A stretch of DNA of 64,000 nucleotides, from NCBI RefSeq assembly GCF_000829825.1, contig NZ_JXSL01000025.1:186001-250000 (forward strand). Direction: 5' to 3'. The notes beneath the pieces were generated by a model. It was given only the letters and a program-made list of their open reading frames with translations. It was not told where the DNA came from and did no database searches. Position 1 is the stretch's first letter. The number at the start of each line of letters is the position of its first letter. This DNA comes from Paramagnetospirillum magnetotacticum MS-1. GTDB taxonomy: Bacteria; Pseudomonadota; Alphaproteobacteria; Rhodospirillales; Magnetospirillaceae. Shown here piece after piece: positions 1 through 64,000 of the stretch. The position numbers and the translations under genes are program-made.

Positions 1-338
1 CGGTGACCGTCGCCCCGGAAGATGCGGGGATAGAGCTGGGACATGATCGCCTGGGTGACGGCGGTGATGTAATGTTCCTGGGCGATGGTGAGGCGGTCTA
101 TCTGCCAAAGGCGACCCACTTCCCACAACGCAGGCTGGAAAACGTCGAGATAGATATTCTCGATGGACATGCCGCCGTCCACGGCTTCCATGATCATGGC
201 CGTCGCCTCGTGGCGGCGGCGTGCGATCAAGGTGTTGAGATAGCGCTGAGCCATGGGGGACAACCCCCCCGTTCCGTCCAGATGGACGGGCTGAGGGGCG
301 CCTATCGCCCCTTCACCGTTCCAGAATGCCGAAGCCAT
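1..338 (-). CDS. Cobalamin-binding photosensor-like protein, N-terminal part
   Basis: The reverse strand is open from an ATG at 336-338 to the window edge (112 codons), so the C-terminus lies outside. Residues about 30-112 look like the four-helix cap (B12-binding_2) that precedes a cobalamin-binding Rossmann fold in methionine synthase, CarH/LitR and AerR. A tryptophan (W78), nine residues, then E88-H89 forms the Wx9EH motif described for light-sensing B12 proteins of the CarH/AerR type. An internal ATG at 252-254 is possible, but the upstream start keeps a linker rich in Gly and Pro. There is no DNA-binding domain in the part seen, which favours an AerR-like or kinase-linked arrangement over CarH. 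Family assignment is firm; the light-sensing role is inference. Confidence 0.75.
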   Translation of the reverse strand, partial: MASAFWNGEGAIGAPQPVHLDGTGGLSPMAQRYLNTLIARRRHEATAMIMEAVDGGMSIENIYLDVFQPALWEVGRLWQIDRLTIAQEHYITAVTQAIMSQLYPRIFRGDGH

Positions 339-534
339 ACTCACCACGCTTGCAGTCTTACGGCATATTACGTATAGGCCTTAGTGATTACAAGCGAGGG
401 GCGGCAATGGACGCAAAATTGCCTCAATCGCCAGCACAATAGCGACGGTTCCCGCCGTCACGGAACCTTCGCTTGTCCGCGTAGGGATGTGGCGATAGGA
501 ATGCCGCGCCTCATTATTGGATGACCGGACCATC

Positions 535-750
535 ATGGCCCCGACTTTGGAAGAATACTGCCACTGCCCCCACTGCAACCGCCGCACCCGCCATTCCGTG
601 GCGCGTGAAAGGGTTCTTGCCCCGGTTCTTTGGTGCCTCTCCTGTTTCCGCATGCGGGTGGAAACGGTCAAGCCCAAGGCCAAGGCAAAGGCTGCCAGCC
701 GTCACGCCCCGCCAACGGGGGCAGGCCAGACCTACCGTCTCGCCGGTTGA
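535..750 (+). CDS. Small putative zinc-ribbon protein
   Basis: A 71-residue reading frame starts at ATG 535 (a TTG at 517 is an in-frame alternative). It has two CxxC knuckles: CPHC near residue 10 and CLSC near residue 35, the spacing of a small zinc ribbon. The C-terminus is basic (VKPKAKAKAA). There is no strong ribosome binding site and no named family that I recognise. Overlapping frames on both strands are similar in length, so the paired CxxC knuckles are the main reason for calling this frame coding. Function unknown. Confidence 0.4.
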   Translation: MAPTLEEYCHCPHCNRRTRHSVARERVLAPVLWCLSCFRMRVETVKPKAKAKAASRHAPPTGAGQTYRLAG

Positions 751-819
751 TGGGCGGGTGGGGCAAGGCTACACTCCACCTTGCCGCCACGCATCTTTAA
801 AGACCGGAGTTCCCCCCTC

Positions 820-1017
820 ATGAGCGATGTCGACGCCCTCAAGGCCGAGGTCAAGAAGCTGAACGCGCAGGCGACCCAGGCCAAGATGGACCTGCACGAC
901 CTGTCCGAGGAACTGCCCATCGGCTGGGAGAAGATCCCCGACGTGGCGGCCCATTGCCACGACCTTTATGCCCGTTTGACCAAGGCCCGCGCCGCGCTGA
1001 AGGCGGCGGGCGGCTGA
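820..1017 (+). CDS. Rop-like metalloprotein, CCE_0567 family
   Basis: This 65-residue protein is a predicted helical hairpin: helix 1 (LKAEVKKLNAQATQAKMDLHD), a short LPIGWEKIP turn, then helix 2 to the C-terminus. The sequence closely matches my knowledge of the Rop-like PF05082/CCE_0567 family. That family is usually encoded in nitrogen-fixation clusters near nifX and binds metal through the helix pair. ATG 820 is preceded by GGAG about ten bases upstream; the longer TTG start at 781 has no such site. No nif gene is visible next to it here. Family call good, role in this place unknown. Confidence 0.75.
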   Translation: MSDVDALKAEVKKLNAQATQAKMDLHDLSEELPIGWEKIPDVAAHCHDLYARLTKARAALKAAGG

Positions 1018-1025
1018 AGATTCCT

Positions 1026-1102
1026 GTCATCCTGAACGGAGTGAAGGATCTTTCAACCGGTAACGGTGCCTGAAGGGCCCTTCGCTTGCGCTCAGGGTGA
1101 CA
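1026..1102. repeat. Dispersed intergenic palindromic repeat
   Basis: The gap between the Rop-like gene and the racemase paralogue is filled by an imperfect inverted repeat: GTCATCCTGAACGGAGTGAA on the left and a partner arm with TTCGCTTGCGCTCAGGGTGAC on the right. This pattern is common between genes of alphaproteobacteria as a transcribed hairpin repeat. It lies 3' of both convergent neighbours and may end transcription of either. Only one copy was recognised in this window. Confidence 0.5.
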
Positions 1103-1107
1103 GAGGT

Positions 1108-1929
1108 CTAGCCCAGATCGATGGTCTCGACCTCGGATTCCGGAATTGTCCAGGGCACGAAAACCTTCGAGACGCGGGCAAAGCGCTCGGGCGCGTCGGT
1201 GGCGAGGTAGCGCACGCGGGACGGGCCGCCTTCATTGCAGAGCCTGCGCAGGCTCAGCAGATCCTCCAGCACCATGGCGGTGGTCGAGGCCGAATCCACC
1301 ACGGCCACGTCCCGGCCCAGCAGGCGGCGGAACAGCGGCGCCAGGGCGGGGAAGTGGGTGCAGCCCAGCAGCAGGCAATCGGCGGCTTCGGGGCCGGTGA
1401 ACAACGGCCCCAGATAATGCCGGGCGATCTGTTCGGCGATGGGGCCGTCCACCAGGCCTTCCTCGACCATGGGCACGAAGAGCGGGCAGGGAAGCTGGGT
1501 CACCAGGGCATTGGGCCGCGAATGCAGAATAGCGCGCGGATAGGACCCCGCCTGCACGGCGCTTTCGGTGGCGATGACCACGATGCGGCCTCGGGCCGAG
1601 GCGGTGGCCGCGGCCGCCGCGCCCGGCTCGACCACGCCGATCACCGGCAGGCCGGGAAAGGCGGCGCGCACGGCTTCCAGGGCGTGGGCCGAGGAGGTGT
1701 TGTCGGCGACCAAAAGCGCCTTGATGCCGTAGGCTACCAGGGCGCGGGTGGCTTCCAGGGCATAGGCCGCCACGGTCTGGGCGCTTTTGGTGCCATAGGG
1801 CAGGCGGGCGGTGTCTCCCAGATAGATCAGCGATTCGTCCGGCAGCCTCTCGCGCACCGCCTTTAGAACGGTCAGACCGCCGACGCCGGAATCGAAAATG
1901 CCGATGGGAAGGTTGGGATTGCCGCTCAT
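1108..1929 (-). CDS. murI: Glutamate racemase paralogue with altered active site
   Basis: A 273-residue Asp/Glu racemase-fold protein of normal MurI length. It has the N-terminal IFDSGVGGLTV (catalytic Asp13-Ser14), YLGDTARLPYGTKS, and the C-terminal GCTHFP with catalytic Cys190. The first catalytic cysteine, normally in VVACNTASA, is replaced: the sequence reads LLVADNTSSA, with Asp76 where Cys should be (codon GAC on the reverse strand). A canonical MurI with both cysteines is encoded at 51832-52686, so this copy is free to have another role. Two-base racemisation needs both thiols, so standard glutamate racemisation is doubtful. It could be a one-thiol enzyme (racemase-fold decarboxylases keep only the second Cys), a gyrase-type moonlighting protein, or inactive. 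The fold is certain; the activity is unknown. Confidence 0.85.
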   Translation of the reverse strand: MSGNPNLPIGIFDSGVGGLTVLKAVRERLPDESLIYLGDTARLPYGTKSAQTVAAYALEATRALVAYGIKALLVADNTSSAHALEAVRAAFPGLPVIGVVEPGAAAAATASARGRIVVIATESAVQAGSYPRAILHSRPNALVTQLPCPLFVPMVEEGLVDGPIAEQIARHYLGPLFTGPEAADCLLLGCTHFPALAPLFRRLLGRDVAVVDSASTTAMVLEDLLSLRRLCNEGGPSRVRYLATDAPERFARVSKVFVPWTIPESEVETIDLG

Positions 1930-2075
1930 GACGTCCAGATGGGAAAATTAGGTCAGATGCATACTTAGACCTCTCCCTCATCTCCGGCAAGGGGAGGTAT
2001 TTTAAGGGGTGGAACGGGCCCGCGCTTCGTCGTAGGGTGCCTGCCGGTTGACCGGAGTCACGCGAGGAATCAGGG

Positions 2076-2774
2076 ATGACGCAGGCGCTGGACCGCGAGG
2101 TGCTGCTGCAATTGCAATTCGCGCCGCTGTTCACCGGTCTGGCGGAGAAGGATGTCCGTCAGCTTCTCGAAGGCGCCGAACTGCTGGTTCTGGACCACGA
2201 GCATCTGCTTTACCGCGAGGGTGAGGCGGTGGACCGCTTCTACGTGGTGCTGGATGGCCATGTGGAATTGTCCCTGGATGTGGACGGCAAGAAAAGCGTG
2301 GTCGAGGTGGCGCGCCGTCCAACCGTACTGGGCGATGCCGCCATGTTCGGGTCGGGCCGCTATTTCATGACGGCCCGCGTCCTGAGCGGGGCCACCTTGC
2401 TGGCCATTCCCGCCCAATCCTTCCGCGCCCGTCTGGAAGAGCGCCTGGACATCACGCTGCACATGCTGACCACCATGAGCTTCCGCCTGCGCATGCTGGT
2501 CCGCCAGATCGCCGAGTTGAAGCTGAAGACCACCGCCCAGCGTCTGGGCAGCTTCTTGCTGACCATGGTGGAGGCGGACAGCGGGCGGGCCGAACTGCGC
2601 TTTCCCTATGACAAGAAGCTGGTGGCCGACCAACTGGGCATGAAGCCGGAAAGCCTGTCGCGCGCGCTGGGCAAGCTGGCGCGCCTGGGGGTGGAATCCC
2701 TGCCCGACAATCTGGTGGTCATCGCCGAGGTGGCGAAATTGCGCGAATTCTGCGCCGAAGACGAGGTGGGATGA
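2076..2774 (+). CDS. Crp/Fnr-family transcriptional regulator (first of tandem pair)
   Basis: This 232-residue protein has an N-terminal cNMP-type beta-roll (about 15-125), a dimerisation helix (HMLTTMSFRLRMLVRQIAELKLK) and a C-terminal winged helix with recognition helix KPESLSRALGKLARLGV. There is no N-terminal cysteine cluster, so it is not an oxygen-sensing Fnr. The dimer helix and the recognition pattern (ESLSRAL) resemble the Dnr/NnrR branch, which senses NO through haem. ATG 2076 follows GAGGAA seven bases upstream. The gene overlaps the next regulator by four bases and heads a cluster with DUF2249 and hemerythrin genes, which supports NO or redox control. Ligand not shown by the sequence. 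Confidence 0.88.
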   Translation: MTQALDREVLLQLQFAPLFTGLAEKDVRQLLEGAELLVLDHEHLLYREGEAVDRFYVVLDGHVELSLDVDGKKSVVEVARRPTVLGDAAMFGSGRYFMTARVLSGATLLAIPAQSFRARLEERLDITLHMLTTMSFRLRMLVRQIAELKLKTTAQRLGSFLLTMVEADSGRAELRFPYDKKLVADQLGMKPESLSRALGKLARLGVESLPDNLVVIAEVAKLREFCAEDEVG

Positions 2775-3472
2775 TGGCCCTAAGCGCCGCCGAACTCGAT
2801 CTCGTCGCCAAGGCCCCGCTGCTGGCCGGTTTGTCGTCCGCCGATCTGGCGATGTTGATGGAGGGCGCCCATTCCGCCGCTTATCCCGAGGCGGAACTGC
2901 TGTTCAGCCAGGGCGACAAGGCCGATCGCTTTTTCATCTTGCTGGAAGGCCGCGTCAACATCTTCGCTCTGACGGAGACCGGCGACCAGTCCATCATCGA
3001 GGTTTTCGATCCCATCGTGTCCTTCGCCGAGGCAGCGATCTTCTCGTCGGGCATCTTTCCGCTGAACGGTGAAGTGATGGCCGGGTCCAGGCTGGTGCAT
3101 GTACCCGCCCCGCAATTCCTCAAACGTCTGGCGGATAATCGTTCGCTGGGCCTTCTGCTTCTGGGCGGTCTGTCCCAGTGGCAGTTCCGCCTGATCCACG
3201 AGATCAGCGAGTTGAAGAGCAAGTCGCCGGTTCAGCGTCTGGCCACTTTCCTTCTGGCCCTGGCCGCCAAGGCTGGGGGCGACAATGCCGGGCGGGTGCG
3301 TCTGCCGCTGACCAAGGCCGTGCTGGCCAGCCGAATCGGCATCGCCCCGGAAAGCCTGTCGCGCGCTCTTAACCGCCTCAAGGCCTATGGCGTCGAGACC
3401 CATGGCCGCGAGGTGGAGATCACCGATCTGGACGCGCTGCGCCGCATGGTGCGCGACGGCGGCGGGGAATAG
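2771..3472 (+). CDS. Crp/Fnr-family transcriptional regulator (second of tandem pair)
   Basis: This 233-residue paralogue of the preceding gene has a beta-roll (about 18-125), a long helix containing HEISELKSKSPVQRLATFLL, and the winged-helix segment APESLSRALNRLKAYGV. It has no Fe-S cysteines. Its ATG overlaps the stop of the first regulator (ATGATG at 2771-2776; ATG 2774 is an equally possible start), so the two are translationally coupled. Adjacent genes for two different Dnr-type proteins may form a heterodimer or answer different signals; the sequence does not decide this. Confidence 0.88.
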   Translation: MMALSAAELDLVAKAPLLAGLSSADLAMLMEGAHSAAYPEAELLFSQGDKADRFFILLEGRVNIFALTETGDQSIIEVFDPIVSFAEAAIFSSGIFPLNGEVMAGSRLVHVPAPQFLKRLADNRSLGLLLLGGLSQWQFRLIHEISELKSKSPVQRLATFLLALAAKAGGDNAGRVRLPLTKAVLASRIGIAPESLSRALNRLKAYGVETHGREVEITDLDALRRMVRDGGGE

Positions 3473-3545
3473 CCCTTAACAAACGTCAAGGCGATGGTTT
3501 CGACGGACGGGCAGCCTTGCGCTACCTTTGCGGAAGGTATTGGAC

Positions 3546-4127
3546 ATGGCCGCCGATATGGTGAATGGGAGTGGTGAGAAGGCTGGGGGGCCGCCGGAAT
3601 GGCTGTCCCAGGCGCTGGATTGCCTTCCCATGGATGTGCGGCCCCTGCTGCTCGAGGGCATTGATCCCTTCGCCGCCGTCATGGAGGCCGTCGCCGGAAT
3701 CGAATTCGGCGGTTTTTTAGTGATCGATGCCCCGTTCAATCCTTCTCCCTTGCGCCGCATCCTGGCGGCGCGCGGCTTCTCGTCCTATGGCCGCAAGCTC
3801 AATGCAGGCCAGTGGCGGGTTTTCTTTCACCTGGACGGCGGCGAGGACTGGGAAAGCGACGCCGAGGTGGATGTGGGGCCCGAAGGCGCCATGAGCTGGC
3901 GCGAAGAGGATGGGGTACATATCGATGTGCGCAAATTGGCCCCCCCCAATCCCATGCTGGCCATCCTGCGGCTGATCGAGAGCGTCGGCCCCCATGAGGT
4001 CGTGGTGGTGCATCACGAGCGAGAGCCCCATTTCCTGATCCCCGAACTGGCCGAGCGCGGCTGGCGCATCGCCCGGACCTCCAGCGAGGTGGTCAATGTC
4101 AGATTATGGCTGGAGCGCATGAGCTGA
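3546..4127 (+). CDS. Double DUF2249 domain protein
   Basis: A 193-residue cytoplasmic protein made of two DUF2249 units. The first is about residues 28-100 (MDVRPLLLEGIDPFAAVMEAV ending RVFFH) and the second about 125-192 (IDVRKLAPPNPMLAILRLIE ending NVRLWLERM). Each has the D-V-R start and the late ELxERGW/ARGF turn typical of the family, which is related to the TusA fold. DUF2249 genes commonly accompany hemerythrins, NnrS and denitrification regulators. ATG 3546 has GGAAGG nine bases upstream. The stop overlaps the next gene's ATG (TGATG at 4125-4129). Likely a carrier or redox partner in the cluster; the exact biochemistry is unknown. Confidence 0.8.
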   Translation: MAADMVNGSGEKAGGPPEWLSQALDCLPMDVRPLLLEGIDPFAAVMEAVAGIEFGGFLVIDAPFNPSPLRRILAARGFSSYGRKLNAGQWRVFFHLDGGEDWESDAEVDVGPEGAMSWREEDGVHIDVRKLAPPNPMLAILRLIESVGPHEVVVVHHEREPHFLIPELAERGWRIARTSSEVVNVRLWLERMS

Positions 4128-5422
4128 TGTTTCCCGGAAGCTTCATGATGGGGGCGAAGGACCGCCTTCTGCCGCCCTCCATCCCCTACCGGTTCTTCGT
4201 GGCCGCCGTCGCCTTCCATCTGCTGGCCTGGGTGTTGCTGCTGGTGGGCAATGACGGCGCGCTGGGCTTTGTCGGCGGCCAGGGCATGGTGCTGGCGGCG
4301 TTGCATCTGATCACCCTGGGCACCCTGGCCATGACCGCCATGGGCGCCGCCATCCAATTGTTGCCGGTGGCCACACGGCGTCCGCTGGGGCCTGTCTGGG
4401 CCATCAAGCTGATGTTCATCCTCTATGCCCCCGGCGTGGCGCTGTTCGCCGCCGGTCTGGCCCATTCCCTCGCCTGGGCCCAGCATGGGGGCGCCACGCT
4501 GTGCGTCGCCGGGCTGGCCCTGTTCGGCGGGCTGGTGGGCGCCAATCTGCGCAAGGTCGACGATCTGCCGGGCGTTACCCGTCACGCCTGGCTGGCGGTG
4601 GTCTCGTTGGCCGGTCTGGCGATTTTGGGCCTGGCGCTGGTGGTGGATTTCACCAAGGGGTTTCTGCCCGATCACATGTCGGCGGCGGCCGCCCACGCGG
4701 TGCTGGCCGGTTATGGCTTCATGGGCATGCTGGCGCTGGGCTTTTCCTATGTCTTGATCCCCATGTTCGTGCTGGGCCCGGCGGTTCCCGATGCGGTGGG
4801 CAGGCGGACGGCGCTGTTGTCCGGCCTGGGGCTGCTGCTGGGCGCCGGTGGCGCGCTGGCCGGTCAGGGTCTGGTGGCGGCGCTGGGGATCGTGCTTGGG
4901 CTGGCAGCCTCGGTTGTTTATCTGCGCGGGATGGGCACCAGCCTGAAGAAGCGCATGAAGAAGCGGTTGGAACCCTTCTTCCGCATGGTGTGGATCGCCT
5001 GGGCAGTGCTGCCGCTCAGCCTGCTGGCCGGTTTGGCTCCGGCCCTGGGGGCGCCGCTGGACCCCTGGGGGAGTTTGTGGGGATTTTTGCTGGTCTTCGG
5101 CTGGCTCTTGTCCTTCGTCACGGCGATCTTGCAGCGGATCATGCCATTCCTGGCTTCCATGCACTCCTCGGCCTTAGGGGGCAAGCCGGCATTGCTGTCG
5201 CATCTGTCGCCCAAACTGCCGGTGGATATTCATCTGGGCTGCCACGGGGCGGCCCTGGTCCTGATTTCGGTGGCCTTCATGGGCGGTTGGGTCTGGCCGT
5301 TGCGGCTGGGCCTTCTCGCCGGACTGACGGGCGCCATCGCCTTCGGCGTCTACACCGTGGAGGTGCTGCGCCGCTATCGTTCCCACATGGCCGCCGCCGC
5401 CGCGGCCCATCAACAAGGATAG
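4127..5422 (+). CDS. Polytopic membrane protein, NnrS/haem-copper oxidase subunit I-like
   Basis: This 431-residue protein has about twelve hydrophobic segments. Histidines sit inside or at the ends of helices (FHLLAW, LHLITLG, AHAVLAGYGF, HSSALGG, CHGAAL), an arrangement like NnrS and the CcoN-related subunit I fold that binds haem and copper. I chose ATG 4127 because it overlaps the stop of the DUF2249 gene as TGATG; an in-frame ATG at 4106 would overlap further. The hemerythrin gene follows eight bases after its stop. The context suggests a role in NO or oxygen stress at the inner membrane. It may lack the full metal-ligand set of a real oxidase; family confidence is moderate. Confidence 0.7.
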   Translation: MFPGSFMMGAKDRLLPPSIPYRFFVAAVAFHLLAWVLLLVGNDGALGFVGGQGMVLAALHLITLGTLAMTAMGAAIQLLPVATRRPLGPVWAIKLMFILYAPGVALFAAGLAHSLAWAQHGGATLCVAGLALFGGLVGANLRKVDDLPGVTRHAWLAVVSLAGLAILGLALVVDFTKGFLPDHMSAAAAHAVLAGYGFMGMLALGFSYVLIPMFVLGPAVPDAVGRRTALLSGLGLLLGAGGALAGQGLVAALGIVLGLAASVVYLRGMGTSLKKRMKKRLEPFFRMVWIAWAVLPLSLLAGLAPALGAPLDPWGSLWGFLLVFGWLLSFVTAILQRIMPFLASMHSSALGGKPALLSHLSPKLPVDIHLGCHGAALVLISVAFMGGWVWPLRLGLLAGLTGAIAFGVYTVEVLRRYRSHMAAAAAAHQQG

Positions 5423-5429
5423 GTCCTTC

Positions 5430-5921
5430 ATGAATACCCAGACCGGCGCCCTGCTGCATCAGGCCCATATGACCACCATCGAGGCCCTGCAGTCGCTGGA
5501 CGAGTTGCTCGGCAACAACAAGAAGGCTCCGGCCCATGACGATCTGCTGGGCCGCAAGCTCAAGCAACTGGCGCGCATCCTCAAATCCGAGGTGGAGAGT
5601 CATTTCGGCTTCGAGGAGAATCACCTGTTCAAGGTCTTCGTCGAACAGGGCGAGACCGGCATCGTCACCATGCTGACCCACGAACACCGTTCGATCCTGC
5701 CGCTGGCGTTGCAGGTGGCCGATCTGGCGGTCGCCGCCGCGGAGACGGGCTTCACCGATGCCAGTTGGTCAGAGTTCAAGGATGCGGGCGCCGAACTGGT
5801 CGAGCGCGAAATCTTTCACATCCAGAAGGAAGAGATGGGCCTGCTGGCCGCTATTTCCGCCATGGTCGATCCCGAGACCGACGCCGATCTGGCCGAGACC
5901 TATCGCCGCGAAGTGGGCTGA
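5430..5921 (+). CDS. Hemerythrin-like cation-binding protein
   Basis: A 163-residue four-helix protein with the ligand pattern of a bacterial hemerythrin: H in LHQAHMTTIEAL, SHFGFEENHLF, LTHEHRSILPL and EIFHIQKEEMGLL provide His and Glu for a di-iron site. Such proteins bind O2 or NO, or repair damaged iron centres (YtfE-like). It is the last gene of the Crp/Fnr-DUF2249-membrane protein operon and is followed by a hairpin terminator. Ligand residues are visible; whether it senses, scavenges or repairs cannot be told from sequence. Confidence 0.85.
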   Translation: MNTQTGALLHQAHMTTIEALQSLDELLGNNKKAPAHDDLLGRKLKQLARILKSEVESHFGFEENHLFKVFVEQGETGIVTMLTHEHRSILPLALQVADLAVAAAETGFTDASWSEFKDAGAELVEREIFHIQKEEMGLLAAISAMVDPETDADLAETYRREVG

Positions 5922-5935
5922 GGCGCACGCAAACG

Positions 5936-5966
5936 AAAAGCCCCCGGCGACCGCCGAGGGCTTTCT
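5936..5966. terminator. Bidirectional rho-independent terminator
   Basis: AAAGCCCCCGGCG, an ACC loop, then GCCGAGGGCTTT forms a GC-rich stem with A-rich and T-rich flanks on both sides. It lies between the convergent hemerythrin gene and the acidic protein gene and can end both transcripts. Confidence 0.75.
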
Positions 5967-5976
5967 TGCGAATACC

Positions 5977-6318
5977 TTATTCCGCCTCGATCCCGGCGGC
6001 GGGCAGGACGGTGACGCCGGTGCCGTCCTCGTCCTCGATCAGGACGATGTCGCCTTCGATGCGGTCGCCGTCCTCGACCAGATTGTTGAAGTAGTGCCAG
6101 ATGAAGGACACGGCGATGGTCTGGTCGATCTCGTCGTCCTCTTCCATCTCGGCCTCGTCCATGGCCGAGATGTCGCGCAGGATCTCCAGCGAGTCCTCGA
6201 ACATCTCGTTGATGTCGGGCTTATCCTCGAGAACGTTCTTGATGATGTAGTCGTGCTCGGAATCTTCCAGCTCGTACTTCCACTGGGCGGTGCCCGACTT
6301 GTAGTAAACGGTGATCAT
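5977..6318 (-). CDS. Conserved-looking acidic protein of unknown function
   Basis: A 113-residue, strongly acidic cytoplasmic protein (runs such as EAEMEEDDEIDQ and IEDEDGTG) with no cysteine, signal peptide or membrane segment. I chose the ATG at 6316-6318 because GGAGCAGG lies upstream and the longer frame adds only a basic, low-information leader. The pattern ITVYYKSGTAQWKYELED at the start and a repeated DGDRIEGDIVLIEDEDG near the end look like ordered beta structure. I do not recognise the family. It is monocistronic, convergent with the hemerythrin operon and divergent from purU. Confidence 0.7.
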   Translation of the reverse strand: MITVYYKSGTAQWKYELEDSEHDYIIKNVLEDKPDINEMFEDSLEILRDISAMDEAEMEEDDEIDQTIAVSFIWHYFNNLVEDGDRIEGDIVLIEDEDGTGVTVLPAAGIEAE

Positions 6319-6448
6319 CAAGCCTGCTCCATGGCCTCGTTCATCGCCCCGGACCTTCGGGCATTTGCGGGCAAAAGGCAAGGGCGGGATTGCCCATCGG
6401 GGCCGGGTCGGCTAAACCCATGGGGCTGTTGCAATTAGGAGCCTGATC

Positions 6449-7309
6449 ATGGCCGACAAGCCCGCCTGGGTGCTGACCATCACCTGTCCCGACACGGTCG
6501 GGATCGTGGCCGCCGTATCGGGATTCCTGAGTACGCATGACTGTTTCATCACCGAGGCGGCCCAGTTCGGCGATCCGCTGTCGTCGCGATTTTTCATGCG
6601 CATCGTCTTTGGAGCGGGCGCCATGACGCCGCCCATGGCCGAGCTGGAAAAGCTGTTCACCGGCGTGGCGGAACGGTTCCAGATGATCTGGAAGCTGCAC
6701 GATTGCCGTAAGAAGGCGCGGGTGGTGATCCTGGCCTCCAAGTTCGGCCATTGCCTGAACGACCTTCTGCACCGCTACCACACCGGCTCGCTGCCCATCG
6801 AGATTCCGGCGGTGATCTCCAATCACCAGGACATGCGTTCCATCGTCGAATGGCACGGCATTCCCTATCACTACCTGGCCGTGGACAAGCACGACAAGCT
6901 GACCCAGGAAAACCGGGTGATGGAGGTGATCGAGCGCGCCGATGCCGATCTGGTGGTGCTGGCCCGCTATATGCAAATTCTGTCCACGGATATGTGCGTG
7001 CGCCTCCAAGGCAAGGCCATCAACATCCACCATTCCTTCCTGCCCAGCTTCAAGGGCGCCAAGCCCTATCACCAGGCCCATTCCCGGGGCGTGAAGATCA
7101 TCGGCGCCACCGCCCATTACGTCACCCCAGACCTGGACGAAGGCCCCATCATCGAGCAGGGCGTCGAGCGCGTCGACCACACCCACACCCCCGACGATCT
7201 GGTGGCCATAGGCCGCGATATCGAGAATGTGGTGCTGGCCCGCGCCGTGCGCTGGCACACCGAGCACCGTGTTCTGCTCAACGGTTCGAAGACGGTGGTG
7301 TTCCGCTGA
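6449..7309 (+). CDS. purU: Formyltetrahydrofolate deformylase
   Basis: A 286-residue PurU of usual length that hydrolyses 10-formyl-THF to THF and formate, balancing one-carbon pools and feeding purine synthesis. Residues 5-85 are an ACT domain (ITCPDTVGIVAAVSGFL). Residues 90-280 are a formyltransferase fold with the catalytic Asn-His-Asp set in INIHHSFLPSFKGAKPY, the glycine-rich GATAHYVT and DLDEGPII. ATG 6449 follows an AGGAG site. The last 63 bases are present a second time 50 bases downstream (see the 7360-7422 fragment). Confidence 0.95.
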   Translation: MADKPAWVLTITCPDTVGIVAAVSGFLSTHDCFITEAAQFGDPLSSRFFMRIVFGAGAMTPPMAELEKLFTGVAERFQMIWKLHDCRKKARVVILASKFGHCLNDLLHRYHTGSLPIEIPAVISNHQDMRSIVEWHGIPYHYLAVDKHDKLTQENRVMEVIERADADLVVLARYMQILSTDMCVRLQGKAINIHHSFLPSFKGAKPYHQAHSRGVKIIGATAHYVTPDLDEGPIIEQGVERVDHTHTPDDLVAIGRDIENVVLARAVRWHTEHRVLLNGSKTVVFR

Positions 7310-7359
7310 CCCGGCGCACGGCGCAAATCGTAAGGAGTCGTCGGCGAAGCCGACGGGCC

Positions 7360-7422
7360 GTGCGCTGGCACACCGAGCATCGGGTGCTGCTCAACGGTTC
7401 GAAGACGGTGGTGTTTCGGTAA
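7360..7422 (+). pseudogene. Second copy of the purU 3' end
   Basis: This stretch repeats the last 21 codons of purU (7247-7309), including the stop, in the same orientation. The two copies differ at six of 63 bases: CAC/CAT, CGT/CGG, GTT/GTG, TTC/TTT, CGC/CGG and TGA/TAA. Every difference is synonymous, including the stop, so both copies evolved under selection on the protein sequence before coming together. A 50-base spacer with a CGTCGGC-GAA-GCCGACG hairpin separates them. It looks like the displaced gene end left by an integrating element, or by recombination with a diverged purU. Confidence 0.75.
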
Positions 7423-7429
7423 TTGTACC

Positions 7430-7454
7430 GGCGAGCCGAATGGATCGGCTCGCC
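7430..7454 (+). terminator. Perfect 10-bp stem hairpin after the purU duplication
   Basis: GGCGAGCCGA, a five-base loop (ATGGA), then TCGGCTCGCC. There is no T-run after it, so it may be an attenuating or RNA-stabilising hairpin rather than a strong terminator. It sits just after the duplicated purU end. Confidence 0.45.
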
Positions 7455-7468
7455 GTAAGTCCCTCAGA

Positions 7469-7526
7469 CGCCGGGCGCTTCGCTCGGGCTTTCCGCGCCA
7501 TAAGGCGCGCGGCCCCTTGGGCCTAA
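7469..7526 (+). repeat. Dispersed repeat, copy 1 (inverted partner at 23841-23904)
   Basis: It shares the core CCGCGCCATAAGGCGCGCGG, the flanking CGCCGGGCGC and the final GGGCCTAA with the reverse complement of 23841-23904. The core is itself a hairpin (CCGCGCC-ATAA-GGCGCGCGG). Both copies are downstream of genes, which fits a REP/BIME-like element. Confidence 0.6.
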
Positions 7527-7551
7527 CCAAGTCTCGGGATCGAGACTTGGT
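7526..7551. terminator. Hairpin terminator between purU region and fecR-like gene
   Basis: ACCAAGTCTCG, a GGAT loop, then CGAGACTTGGT (11 perfect pairs), followed on the plus strand by CTTTACTCTTT. It is placed two bases from the stop of the convergent FecR-domain gene and probably ends that transcript or the purU one. Confidence 0.6.
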
Positions 7552-7553
7552 CT

Positions 7554-8186
7554 TTACTCTTTGAAACTGACCGTGGAGAAGGCGCGGCCAATACGCTCTG
7601 CCCCCCAATAGGAGGGCGGCATCGGCGCGCTGCCCGCATCGCTGACCGAGGTGCCTTCGCCGGGCGTGCCCAGTTCGACGCTGCCTGACGGGCTGCTCAC
7701 CACGATGGCGCCCTCGATCAGCAATACGCTCAGCGGAGCGTCCAGCGGCCCGCCCCAGAACTGGGTGCCGCGCACGCCCACCGAGGCCAGCGGCGTCTTC
7801 ACGGTCAGCGGATGGTCGGCCAACTTTCCCACTGCGCCGCTGCGCAGCAGGAAGGCGCCCTGGGCCAGGGCCAGTTCCGCCTTGCCCGTTTCCTTGGCCC
7901 GATCCCACTGGAAGGCCGCCACCACGATCTCGGCGCCGTCGCTCAGGGTCAGTTCCATGCCGTCATCGAAGTGGACCAGCAGACGCGATCCGGGACCGGT
8001 GCGCAAGGATTCCGCCACCCGGACCGGATCTCCCACGGCGAGGGAACGGCTGGCGCGCCCGTCGCTCGCCTCGGCGCGGCCTTGCAGGCGGACAACCTTG
8101 CCCGCATCCTCCGCCCGGACCTGCGGGACGAGGATGGCCAGGCTCAGCAGCGCGGCGATCAGTACATGGCGAACAGGCATTCCCAT
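7554..8186 (-). CDS. Secreted FecR-domain protein
   Basis: A 210-residue protein with a clear signal peptide (residues 1-25, ending QVRA). The FecR fold lies about 30-145, with the typical GDPVRVAESLRTGPGSRLLVHFDDGMELTLSDGAEI segment and VKTPLASVGVRGTQFW. It has no cytoplasmic anti-sigma helix, so it is not a classical FecR sigma regulator. It belongs to the exported FecR-domain group often found with Cache/adenylate cyclase or cell-surface systems. The start has AGGAAGG immediately upstream. Role unknown. Confidence 0.85.
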   Translation of the reverse strand: MGMPVRHVLIAALLSLAILVPQVRAEDAGKVVRLQGRAEASDGRASRSLAVGDPVRVAESLRTGPGSRLLVHFDDGMELTLSDGAEIVVAAFQWDRAKETGKAELALAQGAFLLRSGAVGKLADHPLTVKTPLASVGVRGTQFWGGPLDAPLSVLLIEGAIVVSSPSGSVELGTPGEGTSVSDAGSAPMPPSYWGAERIGRAFSTVSFKE

Positions 8187-8257
8187 TTCCTTCCTGGCGG
8201 GCCAGACTGCTTCACTATCTCGTGCGTTGGCGGGGGCAGGTCAAGAAGGAGGATGGC

Positions 8258-8626
8258 ATGGGTCTCTGGTTGGTGCTGGCCGGAATCAACGGCGCCGTGG
8301 CCATCGGCTTCGCCGCATGGGGCGCCCATGGCGTCGATCCAGAGGCGGCCCGGTGGGTCGAACGGGCCAGCCAGTTCCAACTGATGCACGCCATTGCCCT
8401 GCTGGCCCTGGCGCGCTGGTGCGTGGAAGGCCGGCGGCTGTTTCGCCCGGCGGCCGCCCTAATGGTGGCGGGAATAGTGATGTTTTCCGGCTCGCTGTAT
8501 CTGAAGGCGCTGGGGATCGGGCTGCCGATTCCCATGATTACGCCTCTTGGTGGAATAAGCCTTTTGGCCTCCTGGCTACTGCTGGCCGCCGGAGGATGGT
8601 TAGCCAGTGATCATGCTCGGGTTTGA
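8258..8626 (+). CDS. DUF423 (YgdD-type) inner-membrane protein
   Basis: A 122-residue protein with four hydrophobic helices and the family features GAINGAVAIGFAAWGAHG-like start, FQLMHAIALLAL, FSGSLYLKALG and ITPLGGISLLASWLLL. ATG 8258 follows AAGGAGG. Family function is unknown. It is divergent from the FecR gene and upstream of divK. Confidence 0.88.
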   Translation: MGLWLVLAGINGAVAIGFAAWGAHGVDPEAARWVERASQFQLMHAIALLALARWCVEGRRLFRPAAALMVAGIVMFSGSLYLKALGIGLPIPMITPLGGISLLASWLLLAAGGWLASDHARV

Positions 8627-8714
8627 CTTGGGGGCGGTAATTGCCCATGATGCCCTAGTTCTGGACGGTCGATGACGTCGGGATATCGGGCTTGTGCGGG
8701 AAAATGGGATGGTC

Positions 8715-9080
8715 ATGGCGAAGTCTGTGCTGATCGTGGAAGACAACGACTTGAACATGAAGCTGTTCAACGATTTGCTGCGGGCTAACGGATACGAGAC
8801 CATTCAGACCAAGGACGGCCGCGAGGCCATGGATATCGCCCGCAAGCACCATCCGGACCTGATTCTGATGGACATCCAGCTGCCCGAGATTTCCGGCCTG
8901 GAAATCACCAAGATGCTGAAGAACGATGCCGAGCTGAAATCCATCCCGGTCATCGCCGTCACCGCCTTCGCCATGAAGGGGGACGAGGAAAAGATCCGCG
9001 AGGGCGGCTGCGAGGGCTATATCGCCAAGCCCATATCGGTGGCCAGTTTCCTGCAGACCGTGGCGCGCTTCCTGGAATAG
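8715..9080 (+). CDS. divK: Single-domain response regulator DivK
   Basis: A 121-residue receiver domain without output. Acidic pocket E10-D11, phosphorylation Asp53 ([14 protein letters not shown]), Thr in [12 protein letters not shown] and Lys in YIAKPIS are all present. The sequence is strikingly close to Caulobacter DivK ([29 protein letters not shown]). DivK controls cell polarity and division through the DivJ/PleC/DivL/CckA network that sets CtrA activity. I chose ATG 8715, which matches the family N-terminus; ATG 8709 is two codons upstream. PleD, adjacent in Caulobacter, is not adjacent here. Confidence 0.92.
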
Positions 9081-9115
9081 GGGCCGGGTTCGGTTCGACC
9101 TACACTGCTCCAGTG

Positions 9116-9330
9116 TCGTCATGCCCGGACGTGTTCCGGGCATCTGCGTGGCCGTTTCCGGCTCGGTGCCGAACGCTTCCGCATGGATGGCCGGGTTGAG
9201 CCTACGGCTGTCCGGTTTCTTTCGAGGCGGCATCCGTGTCCATCCGTGTTCCATGACCGGATGAAACCCGCATTGGCTTTGCTTTGGAAATTTAAACCGG
9301 ACAGCCATGGGTCGAGCCCGGCCATGACGC
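9116..9330. repeat. Palindromic intergenic repeat interrupted by an insert
   Basis: The 371-base gap between divK and rpmG holds a common alphaproteobacterial intergenic repeat. The left hairpin is ATGCCCGGACGTGTTCCGGGCAT-like (9120-9145). A second arm pair is ATGGCCGGGTTGAGCC (about 9187-9202) and CGAGCCCGGCCATGAC (9313-9328). The second hairpin is split by the 100-base insert described next. No gene is seen here. Confidence 0.6.
9203..9308. mobile_element. MITE-like insert with 13-bp inverted ends
   Basis: GGCTGTCCGGTTT (9206-9218) is perfectly inverted as AAACCGGACAGCC (9294-9306). Outside the ends are near-identical 10-base direct repeats, GGGTTGAGCC (9193-9202) and GGGTCGAGCC (9309-9318), as expected of a target duplication. 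The insert is about 106 bases and has no coding capacity, so it would need a transposase from elsewhere. Since the repeated bases also belong to the host palindrome, the duplication could partly be the original arm symmetry. Confidence 0.5.
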
Positions 9331-9387
9331 AAGGAGGGGGGCTGCTCCATGCTTGCTTGTCCGCATACGGGCGAAGAGGCAAACGAA

Positions 9388-9410
9388 AAGGGCGCCCATG
9401 GGGCGCCCTT
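9388..9410 (-). terminator. rpmG terminator
   Basis: AAGGGCGCCC, a three-base loop, then GGGCGCCCTT; read on the reverse strand it is followed by TTCGTTT. It lies about 40 bases past the rpmG stop. Confidence 0.75.
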
Positions 9411-9451
9411 CGATCTTTCCATCGCAACCGGCCGCAAGGACCGGCATCCGA

Positions 9452-9619
9452 CTACTTGATCTTGGCTTCCTTGAACTGGACGTGCTTGCGCACGACCGGA
9501 TCATACTTGCGGAATTCAAGCTTTTCAGTCGTCTTACGGGGATTCTTCTTCGCCACGTAGAAGAAGCCCGTCCCCGCGGTGCTCAACAGCTTGATGAGAA
9601 TGGTGGCAGGCTTGGCCAT
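9452..9619 (-). CDS. rpmG: 50S ribosomal protein L33
   Basis: A 55-residue L33, too short for many gene callers. The sequence runs from [18 protein letters not shown] through [20 protein letters not shown] to [10 protein letters not shown], matching the alphaproteobacterial type without the four zinc-binding cysteines (a C-minus L33). It is monocistronic with its own terminator. Structural protein of the large subunit near the E site. Confidence 0.95.
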
Positions 9620-9693
9620 GGCGAAAATCCCGAACAGCGTTGGTGATGAAAACTTGAGGCGCGCACCATACTGATCCCGACAGGAGAGTCAAG

Positions 9694-10740
9694 TCAGAAT
9701 AGCTTGGCCTTGGCGAGAGAGGGGCATTCGAACGGTAATTGCCCGTCCGCCACCAGTTGCTCGAAGGAGCGGACCTGATCGCGGCCATGGGCCTTGGCGT
9801 AATACAGAGCCCGGTCGGCATTGCCGATCACCACCGGGGGCAGGTCGTCGCAATCGATACGGACGAAGCCGGCGCTGACCGTGATATGGCCCACCTGGGG
9901 GAAGGCGAAACCCGCCACCGTGGCACGGAAGCGCTCGAAAACCGCCTGGGCGGCGGCGAAGGTGGTGGGCGCCAGCAAGACGACGAACTCCTCGCCGCCG
10001 AAGCGGAACAGCTTGTCCTCGCTGCGGAACGCCTTGCGCATCAGCGCCGATAGCAAAAGCAGGACCTCGTCGCCGAAGACATGGCCGTGGGTGTCGTTGA
10101 TGGCCTTGAAATGGTCGATGTCGATGATGCCCAGCCAGTGGTGCTGGCCGTCCAGATGGGCTTCGCGCCGGTTGCCGTTGAACGATACGGCGATGTGGCG
10201 GCTATCGGTGACGATGGCGCTGAAATTCTCGTCGAAGGTCTTGCGGTTCTTCAGCCCCGTCAGCGTGTCGCGGGCCGCGTCCCACAAAATGGCCAGGTAG
10301 TTGCGGTAGATGGCGACGAAGCCTTTGATCAGGGCGGAGGGCTCCTCCTGGCCGGGATTGGTGCGGGTGACCAGAAAGGCGCAGACCTTGCCGTGATCAT
10401 CGACCACCGGATGGGCGCGGCGGACGCTGCCGTCGCTAAAGCTTTCACTCCGCTCGGTCCCTAAGGCCATGCAGTCCAGGAGCAAGGGGTCGGTGCCGAT
10501 CTCTTGCAACTCATCGCAAGTCTCTGTCCCATCCCTGCTCCGGCTGGCGGCCCAATCGATGAAGATGCCGTTGGAGGTGGGCATGGGGGTGCAGATGCCG
10601 CAAAAGCGCAAATGGGCCAAATCCGCAAGGGTGGCCGTCAGGCAGTCTTCCAGGTGCTTCTGGCTGCGCTGCTCGGTCAGAACTACAACCGATGATAGAA
10701 TGGATTCCGGCGTAATGGACACGCGAAAGGCCTTCCCCAT
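9694..10740 (-). CDS. Diguanylate cyclase (GGDEF protein)
   Basis: A 348-residue protein when started at ATG 10738-10740; an ATG at 10815 adds a hydrophobic leader of 25 residues. The C-terminal 170 residues are a GGDEF domain (TLTGLKNRKTFDENF, IDIDHFKAINDTHGHVFGDEVL) with active motif GGEEF. An RSED inhibitory site lies five residues before it, so it should make c-di-GMP with product feedback. The N-terminal 165 residues are a cytoplasmic sensor of unrecognised type containing cysteines (CGICTP, CDELQ). There is no EAL domain. It stands alone, convergent with rpmG direction only. Confidence 0.85.
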   Translation of the reverse strand: MGKAFRVSITPESILSSVVVLTEQRSQKHLEDCLTATLADLAHLRFCGICTPMPTSNGIFIDWAASRSRDGTETCDELQEIGTDPLLLDCMALGTERSESFSDGSVRRAHPVVDDHGKVCAFLVTRTNPGQEEPSALIKGFVAIYRNYLAILWDAARDTLTGLKNRKTFDENFSAIVTDSRHIAVSFNGNRREAHLDGQHHWLGIIDIDHFKAINDTHGHVFGDEVLLLLSALMRKAFRSEDKLFRFGGEEFVVLLAPTTFAAAQAVFERFRATVAGFAFPQVGHITVSAGFVRIDCDDLPPVVIGNADRALYYAKAHGRDQVRSFEQLVADGQLPFECPSLAKAKLF

Positions 10741-10834
10741 AAGTATTCCCGACAAGCATATTCCCAAGCATATGGGGAGAGTCAATGACCGTCTGGTGAC
10801 GGGCTGTCGCATCAATATTAGGTGAGAATGCCTA

Positions 10835-10864
10835 TTGAGGCAAATAAGCCATAAAAATTATGTA
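10835..10864 (+). promoter_or_regulatory. Possible promoter of the sulfate transporter operon
   Basis: An AT-rich stretch holds TTGAGG (10835-10840) and TATGTA (10859-10864) with an 18-base spacer, followed by about 65 bases to the sbp start. It is distinctly AT-rich against the GC-rich background. No CysB-type site was recognised. Confidence 0.35.
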
Positions 10865-10929
10865 TTTTATTTATCATTAACACATGGTACGAGTATTTTA
10901 GTGCGAAGGACGATTGAACGGAGTTTCCC

Positions 10930-11946
10930 ATGGCTTTTCGCTTCCCCACTTTCGCGGTTCTGGCGGGTTTGGCCCTGGTGCCAGCCAACGCCATCGCCCA
11001 GGACAAGGCGCCGGGCGAGTTGCTGAACGTTTCCTATGACATCGCCCGCGAACTGTTCCAGCAGATCAATCCGGCCTTCCAGGCCACTCCGGCTGGCAAG
11101 GGATCGGACGGCAAGGCGATCGAGATCAAGCAAAGCCATGCCGGGTCGTCCAAACAGGCCCGTGCCATTCTGGAAGGGCTGCCCGCCGACGTGGTGACCT
11201 TCAATCAGGTGACCGATGTGCAGGTCCTGGCCGACAAGGGCTTCGTGCGCAAGGACTGGCAAAGTGCTTTTCCCCATGGGGCTTCGCCCTATTACTCGCT
11301 GCCCGCCTTCGTGGTGAGAAAGGGCAACCCCAAGAATATCAGGAACTGGGATGATCTGGTGCGCCCCGACGTCAAGGTGGTGTTCCCCAATCCCAAGACC
11401 TCGGGCAATGGCCGCTATACCTATCTGGCGGCCTATGCCTTCGCTTTGGAGGCGGCCAAGGGCGATCAGGTCCAAGCCAAGGAGTTCATCCGCAAGCTGG
11501 TGGCCAATGTCCCGGTGTTTGATACCGGCGGGCGTGGCGCCTCCACCACCTTCGTCGAGCGGGCCACCGGCGACGTGCTGGTCACTTTCGAGGCCGAGGT
11601 GGGCGGCGTGATCAAGGAGTTCGGTGCCGAAAAGGTGGAAGGCGTGATTCCTCCGGTCAGCGTCCTGGCCGAGTTTCCCGTGGCCATCGTCGATAAAGTG
11701 GCGGCCAAGAAGGGCTCGGCCAAGACCGCCAAGGCCTATCTCGACTATCTGTATTCCGACGAGGGTCAGGAGATTCTGGCCAAGAACTTCTACCGGGTGC
11801 GTTCCGAGAAGGTGGCGGCCCGGCATGCGGGCGAATTCCCCAAGGTCCGCCTTTACACCACCGAACTGTTCGGCGGCTGGGAGAACATCCAGAAGATCCA
11901 CTTCGCCGAGGGCGGCGTCTTCGATCAGGTGTTCGGTAAGAAGTGA
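10930..11946 (+). CDS. sbp: Periplasmic sulfate-binding protein
   Basis: A 338-residue sulfate/thiosulfate-binding protein. The signal peptide covers residues 1-24 (cleavage after ANAIA). The mature protein starts with LLNVSYDIARELFQQIN and has IKQSHAGSSKQARAIL, ADVVTFNQVTDVQVLADKG, FPNPKTSGNGRYTYLAAYA and GGRGASTTFVERATGDVLVTFEAE, all hallmarks of Sbp/CysP. It delivers sulfate to the CysTW permease encoded just downstream. Read-through into cysT across 91 bases is likely. Confidence 0.95.
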   Translation: MAFRFPTFAVLAGLALVPANAIAQDKAPGELLNVSYDIARELFQQINPAFQATPAGKGSDGKAIEIKQSHAGSSKQARAILEGLPADVVTFNQVTDVQVLADKGFVRKDWQSAFPHGASPYYSLPAFVVRKGNPKNIRNWDDLVRPDVKVVFPNPKTSGNGRYTYLAAYAFALEAAKGDQVQAKEFIRKLVANVPVFDTGGRGASTTFVERATGDVLVTFEAEVGGVIKEFGAEKVEGVIPPVSVLAEFPVAIVDKVAAKKGSAKTAKAYLDYLYSDEGQEILAKNFYRVRSEKVAARHAGEFPKVRLYTTELFGGWENIQKIHFAEGGVFDQVFGKK

Positions 11947-12037
11947 TGCGTCTGCGGTCCGATCCGGTTACAAGGTCTGTCGTCTCGCCCACAGGCGCGG
12001 GGCGACAGGCCCACCGGCCCGACCGGAGTTCAGTGTG

Positions 12038-12862
12038 ATGCGTGCCCGCAGGCTGCTGCCTGGCTTTTCCCTGACCATGGGGGTGACGTTGGCCTATCTC
12101 GGCCTCGTCGTTCTGCTGCCGCTCGGTGCCATGCTGATCAAGGCGGCGGGAATGAGCCTGGACGGCTTCATTGCCGCCACCACTGGCCCGCGCGCCCTGG
12201 CGGCCTACGAGGTCACCCTGGTCTCGGCGGCCGAGGCGGTGGTCTTCAACGGGCTGGCCGGACTGCTGTTCGCCTGGGTGCTGGCGCGGTATCAGTTTTT
12301 CGGACGCAATCTGCTCGACGCGCTGATCGATCTGCCCTTCGCCATGCCCACCGCCGTGGCCGGTCTGGCCCTGGCCGCCGCCTTTGCCCCCAATGGCTGG
12401 GTGGGGCAGTATCTCGAGCCCTTAGGCGTCAAGGTGGTGCATGCCCAGCCGGGCATTGCCATCGCCATGGCCTTCACCAGCCTGCCCTTCGTGGTCCGCA
12501 GCGTGCAGCCGGTCATCGAGGAATTGGAGACCGAGACCGAGGAGGCGGCCCGCACGCTCGGCGCTTCCGAGATGCAGATCTTCCTCAAGGTAATCCTGCC
12601 CACCCTGGCGCCGTCGCTGTTGGCGGGCATGTCGCTGGCCTTCGCCCGCTGCCTGGGCGAGTTCGGCGCCATCATCTTCATCGCCGGAAACCGGCCCTTC
12701 GAGACCGAGATCGCCGCCTTGCTGATCTTCATCAAGCTGGAGGAATATGAATTCGGCTCGGCCACCGCCATCGCCACCGTGGTGCTGGCCTTCGCCTTCG
12801 CGACCATGCTGCTGACCAACGGCATCCAGGCCTGGCAGCAGCGCTACCTGGCGAAGGGGTAA
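12038..12862 (+). CDS. cysT: Sulfate ABC transporter permease CysT
   Basis: A 274-residue inner-membrane permease with about six helices and the EAA loop EEAARTLGASEMQIFLKVILPTLAPSLLAG, which docks the ATPase. The long N-terminal frame reaching back to 11825 overlaps sbp in another frame and is not credible; ATG 12038 has GGAG upstream. It pairs with CysW, four bases downstream. Confidence 0.93.
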   Translation: MRARRLLPGFSLTMGVTLAYLGLVVLLPLGAMLIKAAGMSLDGFIAATTGPRALAAYEVTLVSAAEAVVFNGLAGLLFAWVLARYQFFGRNLLDALIDLPFAMPTAVAGLALAAAFAPNGWVGQYLEPLGVKVVHAQPGIAIAMAFTSLPFVVRSVQPVIEELETETEEAARTLGASEMQIFLKVILPTLAPSLLAGMSLAFARCLGEFGAIIFIAGNRPFETEIAALLIFIKLEEYEFGSATAIATVVLAFAFATMLLTNGIQAWQQRYLAKG

Positions 12863-12866
12863 GCCC

Positions 12867-13739
12867 ATGATCCCCGCCATGGCCGTGCATCATGTTCCCC
12901 ACCGCCAGCCGGGCGGCGCGCGGCGTCTGGTGCTGATCTGTCTGGCCGGGCTGCTGGCCCTGGGCTTTCTGATGGTGCCCATGGCGGTGATCTTCGCCCA
13001 GGCGCTGTCCAAGGGCTGGGCGGCGTGGTGGGCGGCCATCAGCCATCCCGAGACCCTGCACGCCATCGGCCTGTCCCTGCTGGTGGTGGCCGTGGTGGTT
13101 CCCATCAATGCCGTCTACGGGCTGGCGGTGGCCTGGACCATCACCAAGTTCCGCTTCCGGGGCGCCAAATGGCTGATCAGTCTGGTGGAGGCGCCCTTCT
13201 CGGTGTCGCCCATCGTGGCCGGGGTGGCCGCCCTGATGGTCTATGGCGGCTCGGGCCTGCTGGGGCCCTGGCTGGAGGAGCATGACATCAAGGTGATGTT
13301 CGCCCTTCCGGGCATCATCATCGCCACTTTGTTCGTCACCAGCCCCTTCATCGCCCGTGAATTGCTGCCCCTGATGCAGTTGCAGGGCACCGATGACGAG
13401 GAAGCCGCGCTGACCCTGGGGGCGGGGGGCTTTTCCATCTTCCTGCGGGTCACATTGCCCAATGTCAAATGGGCGCTGTATTACGGCATCATCTTGTGCG
13501 CCGCCCGGTCCTTGGGCGAGTTCGGGGCTGTTTCGGTGGTGTCGGGACAGGTGCGCGGCGAGACCATGACGCTGCCCTTGCAGATCGACCTGCTCTATCA
13601 CGACTATGACAGTTCGGGGGCCTTCGCCGCCGCATCGGTGCTGACCCTGCTGGCCCTGGTCACCCTTGTGCTGAAGCTGCTGGTGGAGCGCTTCTACGAC
13701 CGCGAGATCGAGAACACCCTGGCCGAGCGCAAGGGTTGA
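12867..13739 (+). CDS. cysW: Sulfate ABC transporter permease CysW
   Basis: A 290-residue permease partner of CysT. It has six predicted helices and the EAA loop DEEAALTLGAGGFSIFLRVTLPNVKWALYYG, followed by AARSLGEFGAVSVVSGQVRGETMTLPL typical of CysW. It starts four bases after cysT. The usual cysA ATPase gene does not follow; the next gene is a kinase on the opposite strand that begins two bases beyond the cysW stop. The ATPase must be encoded elsewhere. Confidence 0.93.
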   Translation: MIPAMAVHHVPHRQPGGARRLVLICLAGLLALGFLMVPMAVIFAQALSKGWAAWWAAISHPETLHAIGLSLLVVAVVVPINAVYGLAVAWTITKFRFRGAKWLISLVEAPFSVSPIVAGVAALMVYGGSGLLGPWLEEHDIKVMFALPGIIIATLFVTSPFIARELLPLMQLQGTDDEEAALTLGAGGFSIFLRVTLPNVKWALYYGIILCAARSLGEFGAVSVVSGQVRGETMTLPLQIDLLYHDYDSSGAFAAASVLTLLALVTLVLKLLVERFYDREIENTLAERKG

Positions 13740-13740
13740 T

Positions 13741-15795
13741 CTAGGAAGATTGGGCAGGCTGATCGGCCAGGGTGAAACGGAAGCGCGATCCCACCCCCGG
13801 CTCGGATTCGACCCAGATGCGCCCGCCATGGTGTTCGACGATCTTGCGGCAGACGGCCAGGCCGATTCCGGTGCCTTCGTATTCGGAGCGCGAATGCAGG
13901 CGCTGGAAGATATCGAAGATCCGCTCGAAATAGTCGGGCGCGATGCCGATGCCGTTATCGGCGACGGTGCAGGTCCAGCCCGATTCCGACCGCTCGGCGG
14001 AGATGGTCACCATCAGGGGGCGGTCCGGCTGGCGGTATTTCACCGCATTGCCGATCAGGTTCTGCATCAGACGGATCAGTTCGCCGTGGGAGCCGATCAC
14101 CACAGGCAGGTCCGGGGCGATGGACAAGGTCGCGCCGCTTTCCACGAGGCGCAGTCTGAGATTTTCCTCGGCGATCGAGATCACTTCGGCCAGGCTGACC
14201 TCGCCCAGAGCGTCGCGGACCCGGCCGACCCGGGAAAATTCCAGAAGGTCGAGGACCATCATGTCCATGCGCTTGGCCCCGTCGCGGGCAAAGTCCAGGA
14301 ACTGGTGGCCGTCTTCGTTCAAACTGGCGGCGTAACGCCGCTCCAGCAGGCTGAGATAGCTGGTGATCATGCGCAGCGGTTCGCGCAGATCATGGCTGGC
14401 CACATAGGCGAACTGTTCCAGTTCCCGGTTGGAACTGTCCAACTCGCGCAGCAGGGAGGATTGACGCTCGCGGTTCTCGACCCAGTCGGTGATGTCGCGG
14501 CCCACGGCCTGAACCTCGATGATGCGCCCCGACATGTCGCGGATGGCGGCGCCCTCCCACGACACCCAGCGCAGGCCGCCTTCCATCCTCATGCGGCTTT
14601 CCACCGTGGCGCGGAAAGCGGGCGGGCGCGTGACTTCGGCGATGGCCTGGGCGGTGGCGTCGTGATCCTCCTCGTAAACGAAGTCGCGCCAGGACATGCC
14701 GATCGCATTTGCCACATCCCTTCCGTGGGCGCGGGCGAAGGCCTCGTTGGCGAACACCACTCGTTCGTCCAGGGTAAAGCGGACCACGAGGTCGTTCTGG
14801 GTCTCGATCAGGCCGCGATAGCGCTCCTCGCTGGCCATCATGGCGATCAGGTGGCGGCTGGCCAGTCCGGTCAGGCCGAGAATGGTCAGGACCAGCGCGC
14901 CCACCACCCCGGCCATGGTCAGCGCCTCGGTCCGCCAGTCCGCCAGGACGCCGTTCAGCGGGCGGGCAACGATGACCACCAGGGGCGGCATGGCGGGTTC
15001 GGTCAGGGTGCGGATGGCAAACACCTTCTCAATACCGTCTGTTGCCGCCACATGCACGAAGGTGTTCGCGGCGCCCCCCTTGTCGCGGTGCTGGGCGAAG
15101 GCGCTGCCCTTTGCGATGTTCTTGCCAGCGAAAACTTCGGGTTCGGGGTCGCGGGTAATGATATCGCCATCGGGGGTGGCCAGCAGCGCCCCCGCGCCAT
15201 CCTCGCCGGAATGCACCGATTTCAGCAGAGCCTGGAAAAAGCCCAGTTCCAGCGATACAGCCGCGATGCCGTCGAACCGGCCGTCAGGGCCGGTCAACGG
15301 CATGGAGATCAAAATCACCAGGGAGCCGTCGAGGCCGATGGGCAGCGGCTTGGCCACGTAGATATCCCGCCCGGCGGGCAAGACACGGGCCTCGCGGAAG
15401 AAGACATATTCGCCGACATCTGTCCCCTCGATCTGCGGAGCGGTGGCGATGGTGACCACACCTTGGGCATTGGCGACCAGCGCCTGACGGATTTCGGGGA
15501 CGATCTTGGCGCGGGTCGCCATGTAGCGCCGCAAAGCCTGGGTATCGTTGCGCGGCGCCTCTGCGATGGCGCGCAGCATCAAGCGTACCACCCGCAGACT
15601 GCCGCGCACCTGCTCCTCGGTGATGCGGGCGGTGTCGGCAAGATTGGCGCTTGCCGTACGGACCGCCCGTTCGTGGCCCGACTGGATTTGGAACGTCGTG
15701 AGTCCAATGAGCAGCAAGGCCAGACCAATGGAAAAGCCCCATATGCCCAGTGGGCGCAGTCCGGTGTACGGCAAAAGAATGGGCCCCGCAGTCAT
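13741..15795 (-). CDS. Membrane PAS sensor histidine kinase
   Basis: A 684-residue protein. A helix at about 15-35, a periplasmic dCache-type sensor (about 40-285) and a second helix (about 295-315) are followed by a PAS domain (330-440). Next come HisKA with ASHDLREPLRMITSYL (phospho-acceptor His near 467) and HATPase_c (NLIGNAVKYRQ, DNGIGI, GTGIGLAVCRKIVEHHGG). This HisKA/HATPase type, with the DLREPLR box, is the family often linked to phytochrome-like and Cache sensors. There is no receiver domain or adjacent regulator gene, so its partner is unknown. It is convergent with cysW and divergent from the GGDEF gene at 15993. Confidence 0.88.
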   Translation of the reverse strand: MTAGPILLPYTGLRPLGIWGFSIGLALLLIGLTTFQIQSGHERAVRTASANLADTARITEEQVRGSLRVVRLMLRAIAEAPRNDTQALRRYMATRAKIVPEIRQALVANAQGVVTIATAPQIEGTDVGEYVFFREARVLPAGRDIYVAKPLPIGLDGSLVILISMPLTGPDGRFDGIAAVSLELGFFQALLKSVHSGEDGAGALLATPDGDIITRDPEPEVFAGKNIAKGSAFAQHRDKGGAANTFVHVAATDGIEKVFAIRTLTEPAMPPLVVIVARPLNGVLADWRTEALTMAGVVGALVLTILGLTGLASRHLIAMMASEERYRGLIETQNDLVVRFTLDERVVFANEAFARAHGRDVANAIGMSWRDFVYEEDHDATAQAIAEVTRPPAFRATVESRMRMEGGLRWVSWEGAAIRDMSGRIIEVQAVGRDITDWVENRERQSSLLRELDSSNRELEQFAYVASHDLREPLRMITSYLSLLERRYAASLNEDGHQFLDFARDGAKRMDMMVLDLLEFSRVGRVRDALGEVSLAEVISIAEENLRLRLVESGATLSIAPDLPVVIGSHGELIRLMQNLIGNAVKYRQPDRPLMVTISAERSESGWTCTVADNGIGIAPDYFERIFDIFQRLHSRSEYEGTGIGLAVCRKIVEHHGGRIWVESEPGVGSRFRFTLADQPAQSS

Positions 15796-15992
15796 TCATC
15801 ACCCAAAAGATTGACAGATGCTGACTATACTCCAGGTAGGAAAGCAGGGCCACGATAACCAACCGGGGAAGTTGTCGCCTGCCATCGCCATGCTTTTCCA
15901 TTTCCCCTCGGGGCTTAATTGCGTAGATTCCATAGGGGTTAAGCAGGTTCAATCTCCGGGTGCGCCCGGAAAAAAGGTCGGAAGGCGTGACC

Positions 15993-17681
15993 ATGGAGGC
16001 CGAGCTTCCTCTCGCCATCACTCGCAACGCCGTTCAGGGCGATGGACACTTTGGCGGTTTGAGCCAAGGGGCGGGGTTTGTCTCCGAGCCTGGGCGGGCA
16101 GGCCATTTCGTGGCGCTGGGAAGCCTGGCGGTAACCTTGTGGCTGGTGGCCTGCTGGCTGGTCAGCGGCGAATACACGGCCTGGCGGGCATCGGATAGTC
16201 TGGTCCAGGTTGATCACGACCTCCGTCAAAGTATCGGCGACATGACCCAGGGAATCCAGAGGACCCTGGTGGTCTTTCACGGCATTCCCGCGGCGCTGAG
16301 CCGCGACAGCGCGGTGGTGGCGGCGCTGCTGCGGTTCGACGGCGAGTCCGACGTGATGCGGATGCCTATCGAACCGCGCCGCAAGGCCCTGGCGGCCCAT
16401 CCCCAACTTGCCCGTCTCAACCACGCCTTGGCCAGTTCGGTGGAAGATCTCAAGGCAATCAGCGTCATCTGGCTGATCAACCCGGCTGGCGATGCCGTGG
16501 CGGCCAGCAATTCCGGCAAGCCTGAAAGCTTCGTTGGCACCAATTACAGTGACCGCACCTATTTCACCGAGGCCATGGCGGGCCGTTTCGGGCGTCAGTT
16601 CGCGCTGGGCCGCAACACCAATATCCCCGGACTGTTCTTCTCGGCCCCCGTCATGGACGGCGACCGCGTCCTGGGCGTGGTCGCCATCAAGATCGATATT
16701 CCCTACCTGTCATCCTGGGTCAACCAGGCCAACGCCTTTCTCAGCGACAATTTCGGCGTTGTGATCCTGGCCCAGAATCGGGGGATGGAGATGCAGACCC
16801 TTCCGGGCGCGGCGGTGAGGGGGCTCAGCCCCGCCGAGAGGATCGGACGGTACAAGCGATCGGAATTCGAGGAACTGCCCATCGTGCCCTGGGGCTCGGC
16901 CGAGCATCCGAACCTGAACCGGTGGGGCAGCGATGGCGTGCCTTACTTACTCATGACGACCATTCTGCCCGAGGACGATCTGGCCTTGACCGTTCTGGCC
17001 GCGGTGCCGCGTCTCGCGACCCTGGATCAGGATCGGCTGGAACTGTTTGGACTTGCCGGGGCGCTGGGCTCGCTGGTGATCATTCTGGCTGGCGCCGTCA
17101 CCCATTACTGGTTGGATCGCGAGCGTGGCCGTCGCGAGCGCGTCGTGCGTCAGCAGATCGAATATCTGGCCACCCATGATGTCCTGACCGGTCTGTTCAG
17201 CCGCGCCGTCGTCGACCAGTTCATCAACCACGGCATCGCCGGGGCAAAGCGGTCGGGGCGGGGGCTGGCGGTGCTGTTCATCGATCTCGACGACTTCAAG
17301 GAGATCAATGACGGTCTCGGTCACGAAGTGGGAGACCTTGTGCTGAAGGAGGCGGCGCGGCGCCTGCGCCAGGCGGTGCGGGAAGTCGATGTGGTCATCC
17401 GCCAGGGCGGTGACGAATTCATCGTGCTGGTCTTCGATCTGCTTCAGGCGGCGGATGCCGGGCATGTGGCGGAAAAAATCCTGGACGCCTTGGAAGCGCC
17501 CTACACCATCACCGACCCGCCGCAGCGCCTGTCGTCCAGCATCGGCATCGCCTCCTATCCCGAGCATGGGGAAAGCGCGTCCTTGCTGCTGCGCCATGCC
17601 GATATGGCCATGTACCGGGCCAAGGAGGGCGGTCGCGGCGGCTATCAGTTCTATGGGGCGGGCGCCGCTCCGGCGGGGTAG
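15993..17681 (+). CDS. Membrane Cache sensor diguanylate cyclase
   Basis: A 562-residue protein started at ATG 15993, with GGAAGG eight bases upstream. TM1 is at about 40-62; a periplasmic dCache sensor (about 65-345) includes the typical NYSDRTYFTEAMAG and FFSAPVMDGDRVLGVVAIKID segments; TM2 is at about 350-372. The GGDEF domain (390-555) has active GGDEF and an REVD inhibitory site five residues earlier, so it should be an active, feedback-inhibited cyclase. There is no EAL domain. It is divergent from the kinase at 13741, sharing an intergenic region of about 200 bases. Confidence 0.9.
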   Translation: MEAELPLAITRNAVQGDGHFGGLSQGAGFVSEPGRAGHFVALGSLAVTLWLVACWLVSGEYTAWRASDSLVQVDHDLRQSIGDMTQGIQRTLVVFHGIPAALSRDSAVVAALLRFDGESDVMRMPIEPRRKALAAHPQLARLNHALASSVEDLKAISVIWLINPAGDAVAASNSGKPESFVGTNYSDRTYFTEAMAGRFGRQFALGRNTNIPGLFFSAPVMDGDRVLGVVAIKIDIPYLSSWVNQANAFLSDNFGVVILAQNRGMEMQTLPGAAVRGLSPAERIGRYKRSEFEELPIVPWGSAEHPNLNRWGSDGVPYLLMTTILPEDDLALTVLAAVPRLATLDQDRLELFGLAGALGSLVIILAGAVTHYWLDRERGRRERVVRQQIEYLATHDVLTGLFSRAVVDQFINHGIAGAKRSGRGLAVLFIDLDDFKEINDGLGHEVGDLVLKEAARRLRQAVREVDVVIRQGGDEFIVLVFDLLQAADAGHVAEKILDALEAPYTITDPPQRLSSSIGIASYPEHGESASLLLRHADMAMYRAKEGGRGGYQFYGAGAAPAG

Positions 17682-17682
17682 T

Positions 17683-18156
17683 TCAGGCCTCCCGCCGTCC
17701 GCCGGTATGGACCGCCAGGGCGCGGGCCAGTTCGTAGACCCGCTTGCGCACATTGAGGTCGCCGATCTTGTAATAAGTGCGGACCAGATCGAGGGTTTCG
17801 CGCTTGCTCATGGGATCGATCCGCTGCGGCGCGGGCTCCTCGGTGGCGCGGACCATGTGACGCGGGCTGGCGGCCATGACGTCGGCGGACATTTCGTCAT
17901 AGAAGTATTCCACCGGCACTTCCAGGGCGCGGGAGAGATCGAACAGGCGGCTTGCGCCGATACGGTTGGCGCCGCGCTCGTATTTCTGAATCTGCTGGAA
18001 GGTCAGGCCCAGCGCCTCGCCCAAAGCTTCCTGGCTAAGACCCATCAGGGTTCTGCGCAGTCGCAGGCGGCTGCCCACATGCACATCGATGGGATTGGGA
18101 CGTCCGCCCGGTGTCCGGCCCCTGCTGGATTGACGTGTGGATTCCATTGTATGCAT
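17683..18156 (-). CDS. XRE-family helix-turn-helix regulator
   Basis: A 157-residue protein with an N-terminal XRE domain (about 27-82: VGSRLRLRRTLMGLSQEALGEALGLTFQQIQKYERGANRIGASRL) followed by a helical C-terminal region of about 70 residues. This is the SinR/ClgR-like two-part layout common in Rhodospirillales and Caulobacter relatives. The ATG at 18145-18147 is a second possible start. Palindromic TTGTATRCAA-type sites surround and precede the start codon (see 18147-18279), suggesting self-repression. Targets unknown. Confidence 0.88.
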   Translation of the reverse strand: MHTMESTRQSSRGRTPGGRPNPIDVHVGSRLRLRRTLMGLSQEALGEALGLTFQQIQKYERGANRIGASRLFDLSRALEVPVEYFYDEMSADVMAASPRHMVRATEEPAPQRIDPMSKRETLDLVRTYYKIGDLNVRKRVYELARALAVHTGGRREA

Positions 18157-18279
18157 CCGCTGAGGTTGTGGTTACCTCCCTATTTGGTACTCTGCATACA
18201 AGTTGTGCAAGTCGTAAGTTTGGAAAAAATCCACATAACGTGATAATTGCTGTAATTAAATCCCGTAATTGTATACAAT
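18147..18279. promoter_or_regulatory. Putative operator sites of the XRE regulator
   Basis: TTGTATGCA (18147-18155, overlapping the regulator start), its inverse TGCATACAA (18193-18201) and the perfect palindrome ATTGTATACAAT (18268-18279) lie in one AT-rich region of about 130 bases between the regulator and the ndk terminator. The shared half-site TTGTAT suggests one protein binds all three, most simply the XRE protein itself. Confidence 0.45.
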
Positions 18280-18302
18280 CGCGCTTTTGCCGCGCAAAGC
18301 AA

Positions 18303-18330
18303 AACCCCCGGGAGTTTCCTCCCGGGGGTT
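18303..18330 (-). terminator. ndk terminator
   Basis: AACCCCCGGGAG, a four-base loop, then CTCCCGGGGGTT (12 pairs); on the reverse strand it is followed by a TTTTG run. It lies 24 bases after the ndk stop. Confidence 0.8.
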
Positions 18331-18353
18331 GGGGGCGTCTGCTTTCGGTCGGA

Positions 18354-18776
18354 TTAGCCGACGATCTCGCTGCCCGCGAAGAAGTAGGCGATCTCGATGG
18401 CGGCGTTCTCGGCCGAATCGGAGCCGTGCACCGAATTGGCTTCCACCGACTCGGCGAAATCAGCGCGGATGGTGCCGGGAGCGGCGTTGGCCGGATTGGT
18501 GGCGCCCATGATCTCGCGGTTGCGGGCGACGGCGCCTTCGCCTTCGAGGACCTGAACGACCACCGGGCCGGAGATCATGAAGTCGACCAGTTCGCCGAAG
18601 AACGAGCGCTCGGCATGGACCGAGTAGAACTGCTGGGCCTGGGCCTTGGTCAGCTGGACGCGCTTTTGCGCCACGAAACGCAGGCCGGCTTCCTCGAACC
18701 GGGCATTGATCTTGCCGGTGAGGTTGCGGCGGGTGGCGTCGGGCTTGATGATCGAGAGGGTACGTTCGATGGCCAT
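18354..18776 (-). CDS. ndk: Nucleoside diphosphate kinase
   Basis: A 140-residue Ndk of usual length, equalising NTP and dNTP pools by ping-pong phosphotransfer. It has the start [15 protein letters not shown], the Kpn-loop region and the active-site His in NSVHGSDS, followed by the conserved EIAYFF. ATG 18774-18776 has GAAAGGAATTC upstream. It is a single-gene unit with its own terminator. Confidence 0.97.
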
Positions 18777-18969
18777 TGGTGAATTCCTTTCGGCGGTTGT
18801 TCGCGCCGCGCCTCAACACGGGATGGGGGGCGCGTATGTCCCCGAGCGGCCGGGCGCATCCGGGGACGGCGGGTTATAACCCCAAAAGAATGAGGAGAGC
18901 AACGGTCTCGCGATGACCCTTTTCCCGCCGGGTTTGCCGCCGCTCCGCAGCCGTGCTATGTGAGCGCCC

Positions 18970-20862
18970 ATGCTGCATATCAACGACCTCACCTTCCGCT
19001 ATGGCGGACGGACCATCTTCGAAGCCGCCACGGTTCACATTCCCGCGGGCCAGCGCGTCGGTCTGGTGGGCCGCAACGGAACCGGCAAGACCACGCTGTT
19101 CAAGCTGATCTTGGGAGAGCTTCACGCCGATGGCGGCGAGATCAACATGCGCCCGCGCGCCCGGCTGGGCCGCCTGGCCCAGGAAGCGCCCGAGGGCGAG
19201 ATCAGCCTGATCGACTGCGTGCTGGCCGCCGATACCGAGCGCACCGCTTTGTTCGAAGAGGCGGAGAATTGCCATGACGGCCACCGTATCGCCGAGATCC
19301 ACGAAAGGCTGACGGCCATCGACGCCCATTCGGCGCCGTCGCGGGCGGCGTCCATCCTGTCGGGCCTGGGATTCGATTCCGAGGCGCAGCAGCAGCCGGT
19401 CTCCGACTTTTCCGGCGGTTGGCGCATGCGCGTCGCCCTGGCCGCCGCCCTGTTCGCCAATCCCGACCTTCTCTTGCTGGACGAGCCCACCAACCACCTG
19501 GACCTGGAGGCGACCTTGTGGCTGCAAAGCCATCTGGCGGTCTATCCCGGCACCTTGGTGGTGATCAGCCACGACCGCGAATTGCTGAACGAAGTCGCCA
19601 CCCGCATCATCCATCTGGAGAACGGCAAGCTGAACGGCTATGGCGGCAATTACGACCGCTTCGAGGCCACGCGCCGCGCCCGTATGGAGTTGCAGTCCAA
19701 GGCCTTCGTCAAGCAGCAGGAACAGCGCAAGAAGATCCAGTCCTTCATCGACCGCTTCAAGGCCAAGGCCACCAAGGCCGCCCAGGCGCAAAGCCGGGTC
19801 AAGATGCTCGAACGCATGGAGGTGGTGGTCCCGGTCGTCGAGGACCGGGGCATGTCCTTCGACTTCCCCGATCCCGAGGAATTGAGCCCGCCCATCATCG
19901 CCATCGATAACGGCGTCGCCGGTTATGGCGAGAAGGTGGTGCTGAGGAAGCTCGATATCCGCATCACCATGGAAGACCGCATCGCGCTGCTGGGCGCCAA
20001 CGGCAACGGCAAGTCCACCCTGGCCAAGATCCTGTCGGGCCGCATGGACCTCCTCGGCGGTCAGTTGCGCAAGCCGTCAAAGCTGAAGATCGGCTATTTC
20101 GCCCAGCACCAGACCGAGGAATTGCGGCTGGACGAAACGCCTTTCGACCATATGGCCCTGCTGATGAAGGGCCTGCCCGAGGCCAAGGTCCGGGCTCAGC
20201 TGGGCCGTTTCGGCTTCGAGCAGGACCGCGCCAATGTCAAGGTCTCCAGCCTGTCGGGCGGCGAGAAATCGCGCCTGCTTTTCGCGCTGATGAGCCGCGA
20301 GGCTCCCCATCTGATGATCCTGGACGAACCCACCAACCATCTGGACATCGATGCGCGCGAAGCCCTGGTCTCGGCGCTCAACGCCTATGACGGCGCCGTC
20401 ATATTGATCAGCCACGATCCCCATCTGATCGAACTGGCCGCCGACAGCCTGTGGCTGGTGGGCGATGGCGCGGTCCGGCCTTTCGACGGCGATCTTGCCG
20501 CCTATCGCAGACTGTTGCTGGATCAGGCCCGTGACGCCAAGCGCAGCGCCAGGAAGGATGCCGGGGCCGACAAGAGCGGGGACGGCGCCCAGCGCAAGGC
20601 CGACCGCAAGGCCGCCGCCGGGGCCCGCGCTCAGTTGGCCCCTCTGCGCAAGGCGGTCCAGGCCGCCGAGAAAGCCCTGGAGGATCTGGTCAAGGAACAG
20701 AAGGCGTTGGCCGCCAAACTGGCCGATCCCAAGCTCTATCAGGGGCCGCCCGCCAAGGTCACCGAACTGCGCCGCCAGGAAGGCGATCTGGCGCGCAAGG
20801 TCGAGGCGGCGGAGCTGGCCTGGCTTTGCGCCCAGGAGGAGTTGGAGGCGGCGCAGGCCTAG
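18970..20862 (+). CDS. yheS: ABC-F family ATPase, YheS type
   Basis: A 630-residue soluble protein with two ABC domains. The first is residues 1-245: Walker A GRNGTGKTTL, signature FSGGW, Walker B LLLLDEPTNHLD. The second is about 310-525: GANGNGKSTL, LSGGEKSR, LMILDEPTNHLD. They are joined by the long helical linker (KKIQSFIDRFKAKATKAAQAQSRVKMLERME), and the C-terminus is a coiled coil (about 560-630). There are no membrane segments. The overall match is to E. coli YheS, one of four ribosome-associated ABC-F factors that help stalled ribosomes. The start codon is close to the divergent ndk promoter. The precise ribosomal task is not known. Confidence 0.9.
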   Translation: MLHINDLTFRYGGRTIFEAATVHIPAGQRVGLVGRNGTGKTTLFKLILGELHADGGEINMRPRARLGRLAQEAPEGEISLIDCVLAADTERTALFEEAENCHDGHRIAEIHERLTAIDAHSAPSRAASILSGLGFDSEAQQQPVSDFSGGWRMRVALAAALFANPDLLLLDEPTNHLDLEATLWLQSHLAVYPGTLVVISHDRELLNEVATRIIHLENGKLNGYGGNYDRFEATRRARMELQSKAFVKQQEQRKKIQSFIDRFKAKATKAAQAQSRVKMLERMEVVVPVVEDRGMSFDFPDPEELSPPIIAIDNGVAGYGEKVVLRKLDIRITMEDRIALLGANGNGKSTLAKILSGRMDLLGGQLRKPSKLKIGYFAQHQTEELRLDETPFDHMALLMKGLPEAKVRAQLGRFGFEQDRANVKVSSLSGGEKSRLLFALMSREAPHLMILDEPTNHLDIDAREALVSALNAYDGAVILISHDPHLIELAADSLWLVGDGAVRPFDGDLAAYRRLLLDQARDAKRSARKDAGADKSGDGAQRKADRKAAAGARAQLAPLRKAVQAAEKALEDLVKEQKALAAKLADPKLYQGPPAKVTELRRQEGDLARKVEAAELAWLCAQEELEAAQA

Positions 20863-20951
20863 GCTCCCGCCCTCCAATCATCATGCCGCTTTCGGACCTA
20901 AGTCTTTCGGTATAATCTCACCGCGATAACGTCCATTAAGGAACCGTCTCG

Positions 20952-22688
20952 GTGCCGACTGGGCCCGCCGCCGCCGCCGCCGCCCCTTCCTCCGCCTCCC
21001 GCCGTACTCCGGGGGAGTTGCGGCGCAATCTGCGCCTCATGATACTGGTCATGTTCATCCTGCTGGTAGGGGGCGCCGTCGGCCTTTTGACGGAACTGCG
21101 CTCGGCCGCGTTTGAAAAGGCCGAATCGGCCACGGCCGGGGCGGCCTATCTTCTCGAAGACAATCTTGGCCGCGCCTTATCGACCACCGACGTGATCATC
21201 TCGCGCATGGTCATCGTGGTGCAGGAACATCTGGCGGGCCGGATCGCATCGGGTGAGTTGTTGCGGGAACTGGCCAGTCTCGAAGCCAGCCTGACCCAGC
21301 GTGGCAACTTGCTGGTGGTCGATGCCAAGGGCGATGTGGTCGCCGCCAACCGGCCGCCCCGGGGCGGAGGCACCGTGAACTATGCCCATCGGGACTATTT
21401 CACCGCTCACCGTAACGGCGCCGAGCGGGTCATCGGACCCATGGTCCTGGGGACCTACAGCCAAGCGCCGGTCTTCACGGTCAGCAGGCGGGTGGTGGCG
21501 CCCGACGGCTCGTTCGGCGGTCTGGTGGTGGTCGGGGTGGACGCCCGTTTCTTCACCGACTTCTACAATACGCTGGGGCTTGGTCCGTCCGCCTATATTG
21601 GCGCCAACACAGCCGGGCGAATCATGCTGCGCCAGCCACACCCCGAACAGTATGTGGGCATTCCCACCCCCAGCAATCCGGTTGCCGCCGCCGCCGCCGT
21701 GAAGCCTGTGGGAAGTCTGCTCGTCCATTCCCCGGTCGATGGGGTCGATAGGGTGGTATCCTTTCGTCGGCTGGCCCAATTCAACGTGATGGTCAGCGCT
21801 GGCATGGCGGTGGAAGACATTCTGGCGCCTTGGCGCCGGACGGCGTTGATCATTGTCGGAGCCGTCCTCTTGGTGTTGCTGGGCCTGGGTGGTATGGCGC
21901 TGACCACCTTTCGGGTCATTGCCCGCGAGGAGGGCGCTTTGGCCTCCTTGGAAGAGATGGTCCGCGCCCGCACGGCCGAGGCGGAACTGCGCGCCGACGA
22001 GGCCCGTCAGGCCAATGAGAGCAAGACCCGGTTTCTGGCCGCCGCCTCCCATGATCTGCGCCAGCCCCTTCAGGCGGCGGGCATGTTCGTGGAAGTGCTG
22101 GCCGGGCAGGTGGAGGATGATCCGCGTAAGGTCAAGGTGGTCGAACGCCTGCGCCAGAGCATCGAGGCCACCAATTCCCTGCTGAGTACCTTGCTCGACG
22201 TCTCGGCGCTGGAAGCGGGCAAGATCAAGCCCAATATGGTGGCTTTCCGCGTGATGCCGCTGTTGGCCGGGCTGGTCGATCAGATCGAGCCCGAGGCCAG
22301 CGCCAAGGGCCTGGCCATCGGCGTGGTCCCCACCTCGCTGATGGTGAGCAGCGATCCCGTCTTGCTGGAACGACTGTTGCGCAATCTGCTGGTCAACGCG
22401 GTGCGCTACACGGAAACGGGCCGAGTTCTGCTCGGTTGCCGCCGTCGGGGGGATCGGGTGGTGATCCAGGTTCTCGACAGCGGCATGGGAATTCCGACCG
22501 ATAAGGTGGACGCGGTATTCGAGGACTTCGTGCGCCTCGACAATCCCGCCGAGCGCAGCGGAAGCCGCGGCCTGGGCCTTGGGCTGGGTGTGGTGCGGCG
22601 CATGGCGGCCCTGCTGGACCATGGCCTGGAACTGCGTTCGGTTCTGGGAAAAGGCTCGTGCTTCGGGGTGGTTCTTCCCAAGGCGTAG
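20952..22688 (+). CDS. Membrane Cache sensor histidine kinase
   Basis: A 578-residue protein beginning with GTG 20952 after AAGGA. TM1 is at about 30-50; a periplasmic dCache sensor (about 55-285; NYAHRDYFTAHRNG, GGLVVVGVDARFFTDF) is followed by TM2 (about 297-318), a coiled coil, HisKA with AASHDLRQPLQAAGMF (His near 366) and HATPase_c with NLLVNAVRYTETGRV, DSGMGI and SRGLGLGLGVVRRMA. The C-terminal half resembles hybrid kinases that carry a receiver, but none is present here. A TATAAT box sits at 20911-20916. It is an orphan kinase between the ABC-F and ribosomal genes. Confidence 0.87.
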   Translation: MPTGPAAAAAAPSSASRRTPGELRRNLRLMILVMFILLVGGAVGLLTELRSAAFEKAESATAGAAYLLEDNLGRALSTTDVIISRMVIVVQEHLAGRIASGELLRELASLEASLTQRGNLLVVDAKGDVVAANRPPRGGGTVNYAHRDYFTAHRNGAERVIGPMVLGTYSQAPVFTVSRRVVAPDGSFGGLVVVGVDARFFTDFYNTLGLGPSAYIGANTAGRIMLRQPHPEQYVGIPTPSNPVAAAAAVKPVGSLLVHSPVDGVDRVVSFRRLAQFNVMVSAGMAVEDILAPWRRTALIIVGAVLLVLLGLGGMALTTFRVIAREEGALASLEEMVRARTAEAELRADEARQANESKTRFLAAASHDLRQPLQAAGMFVEVLAGQVEDDPRKVKVVERLRQSIEATNSLLSTLLDVSALEAGKIKPNMVAFRVMPLLAGLVDQIEPEASAKGLAIGVVPTSLMVSSDPVLLERLLRNLLVNAVRYTETGRVLLGCRRRGDRVVIQVLDSGMGIPTDKVDAVFEDFVRLDNPAERSGSRGLGLGLGVVRRMAALLDHGLELRSVLGKGSCFGVVLPKA

Positions 22689-22702
22689 AGCGGCGTTCAG
22701 AA

Positions 22703-22720
22703 GCGGTATCATGATACCGC
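22703..22720. promoter_or_regulatory. Perfect 18-bp palindrome
   Basis: GCGGTATCATGATACCGC reads the same on both strands. It lies 15 bases after the kinase stop and about 40 bases upstream of the rplM promoter. It could be an operator or a loop-less hairpin; no T-run follows. Confidence 0.5.
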
Positions 22721-22757
22721 GCCGATAACTCATTGAATTTAAACGAATTAAATGGTG

Positions 22758-22785
22758 TTGACTCGGGGGCTGTCTGTGGCATACT
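22758..22785 (+). promoter_or_regulatory. Promoter of rplM-rpsI
   Basis: TTGACT (22758-22763) and CATACT (22780-22785) with a 16-base spacer form a good sigma-70-type promoter about 60 bases before the rplM start. The leader contains CCCCGGCTTTTCGGGG (about 22800-22815), a small hairpin that could take part in ribosomal-protein feedback. Confidence 0.55.
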
Positions 22786-22844
22786 CCGCGCCCTCGACGC
22801 CCCGGCTTTTCGGGGTGACGCCAACTGGTTTTGCCGTGGGTGCC

Positions 22845-23303
22845 ATGAAGACCTTTAACGCCAAACCGTCCGAAGTTGTGAAGAAGTGGGTCGTGATCGA
22901 CGCGGACGGCGTCGTGCTCGGCCGCCTGGCCAGCATCGTTTCGATGCGCCTGCGCGGCAAGCATATGCCGACCTACACCCCGCATGTGGACATGGGCGAT
23001 AACGTGATTATCGTCAATGCCGAGAAGGTCAAGCTGACCGGCAACAAGCTCGCCGACAAGCGCTTCTACTGGCATACCGGCCATCCCGGCGGTATCAAGG
23101 ACCGTACCATGGGTCAGCTGCTGTCCGGCCGCTTCCCCGAGCGGGTCATCGAAAAGGCCGTGGAGCGCATGATCACCCGTGGTCCGCTCGGCCGTCAGCA
23201 GATGAAGAACCTGCGCGTCTATGCCGGCCCCGCCCACCCGCACGAGGCTCAGGCGCCCGAGGTGGTGGATGTCGGTGCCATGAACCCGAAGAACAAGAGG
23301 TAG
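22845..23303 (+). CDS. rplM: 50S ribosomal protein L13
   Basis: A 152-residue L13 with the conserved [45 protein letters not shown] and [13 protein letters not shown] segments. ATG 22845 is chosen from the family N-terminus; the frame is open further upstream but through the leader hairpin. It forms the usual rplM-rpsI operon. Confidence 0.97.
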
Positions 23304-23307
23304 TCCC

Positions 23308-23778
23308 ATGGCCGATCTCTCCAGCTTGGCCGACCTGAAGGCCGCCTCGCCGGTCCAGGCCCAGCCTGTGCATGTGCGCAAGGTTGACGCCCAGGGCCGC
23401 GCCTACGCCACTGGCAAGCGCAAGAATGCCGTTGCCCGCGTGTGGATCAAGCCCGGTTCGGGCAAGATCATCATCAATGGCCGCGAACTGCCGGTCTACT
23501 TCGCCCGCCCGGTGCTGCGCATGATCATCAACCAGCCGTTCGAGGCTGCTCGGGTCGAGGGTCAGTTCGACGTGAACTGCACCATCACCGGCGGCGGTCT
23601 GTCCGGTCAGGCCGGTGCTCTGCGTCACGGCATCAGCCGCGCGCTGACCTATTTCGACCCGGCGCACCGCCCGGCGTTGAAGGCCGGCGGCTTCCTGACC
23701 CGCGATTCGCGCGTGGTCGAGCGTAAGAAGTACGGCAAGCACAAGGCCCGTCGTTCGACCCAGTTCTCCAAGCGCTAA
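23308..23778 (+). CDS. rpsI: 30S ribosomal protein S9
   Basis: A 156-residue S9, somewhat longer than the E. coli protein through an N-terminal extension of about 30 residues, as in other alphaproteobacteria. It has [41 protein letters not shown] and the basic tail [16 protein letters not shown] that reaches the P-site tRNA. It starts four bases after rplM. Confidence 0.97.
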
Positions 23779-23806
23779 ACTGGGTTTGGCGAAAGCCGAA
23801 AAGATC

Positions 23807-23835
23807 AAGGGCCCGGAAGTTTTCCGGGCCCTTTT
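23807..23835 (+). terminator. rplM-rpsI terminator
   Basis: AAGGGCCCGGAA, a GTT loop, then TTCCGGGCCCTT followed by TTT: a strong rho-independent terminator 29 bases past the rpsI stop. Confidence 0.9.
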
Positions 23836-23840
23836 TCCAT

Positions 23841-23904
23841 TTAGGCCCAAAGGGCCGCGCGCCTTATGGCGCGGAAGCCAAGCCGCCACAGGCGGCGCCC
23901 GGCG
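23841..23904 (-). repeat. Dispersed repeat, copy 2 (inverted relative to 7469-7526)
   Basis: The reverse complement carries the same core (CCGCGCCATAAGGCGCGCGG) and ends as 7469-7526, with a longer middle arm (GCCGCCTGTGGCGGC, itself a hairpin). It lies directly after the ribosomal terminator. No gene is seen from here to 23956. Confidence 0.6.
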
Positions 23905-23956
23905 ATTGAGGGCGCTGTAACGACTGATCGAAGGTCAGATATTTCGGCCAGTGGTC

Positions 23957-24322
23957 CTATTCGTAGCTGGCGGTGGTCTTGTCGGTGTTCTTGTTGTAGC
24001 GGATGGTGATCTTGCTCACAGAGCACAGATCGATGTCGTGCCAGACGGCACTCGAGCTATCCACCTTGTAGACCACCTTCAGGTCCCACTCGCAGGTCTT
24101 CTCGGCGCGTTTGAAGCTGATATGGACGTACTCGCCGTCGCCCAGCGTGTCGCGGCCCATGACATCCTCACCCCAGGCATCGGCATGGCCGGGCGAGACG
24201 AAGACGGATTCCAGTTCATAGCCGGTCTTGTTGACCAGGGTGAAATCCTGTTTGGCCTCGGCGGCCAGAGCCGAAGTGGCAAATCCGGACAGGAACACAA
24301 GCGCGGCAAACAACCTTCCCAT
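23957..24322 (-). CDS. Secreted protein of unknown function
   Basis: A 121-residue protein when started at ATG 24320-24322, which places a signal peptide (MGRLFAALVFLSGFATSALA) at the N-terminus. The mature part has a pattern I know from small exported alphaproteobacterial proteins: LVNKTGYELESVFVSPGHADAWGEDVMG, then GEYVHISFKRAEKTCEWDLKV and IDLCSVSKITIRYN. Two cysteines (one in each half) may pair. It probably has a single beta-sandwich domain. No function is known to me. Confidence 0.8.
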   Translation of the reverse strand: MGRLFAALVFLSGFATSALAAEAKQDFTLVNKTGYELESVFVSPGHADAWGEDVMGRDTLGDGEYVHISFKRAEKTCEWDLKVVYKVDSSSAVWHDIDLCSVSKITIRYNKNTDKTTASYE

Positions 24323-24538
24323 GGTACCCCCCCCTAGAATGATGGCAAGACGAGCCATCCATCGATGATGGGAGGATGGACGAAAGCCTGTCAACGGGCG
24401 AACACCCTACGAATCGGCGTCGCCTCCGCCCAAGATTGGATAATTATAAAAACATAATATACTGGGCTTGCCTTTTTCCTGTCATATTTCGGGTCTAGCA
24501 TCCCGCGCTCTCAATGCGGCGCCTTCGGAGTCCCTGCC

Positions 24539-25444
24539 GTGCCGAACATTTACCTGCCCATCGCCGAACAATCGGTGGGAATCTTCAGTCTGTTGGCGGT
24601 GGGCGGCGGTATCGGGATTCTGTCGGGCATTTTCGGCGTGGGCGGCGGTTTTCTGCTGACCCCCTTGCTGATCATGCTGGGCATTCCCCCGGCGGTGGCG
24701 GTGGCTTCGGGGGCCAATCAGGTCCTGGGCTCGTCGGTCTCGGGCGTCTTCGCCCATTGGCGGCGGCGCAATGTGGACGTGAAGATGGCGGTGTTCCTGC
24801 TGGTCGGCGGTTTTGCCGGGTCCGGTGTGGGCGTCTGGCTGTTCGCATTGCTCAAGCGCCTGGGACAGATCGATCTGGTGATCAGCCTGTCCTATGTGGG
24901 CTTTCTCGGCTCGGTGGGGCTGTTGATGCTGATCGAGACTTTGATGTCCATGCGGGCCGGTGCCGCAGGCAGACCGCCGGGCAGGCGCCATGTTCACCAC
25001 TCCTGGCATGGGCTGCCCTTCCGCACCCGCTTTCCCCGTTCAGGGCTCTATATCAGCGCCCTGCTGCCGCTTGGCGTCGGTGCTTTCGGTGGGCTGCTGG
25101 CCGCCTTGATGGGGGTGGGCGGTGGTTTCATCCTGGTGCCGTTGATGATCTACATTCTGGGCATGCCCACGGCGGTGGTGGTGGGAACCTCGCTGTTCCA
25201 GATGATCTTCGTCACCGCCAATGTCACCCTGCTTCAGGCCATGACCACCCATACGGTGGATCTGCCGCTGGCCCTGATCCTGCTGGTCGGCGGAGCGGTG
25301 GGAGCGCAGTTCGGCTCTCGCCTGGGCGAGCGTCTGGGCGGCGAGAAGCTGCGTCTGCTGCTGGCCCTGATCGTCCTGGCGGTCTGTGCCGAGATGACCG
25401 GGACCCTGGTGGTGCCGCCCGAGGATCCGTTCAGTATCGAGTGA
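24539..25444 (+). CDS. TauE/SafE (TSUP) family anion exporter
   Basis: A 301-residue protein with about eight helices in two repeats. Each repeat has the family glycine motif: GILSGIFGVGGGFLLTPLLIMLGIPPAVAVASGANQ and FGGLLAALMGVGGGFILVPLMIYILGMPTAVVVGTSLFQ. It starts with GTG 24539, with GGAG eight bases upstream. TSUP proteins move sulfite, sulfoacetate, taurine-derived or other organic anions. The nearby SoeABC sulfite dehydrogenase and sulfate importer make sulfite a reasonable but unproven substrate. An AT-rich promoter-like region (TATAAAAACATAATATA) lies about 90 bases upstream. Confidence 0.88.
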   Translation: MPNIYLPIAEQSVGIFSLLAVGGGIGILSGIFGVGGGFLLTPLLIMLGIPPAVAVASGANQVLGSSVSGVFAHWRRRNVDVKMAVFLLVGGFAGSGVGVWLFALLKRLGQIDLVISLSYVGFLGSVGLLMLIETLMSMRAGAAGRPPGRRHVHHSWHGLPFRTRFPRSGLYISALLPLGVGAFGGLLAALMGVGGGFILVPLMIYILGMPTAVVVGTSLFQMIFVTANVTLLQAMTTHTVDLPLALILLVGGAVGAQFGSRLGERLGGEKLRLLLALIVLAVCAEMTGTLVVPPEDPFSIE

Positions 25445-25861
25445 TTATTCCAGGAACTGCTCGGCCCCCACCACGCCCAGTTTGGTGACGCCCTGGTGCT
25501 GGGCGGCGGCCATGACGCCCGCCACATGGGCATAGGCCACGGCCTTATGGGGGCGGACATGGATTTCCGGCGGATTGGCGGCGATGGCCGCCTGATGCAG
25601 CCTTGCTTCCAGATCGGCGCGGTCGGCGACCTTGTCTCCGTTCCAGGTGATGACGCCCTGGGCGTCGATATCGATGCGCGCCACTTCGGGCAGAACCGTG
25701 GCTTGCGGCGGCGGCCCCTGCGGCATGTCGAGCTTCACCGAATGGGTCTGCAGCGGAATGGTGATGATCAGCATGATCAGGAGGACCAGCATCACGTCGA
25801 TCAGCGGCGTGGTGTTGATGTCGATCATCACATCGGGGTCTTCGGACGGCTCTTGGAACAT
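25445..25861 (-). CDS. exbD: ExbD/TolR-family proton channel subunit (copy 2)
   Basis: A 138-residue protein. A short cytoplasmic start is followed by one helix (INTTPLIDVMLVLLIMLIITIPL) containing the proton-carrying Asp, then a periplasmic domain with the family ending VGVMAAAQHQGVTKLGVV. It is the last gene of the TonB operon, and its stop faces the stop of the TSUP gene. It differs clearly from the other ExbD encoded just upstream (PPQATVLPEV against QLPKEANQPTI), so the two are paralogues, not a recent duplication. Confidence 0.9.
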   Translation of the reverse strand: MFQEPSEDPDVMIDINTTPLIDVMLVLLIMLIITIPLQTHSVKLDMPQGPPPQATVLPEVARIDIDAQGVITWNGDKVADRADLEARLHQAAIAANPPEIHVRPHKAVAYAHVAGVMAAAQHQGVTKLGVVGAEQFLE

Positions 25862-25874
25862 GGCGGGCAGGCCC

Positions 25875-26306
25875 TCAGCGCGGCGGTGGTTCGGTGATGA
25901 AGCTGACCTTGGTGATCCCGGCCTTTTGGGCCTCGGCCAGGACGCGCCCCACATGCTCATAGGCCACGTCCTTGTCTCCCCGGATGAGGATTTCCGGCTG
26001 GGGCAGCTTGGCGGCGGCGCCGTCCAGGCGGGCGGAAAGGGCGGCCCGGTCGGCCAAGCCGTCCTCGTTCCACCACACACCGCCCGTCCGGTCCACGGCA
26101 ATGGTGACATTGCCCGGCTGGGTGATGGTGGGCTGGTTGGCTTCCTTGGGCAGTTGCACCGGCACGGTATGGGTCACCACCGGAATGGTGATGAGGAAGA
26201 TGATCAGCAGCACCAGCATCACATCCACCAGGGGCGTGGTGTTGATGGCGGCCATCATGCAATCCTCGTCGTCGCCGTCTCCGGCAGAGCCGAGATGAAT
26301 GGCCAT
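25875..26306 (-). CDS. exbD: ExbD/TolR-family proton channel subunit (copy 1)
   Basis: A 143-residue ExbD with one transmembrane helix (INTTPLVDVMLVLLIIFLITIPVV) carrying the essential Asp, then a periplasmic domain ending VLAEAQKAGITKVSFI. Its ATG overlaps the exbB stop (TGATG), so exbB and exbD are coupled. Together with ExbB it would turn proton flow into force on TonB. Confidence 0.92.
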   Translation of the reverse strand: MAIHLGSAGDGDDEDCMMAAINTTPLVDVMLVLLIIFLITIPVVTHTVPVQLPKEANQPTITQPGNVTIAVDRTGGVWWNEDGLADRAALSARLDGAAAKLPQPEILIRGDKDVAYEHVGRVLAEAQKAGITKVSFITEPPPR

Positions 26307-27106
26307 CAGCGCACCACCCGCAGCCCGGAACTACCGCCCGACCCGGCCAGCAGCACGGCATGCAGATCGGCGGCGAAGGACCGGACCTTCTCGGCCACCA
26401 GCTTGTTGCGCCGGACCAGCAGGTTGTAGCCCAGCACGGCGGGCACGGCCACGGCCAGACCGAAGGCGGTCATGATCAGCGCCTCGCCCACCGGCCCGGC
26501 TACCTTGTCGATGGCCGCCTGGCCCGCGATGCCGATGGCGGTCAGCGCGTGATAGATGCCCCACACCGTGCCGAACAGCCCGACGAAGGGGGCGGTGGAG
26601 CCGACAGTGGCCAACACGGCCAACCCGCCCTGGAGGTCCGAGACGATGTCGCCCACGGCGCGCTGGATGGACATGGTGATCCAGGTGTTGAGGTCGATCT
26701 TCTCGGTCAGCGAGCCATCATGGTGACGGGCCGCATCCATGCCCGAGGATGCCACAAAGCGGAAGGGGCTGTCCTCGGCCAGGGCGCGGGCGCCGTCGGA
26801 GATCGATGCCGCCTTCCAGAACCCGGCTCCCGCCTCCTTGGCGTGGCGCAGCATGCGCGACTGCTCCACCAGCTTGATCACCAGGATGTACCAGGACGCC
26901 ATGGACATCAGGGCCAGGATGAGCAGCGTGCCCTTGGACACGAAATCGCCCTGGGCCCACAGCGCTTCCAGGCCGTATGGATTGTCAACCACTTGGCGGG
27001 CAACGGCATGGCCGTCCTCCAGATGGCCAGCGAGGGCGGGAAGGGCCGACACCAGAACCGGCAAGGCGGCGAGGATGACGCGGCGCATGGTCTTGTTTCC
27101 GATCAT
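26306..27106 (-). CDS. exbB: ExbB/TolQ-family proton channel protein
   Basis: A 266-residue protein. A signal-like hydrophobic start (MRRVILAALPVLVSALPALA) and a periplasmic stretch (20-55) precede three helices typical of ExbB: about 60-82 (GTLLILALMSMASWYILVI), the helix LAVLATVGSTAPFVGLFGTVWGIYHAL and GEALIMTAFGLAVAVPAVLGYNLLV. The cleaved start is seen in the long ExbB subclass. Its ATG overlaps the tonB stop by four bases. Confidence 0.92.
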   Translation of the reverse strand: MIGNKTMRRVILAALPVLVSALPALAGHLEDGHAVARQVVDNPYGLEALWAQGDFVSKGTLLILALMSMASWYILVIKLVEQSRMLRHAKEAGAGFWKAASISDGARALAEDSPFRFVASSGMDAARHHDGSLTEKIDLNTWITMSIQRAVGDIVSDLQGGLAVLATVGSTAPFVGLFGTVWGIYHALTAIGIAGQAAIDKVAGPVGEALIMTAFGLAVAVPAVLGYNLLVRRNKLVAEKVRSFAADLHAVLLAGSGGSSGLRVVR

Positions 27107-27759
27107 TGAAGTTTCCAGACATAACGGATGCGGGCCCAGGAACGTTCCGGGCGGCCGTCGATGGTGCCGGGCTTGAAGCGGCACAGAGCCAGGGCGGCCC
27201 GTGCCGCCTCGTCGAGGCGCTCGAAGCCGCTGGAGGCATCCACCAGGCTTTCCAGAACCGCGCCGTCGGATTCGATGAGGAATTTCAGCACCACCGCCCC
27301 GCTTTCCCCCGCCCGGCGGGCCGATTGGGGATATTGCGGCGGCTGGCACGGGCGGCTCTGGTCGAGGGCAGGGGCCACCTTGACCGTCTCGCGAACCGGT
27401 TCCGGGCTGGGCGCCACAAGGGCGGCGGGCGGCGGCGGCGCAAGCGGCGCCACATCGGTGGTGGCGGTGATGGCGGCGGGCGGCGGCGGCGCCTGGGGGC
27501 GCAGCCGGGGCGGCGGCACATAGGCGGGCGGCGGCGGCTTGACCACTTTGGGCGGCGGCGGGGGCTGCTCGACCTTGGGCGGAGTGGGCTTGACCAGTTC
27601 GGCGACGATCTTGGTTTCCATCGGTGCGGTCAGGAACTCGACGGCGCAATGGCCCAACCCGTTGGCCAGGGCATAGATGGCGGCGGCGTGCAAGGCCACC
27701 ACCCCGGCCAGTCCGGCCAGACGCCTGTTGGAAGAAGGTCTCTGCCGTGCCGCGTGCAT
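27103..27759 (-). CDS. tonB: TonB energy-transducing protein
   Basis: A 218-residue protein. It has an N-terminal membrane anchor (about 14-35), a long proline-rich spacer (about 55-130: PPPPPKVVKPPPPAYVPPPR and similar) that spans the periplasm, and the C-terminal domain PQYPQSARRAGESGAVVLKFLIESDGAV ending in RYVWKL. The YP..A motif that contacts TonB boxes is present. It is encoded between the beta-propeller gene and exbB, so it most likely serves the receptor encoded at 28983. Confidence 0.92.
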   Translation of the reverse strand: MHAARQRPSSNRRLAGLAGVVALHAAAIYALANGLGHCAVEFLTAPMETKIVAELVKPTPPKVEQPPPPPKVVKPPPPAYVPPPRLRPQAPPPPAAITATTDVAPLAPPPPAALVAPSPEPVRETVKVAPALDQSRPCQPPQYPQSARRAGESGAVVLKFLIESDGAVLESLVDASSGFERLDEAARAALALCRFKPGTIDGRPERSWARIRYVWKLQ

Positions 27760-27762
27760 GGA

Positions 27763-28971
27763 CTAATCCAACGCCAGAAGACGCCAGCCCTCGGCTCCGG
27801 TGACCCAGGACAGGAAGGCGCGCTTGCCGTCGCCGACCAGGATGGGGCGGTCGGAGCTGTCCCTGGTCTGTGCGAGGGGGCGGGGCGCCGACCATGTGCG
27901 GCCGGAATCATCGGAGCTCTGGGCCTGAACCGTGGTGGTTTCGCCGTCGAATTCCTTCCAGGCCATCCACAGGCGTTTCGCCACCGCCAGCAGATGGGGG
28001 TGCGACACCGCGTTGGCGGCATTTCCCAGCAGGTGAGGTTCGGAAAAGGCGGCGTCCGGCCCGGCTGCGGATGCGAAGAATACACCCTTGCGCGCTGTGC
28101 CCGCGGTGTACCAGGCCACATGGACGGAGCCATCGGCGGCCACCGCCATGCTTGGTCCCATATGGGGGCAGGCATCGACCCGCCAATTGTCCTCGGCGAC
28201 CTTTCTGATGGGGCCGGGATGGTCGCGGTCGGCAAAGACCATCACCGCGTGATCGCGGATATTGGGCTCGAAGATGTGACGCCACAGGACCACCGGGCGT
28301 CCGTCGGGGCTAAGCTCAAGACCGATGCGGCAGCATTCGCAGATATCGGGCAGGGCGACGCCCTCATGGGCGAGGCTTTCGCCGCCATCGTCGGACCAGG
28401 CCAGACCCAGTCCGCCGCCCTTATGGGGGTGACCGGTGGCCTTGGCGGCGGCCGCGCCCCGTTTGTCGATCCAGGCGATGTACAGACGGTCGCGCCCATC
28501 CACCGCGAGGGCTGGGAACCGCTGGCTGGCGGGGTCCGAGGCCACGGGCTTGGGCGGCAGGAAGGTCTTTGCGCCGTCACGAGACCGCGCCAGGACCAGG
28601 CTGCCGTTATAGGCCTTGTCCCGCGTGGCCCAGGCTACGAAGACGCCGCCCTTGGAATCGGACGCCAAGGCTAGACGGGCATCGGCATTGGCGTCGATGG
28701 TTTCCCGCGCCTTGTTGAGAGCCTGGGCTGCCTCGAAGCTTTTCCCGCCATCGGAGGAGCGCGCCGCCATCACCCGTCCCCCCGCCACCCAGCCCAGGAC
28801 CAAGGTGCCGTCGCCCAGGAAATGAGGCGTGGCCTGAATGGCGCAGGCCAGCCGCGTCTCCTCGGCCGCGCAGCCGGGCGGCAGGGTCGGGCCATGGCCC
28901 TTATGGTCGGCGGCCCAGGCCGATCCGGCGGCAAGGCAGGTGATAATCAGGGTGAGGAAACGGGGCTTCAT
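27763..28971 (-). CDS. Exported sialidase-fold beta-propeller protein with CxCC motif
   Basis: A 402-residue protein with a signal peptide (1-20; ATG 28969-28971). Asp-box/BNR repeats recur (ARSSDGGKSFE, ARSRDGAKTFL, AWSDDGGESL, QSSDDSGRTWS), giving a six-bladed sialidase-type propeller. It also has C211-E-C-C214, then C268-P-H-M and R-H232 in the central blades, and an N-terminal pair C34/C43. These Cys/His/Met residues look like a metal or haem site, not like the Arg triad of a sialidase. It lies between the tonB and TonB-receptor genes with gaps of 3 and 11 bases. I infer a periplasmic partner of metal uptake; real sialidase activity is unlikely. Confidence 0.75.
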   Translation of the reverse strand: MKPRFLTLIITCLAAGSAWAADHKGHGPTLPPGCAAEETRLACAIQATPHFLGDGTLVLGWVAGGRVMAARSSDGGKSFEAAQALNKARETIDANADARLALASDSKGGVFVAWATRDKAYNGSLVLARSRDGAKTFLPPKPVASDPASQRFPALAVDGRDRLYIAWIDKRGAAAAKATGHPHKGGGLGLAWSDDGGESLAHEGVALPDICECCRIGLELSPDGRPVVLWRHIFEPNIRDHAVMVFADRDHPGPIRKVAEDNWRVDACPHMGPSMAVAADGSVHVAWYTAGTARKGVFFASAAGPDAAFSEPHLLGNAANAVSHPHLLAVAKRLWMAWKEFDGETTTVQAQSSDDSGRTWSAPRPLAQTRDSSDRPILVGDGKRAFLSWVTGAEGWRLLALD

Positions 28972-28982
28972 GGCGGGCGCTC

Positions 28983-31274
28983 CTACAGCTTCAGCTTCAA
29001 CTCGGCGATGAATGTGCGCTGAGGAAAGGGGTGGAACTCCATGTAACGGCAATCATTGACGTTATCGATGCCCAGGGCGGCTTCCAGGTTCTCTGAGTGC
29101 TTATAGCGGGCGCGCACATCGATCACGAAGAACGAATCGAAAGAGCCATAGACCTTGTTGACGTAGTCGGTGTTGTCCATGGTGGTGGCCATGCGGTCCT
29201 GATAGCGGGCCGCCGTGGTGAAGGCCCATTCGTCGGTGGGACGATAGGTGGCGGCCACCGTGCCGCGCAGCGTGGGAATGTTGGGTACCCGCTTGCCAAC
29301 CGTCTGGGTGGCCAAGGCCCAGGCCGGGTTCTTGATGATCTCCGCATCCACATAGGTCAGGCTGCCCGCCAGTTCCAGGCCGGAAATCACCACATTGTTC
29401 TGCTGGGCGGCCAGTTCAATGCCGCGATTCCTGATTTCGAGCACATTGGTGACATAGGTGCTGGTGCCGGTGCCGGTGGTGTTCACGTTGCTTTGGCTGA
29501 TCAAGGCGTTGGTCACGTTCTCCTGGAACAGCGAGACGCGGGTCTTGCCCTCGCCCAAGGTGGTCTCCAGGGACAGTTCATAGCTGTTGGTGCGTTCGGG
29601 CTGGAGATTGGGATTGGCGACCGAGGTGCTGACCCCGGTGCCGCCGGTCATGAACAGTTCGGAGACGGTGGGAAAGCGGGTGGACTTAGCCGCCTGGCCG
29701 GTCACCGTCCATTGAGGCACGATCTCCCAGGCCAGGGTGGCCTTGGGGGAGAAGGCGGTGCGGCTGGTGGCCGGGGCATAGGCGCTGGTATTGCCTGACA
29801 GGACATAGCCGTTGAAGGACTCCCAATACTCCCAACGGCCGCCCAGCGTGGCCTTGACGGTGTCGGTCAGTTTCCAGGCGTCCTGCGCCCACAGGGCATA
29901 TGTCTGGGTGTCGCCGCGTGAATCCGTGGTCTTGCCGGTGATGGGGGCTTCGGTGCGCCAGTTGGCGGTGGTGTAGGTGGGCGCCACCAGGATGTAACGG
30001 TCGTAATGGGCGCCGAAGCTGGCCTCGTGGGCACCGCCTGGGCCAGTGGGGCGGAAGATGCCCTTCACGTCCGAGGTGGTCCAGTTGGTGCCGTCCATCT
30101 GGGTGTATTTGCCGTTGGTGGTGAAGGTGGTGCCGCCAAGGGTGCCCAGAGGTTGCTTTTGGATATCGCGGTCGAAATGGACGTGTGTGACGTTGCCCTC
30201 GAAATCCCACATGCCCTTGGTGTCGGATTTCAGCGACAAGGCGTGAGAGGTTTGGACCTGTTCGAGGATGTAATTGGCGGCGGCGAAGGTGCCGCCGTTA
30301 TTGGCGCCGGTGGTGTCGGCGGCACCGAAGGTGGAGGCGCCGCTGGCGTCCTTCAGATAGCTCTCCACCCGCGACCGTCCGTGGTTCTGCCAGAAGCCCA
30401 GCGTGTAAGTGGCCTTTATCTCGGGCGTGAAATCATAGGCGAATTTGGCCTTGATGTTCTGCATCTCGGTACGCAGCAAACCGCCCATGCCCACCACATT
30501 GGCCGTGCCGCCTGACTTGCTCACGGCGGCAATGGTGCCGGTGGTGCTGGTCAGGCCAGTGGTGTTGGCGCGTGTCAGAACGCTGACCGGCTGGGATTCG
30601 CTGTTGGTACTGGTGGCGGCGATGAAGACGGACAGATCGCCGATCTTGTGGCCGAAGGTGGCGCTGCTCTGGTCGGTGCGGTAGGTGTCCTTGGTGTTGT
30701 ACAGGTTGAAATGCTGCAGCGTTTCGGTCTGCTTGGCGGTGGCTTCCAGCTTGTCGGGCATGCGGGTGGTGATTTGCAGCACGCCGCCCATGGAATTGCC
30801 CGGATGCTGGGCGGCAAAGGGGCCGTACATCATATCGACCCGTTCCATCTCTTCGGGTGCCACCATGCCCCAGCGTGGGCCACCCTTGGAGTTATCATTG
30901 GCGATCAGCGCCGTGATGGGGATGTCGTCCACATAGACCATGGAGCGGGCGCTGGAACTATAGCCCCAGGTGCGGGTCATGAGGACGGCCTGGGTATCGC
31001 CGTTGTTGCGTTTGCGCAGGCTGAGGCTGGGCATGTATTTCACCGAATCCTCGGGATCGATGACGTTGACGGTGTCGGCCATTTTTTCGCGGGTGATGGA
31101 TTCAGCCGTGTTGGGAAGCTTGTACTTCTCCATCACGTTGGTCTTTTCCCGGATCACCACTTCGGGCATGTCGGTGGCGTCATCGGCGGCCAGGGCGCCG
31201 GTGGCCAGAGCGAAAAAGGAATAAAGCGCGGAACCGGCGCCGAGCAGCGCGCGGCGGGAGACCTGGAACGGCAT
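28983..31274 (-). CDS. TonB-dependent outer-membrane receptor
   Basis: A 763-residue receptor. The signal peptide (1-29) holds a twin-arginine-like SRRALLGAG. A plug domain (about 45-190: PEVVIREKTNV, MVYVDDIPI, MERVDMMYGPFAAQHPGNSMGGVLQITTR) precedes a 22-strand barrel ending in the aromatic-rich strand RTFIAELKLKL. The TonB box probably lies in MPEVVIRE. The genes for TonB, ExbB and ExbD are downstream on the same strand and DUF2946 is upstream, which suggests metal (copper-like) rather than sugar uptake. The substrate cannot be read from the sequence; there is no FecA-type signalling extension. Confidence 0.93.
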   Translation of the reverse strand: MPFQVSRRALLGAGSALYSFFALATGALAADDATDMPEVVIREKTNVMEKYKLPNTAESITREKMADTVNVIDPEDSVKYMPSLSLRKRNNGDTQAVLMTRTWGYSSSARSMVYVDDIPITALIANDNSKGGPRWGMVAPEEMERVDMMYGPFAAQHPGNSMGGVLQITTRMPDKLEATAKQTETLQHFNLYNTKDTYRTDQSSATFGHKIGDLSVFIAATSTNSESQPVSVLTRANTTGLTSTTGTIAAVSKSGGTANVVGMGGLLRTEMQNIKAKFAYDFTPEIKATYTLGFWQNHGRSRVESYLKDASGASTFGAADTTGANNGGTFAAANYILEQVQTSHALSLKSDTKGMWDFEGNVTHVHFDRDIQKQPLGTLGGTTFTTNGKYTQMDGTNWTTSDVKGIFRPTGPGGAHEASFGAHYDRYILVAPTYTTANWRTEAPITGKTTDSRGDTQTYALWAQDAWKLTDTVKATLGGRWEYWESFNGYVLSGNTSAYAPATSRTAFSPKATLAWEIVPQWTVTGQAAKSTRFPTVSELFMTGGTGVSTSVANPNLQPERTNSYELSLETTLGEGKTRVSLFQENVTNALISQSNVNTTGTGTSTYVTNVLEIRNRGIELAAQQNNVVISGLELAGSLTYVDAEIIKNPAWALATQTVGKRVPNIPTLRGTVAATYRPTDEWAFTTAARYQDRMATTMDNTDYVNKVYGSFDSFFVIDVRARYKHSENLEAALGIDNVNDCRYMEFHPFPQRTFIAELKLKL

Positions 31275-31325
31275 AATGAATCCTCGAAAACCGTGGAATG
31301 CTCCCCCATGGGGGAGTGCAAAGGC

Positions 31326-31742
31326 TCAGACGGTGCGAGGATGGGCGGGAGGAGCGCGCGAGCGGGCAAAGGCCGGACGGGAATCCGGCGGCACCTGATC
31401 ATCAGGGCTGGTGACCGGAAGGGCGGCGGATGCCATGGCCATGGAAAGAGGGGCATCGGCCCCCAACGTGGCCGCATCGCCCGCCATGGGCAGGCAGAAG
31501 ATGCAGTGCTTGACCTCGGTCGGGGAGGCCGGAGCAGGATCGCTGGAGGAATCGTGACAGAGCGAGGATTGCAGGTCGGCCCGTAAAGCCGCCTCTCCGG
31601 CCAGGGCGGCCACACCGCCCAGATCCAGCAGCGGCACCGCCATTTGCAGGGCGAAGGCCAGCAGCAGCAGCCGCGCCATACCGGCCCTTCCGGCCCGTAT
31701 CGCCCGCAACCAGCCGCTCCGACGCAACACGCCGCCGCTCAT
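31326..31742 (-). CDS. DUF2946-type small exported protein
   Basis: A 138-residue protein. A basic start, then a hydrophobic helix (MARLLLLAFALQMAVPLL) acting as signal or anchor. The conserved motif HCIFCLPMAGDA follows after a Ser/Pro-rich loop, and the tail is basic and proline-rich. DUF2946 proteins share the CxxC-like pair (here C-I-F-C) and often sit beside TonB receptors or copper genes. It is the first gene of the minus-strand TonB operon; GAGG precedes ATG 31742. Likely a periplasmic metal-binding helper (inference). Confidence 0.72.
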   Translation of the reverse strand: MSGGVLRRSGWLRAIRAGRAGMARLLLLAFALQMAVPLLDLGGVAALAGEAALRADLQSSLCHDSSSDPAPASPTEVKHCIFCLPMAGDAATLGADAPLSMAMASAALPVTSPDDQVPPDSRPAFARSRAPPAHPRTV

Positions 31743-32059
31743 GACCTCGGCTTCTCCACAAAAATATTAAGATAGGTTAACTGGTTTAGGCGTCGAATTT
31801 TGCAAAGTCAACCCGCTTTCCCGTGTGGAATCAGCGGCTTATATGATGGATATGCTATATATCATAGTGTTCAATCGTTATAATTGACGGGGGTCAAGCC
31901 ATCAGGCCAAGGGATTCCGACGGCCTTCCCTGAGTGGGAAAACGTGGATTTTCGCTACATGGACTCACAGATTCTTTCCGTTCGCAGGTGGCGCCTCGTC
32001 ATTGAGCACCGCAAGATATTGCCTATGGAAATATCACTGGGTGGCGGTAGAGGCAGGGT
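31743..32059. promoter_or_regulatory. AT-rich divergent control region of the TonB operon
   Basis: The 317 bases between the DUF2946 gene and the small gene at 32060 contain no reading frame that I trust. The stretch 31835-31880 is strikingly AT-rich, with TATGAT (31842-31847) and its inverse ATCATA (31861-31866) around ATATGCTATAT, a plausible repressor site. Metal-responsive control is expected for such an operon, but no Fur box consensus can be claimed. Confidence 0.45.
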
Positions 32060-32251
32060 ATGAACGGTTCACTCATCGAGATCATCGGCAGCGCCATCGT
32101 CGCCGCTCGGCGGCTGGGCCTGGACTGCGCCGAGGAGCGTGACACGGCTCGGGCGGTCCTGCTGGCGCACGATGCCTCCCTCACGCCGGGCGTTGCCCGG
32201 ATTTTGGTGGATCAGCTCTATTCCCAGGCGGCGGGGGACTACGCCGTCTGA
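32060..32251 (+). CDS. Small helical protein of unknown function
   Basis: A 63-residue frame from ATG 32060, with AGAGGCAGGG just upstream. It reads as two to three helices (LIEIIGSAIVAARRLGLDC, ERDTARAVLLAHD, GVARILVDQLYSQ), with one cysteine and no membrane segment. It is divergent from the TonB operon and ends 58 bases before the convergent soeC stop. The good start site supports coding; no family is recognised. Confidence 0.55.
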   Translation: MNGSLIEIIGSAIVAARRLGLDCAEERDTARAVLLAHDASLTPGVARILVDQLYSQAAGDYAV

Positions 32252-32308
32252 TGGTTTTGGGGGATGACCGGAACGCCCGGCGGGGCATTCCGGTCGATTC
32301 GTTTCGGA

Positions 32309-33250
32309 TCAGCCTTTGGCCTGATAATAGAGGCTCTGGACGTGGCTTCCCGCCGCGAAGAACACCCAGCGCTCGGCCAGCAGGCCCACATACTGGCAGA
32401 CGAAGGCCAGGACCGGCAGCCCGGCCAGCAGCAACGCCGCAGGCGCGATGAAGGCCACCGCCAGGAAGAACACGGACAGCCCCTTCACCGTTTCGGCGCC
32501 GCCAGGGGCTGCGAATTCGATGGTGTTGAACGAACTGCCCATGAAGCCCTGGGTGACCTGGCGGATTTGGGCATGGTGCACGCCGATGGCGCTTTTCAGG
32601 GAAGAGCGCGGCCGGGCGGTCGCGTTCAGCCACATCTGGAACCCGCGGGCTGCCAGGGCCAGCGGGGTGAGCAGGACCGCCGAGCCGGACATGAAACCGG
32701 TCAGCGGGCTGTCTTGCACCTGGGCATAGGCGGTGGCCAGGGTGAAGCCCGAGGCCAATCCCATCAGCAGGTAATTGATGACCGTCCAACCCGAGGCCCA
32801 CTGCCGGATGAACTTCACGCAGGCATAGATCATGCCGGTGCAGACGAACAACGCCAGGGACGCCACGGTGGTGAGCAGGCCCAGCACCAGAGGCAGATCC
32901 ATCACCGCGCCATTGCCCAGGCGGATGACCACCGGGGCCCAGCCGAAGGCGTGGATCACGGCATAAAGGAAGGCCAGTCCGCAGACCACCGGGATCAGGA
33001 TTACTTCACGCGACAGCCAGGAGGTGCGCCAACGGGTCGCCGCCCGCCATCCCCTTTGGGGATTGGCAAGGTGGAACACCGAGGCCACCAGCCCCAGACA
33101 CAGAAGCACCAGGGCAATGGCCCCGCCCAGGGCGAAAAAGCCGCCGCTGGCCCCGCCAGCGTAAAGCTGGCCCAGGGTCAAAGCGATCAGCAAGCCCTGT
33201 CCGGCGCCGATCAGGGTGGTGAGGAAGATGACGGAAAATGCGGGCTTCAT
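32309..33250 (-). CDS. soeC: Membrane anchor subunit of sulfite dehydrogenase (DmsC-like)
   Basis: A 313-residue protein with about eight helices, resembling DmsC, the quinone-interacting anchor of molybdenum oxidoreductases (FHLANPQRGWRAATRWRTSWLSREV is the DmsC signature region). It is the third gene of the minus-strand operon soeA-soeB-soeC and starts 15 bases after the soeB stop. It would pass electrons from the Fe-S subunit to the quinone pool. Confidence 0.87.
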   Translation of the reverse strand: MKPAFSVIFLTTLIGAGQGLLIALTLGQLYAGGASGGFFALGGAIALVLLCLGLVASVFHLANPQRGWRAATRWRTSWLSREVILIPVVCGLAFLYAVIHAFGWAPVVIRLGNGAVMDLPLVLGLLTTVASLALFVCTGMIYACVKFIRQWASGWTVINYLLMGLASGFTLATAYAQVQDSPLTGFMSGSAVLLTPLALAARGFQMWLNATARPRSSLKSAIGVHHAQIRQVTQGFMGSSFNTIEFAAPGGAETVKGLSVFFLAVAFIAPAALLLAGLPVLAFVCQYVGLLAERWVFFAAGSHVQSLYYQAKG

Positions 33251-33265
33251 GATGATCTCTCCCCC

Positions 33266-34003
33266 TTACCAGCTGGACGCGCCGTCGATGGTCGGCGTTG
33301 TGAAGGCGGGGCGAGGTTTCTCGCCTTCCACCTTCAGCGGGTTATCGACGCGCACCAACTCGTCCGGATGGAGCGTGGTGGTGGTCTTGCGCCGGGGCAG
33401 ATAATGATTGGCCGGACTGGTGCCCCATTCCGGCATCAGGGGGAAACCGCCATTATCCCGAATGGCCTTGGCCGCCTCGGAATTGGGGTCGTTGATGTCG
33501 CCGAAGATGCGCGCGCTGGCCGGACAGGCCAGGACGCAAGCGGGCTTGCGCCGGTCTTCGTCGAGGGTCTTGTCGTAGATGCGATCGACGCACAGCGTGC
33601 ACTTCTTCATGACGCCGTGGACCGGATCGAATTCGCGCGCGCCATAGGGGCACGACCACGAGCAGTATTTGCAGCCGATGCACTTGTCGTAATCCACCAG
33701 CACGATGCCGTCTTCTTCCCGCTTGTAGCTGGCCCCCGTGGGGCAGACCGGCACGCAGGGCGGCTCCTCGCAATGGAGGCAGGATTTGGGGAAGTGGATG
33801 GTTTCCGTGTTGGGGAAGGTGCCGCATTCATAGGTCTGGACGCGGTTGAAGAACACGCCCGTCGGATTAGCGCCGTAGGGATTTTGGTCGGGCAACGGCC
33901 CGGCCCAGCCCGATGTGTTCCATTCCTTGCACGAGGTCACGCAGGCATGGCAGCCGACGCAGACATTGAGGTCGATAACCAGGGCGAGTTGCTTCTTGCT
34001 CAT
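33266..34003 (-). CDS. soeB: Iron-sulfur subunit of sulfite dehydrogenase
   Basis: A 245-residue ferredoxin-type protein with four cysteine clusters for four [4Fe-4S] centres (CVGCHACVTSC, CLHCEEPPCVPVC, CIGCKYCSWSCPYG and CTLC with CVLAC). There is no signal peptide, so it sits on the cytoplasmic side. Its ATG (34001-34003) is two bases from the soeA stop. It transfers electrons from the Mo subunit to SoeC. Confidence 0.9.
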   Translation of the reverse strand: MSKKQLALVIDLNVCVGCHACVTSCKEWNTSGWAGPLPDQNPYGANPTGVFFNRVQTYECGTFPNTETIHFPKSCLHCEEPPCVPVCPTGASYKREEDGIVLVDYDKCIGCKYCSWSCPYGAREFDPVHGVMKKCTLCVDRIYDKTLDEDRRKPACVLACPASARIFGDINDPNSEAAKAIRDNGGFPLMPEWGTSPANHYLPRRKTTTTLHPDELVRVDNPLKVEGEKPRPAFTTPTIDGASSW

Positions 34004-34005
34004 GA

Positions 34006-36900
34006 TCACTTCCTCCCGGCCAGGAAGGCGCGGACCTTCGACTTGAAGCCGATGGTCTGGCCGGGCAGCGGTTCCATGGGTTTGAACTGGGGCCAGCTTT
34101 CCCCTTCCTCCCCCGGTTTGCATTTGGTGACGCGGACCTTGAGGTCGTACCACGCCGCCTGTCCCGTGACGGGATCGGAATTGGAGACGTGCTGGTTGCC
34201 CACCATGTTGGGCAGTTCCTCACTGATCAGGTGATTGAGCAGGAAGCCCTTGCGTGACTCGTCGGCATCGGAGTCCAGGCCCCAGGCGCCCGAGGCCTTG
34301 CCGATGGCGTTCCAGGTCCACACCGTGCCGGGCTCCACCGCTTCGGTGAAGCGGGCCTGACACTTGATCTTGCCCCACGGGCTTTCCACCCACACCCAAT
34401 CGGTGTCGCCGAAATTGCCCAAGGCTCCCACCTTGGGGTGCATGAACAAGACGTTGCTGGTGTGGATCTGGCGCAGCCAGGCATTCTGGGAATCCCAGGA
34501 ATGGTACATGGCCATGGGCCGCTGGGTCAGCGCCGACAGCGGGAAGGCATGCCCGTCCGAGCACCGCCATTCCAGCGGCGTGTAATAGAAGGGCAGGGGA
34601 TCGAAGAAGGTCTTCACCCTGTCGCGCAGGCGCTCGGGCGGCTGCTTGCCCTTCCACTTGCCCTCACCGGCCAGCCGGAACTTCTGCAGCACCTCGGAAT
34701 AGATGTGCGGCATGATCGGGTCGGTGAAGCGTACCAGACGATGGCGGTAGGCCCATTCCAGGTAGCCCTTGTTCCAGTTGCGCATGTACTGGAAGCTGGG
34801 CGGCAGTTCGTAATGGAAGTGGTTGTTGTTGCGCGCGTACTGGTCCCACTGATTGGGGTTGGGCTCGCCCACCATGGCCTTCTCGCCGGCCTTGCCGCGC
34901 CAGCCCGCCAGGAAGCCGATTCCCGAACCCGGCTCGGTCTCGAAATTGACGATGAAGTCGGGATAGTCGCGGAACTTGCGGCTTCCGTCCTTGTTGGTGA
35001 AGGCCGGAAGCTTGAGGCGCGTCGCCAGTTCGATGACCACGTCCTGGAACGGCTTGCACTCGCCCAAGGGCGGAAGGATCGGCACACGCACGGAATCGAC
35101 GGGACCGTCGAACTCCGAGATGGGCCGGTCCAGCATGCTCATCACGTCATGGCGTTCGAGATAGGTGGTATCGGGCAGCACCAGATCTGCGAAGGCCACC
35201 GTCTCGGACTGGAAGGCGTCACAGACCACCAGGAAGGGGATCTTGTAGGCGCCCGACTCGTCCTTGTCGGTGAGCATCTTCCTCACCTCGGAGGTGTTCA
35301 TGGACGAGTTCCACGCCATGTTGGCCATGAACAGCAGCAGCGTGTCGATGGGGTAGGGATCGCCGCGCCAGGCATTGGTGATGGCGTTTTGCATCATGCC
35401 GTGGACCGAGAGCGGATATTCCCAGGAGAAGGCCTTGTCCAGGCGGATGGGCTCGCCATCGGCGTCCACCGACAAATCGTCCGGGTCGGCGGGCCAGCCC
35501 ATGGGGGTGCCCACCAGGGCCTCGCCGGGCTTGATGGCCTGGGGGCCCTTGGGCGGCTTGGGGCAGGGCGGGATGGGGCGCGGGAAAGGCGCTCTGTGAC
35601 GGAACCCGCCCGGCCGGTCGATGGTGCCCAACAGGGTCATCAGGATGGACAGCGCCCGGATGGTGTGAAAGCCGTTGGAATGCGCCGCAAGGCCGCGCAT
35701 GGCGTGGAAGGCCACCGGATTGCCGGTGATCTTGTCGTGCTCGGTACCCCAGCAATCGGTCCAGGCGATGGGCAGTTCGATGGTCTGGTCGCGGGCGGTG
35801 ATGCCCATTTCATGGGCCAGGCGGCGGATGGTGTCGGCGGGAATGCCGGTGATGCCCTCGGCCCATTCCGGCGTGTAGTCCTTGACCCGTTCCTTCAGCA
35901 ATTGCATGGACGGCTTGACCGGCGTGCCGTCTTCCAGGGTGTAAGAGCCGAACAGGCGGCCCTCGGTATCCTTGGTGCGCGCGATGACCGGCTTGTCGCT
36001 GGCGCGGTCCCACCACATTTTGTCCGGGGTCTCGAAGGTGTCGGGCCGCACCGGCACGCTGCCTTCGCGCACGAAGAGGCCGAACGTGTCGCTGTCGGCA
36101 TCCTGGTTCACCAGTTCGGCGGCGTTGGTGTAGCGGATCAGGAAGTCGCGGTCGAACAGGCCGGTTTCCAGGATCTCGCGCACCAGGGCCAGCAGCAGGG
36201 CGCCGTCGGTGCCGGGGCGGATGGGGACCCACTCATCGGCGATGGCGGCATAGCCGGTGCGCACCGGATTGACGGCGATGAAGCGCCCGCCCGCCCGCTT
36301 GAAGGCGGCCAGATCACGCTTCATGGGATTGGAATGGTGATCCTCGGCGGTGCCGATCATCACGAACAGCTTGGCCCGCTCCAGATCGGGGCCGCCGAAT
36401 TCCCAGAAGCTGCCGCCGATGGTGTAGATCATCCCTGCCGCCATGTTGACGGAGCAGAACCCACCATGGGCGGCGTAATTGGGGGTGCCGAACTTGGCGG
36501 CAAACAGGCCGGTCAGGGCCTGCATCTGGTCGCGGCCGGTAAAAAGCGCGAACTTCTTCGGGTCCGTGGCGCGCAGATGGGCCAGCCGCTCGGTCAGAGT
36601 CGAAAAGGCCTCTTCCCAGGAAATGGGCTCGAAGGCGCCAGCACCACGCTCGGTGCCTTCCTTGCGCTTCAAGGGCCGGGTCAGACGGGCGGGGGAATAC
36701 TGCTTCATGATGCCCGAGGCGCCCTTGGCGCACATGATCCCCTTGTTCAGGGGATGATCGGGATTGCCCTCGATATAGCGGACCTCTCCGTCACGAAGAT
36801 GCACGCGGATGCCGCAACGGCAGGCGCACATATAGCAGGTCGTGGTCTTGACCTCCGACCGGCCGAGATCGGAATCAGCAATGGCGACAGGATCCCTCAT
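34006..36900 (-). CDS. soeA: Molybdopterin catalytic subunit, SoeA-type sulfite dehydrogenase
   Basis: A 964-residue bis-MGD enzyme. It lacks a Tat signal, so it is cytoplasmic, as known for SoeA of Allochromatium and unlike periplasmic PsrA/TtrA. The N-terminal Fe-S site has C22, C25, C29 and C57. C149 in GGFCSVN is the likely Mo ligand. The start TTCYMCACRCGIRVHL, KGIMCAKGASGIMKQYSPARL and the length fit SoeA. It oxidises sulfite to sulfate and feeds electrons to quinone. Sulfite dehydrogenase is my best call; another cytoplasmic sulfur-compound oxidoreductase of the same class (such as a tetrathionate or polysulfide relative) is not fully excluded. Confidence 0.85.
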   Translation of the reverse strand: MRDPVAIADSDLGRSEVKTTTCYMCACRCGIRVHLRDGEVRYIEGNPDHPLNKGIMCAKGASGIMKQYSPARLTRPLKRKEGTERGAGAFEPISWEEAFSTLTERLAHLRATDPKKFALFTGRDQMQALTGLFAAKFGTPNYAAHGGFCSVNMAAGMIYTIGGSFWEFGGPDLERAKLFVMIGTAEDHHSNPMKRDLAAFKRAGGRFIAVNPVRTGYAAIADEWVPIRPGTDGALLLALVREILETGLFDRDFLIRYTNAAELVNQDADSDTFGLFVREGSVPVRPDTFETPDKMWWDRASDKPVIARTKDTEGRLFGSYTLEDGTPVKPSMQLLKERVKDYTPEWAEGITGIPADTIRRLAHEMGITARDQTIELPIAWTDCWGTEHDKITGNPVAFHAMRGLAAHSNGFHTIRALSILMTLLGTIDRPGGFRHRAPFPRPIPPCPKPPKGPQAIKPGEALVGTPMGWPADPDDLSVDADGEPIRLDKAFSWEYPLSVHGMMQNAITNAWRGDPYPIDTLLLFMANMAWNSSMNTSEVRKMLTDKDESGAYKIPFLVVCDAFQSETVAFADLVLPDTTYLERHDVMSMLDRPISEFDGPVDSVRVPILPPLGECKPFQDVVIELATRLKLPAFTNKDGSRKFRDYPDFIVNFETEPGSGIGFLAGWRGKAGEKAMVGEPNPNQWDQYARNNNHFHYELPPSFQYMRNWNKGYLEWAYRHRLVRFTDPIMPHIYSEVLQKFRLAGEGKWKGKQPPERLRDRVKTFFDPLPFYYTPLEWRCSDGHAFPLSALTQRPMAMYHSWDSQNAWLRQIHTSNVLFMHPKVGALGNFGDTDWVWVESPWGKIKCQARFTEAVEPGTVWTWNAIGKASGAWGLDSDADESRKGFLLNHLISEELPNMVGNQHVSNSDPVTGQAAWYDLKVRVTKCKPGEEGESWPQFKPMEPLPGQTIGFKSKVRAFLAGRK

Positions 36901-37004
36901 GCGGGTTAGCTCCCCCCTGGTATTGTCCTTGCCCTCGTTTCGGGGCGACTTTTAGGACAGTCTACTTTAGTGGGATCTAATAAGGCAATCGGGAAAGGGG
37001 AAGC

Positions 37005-37274
37005 TCAGGTCTTGTCGCCCAGCAGGGTATCGCACAGTTCAGAGAGGCGTTTGGGCGCGATCTCTGACATGCGCATGCCGTGGATGGCCGACAGCTCCGC
37101 CGGTCCGACCCCCTTCTTGGCGGCGGCCATGGCGTCGAGGCCCTGAAGATGCCGTGACAGACGGTTGAACTTCGAGATCTGGCGCGAGGCCGCCAGCGCG
37201 TCGTCGATGCCGAGGGTCGTGGGTCCGATGGTTTCGCCAAGAGCCCGCTTCAAACCGCTATGCCAGCTATCCAT
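37005..37274 (-). CDS. Small protein of unknown function
   Basis: An 89-residue protein (ATG 37272-37274; the frame could extend upstream) of helical character: SGLKRALGETIGPTTLGIDDALAASRQISKFNRLSRHLQGLDAMAAAKKG, then GMRMSEIAPKRLSELCDTLLG. No membrane segment. It lies between the chemoreceptor gene and soeA on the same strand with gaps of about 90-100 bases. I do not recognise the family; repeated Leu and Ala heptads suggest a helical bundle. Confidence 0.65.
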   Translation of the reverse strand: MDSWHSGLKRALGETIGPTTLGIDDALAASRQISKFNRLSRHLQGLDAMAAAKKGVGPAELSAIHGMRMSEIAPKRLSELCDTLLGDKT

Positions 37275-37361
37275 GATCCGCGTCCTCCCACCCCAAGGAT
37301 TTCCATCATACCTTCGGGATAGGGGGCGAGTCTCGCGCAAAGTCCGGGCGGGCCCGGGGGC

Positions 37362-39071
37362 CTAGCCGCGCACCGAACGAAGGAAGCCCTCGGCCTCGCT
37401 CTTGAGGTCGGAAACCGCCTCGGACAGGATCTTGGCGCTCCAGATCACCCTTACCGCGCCAGCACAGGAACGGGCCGAGGAGCGCGACAGGGTCGAGACG
37501 GAAGACGACACTTCCCCGGCCTGGGTGGCGACCTCGTCGATATGGCTGGCGATATCGCCGGTGGTGGATTCCTGCTGTTGCACGGCCATCGCGATGGCCG
37601 TCGAGATGTTGTCGATGCTGCGGATGGTTTCCACCACGCCTTCGATGGAGGCGGTCATCTCAAGGGTGGAGTTCTGCACCGCCATCACCTGGCTGGAGAT
37701 CTCCTCGGTGGCGCGCGCCGTCTGGTTGGCGAGATTCTTGACCTCATTGGCGACCACGGCAAAGCCCTTGCCCGCCTCGCCCGCCCTGGCCGCCTCGATG
37801 GTGGCGTTGAGCGCCAGCAGATTGGTCTGGGCCGCGATGTCGTTGATCAACTGCACCACATTGCCGATGGCTTGGACCGACTCGGACAATCCACTCATCT
37901 GGCCAGCGGTGGCGTTGACATTTTCCACGGCCTGCTGGGCGATCTTGCTGGACTGGTCCACCTGCTGGGCGATCTCGTTGATGGACTGCGCCAGACGCCG
38001 GGTGGCCTCGGAGACCGTGGCGGCGCGTTCGGTCGTGATGTTGGCCGCTTCGCTGACATCGAGCGAGCGCGAGCCGCTTTGGCCCGAGCGGGTGGCCATG
38101 TTCATGGCGGTCTTGTGGATGCCCGTGGTGGAGCCCTCCACCTCGGCCACCTTGGCATTGACGGTGGCCTCGAAATGGTCGGCCATCTCGCGCATGGCCC
38201 GCGCCCGTTCCTCGGCGGCGCGGATGCGCTCTTCCTCCTGGGCGGCCCTCAGATGCTCGGCCTCCAGCATATGTTCCTTGAAGACCTGGACGGTGCGGGC
38301 CATGTCGCCGACCTCGTCCTTGCGGTCCTGGGCCTCGATCTCCACCGAGGTGTCGCCGTCGGCCAGGCGGCCCATCAGGGTAGTCATGCGGCCGATGGGG
38401 CGCGTGATGACACGGGTCAGGATCGATTTGACGCCCAGCACCGAGAACAGGGTGGCACCGATGCCAAAGGCCAACAGTCCCAGCAAGATGTGGTTGAACT
38501 CGGCCTTTTCCGCGGCGGTGGACAGCGACGAGGACAGGACGGCGATGACTTCGCCATCGGTCAGTCCCATGCCGCCGTGACAGGAATGGCAGACCTCGTC
38601 CTTGGCGCCATCGGTGACGCCCAGAACGATGGGCATGGAATAGCGGTAGGAGTCACCGACCAGGCGGCCGACCGGCTTGGCCGTCGCCAGGGCTTCGCGG
38701 TCGATGTCGTCCTGGGCGGCCTTGGGCGCGCGGTCCGGTTCCACGTCCTTCATATAGGCGGCGACCTTGGGGCTCCACACGCTCCAAACCTTGCCCGTAT
38801 AGTGGACGTTGCGGGAATCGAACCACTTATTAAAGACCTTGATGCCGATATTGTCGCCGTCCTCGGGACGGGTGGCCATGACATTGACGATCAGCGCGTG
38901 GAGCGAGGTCATCTCGTTGACGCTGAGCTCGTGGAGCTTGCGCTCCATGGCCTGTTCCTCGAACCGGGCGATGAAGACCACGATCAGCGTCGCCATGACG
39001 ATGACGCCCAGCCCGACCACGATCATGAATCGCCGGCGCAAGCTTAAATTCTGCCAGACCCCTGCGGACAT
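37362..39071 (-). CDS. Methyl-accepting chemotaxis protein with haem-c sensor
   Basis: A 569-residue protein. TM1 is at about 17-37. The periplasmic domain (about 40-185) belongs to the DUF3365/Tll0287-like group and contains the haem c-binding motif C161-HSC-H165 (CxxCH). TM2 (about 190-215), HAMP (about 215-270) and the MCP signalling domain (about 300-540) follow, with the hairpin tip [36 protein letters not shown] haem-bearing sensor implies detection of oxygen, NO or redox state. It is the last gene of a minus-strand set that begins with the partner-switch genes at 41706, although a gap of 66 bases separates it from the STAS gene. Confidence 0.9.
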
Positions 39072-39137
39072 GCGAATTCCCCTGGGTGTTTCCACCCCTA
39101 TGGCCTGTGGCAGCCGTTCTTCCCCCGAAGCGGCTGG

Positions 39138-39443
39138 TCAGCGCGTGATTTCGAAGGTCTTGTGGGCTTCCGTCAGTTCCAGCATGCGCAACACGTTGTC
39201 GCGCGGATGGGCCAGATTGATGGACGAGCCATTTTCAGCCAAATCTTCACGGGCGATGTAGAGCAGGCCCAAACCCACCGAGTCAATATGACTGAGGCCA
39301 GACATCTCAAAGGTGACCTTACGCCCCTTCAGTCCGCCAAGCTGGGAGAGCAGGGATTGGAAGTCCTCGTTGGCGGCGAAATTCAGCTGCCCATCAAGGG
39401 ACACATGGACGCTGGTACCTTCGTCCTTTACGCGAAACTGCAT
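39138..39443 (-). CDS. STAS-domain anti-sigma factor antagonist
   Basis: A 101-residue RsbV/SpoIIAA-type protein. The key site reads SHIDSVGLGLL, where Ser55 is the expected phosphorylation point. Upstream on the same strand lie a kinase (39623) and a phosphatase (40399) of matching type. In this logic, unphosphorylated antagonist binds the kinase and frees its target. The downstream target (a sigma factor or another STAS-responsive protein) is not seen in the window. Confidence 0.88.
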   Translation of the reverse strand: MQFRVKDEGTSVHVSLDGQLNFAANEDFQSLLSQLGGLKGRKVTFEMSGLSHIDSVGLGLLYIAREDLAENGSSINLAHPRDNVLRMLELTEAHKTFEITR

Positions 39444-39622
39444 GCTACCATCCTCCTCGTCTCGACGCCCGATTCCGCCCGCCGCCGTCCACTTCTCCCA
39501 CGGCCCCGAAAGCCCCCAGGATCATCGAGTTCAGGCTGACAGCCTTACCTCCGGGACGAGGGCAATTGCAAGAGGCGAGTGTCGCGATCTGGCGAAAAAA
39601 GTCTTTTTGTAACACCATCGCT

Positions 39623-40396
39623 TTATCTGGCGAATGTCATTGCCAGGGTCCGTCCACCGTCTTCTCCGTGCAATGAGTGGGTTGCCTTGCGAATCAGGGG
39701 AAGGCCCCGGCCGTTCTTGGCCATGGCATGGGTGACCGCTGACAGCTTGTCCGCCAGATCGAATCCGCCTCCCTGGTCGCTGACCGCGACGCAAACGCTG
39801 TCGGCCCGCCGGGCCTGAACGTTGATTTCGATGCGGCGGCCCGCCAGGGACGGATCGGCCATGCGCCCCTGCATGATCTTCTGGAACTCCACGAAGCCTT
39901 CGGCTGTGGTGCGCAGGTGATTGGGGATGCCGAGATTGCCGTGGATGACGGCGTTGGACAGGGCTTCGGCCAGGGAAATCTCGATCAGTTCGATCGTGTC
40001 TTGGGCCAAATCGTGGAAATTGGCGCGGATAGCCTCGGCCACCAGTTCCAGCGTTTCGAGGCGATAGACGGTGGCGGTCTGCAGCGACAGGGTCATGCCG
40101 CCGCCGCGCACCGTCTCGAAACACCGCAGTCCGATGCCCAGCACGCCCTCTGCGCCCAGTTCCAGGAAGCCGCAATAGGGGGCAGAAAGACCGGCGCGGA
40201 CATTTTCGGTGGTGCCGGGGCCCGCCAGGATCGAGGCCGGAGGTATCTCGGCGCCGCTACCGGCTTCGTGCAGCAAGATGCCAAGCGCCCGGCATTGGGC
40301 GGCCAGATCCTCGGAAACCGGGGCGGATACCACCAGACAGGGGCTGCGCTCGGCGGCAAGGCAGGTGGAGGTCGGAGGGATGGTGATCGTGGGCAT
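39623..40396 (-). CDS. RsbW-like serine kinase (anti-sigma-type HATPase)
   Basis: A 257-residue protein (start ATG 40394-40396). The first 120 residues form an unfamiliar N-terminal module. The second half is a HATPase_c_2 of the RsbW/SpoIIAB type: ISLAEALSNAVIHGN (N box), VSDQGGGFD (G1) and KNGRGLPLIRKATHSL (G2). It begins two bases after the phosphatase stop. It should phosphorylate the STAS protein; the novel N-terminal half may bind a partner. Confidence 0.85.
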   Translation of the reverse strand: MPTITIPPTSTCLAAERSPCLVVSAPVSEDLAAQCRALGILLHEAGSGAEIPPASILAGPGTTENVRAGLSAPYCGFLELGAEGVLGIGLRCFETVRGGGMTLSLQTATVYRLETLELVAEAIRANFHDLAQDTIELIEISLAEALSNAVIHGNLGIPNHLRTTAEGFVEFQKIMQGRMADPSLAGRRIEINVQARRADSVCVAVSDQGGGFDLADKLSAVTHAMAKNGRGLPLIRKATHSLHGEDGGRTLAMTFAR

Positions 40397-40398
40397 GC

Positions 40399-41706
40399 TC
40401 ACTCTTCCCCTTTCAAGCGCCGGATACAGACGGCCGTCAGGTCGTCTTCGAAGGGAGTCTGAACCTGACGGCAAACCTCGTCGAGCAGGTTGTCCACCCG
40501 TAATTCGCCATTGGTGCGCAGCAATCCCTGGATGGCGTTGCCCAGTCCGGTCTCACCATACAAGGCATCCCCCTCGTGCGGAGAATCGGTGATGGCGTCG
40601 GAATACATGAACAAGGCGGCGCCCGGCGGGAACGGTTCGCAATGCTCGCGGTATTCGGGTGATTTCGACAGGCCCAGCGGAATGCCGCTGGCGGCCAGAA
40701 AGCGGTATTCCTGCCCCTGCATGATCACCGGGGCGGGGGCGCCAGCCGAGGCCCATTCGATCTCCCCGGCGTCCACGTCGATGGTGCACAGGAACATGGT
40801 GGCGAATTGGCCTCGGCCCAGCAGGCCTTTCAGCGCGGTGCCCAGGGTGGCCAGCATTTCTCCCGGCTGTCGCCTGGGGTCCCAATGGTCGGAGATCAGG
40901 GCGTGCAGGCGAAAGACGTTGAGCGCCGCGCCGATTCCATGCCCGGTGAAGTCGAAGCAGTAAAAGCTCATGCGCGGGCCGCCGCAATCCAGGCAACCCC
41001 AGAGGTCACCGCCGATTCCCGATGACGGTTCGAAGAAGGATTCCACCTCGATGCCCAGTTTTGCCAGACGGCCGTCCAGACGTTCGGGCCGGGGCAGCAG
41101 GTCGAATTGCATGGCGCGGGCGGCGTTGACCTCTTCCACCAGATGGCGCTGCTGCTCGGCGATCCGCTCAAGCAGGGCCTGGCGTTCGAGTTGTCCCGCC
41201 ATGCGGGTGATGGCATAGCGGATGGCGCGGCCCACGGTGCGTTCGGGGTCGTCGCTCTTGATCAGATAATCCTGGGCCCCGGCCTCGAGGGCATAGGAGG
41301 CAAAGCGCGGATCATCCATGCCGGTCATGATGACGATGGGCGTGCGTGACGCAGCCTCCTGCATGCGCGACACGGTGGCGATTCCGGTGGAATCGGGCAG
41401 GCTGAGGTCCAAAAGGACCACGTCCACCGGCTCGCCGCTCTCGATATGGGCGATGGCGGCGGCCAGGGTGCCCACGTGCCGGACCACAAAGACGGGGGCG
41501 CTCGACATGCGAAGCGCATATTCAACCAGACGGGCGTCTCCCGGCTCGTCTTCGACCAGCAGGACGTGAAGGGTATCCCTGATCACCCGTGCGCCCACGA
41601 GCCCCGCCAGCCCGGCCGCATCACCGGCTTCGGGGTCGGTTCTCCAACCGCTGGTGCGGCTGGGCAGGCGGATGAGCCGTCCGCCCCTCTCGGCCAAATT
41701 CATCAT
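40399..41706 (-). CDS. Response regulator with SpoIIE/PP2C phosphatase output
   Basis: A 435-residue protein. After a basic 45-residue start, a receiver domain (about 48-165) carries VEDEPGD and the phosphorylation Asp in VVLLDLSLPDSTG. A coiled coil (about 165-200) follows, then a SpoIIE-type PP2C domain (about 205-430) with GGDLW, FDFTGHGIGAAL and EDDLTAVCI supplying metal-binding Asp residues. It is an RsbU-like phosphatase that would dephosphorylate the STAS antagonist when its receiver is phosphorylated. The cognate kinase is not adjacent; the nearest candidate is the orphan kinase at 42443. Confidence 0.88.
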   Translation of the reverse strand: MMNLAERGGRLIRLPSRTSGWRTDPEAGDAAGLAGLVGARVIRDTLHVLLVEDEPGDARLVEYALRMSSAPVFVVRHVGTLAAAIAHIESGEPVDVVLLDLSLPDSTGIATVSRMQEAASRTPIVIMTGMDDPRFASYALEAGAQDYLIKSDDPERTVGRAIRYAITRMAGQLERQALLERIAEQQRHLVEEVNAARAMQFDLLPRPERLDGRLAKLGIEVESFFEPSSGIGGDLWGCLDCGGPRMSFYCFDFTGHGIGAALNVFRLHALISDHWDPRRQPGEMLATLGTALKGLLGRGQFATMFLCTIDVDAGEIEWASAGAPAPVIMQGQEYRFLAASGIPLGLSKSPEYREHCEPFPPGAALFMYSDAITDSPHEGDALYGETGLGNAIQGLLRTNGELRVDNLLDEVCRQVQTPFEDDLTAVCIRRLKGEE

Positions 41707-41845
41707 CCCGCTCCCGCTTCGGCCTGAAAGCCGTTCCCACGCTAATGGATAGGTGTGTCGTCAATTCACTTGCCATGTCAACAAGGAGTGAATGGCAAGG
41801 CAGGAAACCGTAACATATCGGCGTGATTCTGTTTCGGGAATTTGG

Positions 41846-42262
41846 TCAGTTCGCTCCGCTGTCTCTGCTGGAAACCGGGGCGCCGTCGGTCAGATGCAGG
41901 TCGCGTTCGCTGACCAGACAGGCCTTCGCTCCCATGCCGCGTCCTCCCAGGGGTTCGACGACAGACTGGACCATGCAGTTCTGGGTGCAGACTTCGGCGC
42001 AGATCACAGGCAGATTGCTCCAGGTCTCGCCAGCCCCCAGCTTGACATAACCTTCCATGGCGGCGACGTCCTTCTCCGAATAGCGCTCGCCCAGGGCTTT
42101 GCGGTACTCGGCGATCATCTTGTCGGTGCTGATGTCGGAGCATCCGCAATTGGCGATCAGTCCCATGAAGCGGCCCATGCGGGAGAAATGGGCTGGCTGA
42201 TCGGGAGGAGCGACGCAGGCGGCCACGAGACAGACTAAAACCATGGCGGCGATTCGTTTCAT
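41846..42262 (-). CDS. Small lipoprotein of unknown function
   Basis: A 138-residue protein with a lipoprotein signal (MKRIAAMVLVCLVAAC, lipobox VAAC with Cys16). The mature part is cysteine-rich (NCGCSD, VICAEVCTQNC, KACLV), so disulfides or metal binding are likely. A segment ALGERYSEKDVAAMEGYVKLGAG resembles a helical repeat. It is divergent from the kinase at 42443. Function unknown. Confidence 0.8.
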   Translation of the reverse strand: MKRIAAMVLVCLVAACVAPPDQPAHFSRMGRFMGLIANCGCSDISTDKMIAEYRKALGERYSEKDVAAMEGYVKLGAGETWSNLPVICAEVCTQNCMVQSVVEPLGGRGMGAKACLVSERDLHLTDGAPVSSRDSGAN

Positions 42263-42442
42263 GGGCACTCTCCCGGCGGCCGGAGATGGTCTGGAAACAT
42301 ATTGTGTCACCTATCTGATCTCCAGTGCCATGCCTTGGCAAGTTGGCTATCATGCTTTTTATCGTGGGAGGCTGAGGGTGAAGAGGGGGGGGCGAGGAAT
42401 TTTTCGGAGACAGACAATGACCGGCTCTTTTCCTCGCCAGCC

Positions 42443-44143
42443 ATGAGTGAGCGTGCGCGGATTCTTGGTCTGATCGCCGTGATCCAGGCCGTGGGGCTGG
42501 CGGTTGTACTGCTCCTGCCGGGCAGCCCGATCTCTTTGGGGCTGGCCCTTCTGGGCGCGGTGGCAAGCGTGGTCCTGGCCGCGCGCTGCGGCCGGGCGGA
42601 AGGGGCGGCCCTTGACACGCTGCGGGCCGAGATGACCGCACTGCGCAAGGAACGCGACCGCCTCAGCCTGCTGGCCGACGTGGTGAAGGAAAGCTCGGAG
42701 CGGTACCGCGAATATTCCGAGGCTGCCGCGGACTGGTTCTGGGAAAGCGATGCGGATCAGCGCTTCACCTTCTTTTCGTCGTCTTTCGAGACGGTGATGA
42801 ACATCACCTCCGATGATCTCCTGGGCAAGCGGTCCTGGGACATCGTCAGCGAGCGCATGGAGATCGATTCCGACCAGTGGCAGGCCCATATCGCCGACCT
42901 GACCGCTCAGCGTCCGTTCCGCGACTTCAAGTATTGGCTGGAGGATGGCGCGGGACGGGCGCGGTGGATCAAGGTCAACGGCCTGCCCCGTTTCGACGAG
43001 GATGGGGTGTTCATCGGCTATCGCGGCACTGGCAGCGACATCACCGCCGCCGTGGAGAACGCGCACCGCATGCACATGCTCAACCGCGCGGTGGAGCAAA
43101 GCCCGGTGTCCATCGTCATCACCGATCTCAATGCGGATATTCAATACGTCAACAGCGCGTTCCTGCGGGTCACCGGCTATTCCATGGACGAGGTGATCGG
43201 CCACAATCCCCGCTTTCTCAAATCCGACCTGACCCCGCCTGCCGTTTTCGAGGCCATGTGGGCCGCGCTGACGGTGGGCGATAAGTGGGAGGGCGAACTG
43301 GTCAACAGGCGCAAGACCGGCGAGCTTTACTGGGAGATGGCCTCCATCCAGCCCATTTCGAACATCGAGGGCAACGTCACCAATTATCTGGCCATCAAGA
43401 GCGACATCACCGAGCAGAAGAGCGCCGCCGCCAAGCTGGCGGAATTGGTGGAGGAACTGCGCCGCTCCAACGAGGAACTGGAGCAGTTCGCCTATGTGGC
43501 TTCCCACGATCTGCGTCAGCCATTGCGCATGATCAGCGCCTATCTCGGCCTGCTGGAGAGGAAGCTTTCCGCCAGTTTCGACCAGGATGCCCGCGACTTC
43601 TTCGGCTTTGCCGTGGACGGCGCGCGGCGTCTCGACCGCATGATCGTCGATCTGCTGGAATATTCCCGCATCGGCCGGATTACCACTCCCATGGCGCCCG
43701 TTCCCCTGGGCGAGGCGGTGAGCAACGCGCTGCGCTATCTGGAAGTGGCGATAGCCGAGAGCAAGGCCCAGGTCCTGGTGCCCGATATCCTGCCGACCAT
43801 TTCCGGCGATGGGGGCGAACTGGTCCGTCTGTTCCAGAACCTGATCGGCAACGCCCTCAAATACATGCCCGAGGGGCGCAGGCCTCGGATCGAAGTGTTC
43901 TGCCGTGATGGGGACGGTGAATGGGTGGTGGGCGTCAAGGATAACGGCATCGGTATCGCCGCCGACGACCTGAAGCGGGTGTTCGGCATCTTCCAGCGTC
44001 TGGTCGCCCGCGAACAGTACGAGGGGACCGGCATCGGACTGGCGGTCTGCCGCAAGATCGCCGAACACCATGGCGGCCGCATCTGGGTCGAGTCCGAATG
44101 CGGCCTGGGCAGCACCTTCCTGATCGCCTTTCCCAAGGTCTGA
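42443..44143 (+). CDS. PAS-PAS sensor histidine kinase
   Basis: A 566-residue protein from ATG 42443. Two short N-terminal helices (about 8-50) anchor it to the membrane without a large periplasmic loop. Two PAS domains follow (about 88-200, with SEAAADWFWESDADQRFTFF; and about 215-320, with NADIQYVNSAFLRVTGYSMDEVIGHNPRFLKS). Next are HisKA with ASHDLRQPLRMISAYL (His near 353) and HATPase_c (NLIGNALKY, DNGIGI, GTGIGLAVCRKIAEHHGG). It is closely related in its kinase half to the protein at 13741. It may phosphorylate the receiver-phosphatase encoded at 40399 on the other strand. Confidence 0.88.
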   Translation: MSERARILGLIAVIQAVGLAVVLLLPGSPISLGLALLGAVASVVLAARCGRAEGAALDTLRAEMTALRKERDRLSLLADVVKESSERYREYSEAAADWFWESDADQRFTFFSSSFETVMNITSDDLLGKRSWDIVSERMEIDSDQWQAHIADLTAQRPFRDFKYWLEDGAGRARWIKVNGLPRFDEDGVFIGYRGTGSDITAAVENAHRMHMLNRAVEQSPVSIVITDLNADIQYVNSAFLRVTGYSMDEVIGHNPRFLKSDLTPPAVFEAMWAALTVGDKWEGELVNRRKTGELYWEMASIQPISNIEGNVTNYLAIKSDITEQKSAAAKLAELVEELRRSNEELEQFAYVASHDLRQPLRMISAYLGLLERKLSASFDQDARDFFGFAVDGARRLDRMIVDLLEYSRIGRITTPMAPVPLGEAVSNALRYLEVAIAESKAQVLVPDILPTISGDGGELVRLFQNLIGNALKYMPEGRRPRIEVFCRDGDGEWVVGVKDNGIGIAADDLKRVFGIFQRLVAREQYEGTGIGLAVCRKIAEHHGGRIWVESECGLGSTFLIAFPKV

Positions 44144-44180
44144 CTGCCCGTTCCCATATCGCTCCGATATCGCTTAACAG

Positions 44181-44213
44181 CCTGAAGGGATCGGACTACC
44201 ATTCCCTTTCAGG
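44181..44213 (+). promoter_or_regulatory. Leader hairpin upstream of the SulP gene
   Basis: CCTGAAGGGA, a 12-base loop, then TCCCTTTCAGG, with one bulged T. It sits 17 bases before the SulP start and about 37 bases after the kinase stop, so it could end the kinase transcript or affect SulP translation. Confidence 0.4.
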
Positions 44214-44230
44214 TTGATAGGGGGATGGCG

Positions 44231-46426
44231 ATGTCGATCCGCAGGGAAGAATTGCCCGCCGCGCTGGTGGCCGGGGCCGTCACGGGATTGGTTGTGGTGA
44301 TCCTGTCCTTGTCCTTCGCCGTCCTTATCTTCTCGGGCGAGTTGTCCGGGCATGTGGGCACCGCCATCGGCATGGCGCTGTTCACCGCCGTGGTGGTGGG
44401 CGCGCTGGTGGCGCTGTTTAGCTCGTATCCCGGCACCATCGCCTTTCCCCAGGACAAGATCGCTCCCATCCTGGCTCTGATGGCCTCGCTGATCGTGGCC
44501 GACACGCCGCCCGGCACCGACCCCGAGCAGCTTTTCGCCACAGTGGCCACCGCCCTGATGCTGGCCACGGCCCTGACCGGCGCCCTGCTTTTCGCCCTGG
44601 GCTATTTCCGCTTAGGGGGATTTATCCGTTTCATTCCCTATCCGGTGATCGGCGGCTTTCTGGCAGGGACTGGCTGGCTGCTGGTCAAGGGCGCCATCAA
44701 GGTGATGACCGGCCATGCGCCCACCCTGGAGGGGCTTGCGCATCTGTTTGCCGCCGCCGAGGCCGTCAAATGGGTGCCGGGTCTGTTGTTCGCCCTGGTC
44801 CTGATCTTCGGCATGCGGCGCTGGAAGCATGTGGCGACCCTGCCGCTGCTGTTGACCGGCGGCATCCTTGGCTATCATCTGGTGGCCCGGCTGCTGGGTA
44901 TGAGTTTGGAAGGGCTGGAGCAGGGGGGCTATCTGCTGGGCCATCTGCCCGCCGCCGGGGGCTGGCGTCCCGATGCGGTGATCCGCGCCCTGTCGGCCGA
45001 CTGGCTGATGATCGCCGATCAGGCCGGATCGGTCTCAACCATCCTCCTGATCAGCGCCATCGGCGTTCTGCTCAATTCCAGCGGCATCGAGGTGGCGGCC
45101 AACGAGGACATGGACCTCAACCGCGAACTCAAGATCGCCGGTATCGCCAATATGGTGTCGGGGGCGGGCGGCGGCATCATCGGTTTCCACACGCTGGGCC
45201 TGTCCTCCATGGTGCTGAAGATGGGGGTGCGCTCGCGCCTCGTGGGGCTGATCTCGGCCCTGGTCTGCCTGTCCATGCTGGTCATCGGCACCGAGCCTTT
45301 GGCCCTGTTTCCCAAGGCGGTACTGGGCGGCCTGTTGATGTTCATCGGCCTGGGCTTTTTGGAGGAATGGCTGGTGGAGGGCCGCCACCACATGCCGCCC
45401 GCCGATTACGCCATCATCCTCATGATCGTCGGCGTGGTGGGGACCTTCGGCTATCTGCAGGGCGCGGCGGTGGGCATCGTCGCCTGCGTGGTGCTGTTCG
45501 TGGTCAATTACTCCCGCGTGGCGGTGGCCAAGCACGAACTGACCGCCGCCGAGGTGTCGTCCAATGTGGACCGGCCGCGCGAAGAGGTGGCTCTGCTCAA
45601 GGCCCATGGCGGGCGCATCCTGGTCTACAGCCTGCAAGGCTTCATGTTCTTCGGCACCGCCAACAAGCTGCTGACCCGAGTGATCGGGCGTTGCGGCGAT
45701 TTGGGAGCCGAGACCGTGGAGGTGGTGGTTTTCGACTTCCGACGGGTGGCCGGTATCGATACCTCGGCGGCCATGAGCTTCGTGAAGCTGCGCCAGTTCG
45801 CCGAGAAGCGGGGCCTGTCGCTGGTTTTCGCCCAGCAGAATGATGACGTGGGCATGGTGCTGGAACGCGCGGGCTTTGTGGGGGCCGAGGGCGCCACCTG
45901 GCGCTCGGCTCCCGATCTGGACCATGCGCTGGAATGGTCCGAGAACCGCCTGCTGGCCAAGCTGGAAGTGGAAGCCCGCACCAAGCCGCGCTCGCTGATG
46001 GCCGATCTGGCCGAGGATCTGGGCGAACCCGTCCAGGTGGCCCGCATGATGTCCTTCGTGGAGACCTTGAACGTGCCCGCCGGAACCGTGGTGCTGGAAC
46101 AGGGCAGCGCCGCCCATGATCTGTTCATCCTGGATTCAGGGCAGGTGACGGTGCGGCTGCTGAACGACAACGGCACCTCCATCCGCCTGCGCACCATGCA
46201 TGCGGGTACGGTGGTGGGCGAAATGGGGCTTTATCTCAACGAGGAGCGTTCGGCCTCGGTGGTGGCCGATGCCGATTGCGTCATCCATCGCCTGACGGCG
46301 CGCAACCTGATCCGCATGGAAGAAGAGGCCCCTTCGGTGGCCGCCGCCTTCCATCGCCTGATGGCGCGCCAACTGGCCGAACGGCTGCGCAATACCGACC
46401 ACATGATCCGGGCATTGACTGATTGA
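44231..46426 (+). CDS. SulP-family transporter with STAS and cNMP-binding domains
   Basis: A 731-residue protein. The N-terminal 435 residues form a SulP/SLC26-type transport domain with about 10-12 helices (AFPQDKIAPILALMASLI; FIPYPVIGGFLAGTGWLL; a late GYLQGAAVGIVACVVLFVVNYSR). A STAS domain lies about 460-565 (VVVFDFRRVAGIDTSAAMSFVKL). A cyclic-nucleotide-type beta-roll (about 605-725) has LEQGSAAHDLFILDSGQVTVRLL and GTVVGEMGLYLNEERSASVVADADCVI. The start at ATG 44231 is favoured over ATG 44225 because AGGGGG lies at proper distance. Substrate unknown (sulfate, bicarbonate or dicarboxylate). The fused sensor domain implies cytoplasmic ligand control of transport. Confidence 0.9.
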   Translation: MSIRREELPAALVAGAVTGLVVVILSLSFAVLIFSGELSGHVGTAIGMALFTAVVVGALVALFSSYPGTIAFPQDKIAPILALMASLIVADTPPGTDPEQLFATVATALMLATALTGALLFALGYFRLGGFIRFIPYPVIGGFLAGTGWLLVKGAIKVMTGHAPTLEGLAHLFAAAEAVKWVPGLLFALVLIFGMRRWKHVATLPLLLTGGILGYHLVARLLGMSLEGLEQGGYLLGHLPAAGGWRPDAVIRALSADWLMIADQAGSVSTILLISAIGVLLNSSGIEVAANEDMDLNRELKIAGIANMVSGAGGGIIGFHTLGLSSMVLKMGVRSRLVGLISALVCLSMLVIGTEPLALFPKAVLGGLLMFIGLGFLEEWLVEGRHHMPPADYAIILMIVGVVGTFGYLQGAAVGIVACVVLFVVNYSRVAVAKHELTAAEVSSNVDRPREEVALLKAHGGRILVYSLQGFMFFGTANKLLTRVIGRCGDLGAETVEVVVFDFRRVAGIDTSAAMSFVKLRQFAEKRGLSLVFAQQNDDVGMVLERAGFVGAEGATWRSAPDLDHALEWSENRLLAKLEVEARTKPRSLMADLAEDLGEPVQVARMMSFVETLNVPAGTVVLEQGSAAHDLFILDSGQVTVRLLNDNGTSIRLRTMHAGTVVGEMGLYLNEERSASVVADADCVIHRLTARNLIRMEEEAPSVAAAFHRLMARQLAERLRNTDHMIRALTD

Positions 46427-46481
46427 CCACCGGCGCGGCTTGGCCCACCATCCGGCCAGTCAATTGGAAAGGGAAGAATCC

Positions 46482-46760
46482 ATGGTTTCCGAGATTTTCG
46501 CCGACGGCGTCGGCCGGGTCGATTTCGTCAGCGGCGTGGTCCGCATCGAACTGGTGTCGCTGGAGCCCACCGAATCCGGTCAGGGCAAGATGGAAGTGCG
46601 CCAGCGCATCGCCATGCCGGTGGACGGTTTCCTGCATTCGCTCAACACCATGGGGGATCTGGTCAACAAGCTGGTGGAAGCCGGCGTCTTGAAGCGCAAC
46701 GAGCAGACTCCCGGCGCCGTGGCGGCCCCGGCTGCCGCTCCCGCTCCCGTCAAGAAGTAG
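46482..46760 (+). CDS. Small conserved-looking protein of unknown function
   Basis: A 92-residue cytoplasmic protein with GGAAAGGGAAG upstream of ATG 46482. The core (EIFADGVGRVDFVSGVVRIELVSLEPTES, then RQRIAMPVDGFLHSLNTMGDLVNKLVEAGVLKR) looks like a compact alpha/beta domain, and the tail is Ala/Pro-rich. I do not recognise the family. It follows the SulP gene on the same strand and may be cotranscribed with it, before the terminator at 46806. Confidence 0.75.
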   Translation: MVSEIFADGVGRVDFVSGVVRIELVSLEPTESGQGKMEVRQRIAMPVDGFLHSLNTMGDLVNKLVEAGVLKRNEQTPGAVAAPAAAPAPVKK

Positions 46761-46805
46761 GTTTTCTGTATTCTGCCGCGTCACCCATGGTGATGATGGC
46801 CCTGG

Positions 46806-46842
46806 AAAAACCCCCCTCGTCCAATCTGGCCGAGGGGGTTTG
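46806..46842. terminator. Bidirectional terminator
   Basis: AAAACCCCCCTCG, a ten-base loop, then CGAGGGGGTTTG, with A and T flanks. It lies between the convergent small gene at 46482 and alaS and can serve both. Confidence 0.75.
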
Positions 46843-46867
46843 CCTTAAAAGGACAGAAACGGCGGCC

Positions 46868-49501
<2,634 letters not shown>

Positions 49502-49632
49502 CGTGGGCTAGAGGTGCGGCGTAACGGGCGGTTTTAACCCGCGGCGCGTTGGGCTGTCCAGCGGGGCTTGATGAGGCGCAGGGCTGTGGCTTCCTGGTCG
49601 ACGTCGCGCAATAAGCGTTCTATTCTTCAGGG

Positions 49633-50190
49633 ATGCATGCAATCGCACTTGGTCTGACCGCCCTGCTCCTGTCGGCTTCGGCTTTCGCCGCCGGGCCGCC
49701 CCCGGCTTCTGCCGCTCCGGCCCCCGCCGCTGCGCCGCTGCGCTGCGCCGAGGATGCCGAGGGCGGCGCCTGCGTCTGGGGCAGGGTGGAAGGCTTCGAT
49801 GCCGGGGCGGTGCAGGTGCGCGGCCTGCATGTGGCTTTGGCGGGAATCACCGCGCCGGGGCGCAAGGATCTGTGCGGAGCCAAATCTTCCAAGGACGAAT
49901 TCGACTGCGCCCGCCCGGCCAGGAAGCGCATGGGTGAACTGGTGGCCAAGGGCGTGGCCTGCGAGATTCTCGACGTGGCCTCGGGCCAGGTCTGGGGACG
50001 CTGCAAGGTGGCCGACGGCGATCTGGGCCGTCTCATGGTGAGCGCCGGACTAGCCCGCGCCGCCAAGGACGGCCCCTATGCCGAGGCGCAGAAACAGGCC
50101 GTCACCGCCAAGCGCGGCCTGTGGGCCGCCGACATGGTGCTGCCCCGCGACTGGGAGAATGCGCGGCGCAAGGCCGAGGACGAGGATTAA
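49633..50190 (+). CDS. Exported thermonuclease-fold protein, probably inactive
   Basis: A 185-residue protein with a signal peptide (about 1-19) and an Ala/Pro spacer. The SNase fold is recognisable (VRGLHVALAGITAPGRKDLCG, AARP-like stretch, LGRLMVSAGLARAAKDGPYAEAQKQAVTAKRGLWA). Active residues are altered: the usual VRLxGIDAPE reads VALAGITAPG, losing the Arg and Glu that act in catalysis. It probably binds a ligand rather than cutting DNA. Its stop overlaps the stop of the convergent gene at 50187. Confidence 0.75.
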   Translation: MHAIALGLTALLLSASAFAAGPPPASAAPAPAAAPLRCAEDAEGGACVWGRVEGFDAGAVQVRGLHVALAGITAPGRKDLCGAKSSKDEFDCARPARKRMGELVAKGVACEILDVASGQVWGRCKVADGDLGRLMVSAGLARAAKDGPYAEAQKQAVTAKRGLWAADMVLPRDWENARRKAEDED

Positions 50191-50693
50191 TTCTTCTTCT
50201 TCGGCTTATTTTCGGCGCTGGCCTTTTTGGGCTCGGCGCAGGGGGTAATGTCCAGGGGCTTGCCGATGACCTCACCGGCCAGGGCGACAAGCTGTTGTGA
50301 ATTGGATGCGATAGCCTTGTCGAACAGCGGCGCATTGATCTCGCAATAACCCTCGGTTTCGTGCACGCGCACGGATTCCTGGTTGGTGAGCACGGTATTG
50401 TAGCGGTCGAAGCCCGCCACTCCCTTGCCGGTGCGGGTGAAATAGCCGCGCATGACATTGGCGTTGACGCTCATGGTGCCGCCATGATGGTGGATATAGC
50501 TGCTCCACTTGCCCGGCAGCGAAGGGTCGTCGCCCCGGCAATTCAGGGCGGCGACCTGAAGCTGGTAATGGAATTGGCGCAGCTGAGCCGCCTTGACCTC
50601 CTCGGGCGTGCCGCAGCTTGACCCCAGGGCGGGCAGGGCGGCGAGAGACAAGCCAATGGCAATGGCGGCGGCGCGGATCGGCAAGGTGTCCAT
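50187..50693 (-). CDS. Exported protein of unknown function
   Basis: A 168-residue protein (start ATG 50691-50693) with a signal peptide (MDTLPIRAAAIAIGLSLAALPALG). The mature part has four cysteines (CGTPEE, NCRGDD, YCEIN, PCAEPK) and a HHHGG stretch. The tail is lysine-rich (KKASAENKPKKKN). No domain is recognised. It is downstream, on the same strand, of the glycosyltransferase gene. Confidence 0.75.
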   Translation of the reverse strand: MDTLPIRAAAIAIGLSLAALPALGSSCGTPEEVKAAQLRQFHYQLQVAALNCRGDDPSLPGKWSSYIHHHGGTMSVNANVMRGYFTRTGKGVAGFDRYNTVLTNQESVRVHETEGYCEINAPLFDKAIASNSQQLVALAGEVIGKPLDITPCAEPKKASAENKPKKKN

Positions 50694-50740
50694 CCCGGTC
50701 AGGAAAAGGGGCGCCAGTGTGGTTCCCCTCCTGCCAAAGA

Positions 50741-51757
50741 TCAACCGGCCTGTGCGCGCCGGGTGAACGGCCGCAGATGGCTGAGGAATTCCGCCGTCAC
50801 ACGCGACCATGAAAAGCGCTGGGCGTGGCGGCGGCAATCCGCAGGGGGAATGGTCAGCGCGCGAAGGGCGGCGGCGCGCAGATCCTCGTCCAGCACGCCG
50901 ACGGGTGCGCCGCCGATCACGTCCAGGGGGCCGGTGACCGGGAAGGCGGCCACCGGCACGCCCGAGGCCAGAGCTTCCAGCATGACCAGGCCGAATGTGT
51001 CGGTGCGGCTGGGAAAGACGAAGACATCGGCGGCGCGGAAGGCCCGGCCCAATTCCTCGTCACCATTGACGATGCGGAAATGAGCCTTGGGAAAGCGCTT
51101 CATCAGGCCCGCCCGCGCCGGGCCATCGCCCACCACCACCTTGGAGCCAGGCAGATCCAGGCTCAGGAATGCGGGCAGGTTCTTCTCCACGGCCACCCGT
51201 CCCACATAGATGAATACGGGGCGCGGCAGATCCAGGAAGTCCTTGGGGCCTGGGCAAAAAACCTGGGTATCCACGCCGTGGGACCACGGAGTGGCGTTGG
51301 CGAAACCCTTCTGGCGCAATTCCCGGTGAACCGAGGGCGACGGGCACAGAACCGCCGCCGCCGGACCGTGGAAACGCCGCATCAGGGCATAGGGCCAGGA
51401 GACCGGCACGCCGGTGCGGGTGCTGATATATTCGGGGAATTTGGTGTGATAGGCGGTGGTGAAGGGCAGCCGATGCTCCAGGCACCAGGCCCGCGCCGCC
51501 CAGCCCAGAGGGCCTTCGGTGGCGATGTGGACGGCCTCGGGCGCGAAATCGTCGAGCATTCGCGCCACCCGGCGCCGCGGCAGCAGGGCCAGGGGAATCT
51601 CGGGATAGGATGGGCAGGCGATGGTGGTGAAGGCCGAAGGCTCGATCACCCGCACCACATGCCCCAGATCGCCGAGCGAGCCGACCAGGGTGGCAAGCAC
51701 CCGGACCACCCCGTTGCGCTGCGGAGTCCAGGCGTCGGTAACCAGCGCGATGCGCAT
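50741..51757 (-). CDS. GT4-family glycosyltransferase
   Basis: A 338-residue glycosyltransferase. It has an N-terminal Rossmann half (VTDAWTPQRNGVVRVLATLVGSLGDLGHVV, HIATEGPLGWAARAWCLEHRLPFTTAYHTKFPEYI) and a C-terminal nucleotide-sugar half with FIYVGRVAVEKNLPAFL, GDGPAR and the catalytic-site E in FPSRTDTFGLVMLEALASGVPVAAF. This matches GDP-mannose or UDP-sugar-dependent mannosyl/glucosyl transferases related to MgtA. It probably acts on lipid or polysaccharide. It precedes the exported protein gene on the same strand. Confidence 0.88.
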   Translation of the reverse strand: MRIALVTDAWTPQRNGVVRVLATLVGSLGDLGHVVRVIEPSAFTTIACPSYPEIPLALLPRRRVARMLDDFAPEAVHIATEGPLGWAARAWCLEHRLPFTTAYHTKFPEYISTRTGVPVSWPYALMRRFHGPAAAVLCPSPSVHRELRQKGFANATPWSHGVDTQVFCPGPKDFLDLPRPVFIYVGRVAVEKNLPAFLSLDLPGSKVVVGDGPARAGLMKRFPKAHFRIVNGDEELGRAFRAADVFVFPSRTDTFGLVMLEALASGVPVAAFPVTGPLDVIGGAPVGVLDEDLRAAALRALTIPPADCRRHAQRFSWSRVTAEFLSHLRPFTRRAQAG

Positions 51758-51831
51758 CGTCTTCTCTCCAGGTTATCAGGAGAAGGCCTAGGCCGCGCCG
51801 CGCTCGGGCTCAAGTGACAGGATGGTGAAGT

Positions 51832-52686
51832 TTACAGATCGGCCAGTTCCACCACCGGCGTCGGTCCCAGGGACGGGAACAGCCTTCCCGCCATCCGGGC
51901 AAAGCGTTCCGGCGCATCGGTGGAAATCAGCCGCAGGCCGCCGCCATTCCCCCGGGGCGCTTCACGCCCGGCCAGCAGACGGACCAGCATGGCCGAGGTC
52001 GCTTCGGCGCAGTCCACCAGGGTCACTCCCGGACCGGCAAGGCGCGCCAAGGCGGGGGCCAGCAGGGGGAAATGGGTGCAGCCCAGCACCAGGCAGTCGC
52101 CGCCCTGGCTGCCGTCGAACAGTGAGCCTAGGTAATGACGGGCGACGCTTTCCACGATGGGGCCATCGGTCAGCCCCTCTTCCGCCAGGGCGACGAACAG
52201 CGGACAGGGGACGCAACGCACCTGGGCACCGCCGCGGCGCCGGGCAATGGCCCGTTCATAGGCTTCGGACCGGCAGGTCCCTTCCGTGGCCGCCACCACG
52301 ATGCGTCCCTGGGGCGACGCCCGCGCCGCGCCGTCGGCGCCTGCTTCGACCACGCCCAGGACCGGCAGTCCGGGAAAGCGTTGCTCAATGGCGTCGAGCG
52401 CCACCGCCGAGGCGGTATTGCAGGCCACCACCAGCGCCTTGATCCCCTTCTCAACCAGGAATTCAGCGGCCTGGACGGCATATCGCGTCACGGTGCGCGG
52501 CGACTTGGTGCCATAGGGCTGGCGGGCCACGTCGCCCAGGTAAAGCAATTGTTCGTCGGGCATGGAGCGCCGAATGGCCGCGGCGACAGTCAGTCCGCCA
52601 ACCCCAGAGTCGAAGATTCCCACCGGATATGTCGCCGGTATAGCATCGAGTGAGGTAAGCACTGTAGGCTGTGATCTCGAAGTCAT
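51832..52686 (-). CDS. murI: Glutamate racemase (canonical copy)
   Basis: A 284-residue MurI. Both catalytic cysteines are present: C89 in VVACNTASA and C203 in GCTHFP, with the Asp in IFDSGVGG. It makes D-glutamate for peptidoglycan. The N-terminal extension of about 20 residues before PVGIFDSG is longer than in many MurI. Compare the altered paralogue at 1108-1929, which keeps only the second cysteine. The start has only a weak ribosome binding site. Confidence 0.95.
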   Translation of the reverse strand: MTSRSQPTVLTSLDAIPATYPVGIFDSGVGGLTVAAAIRRSMPDEQLLYLGDVARQPYGTKSPRTVTRYAVQAAEFLVEKGIKALVVACNTASAVALDAIEQRFPGLPVLGVVEAGADGAARASPQGRIVVAATEGTCRSEAYERAIARRRGGAQVRCVPCPLFVALAEEGLTDGPIVESVARHYLGSLFDGSQGGDCLVLGCTHFPLLAPALARLAGPGVTLVDCAEATSAMLVRLLAGREAPRGNGGGLRLISTDAPERFARMAGRLFPSLGPTPVVELADL

Positions 52687-52914
52687 TGGAATCTTTTGGT
52701 CCGGGAACTACATGATTGAGCGAGGGGCACCGAAACTTCGGCTTTCATGGGAATTTCGGGCTGCGCGCTCTTGGACGGCATCGGTAAATATCCTATAAAC
52801 GGAACTCGCTTCTAGCTGCTTCGGCGGCGAGGTTCAACCGTCCCCCGTGAGGGAAGGATACGAGTCTTGGAATTGATGGGGCAATCCAGCATAGCGGGGG
52901 GTGGGGAGCTTGGC

Positions 52915-53712
52915 ATGGCGCCAGCCCGCCCGGTGCGCTGGTCGCTGGCCCGCAAAGTCTCGCTGGCCCTGGTCTCCATCTTGCTGTTCACCCTGGTGGT
53001 AACGGCCTTCTTCGCCTACTACAAGTTTGAAAGCGTTTATTCCACCCAGGTGCAGTCGCGCTATTCCTTCGTCGTCTTCACCATCAAGAAGCGGGTAGAG
53101 GACAGTCTCAATCTGGGCTTCGCCCTGCGCCAGCTCCGGCAGGTCCAGGAGATCATCGAGCGCGAGAAGTCCCGCGATTCCCAGATCCTGGCCGTGGAGG
53201 TCTATGATTACCGGGGCGAGGTTCTGTTCGATACCGACCGCGGCGCCATCGGCACCAGGGTTTCGGATTCCCTGGCCGAGGCCATCCGCAGCGGCATGCC
53301 GCAATCCTTCGGCGTGGTGGACGAGGACAACCTGATCGTCGGACTGCCCCTGGTCAACAATCTGGGCAAGGTGGAAGGCGGCGTGGTCCTGCGCTATCCC
53401 ACCGCCTATGTGGAGAAGGGCGTTTCCGGTCTGCTGACCCAGTTGCTGAAAAGCATCGCCATCGCCCTGGTGGCGGCCTCGGTGGTGGCGGTGGCCGGGC
53501 TTTACATCCTGTTCGGAAGCGTGGGGCGCAAGCTGGACAGCATGGAGCGGACCATGGGCGAAGTACTCTCCGTGGGAGGGCATGCCATCCCCGAAGGCGG
53601 CGGCGATTCCTTCGAGGAGCGTTTCGCCGAATTCGTGGTCAAGACCCGCGAGACCATCGACCATGTCAAGGACGCCACCGACGAAGTCGGCCGTCTCGAC
53701 CGATTGATGTGA
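52915..53712 (+). CDS. Membrane Cache-sensor protein without output domain
   Basis: A 265-residue protein from ATG 52915 (GGGGAG six bases upstream; TTG 52867 and ATG 52876 are longer options). TM1 is at about 17-37, an extracytoplasmic sCache-like domain at about 40-170 (ILAVEVYDYRGEVLFDTDRG, VDEDNLIVGLPLVNNLGKVEGGVVLRYPT), TM2 at about 185-205, and a short HAMP-like or coiled-coil tail of about 55 residues. No kinase, cyclase or MCP part follows, so it must signal through a partner. It is the first gene of the six-gene unit ending at 60741. Confidence 0.82.
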   Translation: MAPARPVRWSLARKVSLALVSILLFTLVVTAFFAYYKFESVYSTQVQSRYSFVVFTIKKRVEDSLNLGFALRQLRQVQEIIEREKSRDSQILAVEVYDYRGEVLFDTDRGAIGTRVSDSLAEAIRSGMPQSFGVVDEDNLIVGLPLVNNLGKVEGGVVLRYPTAYVEKGVSGLLTQLLKSIAIALVAASVVAVAGLYILFGSVGRKLDSMERTMGEVLSVGGHAIPEGGGDSFEERFAEFVVKTRETIDHVKDATDEVGRLDRLM

Positions 53713-53722
53713 GGGGGTGGCC

Positions 53723-55816
53723 GTGATTCTCGACCGCACCCGCCCGCTGTTTCTCCGCCTGCTGATGCTGGTCATTCTGGTTCTGGTTCCGCCGGTGGCC
53801 TGGATCTCCAACCAGGCCATGGGCGAATTCACCCGCGGACTGACGCCCGAGATGGACAAGAAGGCCGAAGCCATCGGCCGCGACCTGGAGGCGTCGGTGG
53901 AGCGGGCGGTGGGCTACGGTATCCCGCTCGACAGGCTGCAGGGGGTGGACCAGTTCTTCGCCCCCGTCCTGGCGGCCAATCCCGAGCTTCGCTATCTGGC
54001 CATCACCGATCGTCTGGGCAAGGTTCTGTTCGCGGAAGGCGCCGATCACACCGTCCTGGCTTCCGTCTATGACGGCCAGGACTTCGAAACGGACCTGGAT
54101 CATCCGCGCAAATTCATCCTGGGCGGCTTCGTCGATCTGGCCCAGCCGCTCAGCGCCAAGGGCAGCCGCATCGGACATGTCCATGTGGGCATGGATCAGG
54201 ATTACGTGCGCGGCCGGGTGGAGGAGATTCTCATCGATCTGGGCGTGGTCACCCTGGTGGCGCTGCTGGTGGCGGTGGAGATCCTGCTGTTCGTGGTGAC
54301 CTTCAACATCACCGGCCCCATGCGGGTGGTGGGGATCGTCATGGACCGGGTCAGGCGCGGCGATTTCAGCGCCATGGCCGGTGTGACCTCCGATGACGAG
54401 GTCGGACGCTTCGTCCATGGATTCAACGCCGCCATCCGGCTGGCGGACCAACTGTTCCGGCGGCTTGAGGCCTATATCGACGAGGTCAAGGCCGCCCATT
54501 TCGATCAAGGCGTGGTCGAGAAGGTGAGGGATATCGAATCGCGCGTACGGTTCCTGTTCCGCTTCTCCCGCAACGGCCAGTCCGAGGTGGTCAACGAGCA
54601 TCAGGCCACCGATATCCGCCTGCCCCTGTTCCTGTTCGTGTTCGCCGAAGAGATCTCGCGGTCCTTCATGCCGCTCTATATCCGCGACCTCTACGCCCCC
54701 ATATCCGGCCTTACGCCGGAACTGGTGATCGGCCTGCCTATCGCGTTGTTCATGCTGGTGATCGCCCTGGCCTCGCCTTCCGCCTCGCTGCTGGCCAACC
54801 GGCTGGGGGCGCGCCGGGTATTCCTGATCGGACTGGTGCCCGCCACCATCGGCTTCGTCATGTCCGGCTTGGCCTTTTCCGTCTACGACCTGATCTTGTG
54901 GCGTATGGCGACGGCCTTGGGCTATGCCTTCATCACCATGGCCTGCCAGGGCTATATCGCCCAGGTGTCGCGGCAACAGACCCGCGCGCAAGGGTTGGGC
55001 GTCTATGTGGGAGCCGTGTTGACCGCCAGCGTCTGCGGCACGGGCATTGGCGGCGTGCTGGCCGAGCGGGTGGGGTATCGCATCACCTTCATCGTGGCGG
55101 CCGTCCTGACCGTGATCACCGCCATTTTGATCTGGCGTCTGCTGGACAGCGCCCAGCCGGGGGGCGAGGTGACCAGCCCGCGCAAGCGCGAATTCCTGCG
55201 TCTGCTGCGCAACTGGCGTTTTTCGGCCCTGGTGGTCTTCGCCGCCATTCCGGCCAAGCTGGCGCTGACCGGTTTCATGTTCTTCCTGGTGCCGCTGACC
55301 TTGTCCCAGAATCCATCCATCGATCTCGGCGACATGGCGCGCATGATGATGGTTTATCCCGTGTCGGTGGTGCTGCTGTCGCCCCTGGCGGCGCGGTTCG
55401 CCGACCGGGTGGGCTGGCGGGCCGGGCTGGTGGCGCTGGGAGGGGTGATCGGCGGAGCCGGGCTGGTCCTGCCCGCTTACTGGAGCGATCCGGTCGCCGC
55501 GGTCCAGGTGGCCATTCTTATGCTGGGCATCTCGCACGGTCTGTCGGCCTCGCCCCAGTTGGCCATGATTCCCGATCTGTGCTGGACGGAATGCCGGGCC
55601 ATCGGCCAGACCAATGTTTTGGCCTTCCTGCGCCTGGCCGAGCGTATCGGCAGCTTTGTGGGCCCCCTTCTGGCGGCGGTTCTGATTCCCGTTTATGGCT
55701 ATCAGGGAGCGATCATCGCGTTGGGCTGGGTGGTTCTTTCCATGGCTGCCGTTTTCGCCGTGCTGTCCTTCGCCTACCATGCGGGGCCCCATATCGAGGC
55801 GGAGTGGGACGAATGA
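53723..55816 (+). CDS. Cache-HAMP sensor fused to an MFS transporter
   Basis: A 697-residue protein starting with GTG 53723, with AGGGGG six bases upstream (GTG 53717 is two codons earlier). TM1 (about 10-27), a periplasmic Cache domain (about 35-165), TM2 (about 172-193), a HAMP domain (about 193-245) and a coiled coil precede a full MFS domain of twelve helices (about 298-690; ANRLGARRVFLIGLVPATIG and LAARFADRVGWRAGLVALGG are the MFS loop motifs). The N-terminal third alone resembles the front half of a chemoreceptor or kinase. The fusion implies that the sensor gates or reports on transport. It lies between an output-less sensor and a binding protein. Confidence 0.85.
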   Translation: MILDRTRPLFLRLLMLVILVLVPPVAWISNQAMGEFTRGLTPEMDKKAEAIGRDLEASVERAVGYGIPLDRLQGVDQFFAPVLAANPELRYLAITDRLGKVLFAEGADHTVLASVYDGQDFETDLDHPRKFILGGFVDLAQPLSAKGSRIGHVHVGMDQDYVRGRVEEILIDLGVVTLVALLVAVEILLFVVTFNITGPMRVVGIVMDRVRRGDFSAMAGVTSDDEVGRFVHGFNAAIRLADQLFRRLEAYIDEVKAAHFDQGVVEKVRDIESRVRFLFRFSRNGQSEVVNEHQATDIRLPLFLFVFAEEISRSFMPLYIRDLYAPISGLTPELVIGLPIALFMLVIALASPSASLLANRLGARRVFLIGLVPATIGFVMSGLAFSVYDLILWRMATALGYAFITMACQGYIAQVSRQQTRAQGLGVYVGAVLTASVCGTGIGGVLAERVGYRITFIVAAVLTVITAILIWRLLDSAQPGGEVTSPRKREFLRLLRNWRFSALVVFAAIPAKLALTGFMFFLVPLTLSQNPSIDLGDMARMMMVYPVSVVLLSPLAARFADRVGWRAGLVALGGVIGGAGLVLPAYWSDPVAAVQVAILMLGISHGLSASPQLAMIPDLCWTECRAIGQTNVLAFLRLAERIGSFVGPLLAAVLIPVYGYQGAIIALGWVVLSMAAVFAVLSFAYHAGPHIEAEWDE

Positions 55817-56835
55817 GGCGCTTGGCGACCCTGTGCCTGATCCTCTGCGCCCTGGTCTGGCCGGGCGGCGCCTTCGCGGCCGAGACGGCCAAGCCGTTCC
55901 GCATCTACATGGCGTTGTGGCGCGGCTGGGAGGATGCGGCCCAGGGCTTCAAGGATTACTTCGCCAATCAAGGCATCCCGGTGGAGATGATCATCCGCGA
56001 TGCCGGTCAGGATAAGGCCAAGCTGAAGGAATTCGTCGCCGAGGCCAAGGCGCTGAAGGTGGATCTGGTCTTCACCTGGGGCACCACGGTCAGCGAGGAG
56101 ATGCTGGGCCGTTCCGACAATGTGGACCCGGCGAATCACATCACCGATATCCCTGCGGTCTTCGCAGTGGTGTCGCAGCCGGTGGGCGGCGTGGTGTCGA
56201 GTCTGGCCTCGTCGGAGCGCAACATCACCGGCACGCTTTATCTGGTTCCCATGGAGACCCAGGTCAATCTGATCCAGTCCTATCGCCCGCTGAAGCGGCT
56301 GGGAATGATCTTCAATCCGCTGGAGCGCAATTCCCAGGTGGCGGCCGAGCAGTTGGAAGGCATCGGCAAGGCATCGGGTTTCGAGGTGGTGGCTTTGCCG
56401 CTGGAGGTCGAGGGCGGCAAGCCAAGTGTCGCCAGCATTGCCGCCAAGGTGGCGGAGATCAAGGCGGCGCGGGTGGATTTCCTTTATATTCCGCCCGATA
56501 CCTTCCTCAACATCAACCGCGATATCCTGACCCAGGCGGCGCTGGATCACGCCATCCCAACCTTCGCCGCCGCGGAAAATCCGGTGGTGACCTCCAAGGC
56601 CATGTTCGGCGGAGTCTATCGCTATTACACGGTCGGCCAACTGACCGCCTATAAGGCCGAACAGATCCTGGTCCGCAAGATCGCGCCCAAGGACATTCCC
56701 ATCGACGCGCCCAAGAGATTGTCGGTGCTGATCAACATGCCTGTGGTGCGGCAGATCGGTCTCTATCCCCCCATGAAGCTGATGGGGCTGGCCGAGATCA
56801 TCGAACGCACCGAGGCCAAGGAGAACAAGCCTTGA
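55813..56835 (+). CDS. Periplasmic ABC-type binding protein (PF04392-like)
   Basis: A 340-residue protein with a signal peptide (about 1-22: LATLCLILCALVWPGGAFA). The mature part resembles the ABC_sub_bind family (FRIYMALWRGWEDAAQGFKDYFANQGIPVEM; VDLVFTWGTT; ITGTLYLVPMETQVNLI; GMIFNPLERNS; FAAAENPVVTSKAMFGGVYRYYTVG). No ABC permease or ATPase gene lies near. Its start overlaps the MFS stop (ATGA), so it is made together with the sensor-transporter. It may deliver ligand to the sensors rather than to an ABC permease. Confidence 0.85.
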   Translation: MRRLATLCLILCALVWPGGAFAAETAKPFRIYMALWRGWEDAAQGFKDYFANQGIPVEMIIRDAGQDKAKLKEFVAEAKALKVDLVFTWGTTVSEEMLGRSDNVDPANHITDIPAVFAVVSQPVGGVVSSLASSERNITGTLYLVPMETQVNLIQSYRPLKRLGMIFNPLERNSQVAAEQLEGIGKASGFEVVALPLEVEGGKPSVASIAAKVAEIKAARVDFLYIPPDTFLNINRDILTQAALDHAIPTFAAAENPVVTSKAMFGGVYRYYTVGQLTAYKAEQILVRKIAPKDIPIDAPKRLSVLINMPVVRQIGLYPPMKLMGLAEIIERTEAKENKP

Positions 56836-57731
56836 TCACCGCTCAATCGCCTTTGCGCATCCTTGTCTGCACCAAGATGGATCTGGCGGGGGCCTTGATT
56901 CTCAACACGCTGCTGCCGCGCCTGGCCGACTGCAAGGTCATGGTGCTGATGAGCGAGAAGACGCGGCCCGTGGAAAACACCGTCCCCGAACTGGCCGAGA
57001 TCAAGTTTTTCGAACGCGATCTGCCCATGGACATTTTGTTTCCGCTGCTGGACCGCGCCGATGCGTCGAAGGCGCGCCTTCAGACCTTTGCCGCCCTGTC
57101 GGCCCGCTATGGCATTACCATCGAGAGCATCACCGATCTCAACGGGCCCGACGGCGAGGCCCGCATCCGCGCCTTTGCCCCCGACCTGACCATATCGGCG
57201 CGCTTTTCGCTGATCTTCAAGCCCAACACCTATGATATTCCCCGGTGGGGCACCTATAACGTCCATCCCGGCGCTTTGCCCCGCTATGCCGGTCTCTTCG
57301 CGCCGTTCCGTTGCATGCTGGATGGTTCGGAGTCCATCGGCTGCACCCTGCATCGGGTGGACAAGGGCATCGATACCGGCCCCATCGTGGGGATCGGTCA
57401 TCTTCCCATCGACCGCCGCCGCTCTTTGCTTTGGCATGTGGTCAACACCTACCGTCCGGGGCTGGACCTGTTCCTCGATATGCTGGACGGGTTGCGCCGG
57501 GGCCAAGAGCCCCACTACCAGGCGCAGGACTTCAGTCAGCGTCAGTATGTTTCCCTGCCCGGCGCCGAGCCCTTTGCCCAGTTCAAGGCCAAGGGGCTGA
57601 AGCTGCTCGAGGCGGCGGAATATCTTGAAATCCTGTCGGGCTTCCTGCCGCCGGACATGGCCATGCCCGGCGCGGTGGCCAATGCGGTGGCCAACGGGCG
57701 GGGGGATGCATGCTGCTCCGTACCCGCGTAA
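56832..57731 (+). CDS. Formyltransferase-family enzyme
   Basis: A 299-residue protein beginning with TTG 56832, which overlaps the previous stop (TTGA). It has a formyl-transferase fold with NVHPGALPRYAGLFAPFRCML (catalytic Asn and His) and CTLHRVDKGIDTGPIVG (catalytic Asp). Those residues are intact, so it should transfer a formyl group from 10-formyl-THF. It lacks the C-terminal tRNA-binding domain of Fmt. Relatives act on sugar amines or other amines. Its 3' end overlaps the next gene by 22 bases. A metabolic enzyme inside a signalling operon is unusual; its substrate is unknown. Confidence 0.82.
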   Translation: MITAQSPLRILVCTKMDLAGALILNTLLPRLADCKVMVLMSEKTRPVENTVPELAEIKFFERDLPMDILFPLLDRADASKARLQTFAALSARYGITIESITDLNGPDGEARIRAFAPDLTISARFSLIFKPNTYDIPRWGTYNVHPGALPRYAGLFAPFRCMLDGSESIGCTLHRVDKGIDTGPIVGIGHLPIDRRRSLLWHVVNTYRPGLDLFLDMLDGLRRGQEPHYQAQDFSQRQYVSLPGAEPFAQFKAKGLKLLEAAEYLEILSGFLPPDMAMPGAVANAVANGRGDACCSVPA

Positions 57732-60397
57732 CCCTCATCGTCACCTTCACCTATTCCCTGCTGGTGGCGGGGCTGTTCTTTGCCGGGGTGAAGAACGAGG
57801 ATCTGGCCGACGAGCGCTATGTCCAGGCCACCTTGAACGGTCAGCAGATCTTCTGGGACAAGCTGGTGGAAAACACCGTTCAGCGCTTGGAGGCCGTCGC
57901 CCCCCTGCTGGCCGCCAACCAGGAGATGATCTCCGCCATCGCCCGCAAGAGCCCGAGCGAGGCGCGCGAGGCCATGGCCCCCACCATCGCGGGCCTGAGC
58001 CGGAGAGGCGTGGCGCGGGTGGAGATCGTGGGTCTCGACGGGGATCTGCTTTATTCCTCGCAAGGCTCTTTGCTGGAGACCCCGCTGGTCGATGCCGGAA
58101 CCGTGCGGCTGATCGCTGAAACCGGCAAGGCGCGCACCGGCGTCACCCAAAACAGTGACAAGCAGTTCATCGCAGCCATCACCGTGCCCCTGGTGTCGCT
58201 GGACAAGATGGTGACCGGCGTCGCCACCATGGTCTCCGATCTGCGTCCGCCGCTGGAGGAGTTCAAGGCATCCACGGGTTCCGATGTCTTTTTGGTGGAT
58301 CGGGCCGGTCACATGACCGACGGCACCAACGACCTGTTGTGGCGGGTGTTCGAGTCCAAGATTTCGGTGCGTAAAAGCCGCCTGGAAACCTGGCGTGACG
58401 GCTCGCGCTTTTATTCCGTGGTGGTGTTCCCGCTGTCGGACGGGGAAAGCCGGGTGATCGGAGCCCTGGTCAGCGTGCGCGATTCCACCGATACCCAGGC
58501 GCGCCAGCACGAGGTCCGCGTCATCGCCATCGGGGCGGTGGGGCTGTTTCTGGTGCTGGTGCTGGTGGTGTTCTCGGTCTATCTGCGCCGCTCGTTCGAT
58601 CCGCTGGATCAAGCCATCGCCGTGCTGAACGCCCTGTCGCGGGGCGACACCTCGGTGATGCTCGATGTCCGCCACGACAATGACGAGATCGGCCGCATCG
58701 CCAGCACGGTGGGCGTGTTCCGCGAGAACGCCATCAAGATCGACATGCTGGAGGAACGGCGCGAACGCCAGCGCCGCCGCCAGGAATTGTTCATCCGCCT
58801 GCAGATGCTGCGCCTGTCCGAAATGCTGGAGCAGGACGCGCGCGAGGCGGTTCTGGACGATCTCAGGCAGATCGAGGAACTATCCAGCCGCTCGACGGCG
58901 GGAGACGAGGGTAGCGATGGCGCCAAGGGTGAACTGGACGTCCTGGCGGTGGCCTTCCAGACCATGTCGTCGCGCATCCGCGAACAGCACGAACGCCTGG
59001 AATCGCTGATCACCGAGCGCACCCGCGACGTGGAAATCCTGCGCGAGGCCTTGCGCACCCGCGACCAATTGGCGGCGCTGCGCCAGGAACTGGACTTCGC
59101 CCGCGAGCTTCAGTTGTCGTCTCTGCCCCAGGTCTTTCCGCCCTTCCCCGACAGAGGAGAGTTCCAGATCCACGCCTCCATGGTTCCCGCCAAGGAGGTG
59201 GGGGGCGATTTCTACGACTTCTTCTTCATCGACCATCACAATCTCGGCTTCGTCATCGGCGACGCCTCGGGCAAGGGCGTGCCCGCGGCCATGTTCATCG
59301 CCATCACGCGGTCCCTGGTCAAGGCGGTGGCGCCGCTTTCCAGCAGCCCCGGTGAATGCCTGGCCTTCGTCAACACCATGCTGGCCCGCGACAATCCCCA
59401 GACCCTGTTCGCCACCTGCTTCTACGGCGTGCTCGACACCCGCTCCGGCGAGGTGAGCTTTTGCAATGCTGGCCATCCGCCGCCCATGATTCTGCGCAGC
59501 GATGGCCGGGTCGAAGCCATCCGCGACGTTTCCGGGGTGGCGCTGGGCGTCATGGAGGATCTGGAATACGAGACGGGATGCTTCGTGCTGGAGCCCGGTG
59601 AGGTGGTTCACCTCTATACCGACGGCGTGACCGAGGCCCAGGATTCCGTGGATGCGCTGTATGACGAGCCCCGTCTGATCGCTGAACTGGGCCGCACCGA
59701 GGATCGGGCGCCCGAGGCGGTGATCGCGAGCGTCTTGCGCTCGGTGGAGGCATTCGTCGGCAATGCGCCACAATTCGACGACATCACCATGTTGACCTTA
59801 CGGTTCGATCAGGCTTCCATAGTGTCCGATGCGCCCTTGGAGGACCGGCCGCGGCTGATGCTGACCGGTTTCCCGGCGACGGGAGGCAATGACATGGACG
59901 GCAAGGCGTCAGCCGAACCAGTGCAGGACGCGGTGCCTACGCCCGCGCCCCATGTCGTTCAGCCTGTCCTCATGGAGCCCGACCGGGTGGGCATGGTCAT
60001 CGGTAATGACGTGGGAGAACTGGAACGGCTTGCCGAACTGGTGGACAGCTTCATCGAGAAGCACCGCCTGCCGGAGAAGCTGGCCTTCAATCTGAACGTC
60101 TGTCTGGATGAATTGATCACCAATATTATCTCGTATGGATATGATGACGAGGATCATCATGAAATTCTGGTGGAGTTCGTCTACGATGGCCGCGAATTTG
60201 TGACCTCCATCATTGACGACGCCAAGGAGTACAATCCCTTCATCGAAGCCCCCATTCCCGATCTCGACCTTGATGTGGACGACCGCCCCATCGGCGGGTT
60301 GGGGGTGTTCCTGGTGAAGGAGTTCATGGATGGAACCGAGTATGTGCACGAGGCTGGGCGTAACACCACCACCCTGCGCAAGACGATTTCGGCATAG
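57710..60397 (+). CDS. Cache-HAMP-SpoIIE phosphatase fused to RsbW-like kinase
   Basis: An 895-residue protein. TM1 is at about 7-27, a periplasmic dCache domain at about 30-260, TM2 at about 268-292, HAMP at about 292-345, and a coiled coil at about 345-480. The SpoIIE/PP2C phosphatase (about 485-695) has EVGGDFYDFF, IGDASGKGVPAAMF and FDDITMLTL. After a Pro-rich linker comes HATPase_c_2 (about 770-893) with CLDELITNIISYGYD and GGLGVFLVKEFMD. One chain thus holds the phosphatase and the kinase that act on the STAS protein encoded 14 bases downstream. Its start overlaps the formyltransferase gene. Which activity wins would depend on the periplasmic signal. Confidence 0.88.
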   Translation: MLLRTRVTLIVTFTYSLLVAGLFFAGVKNEDLADERYVQATLNGQQIFWDKLVENTVQRLEAVAPLLAANQEMISAIARKSPSEAREAMAPTIAGLSRRGVARVEIVGLDGDLLYSSQGSLLETPLVDAGTVRLIAETGKARTGVTQNSDKQFIAAITVPLVSLDKMVTGVATMVSDLRPPLEEFKASTGSDVFLVDRAGHMTDGTNDLLWRVFESKISVRKSRLETWRDGSRFYSVVVFPLSDGESRVIGALVSVRDSTDTQARQHEVRVIAIGAVGLFLVLVLVVFSVYLRRSFDPLDQAIAVLNALSRGDTSVMLDVRHDNDEIGRIASTVGVFRENAIKIDMLEERRERQRRRQELFIRLQMLRLSEMLEQDAREAVLDDLRQIEELSSRSTAGDEGSDGAKGELDVLAVAFQTMSSRIREQHERLESLITERTRDVEILREALRTRDQLAALRQELDFARELQLSSLPQVFPPFPDRGEFQIHASMVPAKEVGGDFYDFFFIDHHNLGFVIGDASGKGVPAAMFIAITRSLVKAVAPLSSSPGECLAFVNTMLARDNPQTLFATCFYGVLDTRSGEVSFCNAGHPPPMILRSDGRVEAIRDVSGVALGVMEDLEYETGCFVLEPGEVVHLYTDGVTEAQDSVDALYDEPRLIAELGRTEDRAPEAVIASVLRSVEAFVGNAPQFDDITMLTLRFDQASIVSDAPLEDRPRLMLTGFPATGGNDMDGKASAEPVQDAVPTPAPHVVQPVLMEPDRVGMVIGNDVGELERLAELVDSFIEKHRLPEKLAFNLNVCLDELITNIISYGYDDEDHHEILVEFVYDGREFVTSIIDDAKEYNPFIEAPIPDLDLDVDDRPIGGLGVFLVKEFMDGTEYVHEAGRNTTTLRKTISA

Positions 60398-60411
60398 GAG
60401 AGTTTTGGGTT

Positions 60412-60741
60412 ATGGAAATCCGTGAAGAGCAGGCTGGCGACGCCACCGTTCTGGTCCCCCTAGCCCGGGTGGACAGTTCGACGGCCAAGGCCTTCGAGGC
60501 CCGGGTCCTCGCCGTGGTCAACGCAGGCGCGCCGAAGATTCTGATCGATTTCGGGGAACTGGACTATATTTCGAGCGCCGGTCTGCGCGTGGTCCTGGTG
60601 GGGGCCAAGATGACGCGCGGCGCGCGCAAATTCGCGCTGTGTTCCATGAAGCCCCACATCCGTGAAGTCTTCGACGTTTCGGGCTTCGCCAAGATCCTGG
60701 CCATCTACACCGACCGCGCCGCTGCTCTTGCCGCTCTGTGA
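60412..60741 (+). CDS. STAS-domain anti-sigma factor antagonist (second)
   Basis: A 109-residue RsbV/SpoIIAA-like protein. The site LDYISSAGLRVVL gives Ser55 as the expected phosphorylation residue. It lies 14 bases after the phosphatase-kinase fusion and is its natural substrate. It differs from the STAS protein at 39138 (SHIDSVGLGLL), so the two switches are probably separate. The final target is not encoded nearby. Confidence 0.9.
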   Translation: MEIREEQAGDATVLVPLARVDSSTAKAFEARVLAVVNAGAPKILIDFGELDYISSAGLRVVLVGAKMTRGARKFALCSMKPHIREVFDVSGFAKILAIYTDRAAALAAL

Positions 60742-60988
60742 GTCGGCCATAACGGATCTGCGTCCGGGTCGCTGGAATGTGTTCCTCGTCTGCGCTACCA
60801 TGAATTCCGCGTCCCTAATCGGTTCGTCATAGATCGATCCGGTTGGGAATGGCTCCGTGGGGAATGTCCGAGGAATGACGATGGGTCATTCTTGGGATAT
60901 TCCCCGCGCATCAATAAGTTGGTGGACCGTGTCGGCTTTGCGCGTCCTGCGGGGATGCCCGGCATGGACCATCTGGAGGGAACATTCA

Positions 60989-61216
60989 ATGACCGATCCC
61001 TACAAGAATATCATCGAGATGCAGCAGGCCATGCTGGAGGGCTGGATGAACTCCGCCAATCAGATGATGCAATACTGGAAGCATCTGATGGAGTTGCAAC
61101 AGCGCCTGGTGAACCACGCCACATACCGCGATCACGTGGAAATCGATGACGGACCGTCCTTCACCGGCAAATACGGCAAACGCCGTTTCGACATCGACCC
61201 GGAAAAGGATGTCTGA
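60989..61216 (+). CDS. Small protein of unknown function
   Basis: A 75-residue protein with an excellent GGAGGG site before ATG 60989. The first half is an amphipathic helix rich in Met and Gln (IIEMQQAMLEGWMNSANQMM, HLMELQQRLVNHA), and the second half is short and charged (GKYGKRRFDIDPEKDV). It resembles small phasin-like or helix-pair proteins, but no family is assigned. It stands alone 247 bases after the STAS gene; the frame could reach back to 60857, but that region shows no start site. Confidence 0.75.
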   Translation: MTDPYKNIIEMQQAMLEGWMNSANQMMQYWKHLMELQQRLVNHATYRDHVEIDDGPSFTGKYGKRRFDIDPEKDV

Positions 61217-61230
61217 TCCGGTCAGCAAAA

Positions 61231-61258
61231 CGCCCTGAGGCGCATGCCTTGGGGCGCT
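61231..61258 (+). terminator. Hairpin terminator after the small gene
   Basis: CGCCCTGAGGC, a GCAT loop, then GCCTTGGGGCG (with two wobble pairs), followed by CTTCCGTTT. It lies 15 bases past the stop at 61216. Confidence 0.6.
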
Positions 61259-61402
61259 TCCGTTTCATGGGGTGCGGATCATGACGATCCCAGGCCCCTC
61301 CGCGCTACTATTCCGTACATCTTCAGTCTCGCGCCCCTCATCCGTTTGGCATAAGCTGCCAGAGGTGGGTGCGGGGTCCTGCCCGCATCAGGGGGAGACG
61401 CG

Positions 61403-64000
61403 ATGGGTTGGATTGTACGGTTCATTGCGGGCAAACCGCGCGCAATAATCTTCGTCTCCGCTATTTCCATGGCCGTTGTTGCCGTTGCTGCTGCCTATGT
61501 CTGGCGGGAAATCAAGGAAGGCGACCGTCACTCCCTGTTGCAGTCGGAGGCCCATCGTCACGGCATCGGGATCATGTCCCAGACGCTCAATGGCAATCTC
61601 ATGGGGTCCGTTGCGGTTACCGGGCTTCTCGACGAGGAGGTCAAGCAGGAGGCCCTTGGACGGGGAACGCCCAACGGTCCCAGGTTGCAGGGGATGCTGG
61701 AGGGGATCGCCAAGGCCTATGACGCGCACGGCGCCTTTGTGGTCGGCCGTGACGGTGTCGTCCGCTCGTCCTGGGACAGTAGCGGCAAACCCTCCACCGG
61801 TCTGGACGTCACCTTCCGCCCCTATTACCGCATGGCCATGCAGCGAAAGGAAAATGTCTACGCCGCCGTCAGCCTGGCGCGGGGGGACCGGTCCCTTTAC
61901 TTCACCGCTCCCATTCTGTCCGACAAGACCCGAGGCGGAACGGCCATCGGCGGCGTCGTGGCGCGGACCGACCTGTCGAAGATCGATGCCTTGCTGCGTG
62001 ACAAGTCCGATATCAGCCTGTTGCTGTCGCCCCAGGGCGTGGTCTTTGCCGCCAGCCGCAGCGATTGGATCGGATACCTGTCCGAAACGCCGTCGCCGCA
62101 GCAACTGGCCTCCATCCGCGAACTCAAGCAATTCGGCAATATGTTCGAAAACAAGGAGCCTTCGGTTCTGCCCTTTTCCGTCCGCGAGGACCGGGTCTTG
62201 CAGGATGGGTGGCGCTATGCGGTGGCCAGCGCCCAGGTCCAGTGGAACGACCCTTTCGGCGATTGGACGCTGGTGCTGATGGAGGATCTCTCCCGGACGG
62301 TGCCCCGCGGCGATATTGCCGCAAGAGGCGGTGCCGCGGGCCTGATCGTGGGCGTTTTGATTCTGGCCTTGCTGAACATGCTGCGCAGCCGTCACGAGCA
62401 GGAGATCTCCGCCCGGCAGGTCGCCGCCTTCGCGGCAGCGCAGCAGGTAACCGCCGAGCGCAAAGCCCAACTGGCTGCGACGGCGCTGCGTTTTCAGCAA
62501 GCCAAGACCGTGTCCGAACTGGCCGATGCTTTTTTGCGCGAGGCCCATCGGCTGATCGGGGTCCTCCAGGGCGTGGTTTACATCAAGGCCGATGGCGGCG
62601 AGGAAATATTCCGCCTGGTGGCGCGCTATGCCGCCAGCGACGCCGTCAGGTCAGAGATCGCGCTGGGCGAGGGACTGCTGGGCCAATGCGCCGAGGAGCG
62701 CCGCACGCGGCTCATCTCAACGCCGTCCGATGGAATCTGGTCCATCGAATCGGGGCTGGGCAATGCCCATCCTTCCGCCGTGGTCATGGTCCCGGCCATG
62801 CTCAACGACGTCCTGCATGGCGTGGTCGAGGTGGCCCTGCTCCATCATCCCGACGAGGCCACGATCCGGCAATTGGAGGAGATGGTCAACATCCTGGCCC
62901 TCAATCTGGAACTGGTGCGCAGGCACGAAAGCACCGAGGCACAACTGGAGGCGGCCTCCCTGGCCGAACGGGTCAAGGACGAGCAACTGGCCTTCCAGCA
63001 GGTGCTGGTCGACGCCATTCCCTATCCGGTGTTCTACCTGGATGCCGAGACCCGCTTTCTGGGAGCGAACCGGGCCTATGAGGAGGCTTTCGGAGTCCGC
63101 AAGCCGCAACTGATCGGCCACAGGATGATCGAGCTGGATATCTGGCCCGAAGCCGACCGGGCCGCCTTCCAGTCGGAGAACGAGGCCGTCATCGCCGCCA
63201 TGGGCCGCAGCCAGAGGGAGGTGCGCATTCCTCATTCCGATGGCACGACCCGTGACGCCTTGTATTTCCTGTCTGGCTTTTGCGATGCCGGTGAGGCGCC
63301 GGGGGGGCTGGTGGGAGCCTTCATCGATATCAGCGCCATGAAGAATGCAGAGAGGGAATTGGCCCGGCTCGCCGATGCCGACCGGTTCGCGCATCTGGCC
63401 AGGGGGCGCGAGAACCGCATTCTCGAACTGAAGCGCGAGGTCAACGCCCTGGCCAAGGATGCCGGACGGCCCGAACCCTACGGGACGGAAATGGTCGAGC
63501 CGGTGGGTGATCATGAATGGGCGCCGCACCCCGATTACGAGGGAGGAAACGGCGCCGCCGCCCGGCCCTTGAAACTGGACGAGATGATCGATCTGGGCGA
63601 ATTCCAGTCTCTGTTTTCCAGTTTCTGCGAGGTGGCCGGGGTTCCGGCGGCGATTATCGATCTGCAGGGCAATGTGCTGTCGGCATCGCGCTGGCAGCCG
63701 GCATGTACCGATTTCCACCGGGTCAATTCCGACTCATGCGCCCGCTGTATCGAAAGCGACACCGAACTGGCTCTCAAGCTGCAAGATGGTGAGGACTTCA
63801 CCATGTACCGGTGCAAGAACGGCATGACCGATTGCGCCTCGCCCATCATTGTCGAAGGGCGGCATTTGGCCAATGTCTTCATCGGACAATTCCATGTTGG
63901 CGCTCCCGACCAGGCCTTCTTCCGCAACCAGGCCAGGCAGTTTGGATACGACGAGGCCGAATATATGAAGGCGGTGCTGTCGGCCCCGGTCATGGACGAA
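61403..64000 (+). CDS. Large membrane sensor with dCache, GAF, PAS and PocR domains (partial)
   Basis: The frame is open from ATG 61403 (GGGGAG upstream) to the window edge, 866 codons with no stop, so the C-terminal output is outside. TM1 is at about 13-32, a periplasmic dCache domain at about 35-300 (FRPYYRMAMQRKENVYAAVS, FTAPILSDKTRGGTAIGGVV), TM2 at about 309-330, a GAF domain at about 370-505, PAS at about 530-650 (PYPVFYLDAETRFLGANRAYEEAFGVRKPQLIGH) and a PocR-type sensor from about 726 (MIDLGEFQSLFSSFCEVAGVPAAIID, CTDFHRVNSDSCARCIESD, MYRCKNGMTDCASPIIVEGRHLANVFIGQFH). PocR binds small ligands in related regulators. A kinase or GGDEF C-terminus is expected. Confidence 0.85.
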   Translation, partial: MGWIVRFIAGKPRAIIFVSAISMAVVAVAAAYVWREIKEGDRHSLLQSEAHRHGIGIMSQTLNGNLMGSVAVTGLLDEEVKQEALGRGTPNGPRLQGMLEGIAKAYDAHGAFVVGRDGVVRSSWDSSGKPSTGLDVTFRPYYRMAMQRKENVYAAVSLARGDRSLYFTAPILSDKTRGGTAIGGVVARTDLSKIDALLRDKSDISLLLSPQGVVFAASRSDWIGYLSETPSPQQLASIRELKQFGNMFENKEPSVLPFSVREDRVLQDGWRYAVASAQVQWNDPFGDWTLVLMEDLSRTVPRGDIAARGGAAGLIVGVLILALLNMLRSRHEQEISARQVAAFAAAQQVTAERKAQLAATALRFQQAKTVSELADAFLREAHRLIGVLQGVVYIKADGGEEIFRLVARYAASDAVRSEIALGEGLLGQCAEERRTRLISTPSDGIWSIESGLGNAHPSAVVMVPAMLNDVLHGVVEVALLHHPDEATIRQLEEMVNILALNLELVRRHESTEAQLEAASLAERVKDEQLAFQQVLVDAIPYPVFYLDAETRFLGANRAYEEAFGVRKPQLIGHRMIELDIWPEADRAAFQSENEAVIAAMGRSQREVRIPHSDGTTRDALYFLSGFCDAGEAPGGLVGAFIDISAMKNAERELARLADADRFAHLARGRENRILELKREVNALAKDAGRPEPYGTEMVEPVGDHEWAPHPDYEGGNGAAARPLKLDEMIDLGEFQSLFSSFCEVAGVPAAIIDLQGNVLSASRWQPACTDFHRVNSDSCARCIESDTELALKLQDGEDFTMYRCKNGMTDCASPIIVEGRHLANVFIGQFHVGAPDQAFFRNQARQFGYDEAEYMKAVLSAPVMDE

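What the first reader, a model, noticed from the sequence alone, without database searches (positions are those of the whole stretch)
52915..60741. Six-gene operon joining sensors, transporter, binding protein, formyltransferase and a partner switch
Seen: six genes in one direction with start/stop overlaps (55813, 56832, 57710) and gaps no larger than about 14 bases. They encode an output-less Cache sensor, a Cache-HAMP-MFS fusion, a periplasmic binding protein, a formyltransferase, a Cache-HAMP-SpoIIE-HATPase fusion, and a STAS antagonist. Known: SpoIIE phosphatase, HATPase kinase and STAS protein form a partner switch in Bacillus and many proteobacteria. Inference: the transporter and binding protein feed a ligand signal to the fused phosphatase/kinase, and the formyltransferase makes or modifies the ligand. 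I know of no described system with this set of parts.
Basis: partly seen in the sequence, partly recalled or inferred. Interest (0 to 1): 0.75.

Follow-up and report, generated by a model that had tools for sequence, protein, structure and literature searches.

The report
Transporter-sensor operon feeding a phosphorylation switch
A conserved bacterial gene set joins two membrane sensors, one of them fused to a transporter, with a binding protein, a small-molecule-modifying enzyme and a protein-phosphorylation switch, and its sensor half turns up in many other bacteria, which suggests a widespread way of sensing chemicals that we could not find described.

Summary
Six co-directional genes (about 52867-60741) encode a Cache membrane protein (A), a Cache-HAMP-MFS fusion (B), a PF04392 binding protein (C), a formyltransferase (D), a dCache-HAMP-SpoIIE-HATPase fusion (E) and a STAS protein (F), in a Paramagnetospirillum-like genome. 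Order A-F is complete in 20 of 25 related loci, with a 22-bp D/E overlap in 20 of 23: very probably one operon. Wider searches change the reading. A-B-C is a separable cassette of Alpha- and Gammaproteobacteria: in 40 distant loci C lies within 2 kb of B in 38 (the other 2 are contig ends), and A beside or fused to B in at least 37. The enzyme slot is exchangeable (formyltransferase, GNAT, PanB-like, ATP-grasp ligase; 29 of 40); SpoIIE is nearby in 13 of 40. D is optional: 6 of 30 family genomes with B and E lack it. I favour A-B-C as an envelope sensor/transport complex read out here by the E-F switch, with D modifying the molecule it handles. Catalytic residues are intact; ligand, wiring and F's target are unproven. 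Nine literature searches (listings seen) showed no description.

The parts
52771..52799 (+). Candidate sigma-70-like promoter TTGGAC-17-TATAAA
   Evidence: Read; TTGGAC kept in 6 of 6 close relatives aligned, TATAAA in 5 of 6 (TATAAG, spacer one shorter, in L044). The consensus scan found no promoter; it demands T at position 6.
52867..53712 (+). A: membrane protein, TM-Cache-like-TM with short HAMP-like cytoplasmic tail (HAMP by eye), no output domain (start 52867, 52876 or 52915)
53723..55816 (+). B: TM-Cache-TM-HAMP fused to a major facilitator (MFS) domain, 697 aa
55813..56835 (+). C: substrate-binding protein with an N-terminal hydrophobic segment, PF04392/TrpX-like, without an ABC permease or ATPase gene in the operon
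56832..57731 (+). D: formyltransferase (Formyl_trans_N), N143/H145/D181 present; accessory
   Evidence: absent from six congeners
57710..60397 (+). E: dCache-HAMP-SpoIIE(PP2C)-HATPase fusion, predicted dual phosphatase/kinase
60412..60741 (+). F: STAS anti-anti-sigma-type protein, S55 aligned to SpoIIAA S58
60989..61216 (+). G: 75-aa conserved protein of unknown family, possibly the end of the unit
   Evidence: (no family)
61231..61256 (+). Terminator-like hairpin after G
   Evidence: 10 such sites found in the region, 5.6 expected; weak

Best explanation
The operon encodes an envelope sensor-transport complex wired to a partner switch. A and B sit side by side in the inner membrane, both with periplasmic Cache-like domains. 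C binds a small molecule in the periplasm and presents it to the Cache domains and/or the MFS pore. The transport or occupancy state of B is relayed, directly or through membrane and HAMP geometry, to E, which has its own dCache domain. E then shifts between PP2C phosphatase and HATPase kinase activity on F (S55), and one form of F binds a downstream target that is unknown. D formylates, or removes, the small molecule that the cassette handles; it is an exchangeable and dispensable accessory. Shown: layout, conservation, intact active-site residues, recurrence of A-B-C, and an enzyme slot whose type follows the phylogeny of B. Inferred: A-B contact (from apparent fusions), complex formation, signal flow, ligand chemistry, and all of F's output.
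For: Order A-F complete in 20 of 25 loci; 3 more are cut by contig ends, 2 differ. D/E overlap of 22 bases in 20 of 23. In 55 family genomes the same 30 have B at 763 bits or more and E at 1014 bits or more. A-B-C recurs in 40 distant loci: C within 2 kb of B in 38, the other 2 being contig ends; A same-strand within 1.3 kb in 35 at 25 bits or more, which includes L110/L111 where it is the N-terminus of the same frame, plus L097 and L098. L063 and L110 have an extra TM-part-TM unit ahead of the B part (hydropathy), and in L110/L111 that unit matches the A profile (35-36 bits): apparent A-B fusions. SpoIIE in 13 of 40 and all three switch parts in 8 of 40, against about 3% expected from 8 SpoIIE genes per 4.5 Mb that I counted (binomial 2e-10; the loci are not independent). 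Enzyme beside the cassette in 29 of 40, from four families; enzyme type needs 10 changes on the B tree against 24.2 in shuffles. E: D500, D518, D638, D690/D691 and the N and G boxes invariant in 9 of 9; F S55 aligns to SpoIIAA S58.
Against: No experiment. HAMP and Cache in B and Cache in A score below Pfam cut-offs in the window proteins; among 16 B relatives HAMP is matched in 6 and sCache in 2, and in L095-like B the linker is shortened. Several A matches in distant loci are weak (25-54 bits). L063 gives no A-profile match; its fusion rests on topology. 27 of 40 distant cassettes show no SpoIIE in the fetched flanks; only 26 of 40 have 6 kb on both sides, 7 of these with SpoIIE. Five more family genomes have lower-scoring B (264-570 bits), only one of them with an E match at 1e-100. 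E has its own dCache domain and could sense alone. D is absent from six congeners and survives without B and E in one genome. D of L063 lacks the catalytic Asn. No structure could be predicted.
Confidence: 0.5

Rival explanations
1. Transport and metabolism first: B with C is a binding-protein-assisted secondary transporter for a metabolite that D (or a GNAT, a PanB-like enzyme, a ligase elsewhere) processes; the Cache-HAMP parts gate transport, and the E-F switch only regulates the operon or the pathway.
For: The MFS domain is matched over nearly its whole profile (3e-38). Of the 29 distant loci with an enzyme, 18 show no SpoIIE in the fetched flanks. CbrA shows that a transporter-sensor can really transport (PMC7096432, abstract read).
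Against: The output-less partner A, the HAMP-containing linker of B and the repeated company of SpoIIE/HATPase/STAS genes, or of a dCache-HAMP-cyclase gene (L118), are hard to explain by transport alone. In six congeners the enzyme is missing and the rest kept.
Confidence: 0.25
2. Chemical signalling: the enzyme makes a small diffusible signal, B exports it, and C plus the Cache domains perceive the accumulated signal, a self-sensing loop with the partner switch as output.
For: Synthase-like enzyme, MFS (top NCBIfam hit a multidrug-resistance model at 64 bits, cut-off 131), binding protein and sensors in one conserved unit; enzyme type follows B phylogeny; distant cassettes stand beside apparent NRPS/ABC-exporter genes (L063, L095-L104; read by eye).
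Against: D-less congeners keep everything else; direction of transport unknown, and sugar-type MFS models match too; no product known.
Confidence: 0.15
3. Two neighbours in one transcript: E-F is a stand-alone dCache-sensing partner switch, and A-B-C(-D) is an unrelated uptake set that shares the promoter.
For: E carries its own periplasmic domain; 27 of 40 distant A-B-C loci show no SpoIIE in the fetched flanks.
Against: High-scoring B and E occur in the same 30 of 55 family genomes, and A-B-C meets SpoIIE in 13 of 40 distant loci, in differing gene orders.
Confidence: 0.1

Closest known systems
HsbR-HsbA (Pseudomonas aeruginosa) and CrsR-CrsA (Shewanella) partner switches (PMC6482189, passages read)
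   Same: One protein holds both PP2C phosphatase and kinase/anti-sigma domains and acts on an anti-sigma-antagonist protein, as E should act on F by sequence.
   Different: HsbR has a receiver domain as input (passage read); E has a membrane dCache-HAMP input and comes with A-B-C-D. Target of F unknown.
SypE-SypA (Vibrio fischeri) and BtrU/V/W (Bordetella) (PMC8256260, passages read)
   Same: Dual kinase/phosphatase, or separate enzymes, acting on a conserved Ser (55/56) of a STAS-only protein.
   Different: The passages read name no transporter, binding protein or enzyme in these systems.
CbrA transporter-sensor kinase (PMC7096432, abstract read)
   Same: A transporter domain fused to signalling parts; it both transports and signals.
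   Different: SLC5 domain fused to a histidine kinase; here an MFS domain fused behind a Cache-HAMP with no catalytic output of its own.
UhpC-UhpB (recalled; nothing read)
   Same: An MFS-fold membrane protein used as a sensor for a separate signalling protein.
   Different: As recalled: no Cache-HAMP fusion, no SBP partner, histidine-kinase output.
TrpX-type SBPs (PF04392; NF041285, solved kin 6hni, 3lkv, 3lft)
   Same: C belongs to this sequence family.
   Different: Score 86.5 bits against an equivalog cut-off of 390, and no ABC permease/ATPase gene in the operon.

Membership tests
RsbU/RsbW/RsbV-type partner switch | PP2C (SpoIIE) phosphatase with metal-binding Asp residues | tested here: met
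   PF07228 5e-51; D500, D518, D638, D690, D691 invariant in 9 of 9; aligned to solved SpoIIE-family domains. Which Asp bind metal is recalled.
RsbU/RsbW/RsbV-type partner switch | GHKL Ser kinase of RsbW/SpoIIAB type | tested here: met
   PF13581 1e-22; DELITN and GGLG boxes invariant in 9 of 9; RsbW 6m36 matched by profile at E 6e-5, by single sequence only at E 0.01
RsbU/RsbW/RsbV-type partner switch | STAS protein with the phosphorylated Ser | tested here: met
   TIGR00377 above cut-off; S55 invariant in 9 of 9 and aligned to SpoIIAA S58 (the number 58 is recalled)
RsbU/RsbW/RsbV-type partner switch | Phosphorylation-dependent exchange of partners, with a sigma factor or other target | not testable with these tools
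   No target gene recognised among the genes run through Pfam: the operon, G, H and murI
HsbR/CrsR dual-domain switch | Receiver domain as input (read for HsbR) | tested here: not met
   E has dCache_3 + HAMP instead
SBP-dependent ABC importer | ABC permease and ATPase genes with the SBP | tested here: not met
   None among the operon genes, murI, G or H; the rest of the genome was not searched for a partner
Folate-dependent N-formyltransferase | Asn-His-Asp catalytic triad | tested here: met
   H145 and D181 invariant in 11 of 11, N143 in 10 of 11 (L063 differs). Identity of the triad is recalled from ArnA/GART.
Folate-dependent N-formyltransferase | Membership of a named equivalog (Fmt, ArnA, PurN, sugar formyltransferase) | tested here: not met
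   All 7 NCBIfam matches far below cut-off, best 50 of 316 bits; nearest solved kin Fmt and ArnA
MFS transporter | 12-TM MFS domain | tested here: met
   MFS_1 in 16 of 16 members; crude hydropathy gives 14 peaks in B, two of them around the Cache. Transport itself not tested.

The most novel reading that the evidence does not exclude
A-B-C is an undescribed, widespread class of proteobacterial receptor: a Cache protein and a Cache-MFS protein plus a periplasmic binding protein, serviced by an exchangeable small-molecule synthase or modifier (formyltransferase, GNAT, PanB-like, ATP-grasp ligase) and plugged into different outputs. Magnetospirilla would use it for a formylated signal that controls a partner switch.
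Probability: 0.3. Interest if true: 0.85.

Novelty: new variant of a known kind. Interest (0 to 1): 0.62.

Why it matters
If right, it adds a modular receptor in which a secondary transporter, a binding protein and Cache sensors act together. B relatives at 390 bits or more were found in 20 of 385 sampled genomes of the class and 8 of 398 of the phylum, the own genome included in both; with lower-scoring kin, 34 and 12. It gives a concrete, testable input for SpoIIE/STAS switches in proteobacteria, and the swap of enzyme families in one slot offers a handle on ligand chemistry. The natural D-minus congeners allow a direct comparison.

Tried and rejected
The conserved Cys-Cys-Cys at the C-terminus of D looked like a metal or lipid motif; it is the other reading frame of the E start (22-base overlap) and is missing in L060, where E is missing. 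Rejected as a feature.

Filing C as a TrpX of an ABC importer: rejected (score far below cut-off, no ABC genes in the operon). Filing D as a known formyltransferase: no equivalog fits.

The idea that the six genes are inseparable was rejected. The neighbouring murI was dropped as a clue: it was found beside the locus in the window's own family; it was not searched for in the distant loci.

Rows dropped before the 40-locus counts: of 41 loci, 25 near-clade ones (L064-L086, L091, L094); L114 (same contig as L087); 16 lower-scoring loci (L112, L113, L131-L144; B 169-280 bits). Of the matches, all at 390 bits or more were fetched apart from the own genome; two lower ones (G355, G919) were not. The named-genome scan found B only through two peptide patterns, so the distant sample is biased towards them. 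The 40 loci contain close relatives (L095, L097 and L098 share DNA), so the binomial figure overstates independence. The enzyme queries were taken from these loci themselves.

B' proteins (L109, L112, L118, L128, and a 504-aa frame of L124) gave no Pfam family except one weak match in L112, although hydropathy of the first four shows 11-16 membrane peaks. Left open.

Promoter scan: none by strict consensus; the TTGGAC-17-TATAAA was found by alignment.

Literature: 10 searches, the last to find the HsbR-HsbA papers. From the other nine I saw listings only, plus passages of PMC4822843 and PMC8256260 and the abstract of PMC7096432; none describes this set. Subscription papers are mostly not held.
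Full report
What is there. Junctions: A/B gap 10, B/C overlap 4, C/D overlap 4, D/E overlap 22, E/F gap 14. Hydropathy places two membrane spans around the periplasmic part of A and of B, followed in B by the MFS domain (16 B relatives: MFS_1 in 16, HAMP in 6, sCache in 2). A conserved TTGGAC-17-TATAAA lies at 52771-52799 in the gap to the divergent murI gene.

Where it comes from. The window is G000:C25:186001-250000 of a 4.5-Mb genome. I therefore take the genome as Paramagnetospirillum-like; this is inference.

Conservation in the family. A search with D in 297 genomes of the order gave a clean gap: 26 loci at 197-679 bits, the window's own included, then about 67 bits and less. I fetched the other 25. 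In 20 of 25 the order A-B-C-D-E-F is complete on one strand; 3 more are cut by contig ends (L051, L058, L059); 2 differ. L060 has D and G, but no A, B, C, E or F, next to murI. L063, from another family, has D beside a reversed B-like gene and a C-like gene. The D/E overlap is 22 bases in 20 of 23; the others are 10 (L061), none with a 40-base gap (L054), and L062, whose D is interrupted.

D is optional. In the 55 genomes of the family, the same 30 have B at 763 bits or more and E at 1014 bits or more. Five further genomes have a lower-scoring B (264-570 bits), one of them (G288) with an E match at 1e-100. D occurs in 25: 24 of those 30, plus the genome of L060, which has neither B nor E at the thresholds used. 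The six without D keep murI-A-B-C-E-F at the same place, with gene G found in 5 of the 6. Two of them put on the B tree (L145, L148) nest inside the D-bearing clade, so D was probably lost.

The cassette. A scan of named genomes with a B profile returned 41 loci, from magnetospirilla out to Roseospira, Azospirillum, Pleomorphomonas, Pokkaliibacter, Competibacteraceae and Arenicellales. Searches of 398 phylum and 385 class genomes found 12 and 34 genomes with a match at 1e-45. After dropping 25 near-clade loci, one duplicate and 16 lower-scoring loci, 40 distant loci remain. C lies within 2 kb of B in 38 of 40, the other two being contig ends, and on the same strand within 1.2 kb in 36. A lies beside B on the same strand in 35 at 25 bits or more, and in L097 and L098; several of these matches are weak (25-54 bits). 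Missing by score are L063, L128 and L129. L063 and L110 show an extra TM-part-TM unit ahead of the B part; in L110 and L111 it matches the A profile at 35-36 bits in the same frame, in L063 it does not. I read these as A-B fusions, which argue for physical contact. The window genome has two PF04392 genes in all, so a C beside B is not expected by chance.

Outputs. SpoIIE lies in the fetched flanks of 13 of 40, and SpoIIE, HATPase and STAS together in 8 of 40. From I count 8 SpoIIE genes in this genome, which gives about 3% by chance within 9 kb either side (binomial 2e-10; the loci are related). Against this, 27 of 40 show none; 26 of 40 have 6 kb on both sides, 7 of these with SpoIIE. In the 9 of 40 with a HATPase match it lies on another open frame than SpoIIE, whereas it is fused in the 9 E proteins of the window's family that were aligned. 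One variant pairs a B-like gene with a dCache-HAMP-nucleotide cyclase (L118). Next to C in L105 is a VgrG-type gene; apparent type VI secretion genes near L106, L110, L111, L120 and L121, and apparent NRPS/ABC-exporter genes near L063 and L095-L104, were recognised by eye only.

The enzyme slot. Beside the cassette lie: GNAT-related proteins in 18 of 40, PanB-like in 4, formyltransferase in 5 (L109 at 6 kb on the other strand), and D-Ala ligase-like in 2, together 29 of 40; of the 11 without, 4 (L116, L122, L129, L130) are on short contigs. Pfam supports GNAT above cut-off for L087, L095, L104 and L121, below cut-off for L119, L125 and L128, and not for L108, L118 and L124, which are tied in by homology; the other eight were not run through Pfam. 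PanB-like is Pfam-supported in 3 of 4 (L088, L117, L120) and ligase-like in 1 of 2 (L123), the rest by homology. In the window's own family two further genomes carry a GNAT in or beside the cassette (L151, L152). On a quick tree of 52 B proteins, 48 of them labelled, the enzyme state (none included) needs 10 changes against 24.2 in shuffles, none of 200 as low. So the enzyme tracks the sensor-transporter, as expected if both deal with the same molecule; shared descent of whole loci would also give this.

Is the switch intact? The PP2C Asp positions and the kinase boxes of E are invariant in 9 of 9. E aligns to solved SpoIIE-type phosphatases and, by profile, to RsbW. F S55 is invariant in 9 of 9 and aligns to the Ser of SpoIIAA. 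E-F thus looks like a dual kinase/phosphatase with its substrate, as HsbR-HsbA and CrsR-CrsA are, but with a membrane Cache input.

Mechanism. I infer that ligand binding by C and the Cache domains, with the transport state of B, biases E between phosphatase and kinase, and so sets F. Which form of F acts, and on what, is unknown. D would modify the ligand. D-minus species would then use an unmodified or foreign ligand, or get the modified one by another route. Transport direction is open; the NCBIfam models that match B include efflux and sugar types, all far below cut-off.

What is known. Nine literature searches on this set, of which I saw listings, showed nothing that describes Cache-MFS proteins or this gene set. 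The Cache survey PMC4822843 (search for terms, one passage seen) counts serine phosphatases among the output classes it tabulates, and its main text does not contain the words transporter, MFS or permease. The parts are known kinds; the input cassette appears new. Since function is unproven, I file the operon as a new variant of the partner-switch kind and keep the bolder reading as the novel case.

Noticed in passing
window 60989-61216: A 75-aa protein without any Pfam or NCBIfam match is conserved after F in the family and lies beside D in L060, where no B or E is left (34% identity).
   Followed up: partly
window 61403-64000: Next gene is a sensor with GAF, PAS and PocR domains, open at the window end.
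   Followed up: no
L118:2761-7598 and L119:11811-16660: A second, divergent A'-B'-dCache-HAMP protein set faces the A-B-C cassette; in L118 the last protein carries a nucleotide cyclase domain, and B' has many membrane peaks but no Pfam family. L119 was not run through Pfam for this.
   Followed up: partly
L123 and L126: Two related D-Ala ligase-like genes lie on either side of C, and the SpoIIE protein there carries an extra Cache-HAMP part like that of B.
   Followed up: partly
L105:12296-14347; by eye L106, L110, L111, L120, L121: The cassette stands next to VgrG-like or other apparent type VI secretion genes; only L105 was checked by Pfam.
   Followed up: partly
L113, L134, L135, L137, L139, L140, L142, L143, L144: Nine of the 16 lower-scoring loci hold an MFS protein of about 770-960 aa with a long N-terminus and a D-Ala ligase-like gene beside it; 8 of the 9 also have a weak C-like match (28-49 bits).
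   Followed up: partly
L095-L104, L063: The cassette lies inside what look like NRPS/ABC-exporter gene clusters, with ParA-like and DUF697-like genes after the GNAT in several (read by eye).
   Followed up: no
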